A stretch of 45,154 bases of DNA from Methanosarcina sp. KYL-1 (lineage in GTDB: Archaea > Halobacteriota > Methanosarcinia > Methanosarcinales > Methanosarcinaceae): the NCBI RefSeq assembly GCF_024372725.1, contig NZ_VOUA01000032.1, positions 1 through 45,154 on the forward strand, given 5' to 3'. Numbering within the stretch: the first letter of the stretch is position 1; each line of letters starts with the position of its first letter. The notes beneath the pieces are model-generated. The model was not told the origin of the DNA, searched no databases, and worked only from the letters and a program-made list of their open reading frames with translations. Of the stretch, positions 1-45,154 are shown piece after piece. Made by a program: the position numbers and the translations under genes.

Positions 1-179
1 AGGGACGAACCCAGCAGCTCGTCTATTTCGGTGGCTGCCCTTTCGAGCTGATCGATCAGCCCTTCTTCCTTTACAGGTTCCTTTATCTGAATCTTGTCCT
101 GTATCGTTCGGGCCAGTTTTGCCATTCCGTCCCGGCTTTCCGGATTCGGGCTGTTCGGTGTTCTTATTTCACTTGCCAT
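1..179 (-). CDS. Unknown protein, N-terminal part only
   Basis: The reverse strand is open from an ATG at 179 to the window edge with no stop, giving 59 codons that begin MASEIRTPNS. A G-rich stretch (GGGG) lies about 7 nt upstream of the ATG. The visible part is hydrophilic, Glu/Lys-rich and likely helical after residue 20 (a KLARTIQDKIQIKEP stretch followed by LIDQLERAATEIDELL). I do not recognise the family and the C-terminus is outside the window. The absence of stops and the codon-like composition support a real gene, but the evidence is limited to this short piece. Confidence 0.55.
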   Translation of the reverse strand, partial: MASEIRTPNSPNPESRDGMAKLARTIQDKIQIKEPVKEEGLIDQLERAATEIDELLGSS

Positions 180-336
180 GTTTTTTCCCCAATAGCACTG
201 CTTTGATTTTTTTACCTGCTAGTGGTCTGCCATTTCCCTGCAGGAATTCTCAATCGTGCATGCAGGGTCCTATCTCCGGTATCGATGAATGAAGATAGTT
301 TTATAATTTCCGGTCAATATTTATGGAGCTTTTGCC

Positions 337-521
337 GGAAGTTTTTATTTGTTTTAATGGGGCATTTTGATTGGAAGTTTTTATTTGTTTTAATGGGATA
401 TTTTGCCGGAAGTTTTTATTTTTTAAGTGGGACATTTTGATTGGAAGTTTTTATTTGTTTTAATGGGCATTTTGCTGGAAGTTTTTATCTGTTTTGGAGG
501 GGCATTTTGCTGGAAGTTTAA
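337..521. repeat. Imperfect ~35-bp tandem repeat next to a stop codon
   Basis: A unit starting GGAAGTTTTTATTTGTTTT recurs at 337, 373, 408, 443, 477 and (truncated) 512, a period of 34 to 36 bp with scattered substitutions. The last partial unit touches the stop codon (522-524) of the small reverse-strand gene to its right. The 72-residue forward ORF here is only repeat sequence and is not a gene. Confidence 0.85.
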
Positions 522-842
522 TCAGGGTATTTCAGACTTCTTCCCGGAGTGCAGAATGCCGGATGATTCTGAATATTTTCCAATACTTCTGAGGTAGGTA
601 TCCGGATTTCCCATGCTGAGGTCCGTTTCTGCGGGAAGGCCTGAGTGAGCGGGTATTGTGTAAGTTGCACATAGGGGGTTTGAGTCGAGTTCATAGGTCA
701 AAGGGCCCGTTTCAATGACCGAGTAACGGAAGAAGGGGCTCTGAGATGAGTGGCTCAGCCCTGGCTTATAGGCCATAGGGCCGCGTGCAGGACTCGAATA
801 ATTTTGCTTTTCTCCAGGTTCGGGTTTTCTCTGGTACTTCAT
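522..842 (-). CDS. Small hypothetical protein, 106 aa
   Basis: No family recognised. The main support is a good ribosome-binding site (GAGGTG, about 7 nt before the ATG) and a base composition closer to coding than to the surrounding AT-rich spacers. The protein is hydrophilic, rich in Ser, Pro, Gly and Tyr, has no membrane segment, and has a single Cys in the middle (LCATYTIP). It could be a short lineage-specific protein. The tandem repeat at 337-521 abuts its stop codon, as seen at other gene ends in this window, which indirectly supports it being a gene. Confidence 0.5.
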   Translation of the reverse strand: MKYQRKPEPGEKQNYSSPARGPMAYKPGLSHSSQSPFFRYSVIETGPLTYELDSNPLCATYTIPAHSGLPAETDLSMGNPDTYLRSIGKYSESSGILHSGKKSEIP

Positions 843-1057
843 CCAGTTTCACCTCTTTCCTAAAGTAGTTAAAAAAAGGTTCTCTGCTATTCTCCGCGAA
901 AAACTGCACATATCTTCAGCTTGAATCTTTTTAATTCGTTTTTTCGTTTTTTATCCGTTTTTTATTCGGCACTTTTTATCGTTTTTAAGTTCGCCTCTGC
1001 GCTTTTGAAGCACAAGGGCCGAAAACAACGAGAACCCTGTAATTTCGATGGGAAAGG

Positions 1058-1082
1058 AAGGATGGGTTTTTTACCCATCCTT
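1058..1082 (-). terminator. Hairpin 3' of the Mts-like gene
   Basis: A perfect 10-bp inverted repeat (AAGGATGGGT / ACCCATCCTT) with a 5-nt loop lies 52 bases past the stop of the methyltransferase. The reverse-strand flank is pyrimidine-rich. On the forward strand the stem is followed by a T run, so it could act in both directions. Confidence 0.55.
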
Positions 1083-1133
1083 TTTTCAGCAAGCTGAAAC
1101 TTGCCCGTTTTTCTTAAAGTAATTTCCGTGGGA

Positions 1134-3029
1134 TTATCCCATGATCTTCTTGTAGAGTTCCGGACCCTTCTCTGCCACGGTGTATGTCTGGGCAGTGATG
1201 GAGTCACAGGGTGCTCCTGGCGGCACTTCACAGCCGGTTGCAATCATGTACTTGGACTGCATGCCGTTCTCCTTGAGGGTGTTCAGGACGCTCTCCTGGA
1301 GGGCCATGGTGTTTGCCTTCATTGCTTCGAGGCCTTCTGGGCTGTTGTCCAGGAAGACGATCGGGCTGACTTCTCCACCGAACATGGTTTCCTTACCGTG
1401 GGTGCTGATCAGGTACTTGTGGTCCTTGGAACCCTTGTTGACTTCATCAGGGTAGAAGGTGTAGCTGTAGTACTTGGTGTCCCACTTGTGGATGAGGTCC
1501 CAGTGCGGGGCGTCGGAACAGTTGTGGATGACAGTCGGCTTGTTGTACTTCTTGTACATCGGGGCGATCCTGTTCTGCATGATCTGACCTTCGGACTTCA
1601 TGTATTCGTCAGCGCTGAGGATGACGTTGTTGGTCCAGAGGGTAACCATACAGAGGTTGTCCGGCTGAGCTTCTTCGAACATGCCCTTCATGATTTCTTC
1701 TACGTAGGTTGCGGTCTTGTCAAGGGCCTTGAGGACAACGTCGGGGTTGGTCCTGAGGTCGGAAAGGACACGTGTTGCTCCCATGATCTGGGTCAGGGCG
1801 ACCATCGGGCCTTCGATCAGGGCGGTCATGGGTGCGCCGAGGGCGTGTGCTTTCTCGGTTGCGATCTTGTTGCCCTGGATAAGGTTGTGGGCACGGGTGC
1901 CTTCCTTGATTTCGGGGACTTCGAGCTTCTCGTAGTCTTCGAGGTGGCCGACTGCTGCAGGGGTGTCCTCTTCAGGGTACCTGATGTTTGCGCCGAAGTC
2001 TGCTGCGTCGACACAGAGGTCAGTCAGGCCTACGAAGGTGTCCATGTTGAAGTACTTGATACCTGCTTCGACACAGGCTGCGTACTTTTCTGCCTTGGTG
2101 GAGTAGTCTGCGTAGGAGCAGGGTACGAATTTCCTGGAAACGCCACAGGCGAGGGGTGCGACCGGGAGCCTGTCGACTTTCTTGTCCTGGAAGGCTGAGG
2201 TGAATCTTTCTGCCTTGGTCATTACCTCGTTGAACTTGGGCACGACAGAGTCGAATTCTGCAAGGACTTTCTCTGCAGTTACAAGGCCGATGTCGACCTT
2301 TTCCCTGTTTCCTTTCTGGGCGAGGGACTCCTTGTATTTCATCTTGCTTGCTGCGAGTGCGGAGTCGCTCCAGAGGTCGGCCGGGAGTTCGCTGACAAGG
2401 GAGGTAAGGGTCTCAACTGCTGCGCTTGCGTCAAGAGCTGTGCCGTCTGCTCCGATCGACTCTGCGAAGGTGCTGGAGACGGGTGCGCCGCCGACCAATA
2501 CGATCATGGAGTCCCTGATACCTTCTTCCTGGAGCTGTTCGATAACGGTTTCCATTCCACCCATGGTGGTGGTCATAAGGGTGCTCATGGAGATTGCAGT
2601 TGCCTTCTTTTCCTTTGCGGCTTCTGCGAACTTCTCAAGGGGCACATCACAGCCGAGGTCAATCATGTTGAAGCCGGCTGCGGTCATCATGGTCTTGACG
2701 AGGTTCTTCCCGATGTCGTGCACGTCACCTTCGACAGTACCGATGATAACATTCTTGGGAGCTGCGGTCCCGTCTACTTTGATGTAAGGGGTGAGGATGT
2801 CCATCCCGGCATACATTGCGTCTGCTGCGAGCAGAAGGCTCGGGACGAAGGCTTCTCCCTTCTCATACATGTCACTGATGATTTTCATGCCTTTTGCAAG
2901 GCCGTCAACGATTGCTTCGTATGCATCGAGTCCCTCATCAAGGGCTTTCTGTGCGAATTCTTCTGCAAGGTCGTCGTCGCCTTCAACTACAGCATCAGAT
3001 AAAGCGTTCAGAATTTCTTCTTTTGCCAT
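1134..3029 (-). CDS. Fused corrinoid protein / methylcobamide:CoM methyltransferase, MtsD/MtsF/MtsH type
   Basis: The 631-residue protein joins two modules. Residues 1-210 form a cobalamin-binding domain: helical cap, then the D-x-H-x-x-G motif (DVHDIG, His104 as lower cobalt ligand), followed by SMSTLMTTTM and VGGAPVS typical of the B12 fold. Residues ~260-631 are a uroporphyrinogen-decarboxylase-like methyltransferase (MtaA/MtbA/CmuA family) with zinc ligands His502, Cys504 and Cys600 in HNC and ATGC. In Methanosarcina acetivorans, proteins of this architecture (MtsD, MtsF, MtsH) use methylated sulfides such as dimethylsulfide and make methyl-CoM; which paralogue this is cannot be told. The ATG at 3029 is chosen because GGAG lies 7-8 nt upstream; a longer reading from 3062 would lack this. 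A long leader and a divergent Msr-like regulator gene fit the Mts pattern. Confidence 0.88.
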   Translation of the reverse strand: MAKEEILNALSDAVVEGDDDLAEEFAQKALDEGLDAYEAIVDGLAKGMKIISDMYEKGEAFVPSLLLAADAMYAGMDILTPYIKVDGTAAPKNVIIGTVEGDVHDIGKNLVKTMMTAAGFNMIDLGCDVPLEKFAEAAKEKKATAISMSTLMTTTMGGMETVIEQLQEEGIRDSMIVLVGGAPVSSTFAESIGADGTALDASAAVETLTSLVSELPADLWSDSALAASKMKYKESLAQKGNREKVDIGLVTAEKVLAEFDSVVPKFNEVMTKAERFTSAFQDKKVDRLPVAPLACGVSRKFVPCSYADYSTKAEKYAACVEAGIKYFNMDTFVGLTDLCVDAADFGANIRYPEEDTPAAVGHLEDYEKLEVPEIKEGTRAHNLIQGNKIATEKAHALGAPMTALIEGPMVALTQIMGATRVLSDLRTNPDVVLKALDKTATYVEEIMKGMFEEAQPDNLCMVTLWTNNVILSADEYMKSEGQIMQNRIAPMYKKYNKPTVIHNCSDAPHWDLIHKWDTKYYSYTFYPDEVNKGSKDHKYLISTHGKETMFGGEVSPIVFLDNSPEGLEAMKANTMALQESVLNTLKENGMQSKYMIATGCEVPPGAPCDSITAQTYTVAEKGPELYKKIMG

Positions 3030-3307
3030 TGAAAATCTCCTTTTTTTTAGTGAAGGATCCAAACAGCCAGTTGTCTGTCTGTTTTTCCGGATCTCTATCC
3101 TGGTTTTTTACTGCATTTAGATCCTTAAACGGGTTCCACAGCCCGTTAATTCCCTAAATCCACGAATATACTCCTTAATCCACACAATAACCACAACCTG
3201 AATATTCCGTTCTTCCGGATCCTGTCCTGCAGGGTCCCGGAGTTCTCCTGGCCTGTGGCCCGGAGGTCAAATCTCCTTTCAGGCTATGATTACTAAAAAG
3301 ACAAATG

Positions 3308-3326
3308 ACTCAGAAATATATAGCTT
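3308..3326 (-). promoter_or_regulatory. Probable TATA box of the Mts-like gene
   Basis: Read on the reverse strand the site is GCTATATATTTCTGAG, a good archaeal TATA element. It would give a leader of about 260 nt before the ATG at 3029. Long leaders are known for methyltransferase genes in Methanosarcina; the start site itself is inferred. Confidence 0.5.
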
Positions 3327-3541
3327 AACCGACGTTGCTTTTCATTTCTCTGTCAATATTTGCTCTTGTTATAAAATATGGCTTTCCTCAGTTTTTGTGC
3401 GGACCGGGTTTTTGCCAGAGCACCGGTTTCAATGCCCTGGGGGATTTTTTGTTTCTTGCCTTTTTTGTGCTAAAAGCGTTTTTTGGCCATGGGTCGGTTT
3501 ACAGTGGGTGACCTCAAAAACTGCCATCTTCACGGAATCAA

Positions 3542-3617
3542 AGGGTATTGAAAAAAGCGGGGCATTGAAAAATAGGGGGCATTGAAAATTTGAGGGTATT
3601 GTTAGGGGGCTAACAAT
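3542..3617. promoter_or_regulatory. Candidate operator array: four GGG-YATTGAAAA repeats and a perfect inverted repeat
   Basis: The block GGGYATTGAAAA occurs at 3543, about 3559 and about 3576, with a weaker GGGTATTGTT at 3593, a spacing of 16 to 17 bp. It ends in a perfect inverted repeat ATTGTTAG-GGGG-CTAACAAT (3598-3617). It lies about 220 bp upstream of the proposed Mts TATA box, in the divergent region shared with the regulator gene. A transcription-factor binding site is plausible but inferred. Confidence 0.4.
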
Positions 3618-3810
3618 GCGCAGGGTCTCAAAAACCCCTTTAAGCCGTTGAATCCTTGTTTTCCGGACTGATGGCGGTTATTCGATCCGGTGCAAAAATA
3701 AGGTGGAACCATATTCTTGGGGTGCCTGAGATAGTAAAGGCCTCTTCAAAACAACAGGATATCTTTTATTTCTGTTTTATAGCTTGCGATTTTCTATCTA
3801 ATTATTATAA

Positions 3811-3962
3811 TTTAAATATAATCATGTAGTTTTTGACATGCTTCCATGACATTCATTGTTATGTTTTAAATATAATGTCCGCAGTTTTTGGTAAGTTGTT
3901 CATGGTGAGCTTTCCAGATCTGCTGCTATGGTAACAGTCAAGTATCAAGATTTAAATATAAT
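3811..3962 (+). promoter_or_regulatory. Three identical TTTAAATATAAT boxes upstream of the Msr-like regulator
   Basis: The 12-mer TTTAAATATAAT is present at 3811, 3865 and 3951. Each could be a TATA element, and the last one, 260 bp before the regulator start, is followed by a second TATA-like stretch (TAATATAATTAG at 3968). The first two are followed by similar GTAG/GCAG-TTTTTG sequence, so a larger unit has been repeated. The gene-free region 3330-4225 holds nothing else I can assign. Confidence 0.4.
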
Positions 3963-4225
3963 CTCTGTAATATAATTAGCTGGGCATTGATAGGAAGTTG
4001 TTTCCCATTTTTTAAAAAAAGCGTTGAATTCGGAGATCTGCTGTCGATATGACCACGCTATCTACGAAAATCGATAAAAAAGGGCGAAAGCAGCAAAATT
4101 ATGAGTGAATCAGAGGCCATCTCTTACATGGAGCTGGAGCTTTACAATCCTGCCTTTGTGGTGGGGTTAAGGGTAAATCCCGAAAACATCTGATAATATA
4201 GGTTCATGGTTGGAAGTTGATAAAC

Positions 4226-4999
4226 ATGAGTTCCCTTATAGACTTGATTTTCTTTTCTGAAAAGAGAAAAAATATCCTTGTCCAGTTAGCCAGCGGGCCA
4301 AAGGATATTGATGAGATCAAGGACACCCTTAACGTGAAGGCATGTGCGGTAATGCCGCAGATCAAAAAGTTGAAGGATATGGATATCATCCTCCAGAAGG
4401 GAAACGTCTACGAGCTCTCGGACCTCGGTGATGTGATCGTTGAAAAGATGCTCCCGCTCACATCTCTTCTGGACGTCTTTGACGGAAACAAGGATTACTG
4501 GTCAAAACATGACAGGTCTCCTATTCCCAGGCATCTGATAAAGAAGATGGACATGCTGGGGAAGTGTACCCTGGAAGAACCTGACCTGGACCACCTTTTC
4601 GAGTTTCCAAGGTATCTGCGGGACAAGCTGTTCAGTTCAAGGACTCTCAAGTCCTTTTATTCATACTTCTGCCCGGACTGTCCTTCAATTCAGGCCACCT
4701 GTGCAAAAAACGGAGCTGAAGTGCACCTCATCCTTGACGAAAAGGTTTACAACAGGCTGAAGGACGACTTTGAGAGCGAATACAATGTACTGCTTGAGAA
4801 CAAGGTGTCCCTCTATATCTATTCAGGTAACATAAGGCCCTCGTCCTTTATGGTAGCTGATGATTTCATGATGCTGAAGCTCTTCGGAAAAGACGGGGAA
4901 TTCGATCACAGGAAAATTATGAGTTTCAATCAGAGTGCCCTGGAATGGGGAAACGAACTTGCCCAATATTATATTGACAGATCAGAAAAAATCAATTAA
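4226..4999 (+). CDS. Msr/FilR1-type winged-helix transcriptional regulator
   Basis: A 257-residue protein with an N-terminal ArsR-like winged helix (residues ~1-85; SEKRKNILVQLASGPKDIDEI then the recognition region VMPQIKKLKDMDII) and a C-terminal sensing domain of the methanogenesis regulator FilR1/DUF1724 kind (FYSYFCPDCP, LDEKVYNRL, FDHRKIMSFNQSALEWG). In M. acetivorans, Msr proteins of this type sit beside mtsD/F/H and control them. Its divergent position to the Mts-like gene suggests the same role here. The ATG at 4226 is preferred over the in-frame TTG at 4217; both share the weak GGAAG upstream. A paralogue lies at 16617-17402. Confidence 0.82.
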   Translation: MSSLIDLIFFSEKRKNILVQLASGPKDIDEIKDTLNVKACAVMPQIKKLKDMDIILQKGNVYELSDLGDVIVEKMLPLTSLLDVFDGNKDYWSKHDRSPIPRHLIKKMDMLGKCTLEEPDLDHLFEFPRYLRDKLFSSRTLKSFYSYFCPDCPSIQATCAKNGAEVHLILDEKVYNRLKDDFESEYNVLLENKVSLYIYSGNIRPSSFMVADDFMMLKLFGKDGEFDHRKIMSFNQSALEWGNELAQYYIDRSEKIN

Positions 5000-5015
5000 A
5001 CCCGGAATTTATAAG

Positions 5016-5092
5016 GGCTAATTACAAGGACCAATTACAAGGACCAATTACAAGGACCAATTACAAGGACCAATTACAAGGACCAATTACAA
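5016..5092. repeat. 13-bp tandem repeat between convergent genes
   Basis: GGACCAATTACAA is repeated five times exactly (5028-5092), preceded by one degenerate unit. It lies just 3' of the regulator gene and also on the 3' side of the convergent GTPase gene. Confidence 0.95.
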
Positions 5093-5224
5093 ATGGTAGG
5101 GAATTATTGGCCCGCTTCCTTCCATGTGTCCTTGAGTAAAACCAGATTCCGGGTGAAGGTGGTGGATGTGAGGATGTGGTGAGTGGGGAAAGGTAGTTAG
5201 TGGGTCCCCATCTCAATCCTCTTC

Positions 5225-6376
5225 TTATTTTCCAGAATTCTCTTTCCTTATTCCGGATATGTTTACTAGCTTTTGTTCATGCCCGTGTTCATGTTCATGC
5301 CCATGGCCTTTCTCTATCTTATGGATGCCTATCTTCCTTTCTCCGAAGATTTCCCGGACCGAACTGTTTACGGCATTCAGAAGAGCTTCTTTTTCAACGT
5401 TTGAAACCGCAGAGAGGACCTTGAGTGCAGGAGATGCCCCTTCCTTTGATTTGATCACATCTTCCTGTGGTTCTTCGTAATAGATTGTAACGCTCTGTTT
5501 CACGGTTTCGGACCCGTTATCCAGGAAGAGCTTAATGTGCCCGATGAACTCGGGATTGAGCCCCAGGGCCTTTTTCTTGATCGAGTTCATGAGTTCGGTC
5601 GTGATTTCCCGGGCTTCCTCTTTGCTCAGGCCCTTTTTCTCCACCGCAAACTCCGCAGCGTAAGTGCCGACTCCGGAAGCTTCAATGGAATTTTCGGTTT
5701 CTTTAGGGGCTGCCGGGGCTCCGGATATGGTTTCGGAAGGAGCTTTTTCCTCTTTTGCAGGCTTTTCCGCTTCCAGGTCCGGGACGAGTATATGCATAAG
5801 GCTCTCGAACTTTTCGTCCATGGCTTTTCCTGAGAGCCGGACCACCCGGGCTTTCGGGTTCAACTGCTGGACCGAAGCTTCCAGGATAGGGAGCTGTATG
5901 GGTTCGATCAGGTCCACCTTGTTTATCCCGAGGATTTCCGCATCGATGATCTGGCGCATGGAGAATTCTTTTACTTCTTTCATCAGGTGCTTAAAGCGGC
6001 TCCCGTCTATCAGGGTCACGAGGGGGGAGATTTCTACCTCTTCTCCGAGGTTCATGAGTTCGACCTCCTCCTTGATCACGTGGGGGAAAGCAATTCCCGT
6101 GGGCTCGATCATTAGGATGTCGGGTTTGTATTCTTTTGCAAGGAGGGTTACGGTCGTCCTGAGCCCCACTTTAAGGGAACAGCAGATGCACCCGCTTGTT
6201 ATTTCCTTGGTATCGAACCCGTACCTGTTGATGACGTCCCCGTCAATGCCTACTTCCCCTATCTCGTTTACAATGATGGCGATCTTTTTCCCTCGCTCTG
6301 CAAGGTATTTTCCCATATTGATAATGGTGGTAGTCTTCCCGCTCCCGAGAAAACCCCCCACCACAATGACCTGCAC
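5225..6376 (-). CDS. COG0523/CobW-type G3E GTPase, probable metal chaperone
   Basis: A 383-residue GTPase. Walker A is GGFLGSGKTTT at residues 7-17; the family's metal-binding C-x-C-C motif is GCICCS (Cys63, Cys65, Cys66); a NKVD guanine-specificity motif follows. A low-complexity linker (Ala, Pro, Glu, Lys) precedes a CobW C-terminal domain, and the protein ends in a His-rich tail (GHGHEHEHGHEQ). Start is GTG at 6376 with GGGAGGAAAG just upstream. Family members deliver Zn, Co or other metals. It lies 110 bp downstream of ramA in the same direction, with mtbA beyond, so a job in loading zinc into the methyltransferase or handling cobalt/corrinoid is a reasonable inference; the metal is not known. 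Confidence 0.85.
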   Translation of the reverse strand: MQVIVVGGFLGSGKTTTIINMGKYLAERGKKIAIIVNEIGEVGIDGDVINRYGFDTKEITSGCICCSLKVGLRTTVTLLAKEYKPDILMIEPTGIAFPHVIKEEVELMNLGEEVEISPLVTLIDGSRFKHLMKEVKEFSMRQIIDAEILGINKVDLIEPIQLPILEASVQQLNPKARVVRLSGKAMDEKFESLMHILVPDLEAEKPAKEEKAPSETISGAPAAPKETENSIEASGVGTYAAEFAVEKKGLSKEEAREITTELMNSIKKKALGLNPEFIGHIKLFLDNGSETVKQSVTIYYEEPQEDVIKSKEGASPALKVLSAVSNVEKEALLNAVNSSVREIFGERKIGIHKIEKGHGHEHEHGHEQKLVNISGIRKENSGK

Positions 6377-6485
6377 GGTTCTTTCCTCCCTTTGCTGCCG
6401 TTTTTATTTATCGCTTTCTTATATGTCCGCTTCTCGTATGTCCACTATTCTGCCTTCAGTTCCAATAAGCTTTTCCGGCTTCTTT

Positions 6486-8105
6486 TCAGTTCTCTGCAAC
6501 GGTCAGGTTTTCCCACTTAAACCTGTCTTCCGGGCAGGCGTGGAGGCAGCGCTGGCAATTGGCCCCGTCGCAGAGGTCTGTCCTTATCCTTACGGTGCCG
6601 GAATCGTCCATCCTGAGGGCTCCGGTCGGGCAGACTTTTGCGCAGCTGTGGCAGTTTTTACAGTCCTCGATGACCATTGTGAGGTAAGTGCCGACTTTTT
6701 CGAGCACGTGCAGCCCCTCTTCTCCCAGTACCGGGATGTCCCTTTCGACCTGGCGGTCGATTTTCAGGATTGAAGAGGGTTCGTCGAGCATCGGGAGGTT
6801 TTTCTTTTTCAGGAATTTTTTGAGCATTTTGAACATCATGCCCTCGTTCCAGAAGGCAAGTTCAAGCATGTAGGCTTCCTTGAAGGCTTCCGAGGTTGCA
6901 AACATTACGTGCGTTCCCACAATATCTTTTGCAATCTTCTGAAGTTCCCAGAGCCTGTCTTCCGAAAGCAGGATTTCCCGGGCCACGGTAAGGGAGGTGT
7001 TTCCTATCTGGGATACATAGCCTGCGTTGTAGGGGATCATGCCTACCTGGTGGGCCTTTGCCGCATCCATATAGGTGCCGGCAGCACCAGACATGTGTGC
7101 TACCCTGAGGTCTTCCATCTCGATTCCGGCCGCTGCGCAGAGGGTTATGTGCCCTGCCCGGATCGCCCCTATAGCCCTTCCGGCTTCGATTAAGTCTTTG
7201 TCCGTGAACTTGATCCCGTCCTGAAGGTGGATGGTGCTGTCAGGGGTCTGGATCTTCGGGAGCACGATCAGTTTGTTCCTGATCCCGGCTTCGATGAGGG
7301 CGATGACGCCGGTCCCGGTGATGCCTTTTGCGGTGATTTCCCCTTTTTCAACAACATCTCCGGTCTTCGGGTTCACAAGGTCTCCCCTTGTGCTTTTCAT
7401 GTCCCTGTCCAGCACATAGCAGCGCAGGTTCTCTCCGTCAAACTCCACATCGCAGATGGTGTGCGGGGAAGCAATTGCCCCGTATTCGATTTCCTGGCCT
7501 TCCAGGGCGGGGCCTGCAGCAGCCGACCCGGTGTAAATCACGCCGTTTGCTTTCAGGGCCATTTCAGCGTTTGTCCCGTAGTCAGTTGCGATTGCGATCT
7601 CGTCACTGTTGAGCATCCCGGCTTTCTCGATAAGGGCCAGGGCATCGGCTCCAACTTCGTGTTTGATGGCAGGGGGCACGTACAGCTTGCAGTTTTTTAA
7701 TTCTTCAAAACCTGCAATCTCGGCCAGGGGGATGACCCGGGCGTCCCTGTTCTGCTCTTCTATGTGGTATTTCTGTTTCTTGCGCTCTCCGGCATAGGCC
7801 AGGTCTTCGATAGGGATTCCCTGGAAGATGGAAAGCTGGATCGGGTTTCCGCAGATTGAGAACTTTTCCAGTTCTTCAGGCTTTACTCCCAGTTCCTCCA
7901 TGATGTGCTTGACAGCAGTTGCCGAGAGCCCGTGGGCCTTGTCAAGTCCGTAATGGATTGCAAAGTCCAGGTGGTCCATCACGTTTGCCCCGGGAAGGGG
8001 GTTCCTCAGGGTTATGACGGTTTTCAGGATCTTTTCGTTTTCCAGGTCAATTTTCTGTGCCCGAAAACCACTGGTTCCCAGGTCAATTGCAACGCCTGTT
8101 CTCAT
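6486..8105 (-). CDS. ramA: RamA, ATP-dependent corrinoid protein reductive activase
   Basis: A 539-residue protein. The N-terminal part is an ASKHA-type ATPase-like activation domain (starts MRTGVAIDLGTSGFRAQKID; TDYGTNAEMAL and AAGPALEG near residues 190-220; MSGAAGTYMD near 345). The last ~65 residues carry two [4Fe-4S] ferredoxin motifs (CKNCHSCAKVCP and CQRCLHACP). In Methanosarcina barkeri RamA reduces inactive Co(II) methylamine corrinoid proteins to Co(I) using ATP; this length and domain order fit. Strong ribosome-binding site GGAGGT about 7 nt before the ATG. It follows the MtbA gene and precedes the GTPase gene. The substrate corrinoid proteins could include the fused Mts-like protein nearby; that is inference. 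Confidence 0.9.
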   Translation of the reverse strand: MRTGVAIDLGTSGFRAQKIDLENEKILKTVITLRNPLPGANVMDHLDFAIHYGLDKAHGLSATAVKHIMEELGVKPEELEKFSICGNPIQLSIFQGIPIEDLAYAGERKKQKYHIEEQNRDARVIPLAEIAGFEELKNCKLYVPPAIKHEVGADALALIEKAGMLNSDEIAIATDYGTNAEMALKANGVIYTGSAAAGPALEGQEIEYGAIASPHTICDVEFDGENLRCYVLDRDMKSTRGDLVNPKTGDVVEKGEITAKGITGTGVIALIEAGIRNKLIVLPKIQTPDSTIHLQDGIKFTDKDLIEAGRAIGAIRAGHITLCAAAGIEMEDLRVAHMSGAAGTYMDAAKAHQVGMIPYNAGYVSQIGNTSLTVAREILLSEDRLWELQKIAKDIVGTHVMFATSEAFKEAYMLELAFWNEGMMFKMLKKFLKKKNLPMLDEPSSILKIDRQVERDIPVLGEEGLHVLEKVGTYLTMVIEDCKNCHSCAKVCPTGALRMDDSGTVRIRTDLCDGANCQRCLHACPEDRFKWENLTVAEN

Positions 8106-8186
8106 ATTTTTACCTCCTTCAAAAAAGCCTGCTCATGCATCCAATTGATCGCTCATTCAAAGGATGCGTCTCAGGTACTCGCTCAT

Positions 8187-8212
8187 TTTTAAATAATTTT
8201 AAATAAGTTTCT
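8187..8212 (-). promoter_or_regulatory. Probable ramA promoter
   Basis: Reverse-strand sequence around ACTTATTTAAAATTATTT is TATA-like and lies 80 to 105 bp before the ramA start, suggesting that ramA can be transcribed separately from mtbA. Confidence 0.4.
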
Positions 8213-8350
8213 TTGTAAATAAAACGCCCCATGTGAGTTATGCAGTGAATTATTTATTTGCCTGGACCGGCTGCCTGAAAGGGCCGCAACCTCGTATGTC
8301 TGCACCCGGGGCGTCCCATCTCCGGCAAAACTGGAAAAAAATGAAAAGCG

Positions 8351-8399
8351 GGGCAGGAAATTCCCGGGGACTGGTGCAGTGTTGCCCCGAAACCTGCCC
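8351..8399 (-). terminator. Two-part stem-loop after mtbA
   Basis: An outer stem GGGCAGG/CCTGCCC and inner stem CGGGG/CCCCG enclose a 15-nt loop. Reading with mtbA, a T-rich run lies between the mtbA stop and this hairpin and another follows it. It may end or attenuate transcription between mtbA and ramA. The two forward ORFs overlapping it look spurious. Confidence 0.45.
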
Positions 8400-8431
8400 A
8401 CTAAAAAATAAAAGAAAATGGTTGTGCCGTT

Positions 8432-9451
8432 TCAGGCGTAGAACTCGTTTCTTGCTGCGACCATGGCTTTGATGTTCTCGAGCGGGGTCATGGGTGCAAT
8501 CCCACAGCCAGGTGCGAGCACATCGATGCCTTCTGCAAGGGCCTGCTTGGCTTCGGTGTTGATCTTGTCAACAGGTCCGGGCAGGAGGGTGAAGGGGCTT
8601 GAGATGTTTCCGACGAGCCTTGCCCTGGTCCCGATGACTTCCTTTGCATTCTTTACGCTGCCGATCTTTTCTTCCACGCTGAGGCCCTCAAAGCCGCAGT
8701 CTGCCATGTAGCTGAGTACGGGGTTGACGTTACCACAGATGTGGAGGATGGTCACGGAGTTCACACTGGAGGAAAACTTCTGCAGCCTTGCCTGGAGGTA
8801 CTGCTTGAAGGAGTCCGGGCTCATGAGGTCAGGGGATGCGACCGGGTCTGCAACGGAGATGACATCTGCGCCGGCTTCGACCATTGCGTTTGCGTAGATG
8901 ATTGAAGCTTCGGTTGCGAGGTCCAGGACCTGTTCGAAGAGTTCAGGTTTTTTGATGGACCATTTCATGAAGGACTTTACACTTGCAAGGTCAGAGGCGA
9001 CGGTGATCGGGCCTTCCATTCCACCGATGATGGGCACGTCGGGGCCGACCTTTTCCCTGATGATCTTAATGGCTTCAAGCACTGCAGGGATCCTGCCTCT
9101 CTGCAGCAGGTCTTCGGGGATTGCAGCGCCTTCGAGGTCCTTGGGGTAGGGGTGACCGGTGACAGAGGGCTGCCTGTTCTTTGTACCCATGTTGATTTCA
9201 CAGCCCATTGCTTCGACCAGGACGGTCAGGCAGTAGGGGACCCTGACAGCCTCAAGCCCGCTGAGCTCGTGGTTTGCGATTGCCAGCTTTGCCATAAGTT
9301 CGGCGTCGGTGTGGGACTCGGGCCATGGGGCGCCGACTTCGTCCATGAGTTCTACAATTCCGGTCTGGGTCACGGAACAAACAGGTACTTTGTCAACAGC
9401 TTCGCCTTTCAGGGCGGCTAAAAGTCTCGTTTTAAGTGTAAATTCGCTCAT
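8432..9451 (-). CDS. mtbA: MtbA-type methylcobamide:CoM methyltransferase
   Basis: A 339-residue zinc enzyme of the MtaA/MtbA (uroporphyrinogen-decarboxylase-like) family that moves the methyl group from a methylated corrinoid protein to coenzyme M. The zinc ligands His237, Cys239 (HICG) and Cys316 (APGCG) are all present, length is normal, and the active-site glycine-rich segments (GGMEGPIT, LVGNISSP) are intact. Proximity to ramA supports the methylamine-type MtbA over the methanol-type MtaA, although an MtsA-like assignment is not excluded. Start ATG at 9451; AAGGT lies about 13 nt upstream, a weak site. Confidence 0.85.
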   Translation of the reverse strand: MSEFTLKTRLLAALKGEAVDKVPVCSVTQTGIVELMDEVGAPWPESHTDAELMAKLAIANHELSGLEAVRVPYCLTVLVEAMGCEINMGTKNRQPSVTGHPYPKDLEGAAIPEDLLQRGRIPAVLEAIKIIREKVGPDVPIIGGMEGPITVASDLASVKSFMKWSIKKPELFEQVLDLATEASIIYANAMVEAGADVISVADPVASPDLMSPDSFKQYLQARLQKFSSSVNSVTILHICGNVNPVLSYMADCGFEGLSVEEKIGSVKNAKEVIGTRARLVGNISSPFTLLPGPVDKINTEAKQALAEGIDVLAPGCGIAPMTPLENIKAMVAARNEFYA

Positions 9452-9511
9452 AATCGGTCATACCTTTTTTATCATTATAGATTTATTTTTAGTAACAATT
9501 TTATTTTCTAC

Positions 9512-9531
9512 TTGACAATATTATATAGACC
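9512..9531 (-). promoter_or_regulatory. Promoter of mtbA
   Basis: Reverse-strand TCTATATAATATTGTCAAG contains a good TATA box about 65-75 bp before the start codon, implying a leader of around 40 to 50 nt. Confidence 0.6.
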
Positions 9532-9539
9532 TTTTCAAT

Positions 9540-9999
9540 CCAAAATGTTTCACACTCCAGACTAAAAGTGTCCGAAGTCCTGGAACACAGTTAAAAATTG
9601 CAGGTTTTTTCTCCCGGGGTTTTTCCGGGGATTGATGCCGGAAAGGTTTTCTGGCATTCCTTTCTTGTCCGCTTGCAAATGGGTGAGAAAATTAGCAAAA
9701 ACGCATCTCAACTCCCTCTTTGAAGCATTAGATAGAGCATACTTTCGGTAACCAAATTATAAAAGCTAATTGTCGGGAATTTTTTTTTATCCTGTTTTTG
9801 ATAAATAAGGTAAAAATTTTTGAACTAATTTTTCGTGTTTTCTTTCTTATTGCCTATGTGTGCTGTTTTTGTTTTTGGGGTTTCATGGCAGTCCCTGAAG
9901 GTCTGAGCTCTTATGCCGCTTTCTTTATTTCAAGATGCCAAGTTTCTTATCTTTATGCGGCATTGAATCATGGGGGATTCGGTGGAGGATACATCGGGT
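9540..9999. other. Gene-free spacer between mtbA and the ATPase
   Basis: A divergent, AT-rich spacer. It includes a short G/C hairpin-like stretch near 9612-9650 (CCCGGGG-TTTTT-CCGGGG). The 73-codon forward ORF at 9798 contains one hydrophobic segment but has no ribosome-binding site and I do not support it as a gene. Confidence 0.5.
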
Positions 10000-12828
10000 A
10001 TGGAGGCGGCAAATGGTGAAAACAGGTCGGAGGTTTGCAGTCCCCGGGGTGATGAACACAGGATTTCCCTTCCTGAGTTTCTGAAGAGGTTCGGAACGGA
10101 TGAAAACGGGTTGAGTGAAAGGGAAGTTATCAGGAGGCTCCGGGAGTGCGGGCCCAATATCCTGAAGGAAACCGGGAAAGAAAGCATATTAATTAAATAC
10201 TTGCGGCAGTTTCGGAACTTCTTTTCCATTCTCCTGGTCATCGGGGCTATTTTATCTTTCCTTGGCGAGTACCTTGACCCCGGCAAGGGCAACGTTTATA
10301 TAGGGGTTGCTCTCGGGGTGGTTGTGGTCCTTAACGGGACTTTCACTTTTATCCAGGAGTACCAGGCTGAAAAGACCATGGAAAGCTTCCGGGGCCTTAT
10401 CCCTCCCCATGCAAGGGTTTTCAGGGACGGCAAAGTCCGGGACGTCCTGGCTTCGGAACTGGTTGTCGGAGACTTGATCCTGCTTGAAGAAGGAGACAAG
10501 GTCCCTGCAGATGGCCGGCTGATCGAGGTAAATTCCCTGAAGGTGGACAATTCAGCCCTTACCGGGGAAGCCGAGCCGCAGCTGCGTTCCCTCCAGTGCA
10601 CTCACCCGGAAATACTGGAATGCCGGAACATGGTCTTTTCCGGGACGCTCGTGCAGAGCGGAAACGGAAAGGCAGTCGTGTTCGGGACCGGGCAGCATAC
10701 CCAGATCGGGAACCTGGCCACACTGACAGAAAAGACGTCAGCCGTGGAAACCCCTATCAGAAAAGAACTCAACCATTTCATAAAAGTCATCTCCGCAATT
10801 GCTATTTTCCTGGGAATAACCTTTTTCTTGCTGGCATTTTTTCTTCAGGACATCTTTCTTGCAAGCCTGATTTTTGCCATCGGTATCATTGTCGCCAATG
10901 TGCCTGAAGGGCTTTTGCCCACGGTGACCCTAGCCCTGAGCCTTGCGTCCCGGAGGATGGCCGGGAGAAACGCCCTTATCAAACAGCTCGAATCCGTGGA
11001 AACCCTGGGCTCGACCACCGTTATCTGCACGGACAAGACCGGCACCCTGACCCAGAACAGGATGGCTGTAAACTCTCTAATCCTGGGGTTTGAACGGCTG
11101 GAGCCGGGAAATCCCGAAGGGGAGGGAGAGGCTTCGGGAGAGGTTACGGCAGCTTCAGGAGATATTACGGCATCCGGGGCAGAAAGAATTCCTGCTGCGG
11201 CAATCTCAGGCTGGAACCCGCGTAAAGTGCCTCCGGTTTTCATAAGGGTTGCCGGGCTCTGCAATAACGCAAGGCTTTCGGAAATTGCTCCGGGTTATAC
11301 CGGAGACCCCACTGAAGGTGCCCTCCTGGTTTTTGCGGCCGGCCTTACGGACTTAAAGGAACTCGGCAGAAGCTACCCCCGGGTGGAGGAATTTCCTTTC
11401 GACTCCATTACCAAGCGGATGGAGGTTATCTGCAGGACTCCGGAAGGCGGGCTTGAATCGTACCTCAAGGGTGCCCCGGAAGTGGTGGTGGATATGTGCG
11501 GTTCCGTGCTGGAGCCCGGAGGGGTCCGGGGCCTGGGCAAAACCGAAAAGGAGGACCTTCTGGACCACCATATCCGGCTGGCTGAGAGGGGGGAGAGAGT
11601 GATTGCTCTTGCATACCGGGAAATCGAACGGCAGGAAGAGTACACGGGAGACTTTGTTTTTCTCGGCTTTATAGGGATTGTGGACCCTCCGCGCCCGGAG
11701 GCCAGGGGGGCAATTGCAAAATGCCATGCCGCCGGGATCAAGGTTGTAATGATTACCGGAGACCACCCGGTCACGGCCGAGTCCATAGCAAAGAGTGTGG
11801 GACTTGCGGATTCGGAGGCAATTGAAATTATCACAGGGGACGAATTGAAAGCTCTCTCCCGTGAGGAGCTTTCATCCCGGCTGAAAAAGCGGAGCATTGT
11901 CTTTGCCCGCACTTCCCCGGTGCAGAAACTGAAAATCGTGCAGCTCTTCCAGGCGGAAGGGGAGATCGTGACCATGACCGGGGATGGGGTCAATGATGCC
12001 CCCGCGATCAAGAACGCGGATATGGGGGTTGCCATGGGCAGCGGCACCGACGTGGCCAGGGAGGCTGCGGACATGGTGCTCCTGGACGACAACTTTGCCA
12101 CGATCGTAAACGCTGTGGAAGAAGGAAGGACTGTCTTTGACAATATAAAAAAGTTCATTGCCTACATCCTGGCCAGCAACATCCCGGAAATCCTCCCCTT
12201 TATAGCCTTCGTACTCTTCTCCATTCCTCTCCCCATGCCGGTGCAGCTCATCCTGGCAATCGACCTGGGGACCGACCTCCTGCCTGCCCTTGCCCTTGGA
12301 ATGGAAAAGGGGGAAGGGGATATTATGAAGCGTCCCCCGCGGCCCAGAGAAGAGAAATTGCTTACTTCCCAGGTGCTTTTTACCTCCTACGGGGTAAAAG
12401 GGCCTATAGAAGCTGCAGCAGGCTTTTTCTGCTATTTTGCCGTGCTTTTTGAAGGAGGATGGGCCTTCGGAGAACAGTTGCCTAACAGCGACCCCCTTTA
12501 TATGCAGTCCATAACTGCCTTTTTTTCCGCGGTGATCATCTGTCAGGTCGCAAATGTATTTACTTCGAGGACCCGTTTCCAGTCGGTCTTCACAAAGGGT
12601 TTTTTCAGCAACAAGCTTGTCCTGGTAGGCATTGCAAGCGAACTCCTTATCCTCTCTTTCATTATCTGGAACCCCCTGGCTAACCTTATCTTCTATACTT
12701 CTCCCATTGAGCTCAGATACATGCTGCTTGCTCTCCCCTTTGCGGTTTTTCTTCTGGCAGTCGACGAGCTCAGGAAATATCTCCTCAGAAAAAATGTTAA
12801 GTGGGTTTCCGGGTTGTTTAAATGGTGA
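10000..12828 (+). CDS. P-type cation ATPase, type IIC (Na,K-ATPase alpha-like)
   Basis: About 942 residues with the full P2 ATPase plan: N-terminal cation-ATPase domain, actuator loop with TGE (LTGEAEPQ), phosphorylation motif DKTGTLT with Asp345, KGAPE nucleotide-binding motif, TGDGVNDAPAI hinge and ten expected membrane helices. The M4 motif NVPEGLLPTVTLALSL, M5 SNIPEILPF and M6 IDLGTD followed by DIMKRPPR match the Na,K/H,K-ATPase group rather than Ca pumps (which have IPEGLP). IIC-like pumps are known in methanogens; ion specificity is untested. No beta or gamma subunit gene is adjacent. The ATG at 10000 is preferred because GGTGGAGG lies about 11 nt upstream; an in-frame ATG at 9970 has no such site. 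The stop codon lies inside a tandem repeat. Confidence 0.9.
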   Translation: MEAANGENRSEVCSPRGDEHRISLPEFLKRFGTDENGLSEREVIRRLRECGPNILKETGKESILIKYLRQFRNFFSILLVIGAILSFLGEYLDPGKGNVYIGVALGVVVVLNGTFTFIQEYQAEKTMESFRGLIPPHARVFRDGKVRDVLASELVVGDLILLEEGDKVPADGRLIEVNSLKVDNSALTGEAEPQLRSLQCTHPEILECRNMVFSGTLVQSGNGKAVVFGTGQHTQIGNLATLTEKTSAVETPIRKELNHFIKVISAIAIFLGITFFLLAFFLQDIFLASLIFAIGIIVANVPEGLLPTVTLALSLASRRMAGRNALIKQLESVETLGSTTVICTDKTGTLTQNRMAVNSLILGFERLEPGNPEGEGEASGEVTAASGDITASGAERIPAAAISGWNPRKVPPVFIRVAGLCNNARLSEIAPGYTGDPTEGALLVFAAGLTDLKELGRSYPRVEEFPFDSITKRMEVICRTPEGGLESYLKGAPEVVVDMCGSVLEPGGVRGLGKTEKEDLLDHHIRLAERGERVIALAYREIERQEEYTGDFVFLGFIGIVDPPRPEARGAIAKCHAAGIKVVMITGDHPVTAESIAKSVGLADSEAIEIITGDELKALSREELSSRLKKRSIVFARTSPVQKLKIVQLFQAEGEIVTMTGDGVNDAPAIKNADMGVAMGSGTDVAREAADMVLLDDNFATIVNAVEEGRTVFDNIKKFIAYILASNIPEILPFIAFVLFSIPLPMPVQLILAIDLGTDLLPALALGMEKGEGDIMKRPPRPREEKLLTSQVLFTSYGVKGPIEAAAGFFCYFAVLFEGGWAFGEQLPNSDPLYMQSITAFFSAVIICQVANVFTSRTRFQSVFTKGFFSNKLVLVGIASELLILSFIIWNPLANLIFYTSPIELRYMLLALPFAVFLLAVDELRKYLLRKNVKWVSGLFKW

Positions 12829-12875
12829 TTCAATGGTGATTCAATGGTGATTCAATGGTGATTCAATGGTGATTC
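12821..12875. repeat. 11-bp tandem repeat containing the ATPase stop codon
   Basis: AATGGTGATTC is repeated five times. The first unit supplies the last codon (TGG) and the TGA stop of the ATPase. Because 11 is not a multiple of three, the repeated TGA falls in all three frames. Confidence 0.95.
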
Positions 12876-12949
12876 CGGCAAATTCTTCTTAAATTCCCTA
12901 TTTTCGTCTTATGGAATATTTTTCTATTATTTTCTTTTCCATTGATAAT

Positions 12950-12967
12950 CTTTATATATATATTTAG
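12950..12967 (+). promoter_or_regulatory. Promoter of the histidine kinase gene
   Basis: CTTTATATATATATTTAG is a strong TATA element 65 to 80 bp before the kinase ATG. Confidence 0.6.
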
Positions 12968-13031
12968 TTGATTTTTATCTGTCTCTATTATATTATAAAC
13001 TCAACCCCCATCCATCCCCCGAGTTCAAAGT

Positions 13032-16000
13032 ATGAATGTTAGTAAAAAGGTTCTTGTTATCATATACCTGATTTTTGCCCTCCTTACTTCAGTTGTTATT
13101 TTTGCATCACAGAATATTCTGGATTCGAGTTTTTCCGAAATGGAGCAAAAAGAAGTGGTCGGAAATGTGGCAAAGGTAAAAAACGTTCTTGAATTTCAGG
13201 TCCGGGAACTTGATGAAATCAATTACATTCTCTCTTCCCGGGACGATATTAGGGCTTTTATGCTGATGAGTCCGGACCCGGAACATATTGATGGAATGGA
13301 ACATATTGATGGAATTATACTGAACGAGATCTTTTCCTTAACCGGGTACGATACAGTCTTTTTAGTCAATAGCTCGGGGAGTGTGATATATTCCCAAACA
13401 CCAGATTCCGAACACCCGGGTGTCCCCGTGCCTTTTGAAATCCTCCGGAGCATAAATGATAACAATCTCCTGTGTACGGCTGCAGGAGATAATGTAAAGG
13501 GCTTGCTTTTGCTGGAAGGCGGCCCCATGATCATTTCCAGCCGCCCTGTCCTATCAGGGCCGGAGAGTGAGGAAGTGCTCGGGACGCTCATTCTGGGGGA
13601 GGGCCTTGATGAGGAATATGTAGAATCCCTCCGGGTTCTTACCGGAAACCCTCTGATGCTTTACAGGCTTGACAGCATACCCTCCGATTTCCAGCAGGCT
13701 TTTTTTGAAAGTAAGACCGGGACTTTCGTGCATCCCGTAGAAGGAGGCCGGATGGCAGGTTATTTTGTCCTGGACGATATCAAGGGAAATCCTGCTGTCA
13801 TGGTCCGGACGGATATGGACCGGAATATCTATGCAGAAGGACAGGAATCCCTGCGCTACATTGTCCTTTTCCTCCTGTTTGCAGGTCTGATGGTGGGGGC
13901 AGGCTGCAAGCTCCTTCTGGACAGGGAGGTAGTATCCCGGATTGTTGCAATTGACAGCTTTGTGGAAAAGGTTGGAAAAAAAGATGATTCTTCCGATAGG
14001 CTTTTTGTGGAAGGGGACGATGAGCTTTCCAGGCTGGCAGAGAGAATAAATGGCATGCTTGGCCGTTTAAATATAGCCTCTGAAGAGCTAAAGGCAAAAG
14101 AGCATGAGAAAAAGGTTATTCTCAATTCTCTCAGTGAACTGCTTGTTTTTCTTGACCCGGAGTTGCGCATAATCTGGGCAAATAAGGCGTTTCTGGACTT
14201 TGTGGGCCTGAAACTTGAATATATAATCGGTCGGAGCCACGATGATGTCTGTGTGCTATATGAAATGGACCCTGAGAAATCTCCGGTGCGAAGGGTGCTT
14301 AAATCCGGGAATGAAGAAGTTGAGGAGCTCCTTGCTCCCGACGGAAAGGTCTGGATGGTCCGGGCAGGCCCGATAAAGGATGAGGAAGGCAGAGTAACAG
14401 GGGTCCTGCAGGCAGGGCTTGACATCACTGCCCATAAGCACTCGGAAGAGCGGTTGCTTCAGGCAAAGCTGGAAGCAGAGGGGGCCAGCCGGACCAAGAG
14501 TGAATTCCTGGCCAATATGAGCCACGAACTGCGGACACCCCTTAATTCCATTATAGGCTTTTCGGACATCCTGCTTGAAAAGGTCTTTGGGGAACTCAAC
14601 GGAAGGCAGTTAAAGTACATAAATAACATCTCTAACAGTGGGAAGCATCTCCTGAAACTTATAAATGACATACTTGACCTCTCAAAAGTCGAGGCCGGAA
14701 AAATGGAGCTCTATTACAGTGAGTTCTCTCCTGCCTCCCTGTTTGAGGAAGTCTGGGCCGTTTTTTCTCCTCTTGCCCGTGCAAGGTCTCTTGAGGTGGT
14801 CTTTAACATGGAGCCGGGTTTTACGAGCCTTGAAGCCGACAGGAGCCGCCTCTTCCAGATCCTTTCCAATCTCATAAGCAATGCAATCAAATTTACTCCC
14901 GAAGGGGGAAAAGTCTTTGTCTCCTGCAAAAAAGAAGGAGGAATGGCCTTTATTACTGTTGCAGATACCGGGATAGGCATTTCCGGTGAAGACCAGAAAA
15001 AGCTGTTCCAGCCTTTTACCCAGATTGATGCCTCAGCAGCCCGGCAGTACTGCGGGACCGGGCTTGGGCTTGCCCTCGTAAAGAAGCTCGTAAACCTTCA
15101 CAGAGGAGAAATCCGGGTTGAAAGCGACCTCATGAAGGGCAGCAGCTTTACGTTCTCACTCCCGCTTAGAAATCCTCAGGCCATAAGGAAGACCGGGGAA
15201 GCAGAGCTTGAAGGGGTTCTCCTCGAATTCGAAATGAACAAGAAAGCAGCCCTCTCGGTGAAAGAAGTTGTTGAAGAATTTAAGGGGGATGTAGAACTCC
15301 CTGTAATTCTCTCTCCAGAAAACGGCGGTAAAGGAAAACCGCTCATTCTGGTTGTTGACGATGATAAAAATTCCAACGAACTTCTTAGAATAGTACTGGT
15401 GGAAGCAGGGTACAGGGTAGCATCAATTTATAATGGAAGGACTGTCCTTGCTGTTGCAAAGGAACTTAAACCCGATGTTATTACCCTTGACGTGTTCATG
15501 CCCGATGCCAACGGCTGGCTTGTCCTGAGGCAGTTGAAGAATGACCCTGAGGCCGCTTCCATTCCCGTGCTCATCATTTCCATGACTGATAAAAACGAAC
15601 TGGGAATTGCCCTTGGGGCGACATATTCTTTTACAAAACCAGTCAAAAAGCCTGAACTGATGGGCTCCCTGGGCGAAATCACGCAGAAGTTCAGGTTTGA
15701 GAGCCCGAAGGTTCTTATCGTGGATGACGACGAAAATGCCGTGGAACTGCTTAATTCGATGATCGAGCCCGAGGGCTTTGAGGTTGTCAAGGCTTACGGC
15801 GGGCAAGACGGCATGGAAAAGCTCTTCTCCGTACACCCCGACATCCTCATACTTGACCTTATGATGCCGGAAGTGAGTGGTTTTGATGTAATTTCCAGCA
15901 TGAGGGAAGACCTCAGTACAAAAGACCTCCCCCTTATTGTCTGTACGGCGGGCGAGTTTACCGAAAAGAATATTGAAGAACTTAATGAAGAACTTAAGGG

Positions 16001-16115
16001 GCATTTGCTTTCAATTATGAAAAAAGGCACTTTCGGAAGAAAAGAGTTAATTAACAGAATAAATCAATTAACTATGCTGAAGAGGCATGACGATGAAAGA
16101 GATTCTGATTGTTGA
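13032..16115 (+). CDS. Membrane hybrid sensor histidine kinase with two receiver domains
   Basis: 1027 residues. Order: TM1 (~7-27), an extracytoplasmic sensor resembling CHASE4 (~30-270), TM2 (~275-297), HAMP-like linker (~300-350), PAS (~360-480), HisKA with phospho-acceptor His498 (MSHELRTP), HATPase with N box (NLISNAIKFTPEGG) and G boxes (ADTGIGI, GTGLGLAL), receiver 1 (~770-885, VVDDDKN, phospho-Asp820) and receiver 2 (~892-1015, IVDDDEN, phospho-Asp942). Both receivers keep their acidic pocket. The signal sensed is not identifiable. It overlaps the following receiver gene by 23 bp, so the two are co-transcribed. No DNA-binding domain is present, so output must pass through another protein, perhaps the Msr-like regulator convergent to it. 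Confidence 0.9.
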   Translation: MNVSKKVLVIIYLIFALLTSVVIFASQNILDSSFSEMEQKEVVGNVAKVKNVLEFQVRELDEINYILSSRDDIRAFMLMSPDPEHIDGMEHIDGIILNEIFSLTGYDTVFLVNSSGSVIYSQTPDSEHPGVPVPFEILRSINDNNLLCTAAGDNVKGLLLLEGGPMIISSRPVLSGPESEEVLGTLILGEGLDEEYVESLRVLTGNPLMLYRLDSIPSDFQQAFFESKTGTFVHPVEGGRMAGYFVLDDIKGNPAVMVRTDMDRNIYAEGQESLRYIVLFLLFAGLMVGAGCKLLLDREVVSRIVAIDSFVEKVGKKDDSSDRLFVEGDDELSRLAERINGMLGRLNIASEELKAKEHEKKVILNSLSELLVFLDPELRIIWANKAFLDFVGLKLEYIIGRSHDDVCVLYEMDPEKSPVRRVLKSGNEEVEELLAPDGKVWMVRAGPIKDEEGRVTGVLQAGLDITAHKHSEERLLQAKLEAEGASRTKSEFLANMSHELRTPLNSIIGFSDILLEKVFGELNGRQLKYINNISNSGKHLLKLINDILDLSKVEAGKMELYYSEFSPASLFEEVWAVFSPLARARSLEVVFNMEPGFTSLEADRSRLFQILSNLISNAIKFTPEGGKVFVSCKKEGGMAFITVADTGIGISGEDQKKLFQPFTQIDASAARQYCGTGLGLALVKKLVNLHRGEIRVESDLMKGSSFTFSLPLRNPQAIRKTGEAELEGVLLEFEMNKKAALSVKEVVEEFKGDVELPVILSPENGGKGKPLILVVDDDKNSNELLRIVLVEAGYRVASIYNGRTVLAVAKELKPDVITLDVFMPDANGWLVLRQLKNDPEAASIPVLIISMTDKNELGIALGATYSFTKPVKKPELMGSLGEITQKFRFESPKVLIVDDDENAVELLNSMIEPEGFEVVKAYGGQDGMEKLFSVHPDILILDLMMPEVSGFDVISSMREDLSTKDLPLIVCTAGEFTEKNIEELNEELKGHLLSIMKKGTFGRKELINRINQLTMLKRHDDERDSDC

Positions 16116-16458
16116 AGACAACCCCATGAACATGGAACTGATCCTCGATTTGCTGGAGTTCTACGGGCACAGCGTAACCGGGGCAGAGGATGGGATAAAG
16201 GCCCTTGAACGCCTTTCTGAGAAAAAATTCGATATCATCCTCCTGGACATGCAGCTTCCGAAAATGGACGGGCTCGAACTGCTCGCACGGATTAAGAAGA
16301 ACCCCTCAACTGCCGATATCCCGGTGATTGCGGTTACAGCCCATGCCATGAAAGGCAGTGAGGAACATTTCATAGAAATGGGCTGCGTGGATTATATTTC
16401 AAAACCCATTGACATCCATAAGTTCCGCGCCCTGATTGACAAATATCTAGGGGAATAA
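16093..16458 (+). CDS. Single-domain response regulator (CheY-like)
   Basis: 121 residues made only of a receiver domain: acidic pair in IVEDNPMN, phospho-acceptor Asp52 (LLDMQLPKMDG), Thr in AVTAHAM and Lys in YISKPID. The ATG at 16093 is preferred over 16087 because GAGG then sits 7 nt upstream. It probably receives phosphate from the overlapping hybrid kinase and acts by protein contact, since it has no output domain. Confidence 0.88.
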   Translation: MKEILIVEDNPMNMELILDLLEFYGHSVTGAEDGIKALERLSEKKFDIILLDMQLPKMDGLELLARIKKNPSTADIPVIAVTAHAMKGSEEHFIEMGCVDYISKPIDIHKFRALIDKYLGE

Positions 16459-16616
16459 ATCTGAGATTTTCTGGAGGATAAGAAGCCGGAAATGGCTAAA
16501 AGACCCTGAAAACCCTAAAAAAGAGTTTTTTTGTTTACAAATATTTTTGGCACACTTTCAGTTTTTTATTGGCTGCAGGGCAATAAGGAATTGCAGAGCA
16601 ATAAAAGGCAGTCCGA

Positions 16617-17402
16617 TCAGAGATTTTCCAGGGGAATAGACATGTTCTTATAATACATGAAAAGCTCTTCGCACCATTTCAGTGCGCTCTCATCAAAGCT
16701 TATCAGGCGCTGGTGGTCGAATTTTCCCTTCCTGTCAAAGAGCAGTACAGAGCAGAAACGGTCGGTTACTACGTTTTTCAGGGTTATGTTTTTGTCGCAG
16801 ATGTATATTTTCGTGTTTTTCGATTCAAGCAGGAACCTGAGGTCTTCATTATAGTCTTTTTTCATCCTCTCAAAAACAGGCTCGGTCAGGATGAGAAACA
16901 TCTCAGCTTCTTTTTTTACAAGTTCGGAATAAAGGTCAAGGTAGAGAGGGTGGAAAAATGAGAAAAATGTCATTACGCGCCGGGATTCCAGAAGATTCTT
17001 CTTAAAGTCTTCCGGCACCTCAAAGAGCCGGTTCAGGTCCGGTTCCAGCAGGAAATAGTTCCCCAGTTCATCGATCCTGTTCAGGAGGTGTTCGGGAATC
17101 CCGCTGAAGTCGTGGTTTATCCAGTAATCATAGTTTTCTTCAAAGACCCTCACGGTGTTTAAGAGAGGTCCCATCTTTTCGACTACAATTTCCCCCATTT
17201 CGGAAAGCCTGTACTTGCTGTCCTCTCCCTGCAGGATCAGGTTTCCTTCCTTTAATTTCTTGATCTGGGGCATAATGGAAGTCGAGCTAACGTTAAGAGC
17301 CGTTTTGATTTCGTCCCCCGTTTTGGGCCCTTCTTCCAGCAGGAGCAATACATTTGTTCTTTTTTCAGAAAGAAACGCCAAATCGATAAGTGATATCTTC
17401 AT
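16617..17402 (-). CDS. Msr/FilR1-type winged-helix transcriptional regulator (second paralogue)
   Basis: 261 residues with the same plan as the regulator at 4226: winged helix (LSEKRTNVLLLLEEGPKTGDEI, then IMPQIKKLKEGNLIL) and FilR1/DUF1724-like sensor domain (FFSFFHPLYLDLY, LTEPVFERMKKDY, FDHQRLISFDESALKW). No methyltransferase gene is adjacent; it is convergent to the histidine kinase/receiver pair. In M. acetivorans some Msr regulators are neighbours of sensor kinases (MsmS, RdmS), so a functional link is possible. Target genes are unknown. Confidence 0.82.
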   Translation of the reverse strand: MKISLIDLAFLSEKRTNVLLLLEEGPKTGDEIKTALNVSSTSIMPQIKKLKEGNLILQGEDSKYRLSEMGEIVVEKMGPLLNTVRVFEENYDYWINHDFSGIPEHLLNRIDELGNYFLLEPDLNRLFEVPEDFKKNLLESRRVMTFFSFFHPLYLDLYSELVKKEAEMFLILTEPVFERMKKDYNEDLRFLLESKNTKIYICDKNITLKNVVTDRFCSVLLFDRKGKFDHQRLISFDESALKWCEELFMYYKNMSIPLENL

Positions 17403-17525
17403 TTATGTCCTCTCCCCGGAAGCTTCTAAAATATGCCGGAGATAATTCTCCTTCTCATTCTTTTTAGAAAGCATCCAGTCTCAGCAAAAGTTCCGGCCTC
17501 CTCTCCAGAGAAACCTTAAAGGAAC

Positions 17526-17537
17526 TTTATATGAAAC
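17526..17537 (-). promoter_or_regulatory. Probable promoter of the second Msr-like gene
   Basis: Reverse-strand TTTCATATAAAG is a TATA-like element about 125 bp before the start codon, giving a leader near 100 nt. The rest of the 17403-17725 spacer is T-rich on the forward strand and shows no gene. Confidence 0.4.
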
Positions 17538-17681
17538 TATTGCTTTACTTTCCCTTTGATTCTTTATATCTTTTTCCAAAAAAGTTTTATTTTCTTACAG
17601 TTTTGAAGCGCGGCTTGTTCTCTTTTTCATTTTTTCGGTTTTTTTCTCCATGCGGATGTACGGGCTTTTCTCTTTATCAAC

Positions 17682-17754
17682 CTTCACTTTTCTTTCCTGC
17701 AGCCATTACATCTCTTTTTTCTTTTTTAATCTTCACTTTTCTTTCCTGTAGCCA
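17682..17754. repeat. Duplicated 24-bp end of the methyltransferase gene
   Basis: The 24 bases at 17731-17754, which encode the last residues up to near the stop, recur at 17682-17705 with one mismatch, 49 bp further downstream of the gene. Confidence 0.85.
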
Positions 17755-18640
17755 GTACGTACCCCACATATTTTGAGGTCGGTTTTTTCCGGAGCAGGAT
17801 TTTTTTGCCTTCCCCCAGCCTCCTGAACCGGAGCCGGATCTTCCTGCTTGAGAGGGTATATCCGGCCATTTTCCACATCAGCCCTGCAAAGTACCTGGTA
17901 AATTTCCAGCTCCCGCCCATTGCTTCTACAAGCATTTTTATTTCTTCAAGGCCGGGAGAAGGCCTGAACTTCCTTACGGCAGCGTCTTTTAACCCCGCCC
18001 CCTCAAATCCTCTCCTCCACTCTTCAGGGGTGGGAAGGGAAAATGGAAGTCCCGTAATCTCAGCGAATATCTTCTCGGCGCGGTCGATTTCTTCGGAGGC
18101 TTTCGGAGGGATTTCCTCTTCCCTGTACATCTCGTTAATTCCCGCATAAGCCCCGGGTTTCAGGACCCTTTCGAATTCTTTAAAAGCCCTGTCCCTGTCC
18201 AGGAACTGGGAAACAAACTCGGTAATCACGGCGTCAAAGGCCCCGGCTTTGAAGGGCAGGGCATAGGCATCTCCCATCCCGAACTCCACCTTTCCTTCAA
18301 GTCCTTCTTTTCTGGCTCTTTCCTTTGCCTTTCTGACGGAAAGTTCTGCAATATCAACTCCGACCGCGGAACAGCCGGTTTTCTTTGCGAGGTAGCAAGC
18401 AGAAAAACCCTCTCCGCAGCCAACCATAAGCACTTTTTTGCTGCTGTCAATCCGGCAGAACTCAGCGAGCTTTCTGGTAGAACTCAGGCCTCCTATGTGG
18501 TAATAGGGCACCCCGAGGTAGCTCATGAAATCGTAATAGCCCAGGGCTTCGGCTTCTTTAACTGAAAGCTCCTGTCCGGGGAAGGAACCCCTTTCAGCTT
18601 TTACATCCGGTTTTTCCGGTTTTTCCAGGTTTTCTGGCAT
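17726..18640 (-). CDS. Class I SAM-dependent methyltransferase
   Basis: 304 residues. SAM motif I is VLMVGCGEGFSACYLA (~residues 80-95), followed by the acidic GVDIAE, GMGDAYALPF (motif II) and the post-motif LKPGAY. This is the UbiE/type-11 small-molecule methyltransferase fold. The hydrophilic N-terminus (PENLEKPEKPDVKAERG) and basic C-terminus are additions. GAGGG lies right before the ATG. It is 33 bp downstream of the aminotransferase gene in the same direction, so they are probably co-transcribed. The substrate is unknown. Confidence 0.85.
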   Translation of the reverse strand: MPENLEKPEKPDVKAERGSFPGQELSVKEAEALGYYDFMSYLGVPYYHIGGLSSTRKLAEFCRIDSSKKVLMVGCGEGFSACYLAKKTGCSAVGVDIAELSVRKAKERARKEGLEGKVEFGMGDAYALPFKAGAFDAVITEFVSQFLDRDRAFKEFERVLKPGAYAGINEMYREEEIPPKASEEIDRAEKIFAEITGLPFSLPTPEEWRRGFEGAGLKDAAVRKFRPSPGLEEIKMLVEAMGGSWKFTRYFAGLMWKMAGYTLSSRKIRLRFRRLGEGKKILLRKKPTSKYVGYVLATGKKSED

Positions 18641-18673
18641 CCCTCAACACCCCTGGATAATATTTCTCTTCAT

Positions 18674-19795
18674 TTATAAATTTTTCTCAATATATTTTTC
18701 AAATTCCTTCAGGGCTTCAGGCATATTTTTTCTCCCGAACCCTATCCTGAACTGCCTGCCCCCAATGTCGTACATTGTGCCCGGAAGGAGCAGAACTCCG
18801 TTTTTTTCCGCAAGATCGACGCAGAATTCTTCCACATCAATGTCAGGCCTGAGTTCGGGAAAAGCGATTGGCCCGGCTCCTGGCCTTATCCACTCGAAGA
18901 GCCCGGTGTGTTTCTCGAAAAATGCATCAAGGAGTTCAAGGTTCTTCCTTACGATTTCGAGGTTTCTTTCTATCAGGATTTCCCTGTGCCTGAGCGCAAG
19001 GGCGGCAAGGAATTCGCTCGGGGCACTGTTGCAGATGGTGGTAAAGTCCTTGAAAGCCGCAAGCCTCCGGAGCAGTTTCCGGTCTTTCGCCGCAATCCAC
19101 CCTATCCTCAGCCCCGGAAGCCCGAAGGTCTTGGACATGACGCCGAGAGACAGCCCTTTTTCGTAAAGGTCGGCCGCCGCAGGCAGCCTGTCCCGCGGGT
19201 CATACTCTAAGAAGCGGTACACCTCGTCCGAAAAGACGTAAAGCCCGTTTGCCTTTGCAATTTCCACGATTGCGTCGAATTCTTCCCCGGAAAACTGAAA
19301 GCCCGTAGGGTTGTGGGGGGAGTTGAGAATGATTGCCTTTGTGTTTTTGTTTTCACAAATGCTTTTTTTCAATAACCCTAAGTCCGGCCTCCACCAGTTT
19401 TCGGGCTTCATCTCCCATGTCGTAACCCTGCACCCGATAGCCTCCGCAACGGCGTAAAGGGACTGGTAGGCAGGGCACTGCACGATGATATGGTCTCCCG
19501 GCTCAAGCAGCACGTTCATGAATATAAAGATCCCTTCTTCAGCCCCTGAAAAGACAAGGACTTCTTCCGGTTTTACGTTATCATACAGTTTTGAGATTTC
19601 ATCCCTCAGTTCCGGGTTTCCCTGGGCTTCGGTATACCCGAGCCGCAAGTTTTTGAACTGCTCTTCGGCATTCTCTTCAAGGGCCAGGAGTTCGGCTACG
19701 GTGAAGGACTCGCAGTCTGAAGAGGAGAGCAGGTAGGGGGCGCTAAATTCGTATTTTGCAAAAAAGCGTTCAAGTTTGAAGTCCTTAATTCTCAT
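18674..19795 (-). CDS. Class I/II PLP-dependent aminotransferase
   Basis: 373 residues with the fold-type I signature: NSPHNPTG near residue 160, DEVYR near 195, the PLP-binding Lys in SKTFGLPGLRIGW near 225, and the C-terminal substrate Arg in QFRIGFGR. Length is standard. The closest general group is aspartate/aromatic aminotransferase-like; the substrate cannot be told. With the following methyltransferase it could form a two-step pathway acting on an amino acid or keto acid; that is inference. Confidence 0.88.
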   Translation of the reverse strand: MRIKDFKLERFFAKYEFSAPYLLSSSDCESFTVAELLALEENAEEQFKNLRLGYTEAQGNPELRDEISKLYDNVKPEEVLVFSGAEEGIFIFMNVLLEPGDHIIVQCPAYQSLYAVAEAIGCRVTTWEMKPENWWRPDLGLLKKSICENKNTKAIILNSPHNPTGFQFSGEEFDAIVEIAKANGLYVFSDEVYRFLEYDPRDRLPAAADLYEKGLSLGVMSKTFGLPGLRIGWIAAKDRKLLRRLAAFKDFTTICNSAPSEFLAALALRHREILIERNLEIVRKNLELLDAFFEKHTGLFEWIRPGAGPIAFPELRPDIDVEEFCVDLAEKNGVLLLPGTMYDIGGRQFRIGFGRKNMPEALKEFEKYIEKNL

Positions 19796-20015
19796 ATATT
19801 TTAGAGTGATTTTCCGGCTACTTATGAGTGACGGGGTGCAGGGATAAAGATGAAGGAAAGCTTAGGGACAGTACCTGAAAAGACATGTTCCTGGGACCTG
19901 GCCCACCTGCAGATGAACCGCATGCTGGAAACAACTTATTCGTATAAAAATTTCTCCTGTTTGGTTGCCCCTGAAAACCTTTTTCTGATTTGCTTCTCAG
20001 GTACCGGCTCTCTCA

Positions 20016-20041
20016 CCGGTCGTCTTTGACGACCGGCTTTT
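20016..20041 (+). terminator. Strong hairpin followed by T run
   Basis: A perfect 9-bp stem CCGGTCGTC/GACGACCGG with a TTT loop followed by CTTTTCC. It would end a forward transcript through the spacer, though no forward gene is certain here. Confidence 0.5.
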
Positions 20042-20314
20042 CCAGAGATTACATTGCATAAATAAAAATAGGTTTGAGTGACCGAAAAAGTATAGTAGGA
20101 TACCTAAAAAGGTCATTACAGTGACTGAAAATTAAGATGTAGAAAGCAGGATCTTGAAAGTAAGACGGTTCGAAAGTAATGTGTTGAAGGAGGGATCTCA
20201 AAATTAAGGTGTAGAAAACAGGACGTAGAAAACAGGCCGGAAAAATCAGAGTGAAAGGCTTTCTCTTCACCAGTTTATTTTGCAAGCAGCTTTTTTCAGT
20301 GAATTAGGAAAAGG

Positions 20315-20334
20315 CCGCCCGCTGAGGCGGGCGG
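20315..20334 (-). terminator. GC-rich hairpin downstream of the complex-I-like operon
   Basis: An 8-bp perfect stem CCGCCCGC/GCGGGCGG with a 4-nt loop, followed on the reverse strand by CCTTTTCC. It is a candidate terminator about 290 bp past the last operon gene. Confidence 0.45.
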
Positions 20335-20547
20335 TGAGAGCATGGAGAGCTATATGAGGATAAGACCTGACTTAATTGGGGTCAGGAATTAGGGGTCAAA
20401 AATTAGGGGTCAGGCATCGGGCACAAGCCGGCTTTTCCGGTAATAAAGCAGGATTTCTATGGAGGCTATATTCCGGCCGCATCCCGGTGATTTTGGAAGA
20501 GCTTACGGAAAAATTAGAAAACTGGGGTTTCAAACCCCGTTTTTCAA

Positions 20548-20637
20548 TTACTTTGAAGCCTGTTACTTTGAAGCCTGTTACTTTGAAGCCTGTTACTTTG
20601 AAGCCTGTTACTTTGAAGCCTGTTACTTTGAAGCCTG
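20548..20637. repeat. 15-bp tandem repeat duplicating the last codons and stop of a gene
   Basis: Six exact units; on the reverse strand the unit is CAGGCTTCAAAGTAA, which is the last four codons (Q-A-S-K) plus the stop of the small-subunit gene. The first unit is the real gene end; five more follow in frame. Confidence 0.95.
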
Positions 20638-21135
20638 CTTCATCAGTAAAAGCAATCCTTTCAAAATCTCTTTCGGGGAAGGAGGGTTTCCCGGGATCTT
20701 CATGTCCACGGGCAGGATCTTATCCACCCCTCCGAGTACGGCATAGGACCCCTTATAGATCCCCCCGTCGCAGGCGTCGTCTCCGACGGCTACCACAAAT
20801 TTGGGGGAGGGCATGGCGTCATAGGTCTTTTTCACGGCTTCGGCCATGTTTAGGGTGACTGCCCCTGTGACCAGCAGGACGTCGGCGTGCCGCGGGGATG
20901 CCACAAAGGAGACCCCGAACCTTTCGACATCATAGTACGGGGTGCCCAGGTTTGAGATTTCGATTTCCGTGGAGTTGTCGCTGCCCGAGTCCAGTTCTCG
21001 GATTGCAAGGCTTTTCCCGAAGACCTTCGGGATGGTTTTTTTGATTTCGGCTCCCAGGGCTTCGAGTTCTTCGTCCCGGAAGGCAAAATCCTCCGTCACT
21101 TTCGGGCGGAGGAAGAGGGAAAGCGGGTTTACCAC
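20623..21135 (-). CDS. NuoB/HyfI-like small subunit lacking all cluster cysteines
   Basis: 170 residues from a GTG start with GAGGT 7 nt upstream. It aligns by eye with hydrogenase-4/Ech small subunits (complex I NuoB): RHADVLLVTGAVT, MPSPKFVVAVGD and VDMKIPGNPPSPKEI are clear. In cluster-bearing relatives the four [4Fe-4S] ligands fall in GSCNGCD, GxCA and PGCPP; here they read GSDNSTE (Asp53, Thr56), GDDA (Asp120) and PGNPP (Asn150). The only Cys in the protein is Cys122, so the proximal (N2-type) cluster cannot form in the usual way. It is the last gene of the six-gene operon. Fold assignment is firm; loss of the cluster is read directly from the sequence. Confidence 0.88.
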   Translation of the reverse strand: MVNPLSLFLRPKVTEDFAFRDEELEALGAEIKKTIPKVFGKSLAIRELDSGSDNSTEIEISNLGTPYYDVERFGVSFVASPRHADVLLVTGAVTLNMAEAVKKTYDAMPSPKFVVAVGDDACDGGIYKGSYAVLGGVDKILPVDMKIPGNPPSPKEILKGLLLLMKQASK

Positions 21136-21152
21136 AATAAGACCTCACTGAA

Positions 21153-21206
21153 TTTCTTGCATTTCTTGCATTCTCTGCATTTCTTGCATTCTTTGCATGT
21201 CTCGCA
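21153..21206. repeat. 9-bp imperfect tandem repeat in an operon spacer
   Basis: Six units of TTTCTTGCA-like sequence fill the spacer between the large- and small-subunit genes, beginning about 38 bp past the large-subunit stop. Confidence 0.8.
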
Positions 21207-21243
21207 TTTTTTTCCGTATTCTTGCCTGTAATTTCTTCCGGGT

Positions 21244-22920
21244 TCAAAGATCGGTTCCTGCATATGACATGTTCAGGCTCTTGTTGATAACCGGGAAATC
21301 AGGGACGATGTTCCCGAGCACGGCATGTTCTATGGCCTGCCAGTTGCAGAAGGATGCGGTCCTTACCTTGTAGCGGTCAATACGCCCGTTTTTCAGGTAG
21401 ACCCAGTGCAGGTTCTGCCCCCTTGGAGACTCCACCAGGGCAATGGAGTAGCCGGAAGGACCGGAGTAGCCGGGCCTGACATCGGACCTGGCTTCTTCGC
21501 CTGCCGCAGGGCCGTTTTCCGCAAACACGGGGCCTGAAGGCATTTCTTCCAGCAGGCGTTTGATGAGCTTCACGGATGCCCGGATTTCGTCAGCTTTTAC
21601 CTCAAAGCGGGAGAGCACGTCTCCTCCTTTCTTCACCGAGGGCTCCGGGGATAAGCGCCTGTAAGCCCCGTAAGGCCGGTCAAGCCTCGTGTCGGCAGGG
21701 CACCCCGAGGCTTTTGCCAGGGGGCCTGTAAGGTTGAGAGGAGCAACAAGTTCTTTTTTTACCACTCCTGTTGTTGCAAACCTGTCGATTAAGGAGGAGG
21801 AGGACATCGCCCTTTCGAAAGCCGACTCAAAAGTCCGGGAAAACTTTGCAAGGAAGGGGGGAAGTTCTTCCAGGGCCGGACCGGATATGTCCTTTTTCAG
21901 CCCTCCGGGTACCATTATCCCCCGCAGGAACCTTGAGCCTGTGAGTTTTTCGTTCTGCCTGAACACCTCTTCCCTCAGGATGAAGAAGGGGCTTGCAACC
22001 AGGGAAAATCCTACGTCTACGGCCATGCCCGCAAGGTCTCCCAGCAGGGAGTAGACCCTTTCTAGCTCAAGCAGTACGGCCCGCAGGCATTCCGCCCTTT
22101 CGGGCACCGCAATCCCGGAGGCGCGTTCCACGGCCGTACAGAACCCAACGGCGTTGGCTGCACTTTCGTCCCCGCTTACGGCTTCGGCCAGGGGGACACA
22201 TTCTAAGGGGCTTTTTCCCTCAGCCAGTTTTTCTATGCCCCTGTGCTTGTAGAAGAGCCGGATTTCCAGGCTGAAGATGGGCTCTCCAATCACATTGAAC
22301 CTGAAGTGCCCGGGTTCGATGATCCCGGCATGGACAGGCCCTACAGCTACCTGGTAGACCCCTTCTCCTTTCGTTTCCCTGAAACGGTATTCTTCGGGGT
22401 TTTTTCCGGCTTCCGGTTTCCGAAGGCTTATAGGCCCGTTTTTGAAGGTTTTTTGCAGGGGGTGGAAGCCTTCGGGGTAGCACTCGTGCAAAAAGAGCCT
22501 TCTCGTGTCAAAGGCCCCGGAAAACTCCAGCCCGAAGCCGTCCCTTACTTCCCGTTCAAACCAGGAAGCCGAAGGGAAGATTTCCGCAACTGAAGACACT
22601 GCTCCATGAGCTGCTTTTCCTTCCCTGCCCGCTGCCCTGCCTGCTTCCCGCACCAGGACGAGGACATGTGCCCTCCCGGCTTTTTTGAAGGCGTAAAAGA
22701 GGGTAAAGCCGCTCTCTTTCTCAAAGGCTTCCGCGCAGAAGAGCCCGATGAGGCTGAACTTCTTCTCCGCAAGGGCTAAGGCTGCCCTTTCAAACCCGGC
22801 TTCGGAGAGCCGGACGTAGGCCTCGTCTGTGCGGGCGCTGAGCAGTTCGGGCTCTTCTCCTGCCATTCCCGAAATTTCCGAAAGCAAATCCATTGTATCC
22901 TTATTCTTTTTCATATCCAT
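21244..22920 (-). CDS. NuoCD/HyfG-like large subunit lacking the Ni-Fe cysteines
   Basis: 558 residues. The N-terminal ~170 residues are NuoC/30-kDa-like (FEREVRDGFGLEF, RRLFLHECYPEGFHPL); the rest is NuoD/hydrogenase large-subunit-like (GPVHAGIIEPGHFRF, RLFYKHRGIEKLAEG, VERASGI). In hydrogenases the two Ni-Fe motifs are CGIC and DPC-x-x-C; by eye these positions read SGDE (Ser249, Glu252) and NMSYAG (Ser552, Gly555), so no Ni-Fe site can form. The ATG at 22920 is chosen because GGGGG lies 8 nt upstream; the longer reading from 22953 overlaps the previous gene. This is the Ehr-like (energy-converting hydrogenase-related) situation. Confidence 0.88.
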   Translation of the reverse strand: MDMKKNKDTMDLLSEISGMAGEEPELLSARTDEAYVRLSEAGFERAALALAEKKFSLIGLFCAEAFEKESGFTLFYAFKKAGRAHVLVLVREAGRAAGREGKAAHGAVSSVAEIFPSASWFEREVRDGFGLEFSGAFDTRRLFLHECYPEGFHPLQKTFKNGPISLRKPEAGKNPEEYRFRETKGEGVYQVAVGPVHAGIIEPGHFRFNVIGEPIFSLEIRLFYKHRGIEKLAEGKSPLECVPLAEAVSGDESAANAVGFCTAVERASGIAVPERAECLRAVLLELERVYSLLGDLAGMAVDVGFSLVASPFFILREEVFRQNEKLTGSRFLRGIMVPGGLKKDISGPALEELPPFLAKFSRTFESAFERAMSSSSLIDRFATTGVVKKELVAPLNLTGPLAKASGCPADTRLDRPYGAYRRLSPEPSVKKGGDVLSRFEVKADEIRASVKLIKRLLEEMPSGPVFAENGPAAGEEARSDVRPGYSGPSGYSIALVESPRGQNLHWVYLKNGRIDRYKVRTASFCNWQAIEHAVLGNIVPDFPVINKSLNMSYAGTDL

Positions 22921-22933
22921 ATGCACTGCCCCC

Positions 22934-24430
22934 TTACACATATCCGAGTTCAAGGACTATCGCTTCAAGGAGTGCCCTGAGAGGTTCGGGGAACCAGAGG
23001 CCCAGGAGGAGGGCAAGGGCGAGCATGAAGACTGTTGGAATCCTCATCCCTGCCCTTACCACATAGGGGTCCTGAAGGCTTTTTTTCCGGTATCCTGTTT
23101 CTTTTCCGTGTCCCCCTTCGGAACCGTCTCCTTCCGCTGTTACCCTTGAGAAGGCTTTTAACAGGAAGTTCGCAAAGGAGGCGGCTGCCAGGATGAGCAG
23201 GAGCAGGACTGCCAGGGTCAGGTAGGAGGAAATTTCCGCGCTTTCCAGCAGGATGAAAAACTTTGCCGGGAAGAGCGGGAAAGGCGGCATGCCGACGATT
23301 GCGACGCTCCCGAGGATCAGGGTCCAGGCTGCGCGGGGCTGGAGTTTGAACACGTCCCTCATGTCTTCACGCATGTTGCTCCTGTACTGCCTGTGCAGGA
23401 TTCCTGCGGCAAAAAGCAGGGCTTCCTTGACCAGGACATGGACCAGCATGTAAAAGAGGGCCCAGAAGAGGGCAAGGGACGTCCCTACCCCGATTCCCAC
23501 AAGGAGGAGCCCCATGTGTTCCACACTTGAAAAGGCGATCAGCCTCTTAAGGTTCCTCTGCTGGAACATGCTGAAAGCAGCAAGGGCAATTGAAAACAGC
23601 CCTGCAGCAATGAGGATAAAAGAGGCCTGGGATGCGGCTTCGCTGACCCTGAGCAGGGCGTACATCCTGAGGATGCCGTAGATCCCGAGGTTCTGCATGA
23701 GCCCGGAAAGGATTGCGCTAACCGAAGGGGCCCTTGCATAGGCATCCGGAAGCCAGGTGTGGAAGGGTGCAACTCCTGCCTTTGCCCCGAAGCCTATGAA
23801 GGCGAAGGCAAAGCTTGTCAGGAGGAGGGCCGGGGAAAAGCCCGAGGCGTTTTCCATAAGTTCCGTCCAGGAAAGTGTCCCCTCCCCCAGCACCTGGGCC
23901 GAGAGGGTGAAGAGGAAGATCAGCCCCAGGAAGGCAAAGAGCATGGCTCCTGAGACTATGAAGACATACTTTAAGGCTGCGTCGATGTTCTCCCTTGCCG
24001 AAAGGATTGCCACAAGCACGGCTGCGCAGACCGTGGTGAGTTCCGCAAAGACCCAGAAGAGGGCAAGGTTGTCCGAAAAGAGTGCAGCTGTGGCCATAAC
24101 CAGCAGGAGGTTGAAAGCCAGGTAGAATAGCTTGAGGTTCTTCGGGTCGAGTTCCCCGGCTTCCATCAGGCTTTCAGTGTACCCTTTTGCGTAGAAGGCT
24201 GCTGCACAGAAGCCGACTGCCGTAATAAGTTCCACATAGAGGTTCAGGTGGTCCAGGTAGAGGGTCGGCCCGTACCTTACCGGAAGCTCGAGGGTTAGCA
24301 GGGCTGCACATGTCAGGGCAAGGTGGAAGAAAGCGTTTCCTGCGGCAAGGGCGTTCATGAGCCTGTGGGACTTCGGGATGAGGCCGAGGGTCAGGAATAC
24401 CCCCATTGCCAGCAGATAAAAGCGGATCAT
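22934..24430 (-). CDS. HyfF/NuoN-like antiporter subunit
   Basis: 498 residues, about 14 membrane helices. Proton-channel residues are recognisable: Glu130 in FAELTTV (TM5), Lys217 in GAKAGVAPFHTWLPDAYARAP (TM7), and Lys in HVLVKEALLF; the TM8 position holds Asn (MQNLGIYG) where NuoM has Lys. A C-terminal hydrophilic loop (EGDGSEGGHGKETGYRKK) precedes the last helix. The gene overlaps the upstream HyfE-like gene by ATGA, so translation is coupled. It would form one of two ion channels in the membrane arm. Confidence 0.87.
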   Translation of the reverse strand: MIRFYLLAMGVFLTLGLIPKSHRLMNALAAGNAFFHLALTCAALLTLELPVRYGPTLYLDHLNLYVELITAVGFCAAAFYAKGYTESLMEAGELDPKNLKLFYLAFNLLLVMATAALFSDNLALFWVFAELTTVCAAVLVAILSARENIDAALKYVFIVSGAMLFAFLGLIFLFTLSAQVLGEGTLSWTELMENASGFSPALLLTSFAFAFIGFGAKAGVAPFHTWLPDAYARAPSVSAILSGLMQNLGIYGILRMYALLRVSEAASQASFILIAAGLFSIALAAFSMFQQRNLKRLIAFSSVEHMGLLLVGIGVGTSLALFWALFYMLVHVLVKEALLFAAGILHRQYRSNMREDMRDVFKLQPRAAWTLILGSVAIVGMPPFPLFPAKFFILLESAEISSYLTLAVLLLLILAAASFANFLLKAFSRVTAEGDGSEGGHGKETGYRKKSLQDPYVVRAGMRIPTVFMLALALLLGLWFPEPLRALLEAIVLELGYV

Positions 24431-25113
24431 AGGGCTTCACCTCCGTTCCAGACCTGGAGTCTCCTTATTTTTTTCCTGTACTCCTCGATGCTGGAGTCCA
24501 GCCCCACGGCCAGGATAGAGGTCAGCAGGACCAGGATGATCAGGTCGATTATGATCAGGATTTCAAGGATGAAGGGAAGTTCCGTAACAAAGATTCCGAA
24601 CATCAGGACCCCGTTTTCCATGCTGAGGTAGCCGAGGGCTTTTGTGATGACCTTTCTCCGGCTGAACATGACAAGCATGCCCATGAGGGTCAGGGAAAGC
24701 CCTATGACCGCCCCGAAAAAGAAGAGCTTCGAGAGGGCAAAGGCTTCAAAGACCCTGGAGAGGAAGGCGTAGGAGAGCAGGATCAGGCCTATGCTCAGCA
24801 GGAGGGAGGTCGTGGGTTCGAGGTAGGTGAAGTTCAGGTCTCTGCTGATCTTGATCTTCTCCTCTATCCTTTTAATGAAATGGGGGATCAGGAGTACCTT
24901 GCTTGCCAGGGTCAGGCCTGCCAGCAGCAGGAGTTCGCTTTTTCCTTCCATAAGGTAGAGGAGGAAGGAAACCGCCGCAAGCAGGAAGGACTGGACGGTA
25001 TATGTAGTAAGGACGGAAGCAAGGCTGCGGGTGGAGATGATCAGGGCTGCACTGATCAGGACGAAGACGAAGAGGATCTTGATTACGCCTTCGAGGAAAA
25101 GGGGTTCAATCAT
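24427..25113 (-). CDS. HyfE-like membrane subunit
   Basis: 228 residues with about six or seven hydrophobic helices (starts MIEPLFLEGVIKILFVFVLI). The hydrophilic stretch HFIKRIEEKIKISRDLNF after helix 3 and the NuoK-like C-terminal half match HyfE of hydrogenase-4. ATGA overlaps join it to the genes on both sides. It has no cofactor motif. Confidence 0.82.
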   Translation of the reverse strand: MIEPLFLEGVIKILFVFVLISAALIISTRSLASVLTTYTVQSFLLAAVSFLLYLMEGKSELLLLAGLTLASKVLLIPHFIKRIEEKIKISRDLNFTYLEPTTSLLLSIGLILLSYAFLSRVFEAFALSKLFFFGAVIGLSLTLMGMLVMFSRRKVITKALGYLSMENGVLMFGIFVTELPFILEILIIIDLIILVLLTSILAVGLDSSIEEYRKKIRRLQVWNGGEAL

Positions 25114-26051
25114 GCAAACACCTCGATAAGGATGGTAAGGGCTGAAAAGAAAAACGCCATCATGTAAAAGGCGGGAAGCCTGAAGAGGCGCATTTTCGCA
25201 AGGGCCGATTCAAAGAGCCCGATTACCACGGCAAGCACCCCGGCCTTCAGGAGGAATAGCAGGGCTGATACCGCAATTTTTCCTGCATCGGCTTCCGCAC
25301 TGAGCCCGATTGGGAGGATCGTGTTGATCAGGACCCCCATCAGGAGGAGCTGTTTTATGGCATGGGCAAGCTCGAGCAGGGCCAGGTTTTTCCCGGTCTG
25401 TTCCAGGATCATGGCCTCGTTGATCATTGTGAGTTCAAGGTGGGTTGCCGGGTTGTCTACGGGGAGCCTTCCGGTCTCCACGATGAGGATGATGAAGAGG
25501 GAAATCGAGACCAGGACAAGGGTCGGGCTTGCGGGGAGGAGCGAGCCTGCGGTCAGGGCAAACATCTCGTGCAGGTTCAGGCTCTTGAGGACAAAAGCAA
25601 GCGCAGCAAAAGCAACAACCATCGTGGGCTCGATCACGGCTGCCAGGCTCATGGAGCGGGAACTGCCCATGCCCCCGAAAGCACTGCCTGCGTCAAGCCC
25701 GGAAAGTGCCGTAAAGAAACGTTCGAGAGCCAGGAGGTAGAGGAAGACAATAACGTTTCCGAATCCTCCTGCAGGCTCCGGGACAAAGATGAGGGGCACG
25801 AAGAGGGAGCAGGCCAGCAGGGCTGTCAGGTTGAGGCAGGGGGTGAGCCGCATGACCCAGGAAGAAGTCGGGGAATAGACGGCTTCCTTGTGCATGAGTT
25901 TTCTTAAGTCATAGTAGACCTGGAAAAGTTTCGGCCCTTTCCTCCCCTGGGCATAGGCCTTAACCTTCCGGATCAGGGCCATGTAGAGGGGAGCTGCAAG
26001 CAGGGCAAAGGCCGGGTTTAACAGGGCAAAGAGCAGGAATGACGTGTTCAT
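25110..26051 (-). CDS. HyfD/NuoH-like membrane subunit (HycD family)
   Basis: 313 residues, about eight helices. The family signature is clear: KAYAQGRKGPKLFQVYYDLRKLMHKE in the first loop (quoted in part) and TGRLPVDNPATHLELTMINEAM, with acidic residues of the E-channel kept. This subunit links the membrane arm to the peripheral subunits in hydrogenase-4 and complex I. It overlaps neighbours by ATGA at both ends. Confidence 0.88.
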   Translation of the reverse strand: MNTSFLLFALLNPAFALLAAPLYMALIRKVKAYAQGRKGPKLFQVYYDLRKLMHKEAVYSPTSSWVMRLTPCLNLTALLACSLFVPLIFVPEPAGGFGNVIVFLYLLALERFFTALSGLDAGSAFGGMGSSRSMSLAAVIEPTMVVAFAALAFVLKSLNLHEMFALTAGSLLPASPTLVLVSISLFIILIVETGRLPVDNPATHLELTMINEAMILEQTGKNLALLELAHAIKQLLLMGVLINTILPIGLSAEADAGKIAVSALLFLLKAGVLAVVIGLFESALAKMRLFRLPAFYMMAFFFSALTILIEVFA

Positions 26052-27991
26052 ACGAGGACCCCCGTAGCGATAATCAGGGTCAGGACTGCGAGGAAGGCGT
26101 AAAGGACGTAACTGTCAAGTTTGCCGTTCTGCAGTTTTGCAACCCTCTTTGAAAGGCTGTCAATGGCCAGGGCAGGGGGGATGTAGAGGTATTCCTCAAA
26201 GAAGCGGAGCAGGCGGATTTCCACATGTCCGTTTTTGAATAGGCTTTCCTGCCCGTCAAAGTACTCCGGCCTGTGCACGATCCTGGTCCTGTAAATGCTT
26301 TTGAAGATCATGACCAGGGGTTCGGAAAAGCCTGCGGAACTGTACTCCGTCGAAGGGGTAAGAGCAGGGAAACCGCAGCCCCAGGTCTCGCTGATCCGGT
26401 CAGGGATTTCGGTCTTTGCGCGGACTGCCAGGAAAAGGGCTGCGTATATGAAAGCCAGCAGCAGCCCGAGCAGGAGCAGGTCCGGAAATTCGATGTCCCA
26501 GCCCGCAAGGGAGAGGATCTGCTTTGAAAAGATCCCGGTAAGGATGCAGAGGACTGCCGGGACTGCAGGCCCGAAAAGCATGGGCTTTTCGACTTCTTCG
26601 GCCAGCCTGCTTTCCTCGGAGCGAGGGAGTGCAAGGCAGGTAATCCCGAAAAGTTTTACGAAAAGGGCTGCTGCCAGGGCTCCGGTGAGGGCAAAGCTCG
26701 AAAGCGCAATTACCATGAACACCGTGAGCAGGGGGTTTGCGGAAAGGGCCGAAGCCTGGAAGAAGGCCTGGTAGAGCAGGAGTTCTCCCGCAAAGCCGTT
26801 TGCCGGGGGGAGGGCTGCAATGGAGACCGAGCCTATCAGGAAAAGGGCCGACGTTGCAGGCATAGTTTTGACCAGCCCGCCGAAAGCTTCTATGTTCCGG
26901 GTGCCTGTGGCATGGACCACCGAACCTGCACAGAGGAAGAGCAGGCTCTTGAACAGGGCGTGGTTAAAGGCGTGGAAGCAGGCTCCTGCAAGGCTCATAA
27001 GGGCAAGGGTTTCGAGTCCTTCGACTCTGAATATGACGTAGAGCCCTATTCCTATGAAGATGATGCCTATGTTTTCTATACTGCTGTAGGCAAGCAGCCG
27101 TTTTATGTCGCTTTCCTTGAGGGCGTAGATCACCCCGAAGAGGGCTGAGAGGCTGCCTGCGATAAGGATAAGCACACCCCACCAGAGTTCCGGGGAGGCA
27201 GCTGCAAGCAGGAAACGCAGGAAACCGTAGATTGCGACCTTCAACATGACCCCGGACATCAGGGCCGAGATGTTTGAGGGGGCTGCGGGGTGGGCGTAGG
27301 GCAGCCATTTGTGGAAGGGCACAAGCCCCGCCTTGACCCCAAAGCCGATAAAGAGGCAGAGGAAGGGCAGGGTAAGTGCTCCGGCCGGGTATTCGAGCGG
27401 CCCGAATTCGGCAGACCCGGTCAGCCTGTAGAGGCTAATGAAGCCCAGGAAAAGAAAAGTCGTGCTTATGTTCGTCATCACGAAATAAAAGAAGCCTGCC
27501 TTTTTGTTCTCCTCCGAAGAATAGTCGTGGAGCACCAGCAGGAGGGATGAGAGGGACATGATTTCCCAGAATATGAGGAAACCCACCATGTTGCCTGCAA
27601 GCACGACCAGCAGCATGGCAAGGACGAAAAGGCTTGTCAGGGCTGCCTGCAGGGCTTTTCGGGCTTCGCTTTTTGCGTGCTCAGTGTATTCCAGGGAATA
27701 GATTGAGACCCCGGGCAGGACGGCTGCTATCAGCAGGACAAACCCGGCCGTTAGCCGGTCTGCAGCCAGGGTGAAGTCCAGGCCCGGAAGGAAGCCGAAG
27801 GCCGGAAATGAGGGCTCTTTCCCTGTGTAGAGGACCGTGCCTGCAAAACCCAGGAGCAGGACTGACGAAATAAGAGAAAGGCCAAAGGAGGCCTGTCTGG
27901 CATTTTTACTGCGGTACAGGAGAGGGAGGACAGTTCCGGATACAAGGGCAAAAACTGCGCCGTACGCTAGGGCTTCGAGCAAACTATTCAC
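26048..27991 (-). CDS. HyfB/NuoL-like antiporter subunit
   Basis: 647 residues, about 16 helices. The ion-translocation residues are intact: Glu143 (FWEIMSL), Lys220 (GVKAGLVPFHKWLPYAHPAAP, quoted in part), Lys251 (MLKVAIYG) and Lys347 (ALFKSLLFL). It begins the six-gene operon. The open frame starts at GTG 27991, but TTG at 27982 may be the true start because AGGAG then lies 7 nt upstream. No separate ferredoxin-like subunit (HyfA/HyfH) precedes or follows it, unlike formate hydrogenlyase operons. Confidence 0.88.
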   Translation of the reverse strand: MNSLLEALAYGAVFALVSGTVLPLLYRSKNARQASFGLSLISSVLLLGFAGTVLYTGKEPSFPAFGFLPGLDFTLAADRLTAGFVLLIAAVLPGVSIYSLEYTEHAKSEARKALQAALTSLFVLAMLLVVLAGNMVGFLIFWEIMSLSSLLLVLHDYSSEENKKAGFFYFVMTNISTTFLFLGFISLYRLTGSAEFGPLEYPAGALTLPFLCLFIGFGVKAGLVPFHKWLPYAHPAAPSNISALMSGVMLKVAIYGFLRFLLAAASPELWWGVLILIAGSLSALFGVIYALKESDIKRLLAYSSIENIGIIFIGIGLYVIFRVEGLETLALMSLAGACFHAFNHALFKSLLFLCAGSVVHATGTRNIEAFGGLVKTMPATSALFLIGSVSIAALPPANGFAGELLLYQAFFQASALSANPLLTVFMVIALSSFALTGALAAALFVKLFGITCLALPRSEESRLAEEVEKPMLFGPAVPAVLCILTGIFSKQILSLAGWDIEFPDLLLLGLLLAFIYAALFLAVRAKTEIPDRISETWGCGFPALTPSTEYSSAGFSEPLVMIFKSIYRTRIVHRPEYFDGQESLFKNGHVEIRLLRFFEEYLYIPPALAIDSLSKRVAKLQNGKLDSYVLYAFLAVLTLIIATGVLV

Positions 27992-28077
27992 TCCTGAAGC
28001 CGGGTTCCGGCACTTGAAAAGAGATCAGAAAACGATGTTTCGGATCGGGTGGGAAGTGCAAACTCCCCTGCCCCCAT

Positions 28078-28197
28078 CCCGCTTAAAGCGGGCTCTTTGA
28101 AACTGTCCCTTTGAGAATAGACGAGACGGACAATTCTGTGATTCGTATTGACATTCCACCGTAAAGTTCTGTCCCGGGGGCGCTTTTTTCCCCGGGG
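28078..28197 (-). other. Two hairpins in the operon leader
   Basis: A 5-bp stem CCCGC-TTAAA-GCGGG (28078-28092) and a 7-bp stem CCCGGGG/CCCCGGG (28173-28196) with a 10-nt loop lie in the roughly 240-nt leader between the promoter at 28250 and the first gene. They may be structural or attenuating. Confidence 0.35.
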
Positions 28198-28233
28198 AAA
28201 CCTCCCGCCTAATACTTCCCAAGACTATAAAGA

Positions 28234-28264
28234 TTTACATTGTAAATTTTATTATTATAATATA
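28234..28264 (-). promoter_or_regulatory. Promoter and palindromic operator of the complex-I-like operon
   Basis: On the reverse strand CGTTATATATTATAATAAT is a strong TATA element. Just downstream of it is a perfect palindrome TTTACA-T-TGTAAA (28234-28246), placed between TATA box and expected start, where a repressor would block transcription. No start-site data; inferred. The rest of 28262-28552 shows only a short direct repeat (TTACATGAGATT twice, near 28421). Confidence 0.5.
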
Positions 28265-28552
28265 TAACGATTATTCGTGAGGCTGGTTCCCCCCTGAATC
28301 CGTTCTAAAAAAAGTTTAATTTACTGTAAAAAGCAGAAGTCTCCCCCCTCTTTTTTTAACAGGTGCCCGGAACTCCTATCATTCCGGTGATGGGGTTGAA
28401 TGTACAGAACTATAACTATCTTACATGAGATTTACATGAGATTTGGGCAGTTTTTCCTTTTGTCCGTTTTCTCTCCGGCATTTTCCAACTAAATTGCTTG
28501 AGGGTGTACTGCCCATGTACATCTCGCGGCAGGCTTTCAGGCCCAGGATAAT

Positions 28553-29236
28553 TTATGGAGTTCCGTATTCTTTCAAAACCCTGTACAGCAGGTGGACGTA
28601 GTTGCCCTCTAACGCCTCGGTCCTCAAAAGTTCAAGCTGAACCCCGCTTTTCTCCAGGTTCCTGAACAGGTTTGTACCCTGCTTCCCCACAACTACCGGG
28701 TAGACCACCAGGCTGATCTCCTCTGCCAGCCCCTGCTCAAGCAAAATACTGTTCAGCATCCCGCCGCTGTCCGAGACTACCAGCTTGAAGCCATACCTCT
28801 CGTTTGCGGTTCCAAGGGCCTGCCGGTAATCTACATGGTCCTCTCCTGCGCGGATAAAGTCATAGTTTCTTTCCTTGAGGTAGTTGATGTAAGATGCAGG
28901 GGTCCTTTTCGAAACCAGGACGATTACGTCCTTGCAGTATTCGGAGCGCCTGTAGATGTGTAGCAGCCCTTCCAGAATTCCCCTGGAATCGGCTATCAAC
29001 CAGTAAGCCCGCGGGTCACCAGGCTGGATTTCCGGCTTCGAGAAATCGGTTTCTTCTTCGGCGGGGACTTTTTCGTAGAAGAGTTCTATTCCTATCTTTG
29101 CGGTTTTTGATCCCACAAGCATGGCACTGGGCCGATAGCTGCTGAGGATGCCGTAGTGTACGGCGAGGTTGGCTTCGAACCCGGTTATTGAGCTGTCGAG
29201 GCTGATGCTGTTGTGAAGGATGAGTTTGGGGAGCAT
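28553..29236 (-). CDS. RibD C-terminal / dihydrofolate-reductase-like protein
   Basis: 227 residues. The pattern fits the RibD_C family: early LILHNSISLDSSITGFE, PSAMLVGSKTA (NADPH-binding region), VIVLVSKR, and late VVSDSGGMLNSILLEQGLAEEISLVVYPVVVG (quoted in part). Archaeal ArfC reduces the pyrimidine intermediate of riboflavin and F420 synthesis; this protein may be that enzyme or a paralogue, and no riboflavin genes adjoin it. ATG at 29236 is preferred over the upstream GTG because AGGTGA then lies about 5 nt upstream. The T-rich 29246-29535 spacer has degenerate TTTTTGTAGA-like repeats. Confidence 0.72.
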   Translation of the reverse strand: MLPKLILHNSISLDSSITGFEANLAVHYGILSSYRPSAMLVGSKTAKIGIELFYEKVPAEEETDFSKPEIQPGDPRAYWLIADSRGILEGLLHIYRRSEYCKDVIVLVSKRTPASYINYLKERNYDFIRAGEDHVDYRQALGTANERYGFKLVVSDSGGMLNSILLEQGLAEEISLVVYPVVVGKQGTNLFRNLEKSGVQLELLRTEALEGNYVHLLYRVLKEYGTP

Positions 29237-29535
29237 GTTTGTCACCTTGCGGATTGGCTACCCTGAGAATTGCTAATCCTGTGAGTTGTTTTCGTAAAGA
29301 AACTTTTGTTAGGAACTGTTTTTTTAGAGACCCGTTTTTGTAGATACATGTTTTTTTAGAAGTTTGTTTTTTTAGAGGCTTATTTTTGTAGAATGATTGT
29401 CCTGTAGAGATCCGGTCTTGTATAATAAATTTGTCTTGTAGGCCTTTTATTTATTAGAGAACCGGCCTTTTGCAGAGCCTATCCTATTGCGAACTGAAAT
29501 AACTTTAACTCTATATGAGGATATATTTTACTTGA

Positions 29536-30612
29536 ATGCGGGTCATAGAATTCGAGCACGTATCCAAGGTGTACAACGGGACTGAAGTCATTAAGGACAT
29601 TTCTTTTTCTGTTGAACAGGGAGAAATTTTCGGGCTGCTCGGACCCAACGGGGCCGGGAAAACCACGCTAATCAGGATGCTTCTTGACATCATAAGGCCA
29701 GATTCCGGGGAGATCCGGGTTTTTGGGGCTTCCCTGGGCCCCGGGGCAAAGGACAGGATAGGCTACCTTCCGGAAGAGCGGGGGCTGTACAGGAAAACAA
29801 AGCTCGTCGATATGCTGGTCTACCTTGCCCAGCTCAAGAACGTCCCAAAAAAGCAGGCGCACGCGAATGCCGAATCCCTGCTGCACTCCTTCGGGCTCTA
29901 CGAACACAGGGGAAAAAAGGTCGAAGAACTCTCCAAGGGGATGCAGCAAAAAATCCAGTTCCTCTCCTCGATTATCCACGACCCGGACCTGATTGTCCTG
30001 GACGAGCCCTTCTCAGGCCTTGACCCCGTGAACACCAGGACCATCAAGGACATGATCCTCGAGCACAGGAACGCCGGCAAGACGATCATCCTTTCCACAC
30101 ACATGATGGAAAAGGCCCAGACGCTCTGCGACAGGATCCTGATGGTAGACAGGGGCAGTCGGGTGCTTTACGGCACCGTGGAAGGGATCAGAAAAGAGCG
30201 CGGGAAAAATTCCCTGCTCGTGGAATTTACAGGCAGTAGTTCTGGCAGTAGTTCTGGCAGCATTGCAGGCGGGGGCCTCAGTGCACTCAGGGAAATTCCC
30301 GGCATCAGGAAAATAGTGGAGCGCAAGCAGGAACATGAACAGGAGCATGGGATATTTGTTGAAATCTTTCCTGAGGCAGACACAAACACTCAGTTTCTCC
30401 TTGAGGAACTTGTCCGGAAGGTAGAAGTCCTGCGCTTTGAGCATGCCCTCCCCTCCCTGAACGACATTTTCATTGAAACGGTAGAGGGGGATTCAGGAGA
30501 AGTTGCAGATAAGGCTGCAGATACGGATGTAGATAAGGCTGCTGAAAAAGCTGCAGAAAAAGCTGGCACGGATACTGAAGGGGAATCCCGGGAGGGAGTT
30601 CCCAATGAGTAA
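29536..30612 (+). CDS. ABC transporter ATP-binding protein (NatA-like)
   Basis: 358 residues. Walker A GPNGAGKTT near residue 40, signature LSKGMQQKIQ near 140, Walker B LIVLDEPFSGLDP near 155 and the switch His in LSTHMM are all present. The C-terminal 50 residues are an unusual low-complexity Ala/Lys/Glu/Asp tail after a DUF4162-like domain. It overlaps the permease gene by 8 bp. The pair looks like a Na+ or drug/peptide exporter of the ABC-2 type; substrate unknown. Confidence 0.9.
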   Translation: MRVIEFEHVSKVYNGTEVIKDISFSVEQGEIFGLLGPNGAGKTTLIRMLLDIIRPDSGEIRVFGASLGPGAKDRIGYLPEERGLYRKTKLVDMLVYLAQLKNVPKKQAHANAESLLHSFGLYEHRGKKVEELSKGMQQKIQFLSSIIHDPDLIVLDEPFSGLDPVNTRTIKDMILEHRNAGKTIILSTHMMEKAQTLCDRILMVDRGSRVLYGTVEGIRKERGKNSLLVEFTGSSSGSSSGSIAGGGLSALREIPGIRKIVERKQEHEQEHGIFVEIFPEADTNTQFLLEELVRKVEVLRFEHALPSLNDIFIETVEGDSGEVADKAADTDVDKAAEKAAEKAGTDTEGESREGVPNE

Positions 30613-31867
30613 GTTTTTTGGATTTTCAAAAAAATCCGTGACAGTTGCCAGGCATGAGTTCCTGAAAACCGTGAAAAGGAAAGAGTTTCTCTTCATGACT
30701 TTCATTTTCCCGCTCTTCCTGGCAGGAATTACCCTTTTACCCGCCTTGCTTGCCGGAATGACGCCTTCGGAAGACCAGAGTGTAGGCTATATCGACATGA
30801 CGGGTTCCTTTGACTTCCCCCCTGAAATTATCAGTGAGGGTTTTGCTGTAGGTCCACTGGGTGAAAAAGCTTCGAAGATAAAATTTGTAAGTTATCCTGA
30901 AGTCTCTGAGGCCAGGCAGGCCCTTAAAGCGGGAGAGATCTCTTCTTTCCTCGTGGTCCCTGAGGATTTCCTGGAAACCGGAATTATCGAACTCTACACC
31001 GCTGACAAAGGGGCTCCGGCCCCGGGGGTCGAACTTTCCGTAGAGCTCTCCGATCTCGCTATAAACTTCCTCCTGGAAGGCAAAGTGGAAGAGCCCGTGC
31101 TCCAGAGGGTCAAAGACCCGGTCAATATGAAGATGTTCAATATCGGGGAAAGCGGGGAAGCCGCCGAGCAGGGCCTGGCCGAGCTCCTGGGCAACCTCGG
31201 ACTTCCCTTCCTCACTTCCTTCCTGCTCTTCTTCAGCATCTTTTCGTCTTCCGGCTACCTCCTTCGCGGAGTGTCCGAAGAAAAGGAAAACAGGGTCATC
31301 GAAGTCCTGCTCTCCTCTGCGACCCCGACCGAGCTCCTTGCCGGAAAAGTCCTTGGCCTCGGCGCAGTCGGCCTCCTGCAGATTACGGTCTGGCTTTCGG
31401 CAGTTGCCCTGGGTTCGGCATACGCCCTTCCTCTTACAATCGAACCCTTCCTCCTTCTCCTGTCCCTGGTCTATTTCCTGCTCGGCTTCCTCTTCTTTGC
31501 AAGTCTCATGGCAGGGGTGGGAGCCGTAACCTCCTCCCTCCAGGAAAGCCAGCAGGTCGCAGGGATCTTCACCTTTGCAGCCGCTGCCCCCCTTATCTTC
31601 ATGCAGTTCCTCCTCACAAAACCCGACAGCCCGCTTGCAGTCTTCCTTTCCCTTTTTCCCCTTACTTCCCCCGTTTCAATGCTTGTCAGGATCGGAGCCT
31701 CAGAAGTGCCCTTTTACCAGATCGCAGCAAGCCTTTTAATCCTCTTTGTCTCCATCCACGGGGTAATCGTGTTTTCAAGCCGCCTCTTCAGGGCCTATTT
31801 GCTGATGTACGGGAAGAGGCCCGGCCTCAGGGAGATTCTGAGGAATATGCGGGCAGATAGCCGGTGA
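30605..31867 (+). CDS. ABC-2 type permease (NatB-like)
   Basis: 420 residues. One helix near residues 28-48, a large extracytoplasmic domain (~50-200), then five or six helices (~205-395), the usual NatB/ABC2_membrane_3 plan. The motif RGVSEEKENRVIEVLLSSATPTELLAGK (quoted in part) between helices is characteristic of this family. It is translationally coupled to the ATPase gene. Confidence 0.88.
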   Translation: MSKFFGFSKKSVTVARHEFLKTVKRKEFLFMTFIFPLFLAGITLLPALLAGMTPSEDQSVGYIDMTGSFDFPPEIISEGFAVGPLGEKASKIKFVSYPEVSEARQALKAGEISSFLVVPEDFLETGIIELYTADKGAPAPGVELSVELSDLAINFLLEGKVEEPVLQRVKDPVNMKMFNIGESGEAAEQGLAELLGNLGLPFLTSFLLFFSIFSSSGYLLRGVSEEKENRVIEVLLSSATPTELLAGKVLGLGAVGLLQITVWLSAVALGSAYALPLTIEPFLLLLSLVYFLLGFLFFASLMAGVGAVTSSLQESQQVAGIFTFAAAAPLIFMQFLLTKPDSPLAVFLSLFPLTSPVSMLVRIGASEVPFYQIAASLLILFVSIHGVIVFSSRLFRAYLLMYGKRPGLREILRNMRADSR

Positions 31868-31911
31868 CGAAAACAAAAGCTTTTTTTTCAAATTGTGCAT
31901 GGATATAGGAG

Positions 31912-32619
31912 ATGAACGCCAATCCCATTTCAACTAAGAACGATATAAGCAAGAACGATAAAAGCAGGGTAGTTGTTTCGTGGACCGGAGGCAAGGACGG
32001 CTGCCTTGCATGTTATGGGGCAATATCGGAAGGTTTTGAGGTATCCCACCTCCTGAACTTCAGGGAAGCCCGGAGGCGCGGCTCCCATGACATCAATCCT
32101 GGCCTGATTTATGCCCAGGCCGAAGCGCTTGGAATTCCCCTTATCCACAAGGACTTTATTTCATATGAACAGGAATTCAAAAAAGTTGTCCGTGATTTAA
32201 GGGAAAGCGGGGAGCAAGTAGACGGGGCGGTCTTCGGGCATATCGAGACACACAAGAACCTCGTGGACAGGATCTGCGGGGAACTGGGCCTCGAGTTAAT
32301 AATGCCGCTTTGGCAGAGGAATTCCGAACAGATAATAAATGGCCTCATAGATTCGGGTTTTGAGGCGATCCTGCTCAGCGTTAAAGCCGATTTGTTAGGT
32401 AAAGAGTGGCTGGGCCGAAAGATCGATGAAAATTTCATACGCGACCTGAGAAACCACAATCCTTCAATCGACCCATGTGGTGAAAACGGGGAGTTCCATA
32501 CCTTTGTTACCGACGGCCCGTTATTCAAAAACAAAATAAAAATCGTCGAGAGCGAAATGGTCTTGAGGGGAGGCTACTGGTTCCTGGATATCTCAACTTT
32601 TGAGGCTGAGAAAAAGTGA
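31912..32619 (+). CDS. Dph6-like PP-loop ATP pyrophosphatase (diphthine-ammonia ligase family)
   Basis: 235 residues. The PP-loop is SWTGGKDGCLACY near residue 25, followed by HLLNFREARRRGSHDI and the family end motif GENGEFHTFVTDGPLF near residue 195. Related proteins amidate diphthine on elongation factor 2, using ATP and ammonia. This one has an Asn/Lys/Ser-rich N-terminal extension (MNANPISTKNDISKNDKS), and its GGAG lies directly against the ATG, so the true start could be slightly further in. Paralogues of this family exist, so the exact substrate is not certain. Confidence 0.78.
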   Translation: MNANPISTKNDISKNDKSRVVVSWTGGKDGCLACYGAISEGFEVSHLLNFREARRRGSHDINPGLIYAQAEALGIPLIHKDFISYEQEFKKVVRDLRESGEQVDGAVFGHIETHKNLVDRICGELGLELIMPLWQRNSEQIINGLIDSGFEAILLSVKADLLGKEWLGRKIDENFIRDLRNHNPSIDPCGENGEFHTFVTDGPLFKNKIKIVESEMVLRGGYWFLDISTFEAEKK

Positions 32620-32781
32620 GCCTGCCTGCCAGGCTTTGTGCCTGACGCTATGCCTATCTCACTTCCGGGTCCTGCTTGTTTTTGCTTTTGTTATAAGTTC
32701 CCGGGACCTAAAAATAGGACTAATTAAAGAAACCGACATTCTATGAATATACCTTTATATTATTCGCGACATAATTATAAT

Positions 32782-32874
32782 TGATCCATAAGGATAAGGG
32801 CCGTAAGGATGGGGAAAGCCGAAAATTAATGAGTACGGGACCTCACCCATATGTGGATAAGTCCTTATGGATCA
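32782..32874. repeat. Perfect 13-bp inverted repeat with 67-bp interior
   Basis: TGATCCATAAGGA (32782-32794) is complementary to TCCTTATGGATCA (32862-32874). It is either a long hairpin or the ends of a small non-autonomous mobile element. The rest of the 32620-33228 spacer shows an AT-rich promoter-like stretch before the next gene. Confidence 0.7.
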
Positions 32875-33228
32875 CCTATACCATACTTTTTTTCCAGTTC
32901 AAGTCTCTCTTTTCAAGCATCTATTTTCTCTCCTTGGGGATATGCGGGTTGCAGGTTTCGGGTTGGGGGTTGGGTGAGGATTCAGATGTACGCTTTTTTC
33001 ATCGTCCCCGAAAAGGTTTTTCTCTAATTATTGCAAGTCGCTATTGCAAGTCGCCTCCACCAGCTTGCATGGCAGCCCTTTCTTTCATTCTTTTTCCCTC
33101 ATTCTTTTTCTGCCGCCAATCTTATAAAATAAATTTTACAAAAATAGAAAATTATTTATAATGCATGGTATATTCTAAAATTATTATATAATGTTTATAT
33201 CCCCCCAAAAACCCTTGGAGTTAGTATA

Positions 33229-33411
33229 ATGGAATTTGTGTGTTACACAGAATGCAGTCAATGTCCTGAACATGAAGAAGGTCTATACCCCACCCATTGT
33301 AGAAAAGTAAACGAGGACATTAGAGTTAACGGAGCTATGCTTGCTGCGGAAAGAGTAGAAAAATACTGGGATACAAAAATTCTGGAACAAAAATCCGGAA
33401 ATAAAGTCTGA
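33229..33411 (+). CDS. Small Cys-rich protein, 60 aa
   Basis: Not recognised. Four cysteines lie in the first 24 residues (C-x3-C-x2-C-x11-C), a spacing that could bind zinc, followed by a helical Lys/Glu-rich half. GGAG lies about 9 nt before the ATG, and TATATAATG-like sequence sits 45 bp upstream, so expression is plausible. It may be a small regulator or a toxin-antitoxin-like protein, but nothing in the sequence decides. Confidence 0.55.
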   Translation: MEFVCYTECSQCPEHEEGLYPTHCRKVNEDIRVNGAMLAAERVEKYWDTKILEQKSGNKV

Positions 33412-34145
33412 TTTACTTTTGATGCCCAAATGAAATGCAAACGGAAAAAGAATTATTGTAACTATTCAGCGTATAAAAAACAACATCAATAGACATCCTC
33501 TTAAGTGTAAAACGGGCAAAATCATCGTGCCTTATTTTATATAATTGTCGGCTATTGATTGTGTTTTTCGGTTTTACGTAAGTTGGTAATTCCATGTTTT
33601 TGAAACCTCAAAATCAGCATCAATCGTCTGATTTTTGGTACGCTGAATAGATGCGAATTATTAACAGGACATAAGGTTTACGCCTTTCACGTCCTGAATA
33701 CAATCTTTTTAGAAGCCGTACAATTACCGGTATGGTACTCCGTCCATATGTGGATAGATCCGTATGAATCATCCATGCCATGCTGTTTTTAGTTTAAGCG
33801 CCTTACTCCAGATGCCGTTTTATCGGGATAAAATGTTTTTCAAGTATCAATTGGTTTATATAGTTCATTTATTTACTATTCCATATTCTTTTAAAAAAAT
33901 ACAATTTTTTAGCAAATGTTATATACAATTATGGTAAAGGACATATCGTAGTTTTTTAGGTCAAAATCTGTAACTAACGCAAATATATGATTGGAAAATT
34001 TAAGAAGGCCTAATTTTTTTGAAACTACCAGTACTTTGGGTGTTACACTTTCACTAAATCTTGAATATTTGGCTATTGCCTTGTATTTTGATTCAATAAT
34101 TCCAAATTTTAAAGCTGGATAAGTATAGTTAACTTTGGTGATCTT
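33412..34145. other. AT-rich gene-free spacer
   Basis: No supported gene. At 33731-33795 it carries a diverged direct copy of 32832-32900 (both contain CATATGTGGATA followed by a TATGRATCA stretch and CCATRCT). Confidence 0.5.
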
Positions 34146-34382
34146 ATGGGTGCAATAAATTATGTAATTGGAGCCGGTTTAGTAATTATTGGTTGTCTAT
34201 TAAGCTTTACTGTGTTAGGTGCAATCATAGGAATTCCTATGCTTTTGATTGGTTCTTACATGCTGTATCATGAAAGAAATAAAGCTGCTAAAAGAATTAT
34301 TCGAGATGGTATTGCAGAAGGATTAAAACAAGCTAGAGACAATCGTATTGAAGATGATGAGATTGGGCAATCGAAACTATAA
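34146..34382 (+). CDS. Small membrane protein, 78 aa
   Basis: One long hydrophobic hairpin-like stretch (residues ~5-40, INYVIGAGLVIIGCLLSF then VLGAIIGIPMLLIGSYML) followed by a charged helical tail with Lys, Arg and acidic residues. GGTGAT lies about 3 nt before the ATG. No family recognised; the balanced hydrophobic/charged pattern supports a real protein. Confidence 0.6.
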   Translation: MGAINYVIGAGLVIIGCLLSFTVLGAIIGIPMLLIGSYMLYHERNKAAKRIIRDGIAEGLKQARDNRIEDDEIGQSKL

Positions 34383-34728
34383 GTTTAATTTACGTAACTT
34401 TGATGTTTTTTAAATTTATTGCCCTTACATGTTTATATAAAGTTCCTTAAAATGAGGATCCAAAAATCGATAGGATTTACCTCGCTTAGTGCCCTGTCAA
34501 CCAAATAATGTGATATGATACAGATTACAATTATTCATAATCATTCAATTGATGATTGACACGACACTAGTAGAGTAATCTCAGTTTATAATGCCTCATA
34601 TTTCTGAATATCTCTTAAAGTACTCTTTGTTTGATGTACAGAATCATATTAATGATCTAATTCTCAGACTATTTCCATAAATGTCTTTTTTATTTGACAT
34701 TTGACTATATGTAATATTGGAGGAAATT
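34383..34728. other. AT-rich spacer upstream of the secreted protein
   Basis: No gene or repeat that I can support. It holds the ribosome-binding site (GGAGG, 34719-34723) of the following gene. Confidence 0.5.
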
Positions 34729-37332
34729 ATGCATATTAAATATGTTATTACTTTTTTCTTCGTAATTACCTTGATCAACACAACTTCTGCTCAACAATGG
34801 GAATTTAATGATCCCGGAAATACTGAAGGATGGCTGGCATACAATGGGGATGCATTGAATGAAAATATAAATGTTCAAAACGACGGACTTCTCATAATAG
34901 ACCCCATAGGGCCTGATCCATGGATACGGCATGATGGCCTTTCTGTGGATTCATCTTCTGTAGATATCATCAAAATCAGGATGTCAAGCAACTGCAATGA
35001 CAAAACAGGTGCAATTTATTTTACGACATCGGAATCAAAAGATTATGATGAGAACAAAAAATTTGATTTTACCGTATCTCAAGGTCTGGAGTGGAACGAA
35101 TATACAATTTTGGTATCCGATAATCCTTCTTGGAGTGGTTTCATCACGGGTTTGAGAATTGATCCTTCTGATTATGCAGATAATGACCCTGAAATACATG
35201 ATGATACTTTTGGATTTGATTATATACGACTTGAAAAATTTTCAGAATACGAAAATAATGACGCTATAACTGACAAACAAAAGCAACAAGAGATTTTTAA
35301 TTTAGTAAATATTCATAAAGGTGAACTGCCTGCAGAACTTGTGCTTGCTATCATTTGCCAGGAAGGCGGAAAAGGGTCTTTCTACACTGATGGTTCAAAA
35401 TACAATACCTTTTATGAGGAAAATCACGGTCCTTGGGCTCAACCAACTAATGGTGATGGAATAATGCAGGTTACGCCTGCAAGTGGTTATGATAAGAGTA
35501 AGCCATATACTGAAGATAATCTTGGTTATGATTATGCGATAAATGATGGCTGTGCCTATCTCAATGATCTGTATGAAAAATCCAATTCTCCTGTTTACGC
35601 TACGCTGCATTACAATTCAGGTCCCAATACTTTATATATATATTTGGGAAAACAACAAGGAGATCCAAACTATTTATCAAAAGTTGCAGATGATTTAGAT
35701 GGTTTTGTATCAAACACTTATTCAATTAAAAATCAGAATCTTGTTGATTCTTTGAACAAGGGACAGGCTATCCTGAATCTGTATCTTTATAATAAAGGAA
35801 TTGAAATGAATAGGGATGTTAATTATTATAGAGACTTTCAAAGTCAACTAGACGATGAAATAAATAATATTGAAATAATACAACTGAATTCAGACTCCAT
35901 AAATCCCATATCAATAGAAACTTTAGAATCCTCATCCTCTCCTATGACTGAAACTGCATTATCTCAAAACACTGGTTACTGGATTGAAGACCAAAGGATT
36001 GAAGAAGCCATAAAATGGGCTGAATCTGAAATCGAAGTCAAAACATACAATTATAATCTAGAGTGTTTAAAATTTGTTGAGGATGCTTTCAAAATGTCTG
36101 CAGGTTCACGCCTGTCATATGCTAAAAATGCTGCAAATAAATTAAATGCTGAAAGTAACAAAGGTCTACCTCCGAGAGGAGCGTTTGTTTTTTACGACTG
36201 GGATGGAAAAGTAGGAGGGGTCTATAAAAATTGGGGTCATGTAGGTCTGTCTCTAGGGAATGGAGAAATTATTCATAATTCTGGAACATCGATTCTAAAA
36301 CAAGACTACAGATCCCTGGATTCAAAAAAATTCCCCTATATTGGCTGGGCTTACCCTCCATTATCTCCACCAATAAATAGAAGATTTGTTCTTTCCGGAA
36401 AAATGGACGGGAATGACAGAGATATTACCGGAATCTTTGATTCCAGTACATCTGAATTCACTTTCAATTCCAAATCTGTCCAATTCGGTCTTCCTACGGA
36501 CATCCCTATCATTGGCAATTGGGATGGTAAAGGAGGAGATGAAATAGGAGTATTCAGACCTGTAGACGATGACGGAAAATCCCGATTTTACTTAGTCATG
36601 AAAGATTGGAATAGTCTTGGTTCCAAGGTGGAAGCTTCCGAAGATATCAGAAAGATAAACTTTGGGATATATCCAACTGATATTCCTGTAGTGGGAGACT
36701 GGGATAATAACGGCAGGGATGATGTTGGTGGTTTCAATCCTGAGAACAACGAATTTTACTTATACATACTTAACCTTGACTCATCAGTTTCAGAACCTTA
36801 TGGAGAAATACCTTCTGTTAAATTTGGAATTTCTGGCGATATTCCATTTGTGGGTGACTGGGACGGCAATGGAAAGGATGAAATTGGTGTGTTCAGGTAT
36901 CCTTCTCCAAAAAATCTGAACACAAACGCTTTTTATTTTGATTCTGATTTATCGGGAGGTCAGCATGAGATAGGTCCAGTGGGAACGGATGGAAAAATAT
37001 TGCCTTATGAATATGGAGACAGAGGAGATTATCCTGTAATTGGAGATTGGGATGGTGATGGTGATGATGACATTGGGGTTTACAGACCAGTAATACAGGA
37101 ATTCTATACTGATATCAATATTCCGAAAAATCCAGGCCAGATAGATGACATTAATGGAGATGGCAGAATTGATGTTGTAGACATCTCTACTTTTGTAAGC
37201 AAATATGGTGCAAAGGAAGGTGATAGTCAATACGACACTTTTACGGATATAAATGGTGACTCTGTCATTGACATCTCCGATGCTCTGGAAATCGCGAAGT
37301 ACAAGATTATGGAGTTGCTAGGAATGATGTAA
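34729..37332 (+). CDS. Secreted multidomain protein: lysozyme-like, NlpC/P60-CHAP-like, FG-GAP-like repeats, dockerin
   Basis: 867 residues. A signal peptide (residues 1-22, cleaved near TSA-QQ) is followed by a galactose-binding-like domain (~25-175); a lysozyme/transglycosylase-like domain (~180-330) with a probable catalytic Glu212 in CQEGG; an NlpC/P60 or CHAP-like domain (~430-545) with Cys446 and His504; four FG-GAP-like repeats of the I-P-x-x-G-x-W-D type (~570-795); and a dockerin-like pair of calcium loops (DINGDGRIDVVD, DINGDSVIDISD) at the end. ATG at 34729 is preferred because GGAGG lies 5 nt upstream; the open frame runs slightly further to a TTG. Such enzymes cleave peptidoglycan; Methanosarcina has no murein, so a role against bacteria or an extracellular matrix is possible. 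The AT-rich codon use differs from neighbours and suggests transfer. Confidence 0.82.
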   Translation: MHIKYVITFFFVITLINTTSAQQWEFNDPGNTEGWLAYNGDALNENINVQNDGLLIIDPIGPDPWIRHDGLSVDSSSVDIIKIRMSSNCNDKTGAIYFTTSESKDYDENKKFDFTVSQGLEWNEYTILVSDNPSWSGFITGLRIDPSDYADNDPEIHDDTFGFDYIRLEKFSEYENNDAITDKQKQQEIFNLVNIHKGELPAELVLAIICQEGGKGSFYTDGSKYNTFYEENHGPWAQPTNGDGIMQVTPASGYDKSKPYTEDNLGYDYAINDGCAYLNDLYEKSNSPVYATLHYNSGPNTLYIYLGKQQGDPNYLSKVADDLDGFVSNTYSIKNQNLVDSLNKGQAILNLYLYNKGIEMNRDVNYYRDFQSQLDDEINNIEIIQLNSDSINPISIETLESSSSPMTETALSQNTGYWIEDQRIEEAIKWAESEIEVKTYNYNLECLKFVEDAFKMSAGSRLSYAKNAANKLNAESNKGLPPRGAFVFYDWDGKVGGVYKNWGHVGLSLGNGEIIHNSGTSILKQDYRSLDSKKFPYIGWAYPPLSPPINRRFVLSGKMDGNDRDITGIFDSSTSEFTFNSKSVQFGLPTDIPIIGNWDGKGGDEIGVFRPVDDDGKSRFYLVMKDWNSLGSKVEASEDIRKINFGIYPTDIPVVGDWDNNGRDDVGGFNPENNEFYLYILNLDSSVSEPYGEIPSVKFGISGDIPFVGDWDGNGKDEIGVFRYPSPKNLNTNAFYFDSDLSGGQHEIGPVGTDGKILPYEYGDRGDYPVIGDWDGDGDDDIGVYRPVIQEFYTDINIPKNPGQIDDINGDGRIDVVDISTFVSKYGAKEGDSQYDTFTDINGDSVIDISDALEIAKYKIMELLGMM

Positions 37333-37354
37333 GGAGCCTTTAAAGCTCCTTTTT
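37331..37354 (+). terminator. Intrinsic-type terminator of the secreted protein gene
   Basis: AAGGAGC/GCTCCTT stem, 7-nt loop, then a run of T. It begins at the stop codon. Confidence 0.75.
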
Positions 37355-37558
37355 CATTACATCGGGAGTTTGAAGGGTCACGAATACCCTACCTTTATAG
37401 GCTGTCTAGGTGGGTGATCGCACACAATTTTGTTTCAGCCGAATACCCCGCAGATTGTTACGGGGGTTCGCCAGCACGACTTTAGCTGTGTAGTTTACTC
37501 AGATTTTCTATGGATTCAGAATATTGAGCGAACTCCCTATATTCTGTTATTATTTTAT

Positions 37559-37650
37559 GGCTCTTCGTTGTTTTGTGTGGTAAGCCATCACAAAAACCAA
37601 TGCGGGCTTGAAGTGAAAATCACCTAATCCATAGAGAATGACGAAGAGCC
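37559..37650. repeat. 92-bp element with 10-bp terminal inverted repeats
   Basis: Ends are perfect inverted repeats (GGCTCTTCGT / ACGAAGAGCC). An inner hairpin (37571-37595, stem TTTTGTG-TGG/CCA-CACAAAA with a bulged T) and a small stem (GTGA/TCAC near 37612) lie inside. The 8 bases outside each end agree at 6 of 8 positions (TATTTTAT, TTCTTTAT), as expected for a decayed target duplication. It may be a miniature transposable element with ISL3-like ends or a three-way-junction RNA. A second repeat pair (TCTATGGATT at 37507, its complement at 37626) crosses it. Confidence 0.6.
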
Positions 37651-37665
37651 TTCTTTATTGTCCGA

Positions 37666-37738
37666 TAGTCCTGAGCGGATTCGAACCGCTGTCCCGGGCT
37701 CCAAAGGCCCGAAGGATTGACCACTACCCTACAGGACT
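37666..37738 (-). tRNA. tRNA-Gln, anticodon UUG
   Basis: The reverse strand folds as a 73-nt cloverleaf: acceptor stem AGTCCTG/CAGGACT, D arm with GG at 18-19, anticodon stem CGGGC/GCCCG around loop CTTTGGA (anticodon TTG at 34-36), 4-nt variable loop, T arm AGCGG-TTCGAAT-CCGCT, discriminator A. The A1-U72 pair fits archaeal tRNA-Gln, which is charged through the Glu-tRNA/GatDE route. CCA is not encoded and there is no intron. Confidence 0.95.
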
Positions 37739-37920
37739 GCGCGTGCAAGCTTTTACCTATAGATTGATTCATGTACTTAATTTTTGTGCCACTAATTTGC
37801 AGTTTTTCTCTTCAGGGGGGGTTCTGATTAAAAGTAAGTGGCACATTCTTTTTTATTCAGGGATTGAAACTTTCAAAGCAAGGTTAATTTTTCTCGCTAA
37901 TTTTTTTTTTGAAGAATTAA

Positions 37921-37932
37921 TTTGATATAAGT
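37921..37932 (+). promoter_or_regulatory. Promoter of RNA repeat copy 1
   Basis: AATTAATTTGATATAAG is a TATA-like element; the sequence from here to about 37960 (TTTTGGTAC, CTTGTAAC) matches that before copies 2 and 3. A start near 37955 is inferred. Confidence 0.5.
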
Positions 37933-37985
37933 TTTGGTACAATTACTATCTTGTAACAAGGGATGATTGGGTCAGAATGATGTGA

Positions 37986-38093
37986 AAGAAGTTCCTGGGA
38001 GCCACCTGTCCCGCTTTGGATTTATGCTGGGGGAGTATATCTTCGGGGCACTGTTTGAGGGTCAGTAAAGGGATCGGTGTCCCCGGGCTTCTT
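37986..38093 (+). ncRNA. Structured RNA repeat, copy 1
   Basis: Closing stem AAGAAG/CTTCTT then CCTGGG/CCCGGG; hairpin TATGCT/AGTATA with a G5 loop; a shorter hairpin ACTG/CAGT; the constant linkers TTCGGGG and AAGGGAT; and a pyrimidine-rich tail. This is the most divergent of four copies. It contains no plausible ORF. No known RNA family is recognised. Confidence 0.65.
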
Positions 38094-38449
38094 CTTAATA
38101 TTCCTTTTTCTTAAGATGGTTTTTTGCTAAGTTTCTTTTGAAAAATTAGTGTGTTCTTCCGGCTGGGGAGGGCTTCATCAGTTTCCTGGACTCTTATGCA
38201 CCGGGGCTGACTTTCTTTTTCAATCTTTTGTTTTTTCCATCTTCTGTTTCTGATCTTTTCGGAGTTTTCCAAATTCATTTTGTCTTTCTTTGATTTATTT
38301 TTCCCGTCTTTCCCTGTCTTTTCCCATCCTTTTTCCCGTATCTTCCCAATTTTTCCGGTTGAAAATCTGTTTCATGTCCAATTCTATGTAGAGTTTGAAT
38401 CTTTTGAAGTAAAGTTATTTTTCACGGCGGGAAAATTTTTCTATGAATT

Positions 38450-38461
38450 AATTTAAAATAA
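38450..38461 (+). promoter_or_regulatory. Promoter of RNA repeat copy 2
   Basis: AATTAATTTAAAATAAG followed by TTTTGATACTATTCTATAT matches the site before copies 1 and 3. Confidence 0.55.
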
Positions 38462-38522
38462 GTTTTGATACTATTCTATATTGTAACATGGGAAGTGAAC
38501 CGGGTATGATTGAGTGATGTGA

Positions 38523-38639
38523 AAGAAGTTCCAGGGGGACGCTGGTCCTTTCCCGTTCCAATATGCTTGGGGGAGCATATTTTCGGGGTTGCTGTGTTGG
38601 GGAACGCAGTAAAAGGGATTCAGTGTCCCTGGGCTTCTT
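38523..38639 (+). ncRNA. Structured RNA repeat, copy 2
   Basis: The closing stem is the longest: AAGAAG/CTTCTT, CCAGGG/CCCTGG and ACGCTG/CAGTGT. Hairpin 1 is AATATGCTT-GGGG-GAGCATATT and hairpin 2 is TGCTGTGTT/AACGCAGTA with a G4 loop. Relative to copies 3 and 4, several base pairs differ on both sides (for example A-T for G-C at the base of hairpin 1), so pairing is kept. Linkers TTCGGGG and AAGGGAT are unchanged. A T-rich tail follows. 38641-39020 holds no gene. Confidence 0.7.
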
Positions 38640-39020
38640 CTTAAATCTCTTTTCTTCTTGATCTGTTTCTCTTCTTCAATCCTTTTTTCTTTTAATCTGC
38701 TTCTCTTCTTCAATCCTTTTTTTAATCTGCTTCTTTTGTTTGTTTCTTGTATTGTTTTTTAGTTGTTTTTTGAAATAAAGGTTGTTTCAAAATCTATTTT
38801 GCTGTTAGCCGTTTTTTGGTTGACCGTTTTGCTTTATGCCTTATATGAAAGTGGAGTCGGCAGGTCCTGTTTTCATGGGCTGAGAATAGTCAAAGTTTTT
38901 GAGCCGTTTTTTGTTGCGTTGTATTCCCATTAAAAAAACATTTCATATGCAATTCTATGCTGGCTTTGAAATCTTTTACGGGAAAATATTTTTTGTCATA
39001 ATACGAATTTTTGAATAATT

Positions 39021-39032
39021 AATTTAAAATAA
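39021..39032 (+). promoter_or_regulatory. Promoter of RNA repeat copies 3 and 4
   Basis: AATTAATTTAAAATAAT followed by TTATGATATTATTCTATGTTG is homologous to the other two promoters. Copy 4 has no separate promoter, so copies 3 and 4 are probably one transcript of about 330 nt. Confidence 0.5.
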
Positions 39033-39103
39033 TTTATGATATTATTCTATGTTGGGAGTTGTGAAGTGGAAGGGTATAAGGGAATAGGTAAATGAATCAG
39101 TGA

Positions 39104-39219
39104 AAGAATCGCCTGGGGGGAGCTGTTCCTGCTCTGGACCGATATGCTTGGGGGAGTATATCTTCGGGGCAACCGTGTTGGGGGATACGGTGAAGGGATG
39201 CAGCACTCCTGGCTTCTTC
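39104..39219 (+). ncRNA. Structured RNA repeat, copy 3
   Basis: Hairpin 1 GATATGCTT-GGGG-GAGTATATC (9 bp), hairpin 2 ACCGTGT/ATACGGT, and the outer stem built from GCC/GGC and GCTG/CAGC. Linkers TTCGGGG and AAGGGAT are as in the other copies. It is nearly identical to copy 4 from 39111 on. Confidence 0.7.
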
Positions 39220-39220
39220 C

Positions 39221-39256
39221 TTTGGTAAATAAGTCAGCTTTGGTAAATAAATCAGC
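39221..39256 (+). repeat. 18-bp tandem repeat between RNA copies 3 and 4
   Basis: TTTGGTAAATAARTCAGC occurs twice in a row, and a related AGGTAAATGAATCAG stands before copy 3. This marks a recent 155-bp tandem duplication that made copy 4. Confidence 0.9.
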
Positions 39257-39375
39257 GAATGAATAGCCTGGGGGGGAGCTGTTCCTGCTCTGGACCGATA
39301 TGCTTGGGGGAGTATATCTTCGGGGCAACCGTATTGGGGGATACGGTTAAGGGATACAGCACTCCTGGCTTCTTC
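39257..39375 (+). ncRNA. Structured RNA repeat, copy 4
   Basis: Hairpin 2 is a perfect AACCGTAT/ATACGGTT with the UUGGGGG-type loop; where copy 3 has a G-U pair this copy has A-U. Hairpin 1 and both linkers are unchanged. It ends in a long T-rich tail (39376-39420), which would terminate the transcript. The 66-codon ORF overlapping it is not supported as protein. Confidence 0.7.
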
Positions 39376-39494
39376 CTTTTCTTCTTTTTTACTGACCTTT
39401 TTCTTTTTTGCTGGTTTTTCTCTGTCTTTCTCTTTTTTGGTATCGTTTTTCTTAAATAATTCTGTTTTTCCGCTTGTGGCTGCTGGCTTTCCGC

Positions 39495-39734
39495 TTAATT
39501 CTCTTCCTCGGGAATGTTGGTTTCGCGGGACACTTCGAATGTGGTCTTGAAAGGGTGTTTGAGGGGGAGGCTTATGGCTTTCTCATCGAGGTGGCGCTCA
39601 ACGGCTTCTTTCAGGTTTGAAACTGCTTCTTCGATTGTTTTTCCCTGGCTTACAACATACAGCTCCGGACAAAGGGAAACATACTGCTCTCCTTCCCGGC
39701 GCACGATCGCGGTAAATGTGTACGTTTCTTTCAT
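39495..39734 (-). CDS. HicB-like protein (orphan), 79 aa
   Basis: The HicB/UPF0150 partial RNase-H-like fold is plain: FTAIVRREGEQYVSLCPELYVVSQGKTIEEAVSNLKEAV (quoted in part), then a short C-terminal extension instead of a DNA-binding domain. HicB proteins normally neutralise HicA; no HicA-like gene (about 60 residues, with a His) is seen on either side. It may be a solitary regulator. Confidence 0.8.
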   Translation of the reverse strand: MKETYTFTAIVRREGEQYVSLCPELYVVSQGKTIEEAVSNLKEAVERHLDEKAISLPLKHPFKTTFEVSRETNIPEEEN

Positions 39735-39894
39735 GGTTCAACATAATGAGGGGATTGTCTTGAATATTTCGCAGCTAACCCGTTTCTGCAAAGCCATACC
39801 TCAGGGCCCGGGACCTCCGGGGCTGGTATTTATAAAAGTAATTTTATAGTCCTATCTGCAGGAAGTCATCTAAGGAAGCGGAGAAGATTATTTT

Positions 39895-41007
39895 ATGACA
39901 GCGGAAATGACCTCACGGGAGCGTTTTATCAACGCGCTTGAGCAAAAGGATGTTGACCGGATCCCCTACGGCTACCTCTGGTTCGGGGCCGGGCATGCAG
40001 TGCTGGAGCGGATGGGCGCAAGCCTCAAAGACGTCTATTATTCTGCAGAAGGGATTGCAAAGGCGCAGGTCCTTGCCCGGGAGATGTACCACCACGACAA
40101 CGTGATGTCTCCCTGGGGCTGCCTCCTTGTGGAAGCGGAGGCGCTCGGAACAAAAGTGAACGTCATGGATAACAGGTACCCCACGGTTGCGAAGTATGCC
40201 CTGAAGTCTGCGGGCGAGCATGAGCAGATCAATCCCCGGGATCTCGAGAGGTCGGAGCGGGTAAAGGCCGTTTCAGGGTCAGTTGAAATCCTCAAGAAAG
40301 AGCTCGGGGATGAGGCCTTCATTCTCGGGGCTACCATGTCTCCCCTTATGCTTGCTTCCCAGGTCATGGGCGGGAGCAGGCTCTGCATCGATATGCTAAA
40401 AGACAGGGACGGCTTTCATGCGCTGCTTGAGAATCTTACGGAAAGCTGCATCCTCTTTTCCGAAGCCCTGCTCGAAGCCGGAGCTGACGGCATCTTCGTC
40501 GAAAATGGGGAAAACACGGGCGACCTCTTCAGTCCGCAGATGGCCGAGGAGTTCATGCTGCCGTATACGAAGGAGCTTTACGACCGCATAAAGGCCGAAG
40601 GCGGGTACGTAATCTCCCACAACTGCGCAGCCCATGCCTTCTACGACCTTGAGCTGAAACTTGAGCCCCATGCCCTGAATTTTGCCTTCGGGGACGTCAG
40701 GGAACTCGGGAAAAAGTACGGGGTCGAATGCGAGAAACTGCATAACCATAAAAATATAGGGTGCGGGCCGCGGTACTGCGTCAGGGAGTTCAAGGCCTTT
40801 TCTGATGCCGGCATCTGCCTCATGGGCAACATAATCCCGAACGCGCCTCTCACCGGCGGCAGGGCCGAAATCGAGCATGAGGTTAAAAGCTGCCTCAATG
40901 CGGCTCCTGAAAAAGGTTTCATTCTTGCCACAGGATGCGAAATCCCACTGAACTCTCCCCTCGAAAATATGGAAGCAATGTGGGAAGCGATAAAAGCAAG
41001 GTTTTGA
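39895..41007 (+). CDS. MtaA/CmuA-family (uroporphyrinogen decarboxylase-like) methyltransferase
   Basis: 370 residues. Begins with the usual TSRERFINALEQKDVDRIPYG, keeps the zinc ligands His242, Cys244 (SHNC) and Cys348 (ATGCE), and the GADGIFVENGENTGDLFSP barrel segment. Unlike MtbA it has extra Cys and an inserted LHNHKNIGCGPRYC region (~282-295) that may bind metal or substrate. No corrinoid protein gene lies next to it, so methyl donor and acceptor are unknown. An ATG at 39907 is a possible alternative start. Confidence 0.82.
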   Translation: MTAEMTSRERFINALEQKDVDRIPYGYLWFGAGHAVLERMGASLKDVYYSAEGIAKAQVLAREMYHHDNVMSPWGCLLVEAEALGTKVNVMDNRYPTVAKYALKSAGEHEQINPRDLERSERVKAVSGSVEILKKELGDEAFILGATMSPLMLASQVMGGSRLCIDMLKDRDGFHALLENLTESCILFSEALLEAGADGIFVENGENTGDLFSPQMAEEFMLPYTKELYDRIKAEGGYVISHNCAAHAFYDLELKLEPHALNFAFGDVRELGKKYGVECEKLHNHKNIGCGPRYCVREFKAFSDAGICLMGNIIPNAPLTGGRAEIEHEVKSCLNAAPEKGFILATGCEIPLNSPLENMEAMWEAIKARF

Positions 41008-41020
41008 AGAAATCAGCAAA

Positions 41021-41130
41021 ATCTCAGTAAAATCTCAGTAAAATCTCAGTAAAATCTCAGTAAAATCTCAGTAAAATCTCAGTAAAATCTCAGTAAAATC
41101 TCAGTAAAATCTCAGTAAAATCTCAGTAAA
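41021..41130. repeat. 11-bp tandem repeat, ten copies
   Basis: ATCTCAGTAAA is repeated ten times exactly, with a degenerate unit before. The last unit contains the stop codon and final codons of the reverse-strand HicB-like gene; the first lies 13 bp past the forward methyltransferase stop. Confidence 0.97.
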
Positions 41131-41314
41131 ATACGATTTTCGAAAACCCCTGGGGCAGTTCTTCCCCCAGGAATTTTTCAACCTCTTTTTTCAGGTTTGC
41201 AACGGCTTCTTCGGCGGTCTCTCCCCTGCAGGTTATGTCGGCTTCGGGACAGATTGAGATGCAGGAATCCCCTTCCTGGACGATTGTTGCGGAGAATGGG
41301 AACCATATTGCCAT
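41123..41314 (-). CDS. HicB-like protein (orphan), 63 aa
   Basis: Short form of the HicB fold: FSATIVQEGDSCISICPEADITCRGETAEEAVANLKKEV (quoted in part). It resembles the HicB-like protein at 39495 and again has no HicA neighbour. The two stand on either side of the methyltransferase gene. Its stop codon lies in the tandem repeat. Confidence 0.75.
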   Translation of the reverse strand: MAIWFPFSATIVQEGDSCISICPEADITCRGETAEEAVANLKKEVEKFLGEELPQGFSKIVFY

Positions 41315-41456
41315 GCTCTGAAATACTGCAAATCAGCTTTTAAATATTTCGTATTTTTATCCATTTTTTTGAAGGTAAAAACGCCCTCAAGCGCAGGGAT
41401 TTTATACCCGGCCACACATCACATGCGAAGTTTATGTTAACAGGCTCGCGGAATCT

Positions 41457-42719
41457 ATGGCAACAGGGTCGTTGATGTCCTCTCTTGCTCCTTCATTTGA
41501 TCTTTCAATCCTGGTCCTGCTGGGCGTCTTCTTGCTGACGGCCCTCAGGCAGGTGGGGTCTGTCAGGCTGCAGATCTGGCAGGTCATGACCCTGGGGGCT
41601 CTATCTGTCCTGCTGCTCGGGGAAATCTCGCCTGCTGAAGCCCTGGCTGCGGTTAACCTTGACGTGCTTCTCTTCCTTTTCGGGGCTTTTTGTATAGGGG
41701 AAGCCCTGAACAGGAGCGGGTACCTGGCCTGGCTCGGGAGCAGGGCTGTATCCGGGGCAAGGAACACCGACCAGCTGGTTTTGCTCGTGCTCTTTTCTAC
41801 AGGGCTCCTCTCCGCCCTCCTGATGAACGACACCCTTGCGATCATGGGAACCCCGCTTGTGCTGCGCTTTTCCCGGAAATACGGGGTTTCGGCAAAGCTT
41901 ATGCTCTTTGCCCTGGCTTTCGGAATTACCACGGGAAGCGTCATGAGCCCCATAGGAAACCCCCAGAACCTCCTGATCGCGGTTGAGGGTGATCTGGATT
42001 CTCCTTTTGTGGTTTTCCTGCGCACCCTCGCCCTGCCTACACTCATAAACCTGGGGCTCGCCTATGCCGTCCTGAGGCTTTTCTTCTGGCGGGAGTTCGG
42101 AAAAGGAGCTCTTGTGCACTTCGAAGAGCAGGTAACGGACCCAGAGCTTGCCCGGGTTTCAAAATGGGCCCTTTGCCTCATGCTCTTCCTTATAGGGTGT
42201 AAGGTCCTCATGGTAGAGTTTTTCCCTGCCCTGGACTTCAGGCTCAGTTACCTTGCGCTTCTTTCCGCCCTGCCCGTGCTGCTCAGCCGGAGGCGGGTTG
42301 AAGTCCTAAAAAATATTGACTGGTCAACCCTTGTCTTTTTCGTTTCCATGTTCGTGCTTATGGAAAGTGTCTGGGCTTCCGGGGCCTGTCAGGGCATCCT
42401 GGACAGCCTGGGCCCGCAGCTAGGCTCGGTGCTCGTGGTCCTGGCCCTCAGTATTGGGCTCAGCCAGCTGATTTCAAACGTGCCTTTTGTCGCCCTCTAC
42501 CTGCCCGCAATGGGCCCGGCAGTTTCTGAAGGGCAGCTGATGGCGCTTGCTGCGGGAAGCACAATTGCAGGAAACCTCCTGATCCTGGGGGCTGCAAGCA
42601 ACGTTATAATTATCCAGAATGCAGAAAAAGAAGGTGAAACTCTTTCATTTGTTGAATTCGCCAGAATTGGAGCTTTAATTACATTTTTAGACGTTATTAT
42701 TTACTTTATCTTCCTTTAA
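41457..42719 (+). CDS. ArsB/NhaD/CitT-superfamily membrane transporter
   Basis: 420 residues, about 11 or 12 helices. The motif NDTLAIMGTPLVL (residues ~122-134) and SPIGNPQNLLIA (~165-176) mark the ion transporter superfamily with two inverted halves; the second half has SNVPFVALYLPA and GSTIAGNLLILGAASNVIII. Possible substrates are arsenite, Na+/H+ or dicarboxylates; none can be chosen. There is no clear ribosome-binding site at the ATG, and ATG 41475 could be the start. Confidence 0.82.
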   Translation: MATGSLMSSLAPSFDLSILVLLGVFLLTALRQVGSVRLQIWQVMTLGALSVLLLGEISPAEALAAVNLDVLLFLFGAFCIGEALNRSGYLAWLGSRAVSGARNTDQLVLLVLFSTGLLSALLMNDTLAIMGTPLVLRFSRKYGVSAKLMLFALAFGITTGSVMSPIGNPQNLLIAVEGDLDSPFVVFLRTLALPTLINLGLAYAVLRLFFWREFGKGALVHFEEQVTDPELARVSKWALCLMLFLIGCKVLMVEFFPALDFRLSYLALLSALPVLLSRRRVEVLKNIDWSTLVFFVSMFVLMESVWASGACQGILDSLGPQLGSVLVVLALSIGLSQLISNVPFVALYLPAMGPAVSEGQLMALAAGSTIAGNLLILGAASNVIIIQNAEKEGETLSFVEFARIGALITFLDVIIYFIFL

Positions 42720-42832
42720 GTCTCAAAAGCGATAATTTTTCCCGAAATAACAATAGAAGAACGATTAAAGCTTTAAATTTCCTTTAAAATCCTATTAATC
42801 CTGTAATGGATTATTCTGGTTAACCCGATATG

Positions 42833-42842
42833 TATATAAAGG
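42833..42842 (+). promoter_or_regulatory. Promoter of the methyltransferase/ATP-grasp gene
   Basis: TATGTATATAAAGGG is a TATA box lying inside the longest reading frame of the next gene, which argues that translation begins downstream of it. Confidence 0.55.
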
Positions 42843-42910
42843 GTTCTAAAGCCTCCGATAAGTTTGATATACTCAAAATACATACACTTTTTTCTGGAAG
42901 ACATCAGATC

Positions 42911-45022
42911 ATGACCCAGAATACTATCGCTCACAATAACAGGCGGAAACGCGCGAAAAGTACTGCACAGAAGAAAACCCTCGGTCCTGTGGAGGACCTT
43001 GAGCCTCACGTCAGGACCGATTGGTGGCAGACTATTTTCAACTCCCTTTACCTCAAGACCGATGCCGATCTTCTGGATGACCTGGCAGTTACCCAAAAAG
43101 AGGTTGACCTCGTTGTCTCCATTCTCGGGCTGGCCCCGGAAGAAAAGGTCCTTGACCTCTGCTGCGGGCAGGGCCGGCATGTCATGGAAATGGCCAGAAG
43201 GGGCTATTTCAATGTAGAAGGCTACGACAGGTCCCAGTACCTTATAAGGAAAGCAAAGAGCAGGGCCCAGAAGGAAGGCCTTCACGTCAGGTTCAGGGAA
43301 GGGGACGCAAGAAAGCTGCCCTATCCTCCGGATAGTTTTGATGTGGTCACTATCATGGGCAACAGTTTCGGTTACTTTGAGTCCACCCTCCAGGACCGGA
43401 AGGTGCTCGAAGAGGTCCTGAGGGTGCTCAAGCCCGGGGGGAGGGTTTTCATTGATGCCGCCGACGGGGACCATATTAAGAGGAGTTTTCAGCCAAGGTC
43501 CTGGGAATGGCTTGACGGGAAGTACTTCGTATGCAGGGAACGGGCCCTTTCCGCAGACGGGAACCGCTTAATCTGCCGGGAAGTCATAAGCCGCATTGAC
43601 AGGGGAATAATTGCAGACCAGTTTTATGCAGAACGGCTCTACAACCAGGACAGCCTTTTCGAACTGCTTACGGCTACGGGCTTCAGCAGCCCCACTTTCC
43701 ATACAAGTTTCAGCCCGGTGTCCGAAGGCACACAGGACCCCGGCATGATGGAGAAGAGAATCCTGGTTTCGGCTTCAGTTGAAAAAGCCTGGTCTCAGGT
43801 GGCTTCTTCTCTTCCTAAGGCAGAGGGCAAACCCTTTAACGTTGCCGTGGTACTCGGGGACCCGAGAAAAGAAGACGTAGTCAAGCCTGCCTGCGTGTTT
43901 GATGACGATGATTTCGATACCCTGGACAGGATGAAAAAAGCCCTTGCCCAGGTCCCTGACATGAAATTCACTTTCTTTGACAGGCATGATACCCTGCTCG
44001 AAGACCTGAAAAAGAGGGCAGGAAAAATTGACCTTGTGCTCAACCTCTGCGACGAGGGTTTCAACAACGACCCCACAAAAGAGCTCCACGTCCCGGCTCT
44101 CCTCGAGCAGCTCAACATCCCCTACACTGGGGCAGGTCCCCAGGGCCTTGCTTTCTGCTATGACAAGTCCCTTGTAAGGGGCGTTGCCAGGGAGATGCGG
44201 ATCCCCGTGGCAAAAGGGGCCCTGGTGGACGGGAATTCCGACATCTCAAAGCTTTCCCTTCCCTTCCCAGTGCTCGTAAAGCCCAACTCTGGGGACTCAA
44301 GTTTTGGGATTACCCAGCACAGCATCGCCCACAGCCGGGAAGAACTCCTTGAGCTCCTCAGGAATACCAGGGAAAGGATCGGGTCTGACAGGCCTTTCCT
44401 GGTAGAAGAGTTCCTACCCGGAAAAGACATCAGTGTAGGCATAATAGGAAACCCCCCTGCCTGCACGGTGCTGCCCATCACCGAAGAGGATTACTCTGCA
44501 GTCCCGGAGGACCTCCCCCGGCTCTGCGGCTATGAAGCCAAATGGCTTCCTGACTCCCCATACTGGAAAATCAAATCCGTGCCTGTGGAGCTTCCGGAAA
44601 AGACAAAAAAGGAAGTCGTGAAGTGCTGCCTTTCTCTCTTTTCCAGACTGGGCTGCCGGGACTATGCCCGCTTTGACTGGAGGCTGGATGCCGAAGGCAG
44701 GCCCAGGCTCCTTGAAGTAAACCCCAATCCTGGCTGGTGCTGGGACGGGCACCTGGCAAAGATGGCAGCCTATTCGGGGATTTCCTATTCCGGGATGCTT
44801 GCGGCTGTCCTTGAAGCTGCAAAAGAGAGGTACGGCCTCAACAGAGCTGCAGAAAAGAAGGAAACCTCTGCTGAGCTTCCTGGGAAAATCCCCAGGAAAA
44901 GCCCGGCCGAATATGCAGCGGAATTCGAAGCCGAACTTGAAGGGGAAACCCCCGAGGGCCATGAAAGCAACAGGAAGAGAGGTGTTTTTTCTAACACTTC
45001 CGAATCGGTACAGGCCCTTTAA
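42911..45022 (+). CDS. Fusion of SAM-dependent methyltransferase and D-Ala-D-Ala-ligase-like ATP-grasp enzyme
   Basis: 703 residues with start MTQNTIAHNN. Residues ~75-290 are a class I methyltransferase (VLDLCCGQGRHVMEMARRG, EGYDRSQYLI, FREGDARKLPY, LKPGGRVFIDA). Residues ~320-660 resemble Ddl-type ATP-grasp ligases (NVAVVLGDPRKED, LDLCDEGF-like LNLCDEGFNNDP, PYTGAGPQGLAFCYDKSLV, PVLVKPNSGDSSFGI, VEEFLPGKDISVGI, and the Mg-binding LLEVNPNPGW). The end is a Glu/Lys-rich tail. The longer reading from 42830 is disfavoured because the promoter lies within it. Such ligases join a carboxylate to an amine; Methanosarcina has no murein, so a peptide or metabolite product is more likely. Substrates unknown. 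Confidence 0.85.
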   Translation: MTQNTIAHNNRRKRAKSTAQKKTLGPVEDLEPHVRTDWWQTIFNSLYLKTDADLLDDLAVTQKEVDLVVSILGLAPEEKVLDLCCGQGRHVMEMARRGYFNVEGYDRSQYLIRKAKSRAQKEGLHVRFREGDARKLPYPPDSFDVVTIMGNSFGYFESTLQDRKVLEEVLRVLKPGGRVFIDAADGDHIKRSFQPRSWEWLDGKYFVCRERALSADGNRLICREVISRIDRGIIADQFYAERLYNQDSLFELLTATGFSSPTFHTSFSPVSEGTQDPGMMEKRILVSASVEKAWSQVASSLPKAEGKPFNVAVVLGDPRKEDVVKPACVFDDDDFDTLDRMKKALAQVPDMKFTFFDRHDTLLEDLKKRAGKIDLVLNLCDEGFNNDPTKELHVPALLEQLNIPYTGAGPQGLAFCYDKSLVRGVAREMRIPVAKGALVDGNSDISKLSLPFPVLVKPNSGDSSFGITQHSIAHSREELLELLRNTRERIGSDRPFLVEEFLPGKDISVGIIGNPPACTVLPITEEDYSAVPEDLPRLCGYEAKWLPDSPYWKIKSVPVELPEKTKKEVVKCCLSLFSRLGCRDYARFDWRLDAEGRPRLLEVNPNPGWCWDGHLAKMAAYSGISYSGMLAAVLEAAKERYGLNRAAEKKETSAELPGKIPRKSPAEYAAEFEAELEGETPEGHESNRKRGVFSNTSESVQAL

Positions 45023-45028
45023 GGCCGC

Positions 45029-45154
45029 ATAAAACAGGGTACATAAAACAGGGTACATAAAACAGGGTACATAAAACAGGGTACATAAAACAGGGTACAT
45101 AAAACAGGGTACATAAAACAGGGTACATAAAACAGGGTACATAAAACAGGGTAC
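45029..45154. repeat. 14-bp tandem repeat running off the window
   Basis: ATAAAACAGGGTAC is repeated nine times exactly up to the window edge, starting 6 bp past the stop of the fusion gene. It contains no spacers and is not CRISPR. Confidence 0.97.

Follow-up and report, generated by a model that had tools for sequence, protein, structure and literature searches.

What does a Complex I-like machine do once every site that should bind a redox cofactor has been replaced? The question is raised by six genes at positions 27991-20623, on the minus strand, of the window, by which we mean the whole 45,154-nucleotide stretch of Methanosarcina sp. KYL-1 DNA that was analyzed. An initial annotation, made from the letters alone, had described a six-gene Complex I-like operon in which all redox ligands were lost, and this description is confirmed by the open reading frames, by alignments, and by about 60 related loci. 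The features are as follows.

26048..27991, minus strand: HyfB/NuoL-like antiporter-like subunit; GTG start, 647 aa; above the curated cut-off of the NCBIfam PRK08667 equivalog.
25110..26051, minus strand: HyfC/HycD/NuoH-like membrane subunit; 313 aa.
24427..25113, minus strand: HyfE-like (NuoK-type) membrane subunit; 228 aa.
22934..24430, minus strand: HyfF/NuoM-like antiporter-like subunit; 498 aa; above the curated cut-off of the NCBIfam PRK08676 equivalog.
21244..22953, minus strand: NuoCD/HyfG-like large subunit; 569 aa; Ni-Fe motifs replaced.
21136..21243, minus strand: spacer between the large- and small-subunit genes; 108 nt; holds a 9-nt tandem repeat and is not conserved in relatives.
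20623..21135, minus strand: NuoB/HyfI-like small subunit; GTG start, 170 aa; all four [4Fe-4S] ligand positions replaced.

Pfam assigns five of the six proteins and NCBIfam all six, PRK08667 and PRK08676 both being "hydrogenase membrane subunit" equivalogs. The NuoH-like gene, initially called HyfD, is instead HyfC (HycD). Translational linkage of all six genes had also been proposed; the first five do overlap, but the small-subunit gene begins 108 nt past the NuoCD stop. At the position of this spacer, a Cys-intact relative from the same order but another family (locus L129) has a ferredoxin gene. The 9-nt repeat was seen in the window only, among the relatives compared, and a Cys-rich frame in the spacer, CETCKECKKCRECKKCKK, was rejected as a hidden electron carrier, as it consists of this repeat and has no conserved frame. 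Elsewhere, the window genome also encodes a separate Fpo-type NuoB/NuoD pair.

To establish the fate of the redox ligands, we aligned both peripheral subunits with structurally characterized counterparts. Against MbhJ of the Pyrococcus membrane-bound hydrogenase (6cfw_J; E 3.5e-31), SGSCNGCDIE becomes SGSDNSTEIE in the small subunit, the third-ligand Cys becomes Asp (GDDAC), and PGCPP becomes PGNPP. The [4Fe-4S] ligand positions are thus D53, T56, D120, and N150, and the sole Cys is C122, exactly as first read from the sequence. The predicted structure of this subunit (pLDDT 84) matches MbhJ with a TM-score of 0.85 on the target and an rmsd of 2.2; loop 53-56, whose MbhJ counterpart bears two cluster ligands, is among the two lowest-confidence segments of the model. 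Against HycE (7z0s_E; E 1.4e-67), the large subunit has VSGDESA for VCGICGF (CGIC to SGDE) and NMSYAGTD for DPCYSCTD, so the SGDE and NMSYAG readings of the Ni-Fe motifs also hold. Neither the N2 cluster ligands of NuoB that typify Complex I/NDH-1 nor the Ni-Fe binding cysteines of group 4 [NiFe] hydrogenases are present. No Cys falls on any of the four small-subunit ligand positions in about 60 archaeal relatives, and because these loci share the ligand pattern, sequencing error or chance is ruled out. A site built of Asp, Thr/Ala/Pro, Asp, and Asn/Asp is very unlikely to hold a [4Fe-4S] cluster.

The electron-input subunit is missing as well. A motif scan of 60 redox-less archaeal loci found no genuine ferredoxin-type gene in the operon or within 3 kb of it, in agreement with the initial annotation; eight motif matches were rejected as alternate-frame ORFs inside core genes or as low-complexity sequence. 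Clustering of neighboring ORFs likewise yielded no conserved electron-carrying gene. Such a ferredoxin gene is present in L129 and in many other Cys-intact relatives. With the ferredoxin gene and the four cluster ligands lost, classical passage of electrons through the complex is impossible.

Evidence that this state is widespread comes from some 60 archaeal loci that are alike in gene order and in ligand pattern: Asp, Thr/Ala/Pro, Asp, Asn(Asp). Their hosts are Methanosarcina and its relatives, Methanomicrobiales, Bathyarchaeota, Altiarchaeales, Woesearchaeota, and Aenigmatarchaeota, with a few bins labeled otherwise; several are metagenome-assembled genomes (MAGs), where contamination may explain bin labels such as Dehalococcoidia, while closed genomes are also among the carriers. 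Scanning a single genome from each species yielded 79 loci, to which whole-genome searches added more. The order B-C-E-F-CD-S is retained wherever the contig is long enough. Ligands 1 and 3 are Asp in all 29 tree representatives, ligand 2 is Thr, Ala, or Pro, and ligand 4 is Asn in 28 and Asp in one. Within Methanosarcina, 19 of 31 genomes carry the operon, and in one genome only a deletion scar is left, 33 residues of the small subunit. An intact copy lies in a single-contig genome of 5,751,492 bp (G001), which by its size we take to be M. acetivorans C2A; the B-family model also scored above cut-off in one of 14 named control genomes, a set that includes M. acetivorans. M. acetivorans therefore very probably carries an intact copy. 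Judged by these loci, the redox-less complex is a conserved family and not a single-genome oddity.

How the redox centers were lost can be approached through relatives that keep them. In the L129 operon, B-B-C-E-F-CD-ferredoxin-S, the GSCNGC, GSCACNGG, and PGCPP motifs of the small subunit are intact and the ferredoxin has two Cys motifs, while the large subunit is already without Ni-Fe ligands. This gene set and ligand state make L129 a model for the stage that preceded cluster loss. In a tree of the small and large subunits from which the ligand columns were left out, the redox-less archaeal sequences form one clade nested among Cys-intact relatives (support 96/98, subject to the program's long-branch and composition warnings). 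Most simply, an ancestor of Ehr type, with a cluster but no Ni-Fe site, would later have lost what remained of its electron wire, the ferredoxin gene included. A separate Actinobacterial clade (100/100) has also lost the four ligands, which became Asp, Glu/Asp, Asp, and Ser/Ala, and a topology in which archaea and Actinobacteria share one loss was rejected (p-AU 1.9e-5, a value that, like the bootstrap supports, carries the warnings just mentioned). On this tree, the Actinobacterial loss is a second, independent event, with Asp again at ligands 1 and 3. As a change from Cys to Asp requires two base changes, its occurrence twice at both positions suggests selection. The Actinobacterial small subunit retains one ferredoxin-type cluster motif, which leaves the archaeal form as the only fully redox-free one.

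The membrane arm has been spared. The HyfB-like subunit conserves E143, K220, K251, H340, H344, K348, and E403, and the HyfC/NuoH-like subunit the acidic residues E192, D199, E206, E212, and E217; in these two, the set expected of an ion path (TM5 Glu, TM7 Lys, TM8 and TM11/12 charges, and the NuoH acidic residues) is complete. The HyfF-like subunit conserves E130, K217, and K335 and has Asn for the TM8 Lys. The early claim that channel residues are kept in both antiporter subunits is accordingly right for B and needs this one exception in F, which characterizes the subunit family rather than marking a loss, since E. coli HyfF likewise has Asn. Charged residues are under purifying selection in both antiporter-like subunits and in the NuoH-like and NuoK-like subunits.

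Selection has not been confined to the membrane. Pairwise dN/dS (omega) lies between 0.04 and 0.26 across all six genes and is about 0.1 for the small subunit, the best conserved of them all, with 65% mean identity and 35% near-invariant positions among 26 diverse members, compared with 46-57% mean identity for the membrane subunits. Clade-specific invariants occur at its former metal sites (E47, D53, D119, D120, C122, and N150) and in the large subunit (D262, E263, N267, D313, H543, N557, and K558), where several fall in the old active-site motifs. Such conservation would not be expected of a vestige, and a plain antiporter would not need a conserved arm. The pattern shows that the peripheral arm has a selected, if so far putative, function apart from cluster holding. 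The alternatives first entertained alongside non-electron coupling, a pure antiporter or a structural complex, are weakened, the cofactor-free small subunit being the most conserved part.

Taken together, the ligand alignments, the missing ferredoxin gene, and the 60 loci support the early suggestion of an Ehr-type complex that has also lost its cluster and may couple ion flow to something other than electron transfer. The complex probably moves ions without any redox chemistry. In the account we lean toward, and consider slightly more likely than not, it is a redox-independent ion-translocating complex derived from a Hyf-like, Ni-Fe-less Ehr ancestor. The membrane arm would still move H+ and/or Na+, with transport gated or driven by the cofactor-free peripheral arm in response to protonation or to a ligand. 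Working alongside the ATP synthase, such a complex might carry out cation exchange driven by a gradient, or ligand-gated pumping. Invariant polar or acidic residues now occupy the former metal sites (D53, D119, D120, N150, and E47 in the small subunit; D262, E263, and N267 in the large) and may be where such a response originates. More tentatively, and with less confidence than an even chance would warrant, we propose that acidic protonation or ligand sites took the place of the Fe-S and Ni-Fe centers and drive or gate ion pumping through the inherited coupling path, electron transfer having been deleted wholesale, with the Asp change paralleled in Actinobacteria. More than plain exchange is implied, because a simple antiporter needs no strongly conserved NuoB/NuoCD arm. 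One point against ion translocation is that MrpB, E, F, and G, the companion subunits of Mrp Na+/H+ exchange, are absent from the operon.

The genomic surroundings vary. In a Woesearchaeota MAG with a genome of about 0.9 Mb, the six genes interrupt an A-type ATP synthase operon between atpB and atpD (atpC-F-A-B-[six genes]-D), a single case from one MAG. For this genome and seven further archaeal MAGs, of DPANN type or unassigned, the complex was the sole NuoB-family or hydrogenase-family match found (the NuoB search of genome G092 used a single protein query and a strict cut-off). A search of 13 MAGs recovered subunit D of the A-type ATP synthase from 10; the three without a match are draft genomes. 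These observations on the ATP synthase and on the sole complexes count in favor of the account we lean toward. The operon is often preceded by a GNAT gene in Methanomicrobiales, where 10 loci also have a divergent beta-carbonic anhydrase gene about 1 kb upstream. A CitMHS-type permease adjoins the operon or is close to it at three loci.

The best surviving rival is a chemically driven, non-redox pump or a pump-driven enzyme. Its arm would bind and convert a small molecule in the old Ni-Fe/quinone site, much as DAB or NDH-1MS act on CO2 or bicarbonate, with conformational coupling to H+ or Na+ movement. There is a precedent in DAB2, in which a complex-I-type proton-conducting subunit is coupled to a non-redox reaction (PMC13144422), a precedent that serves the favored account too, and both the high conservation of the small subunit and the large-subunit invariants in old active-site motifs fit this idea. 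The nearby carbonic anhydrase gene fits as well, but it is confined to one order and may reflect inherited synteny. Moreover, the operon contains no DabA or Cup homologue, and inspection of the large subunit revealed no set of His/Cys residues that would bind a metal. We regard this rival as unlikely, while giving it more weight than the other rivals.

Improbable, too, is a structural, regulatory, or decaying Ehr remnant without transport activity of its own. All catalytic sites are gone, and the patchy distribution, with losses in Methanosarcina and one deletion scar, is what decay might leave; yet all six genes remain clustered and in one order from phylum to phylum, omega is low, and channel residues are conserved. 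Least probable of all is an oxidoreductase in which an unrecognized cofactor or a separately encoded subunit stands in for the clusters: the predicted small-subunit fold is retained and the Actinobacterial relatives keep a ferredoxin motif, but the residues at ligands 2 and 4 make [4Fe-4S] binding very unlikely, no ferredoxin-type subunit lies in or near the operon at 60 archaeal loci, and in the eight DPANN-type MAGs no further hydrogenase or complex-I unit was found that could lend one.

The window complex differs from each known system to which it is related. Ehr complexes are closest: they share the Hyf-like subunit set and a large subunit without Ni-Fe ligand cysteines, and the window family is nested with Ehr large and small subunits in the tree. 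Their published description suspects a link between redox reactions and charge translocation (PMC6349859), which cannot hold here in its usual form; the proximal [4Fe-4S] ligands read D/T/D/N, and no genuine ORF for a ferredoxin-like (HyfH/NuoI) electron-input subunit exists at the 60 archaeal loci. E. coli hydrogenase-4 and formate hydrogenlyase (Hyf, Hyc) have homologues of all six proteins (HyfB, HyfC, HyfE, HyfF, HyfG, and HyfI) in the same order, whereas the window operon lacks HyfA, HyfD, HyfH, the maturation genes, the Ni-Fe site, and the Fe-S cluster. With Pyrococcus MBH, MBS, and Mbx, it shares the predicted MbhJ-like small-subunit fold, a NuoD-like large subunit, and antiporter-like subunits, but not their redox centers or Mrp-type subunits B, E, F, and G. 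Respiratory Complex I and Fpo have homologous NuoB, CD, H, K-type, L, and M cores; unlike them, the window complex has no N2 cluster, I subunit, or NADH/F420 module, and has fewer membrane subunits. DAB inorganic-carbon transporters also put a complex-I-type proton-conducting subunit to non-redox use (PMC13144422), but consist of DabA and DabB only, and none of the six genes encodes the DabA carbonic-anhydrase subunit. Mrp Na+/H+ antiporters, finally, have antiporter-like subunits (MrpA/D) related to those of the window but no NuoH-, NuoB-, or NuoCD-like subunits. Our literature search found no description of a cluster-less Ehr complex or of a mycobacterial equivalent; earlier notice, for example by Marreiros et al. 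2013, is possible.

How redox chemistry in one arm of Complex I is coupled to pumping in the other is a long-standing question. The redox-less complex offers a natural electron-transfer-null system, conserved across archaeal phyla, in which the peripheral arm, the NuoH junction, and the channels are kept and the redox center is absent. The genetic tractability of M. acetivorans makes the complex experimentally accessible, and it may reveal a non-redox way of driving or gating Complex I-type channels.

Tandem repeats lie within and at the end of the Methanosarcina sp. KYL-1 operon:

Window 21148-21209: 9-nt unit repeated in tandem, lying in the intergenic spacer that separates the large- and small-subunit genes.
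Window 20548-20637: 15-nt repeat TTACTTTGAAGCCTG, six perfect copies, overlapping the operon end.

The 9-nt repeat gives rise to a Cys-rich frame, which is not conserved, and the small-subunit stop at 20623 falls inside the 15-nt array. The 33-residue small-subunit remnant (L138, 9183-9278) in a Methanosarcina genome devoid of the operon is a deletion scar.

Across ten Methanomicrobiales loci (L016, L020, L021, L025, L026, L028, L033, L038, L048 and L049), a divergent beta-carbonic anhydrase gene is found ~1 kb (0.9-1.6 kb) upstream of the operon, with a GNAT acetyltransferase gene immediately 5' of the operon in most of them. Within a Woesearchaeota MAG (L040, 252-12659), the genes of the redox-less complex are inserted into an A-type ATP synthase operon, with atpB on one side and atpD on the other. 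Two loci have additional membrane-subunit genes: the Cys-intact relative L129 carries two HyfB-like genes in tandem (677-4906), and an Altiarchaeales locus (L018, 15817-20855) has a second set of all four (B, C, E and F) downstream, from which peripheral subunits are absent within the available stretch.

Ligand loss is also seen in the small subunits of Actinobacterial Hyf-like complexes (L071, L073, L074, L075, L080 and L081), where all four NuoB cluster ligands are gone, replaced in order by Asp, Glu/Asp, Asp and Ser/Ala, and one ferredoxin-type [4Fe-4S] motif is retained as an N-terminal fusion. The loss in these Actinobacterial complexes is an independent event.
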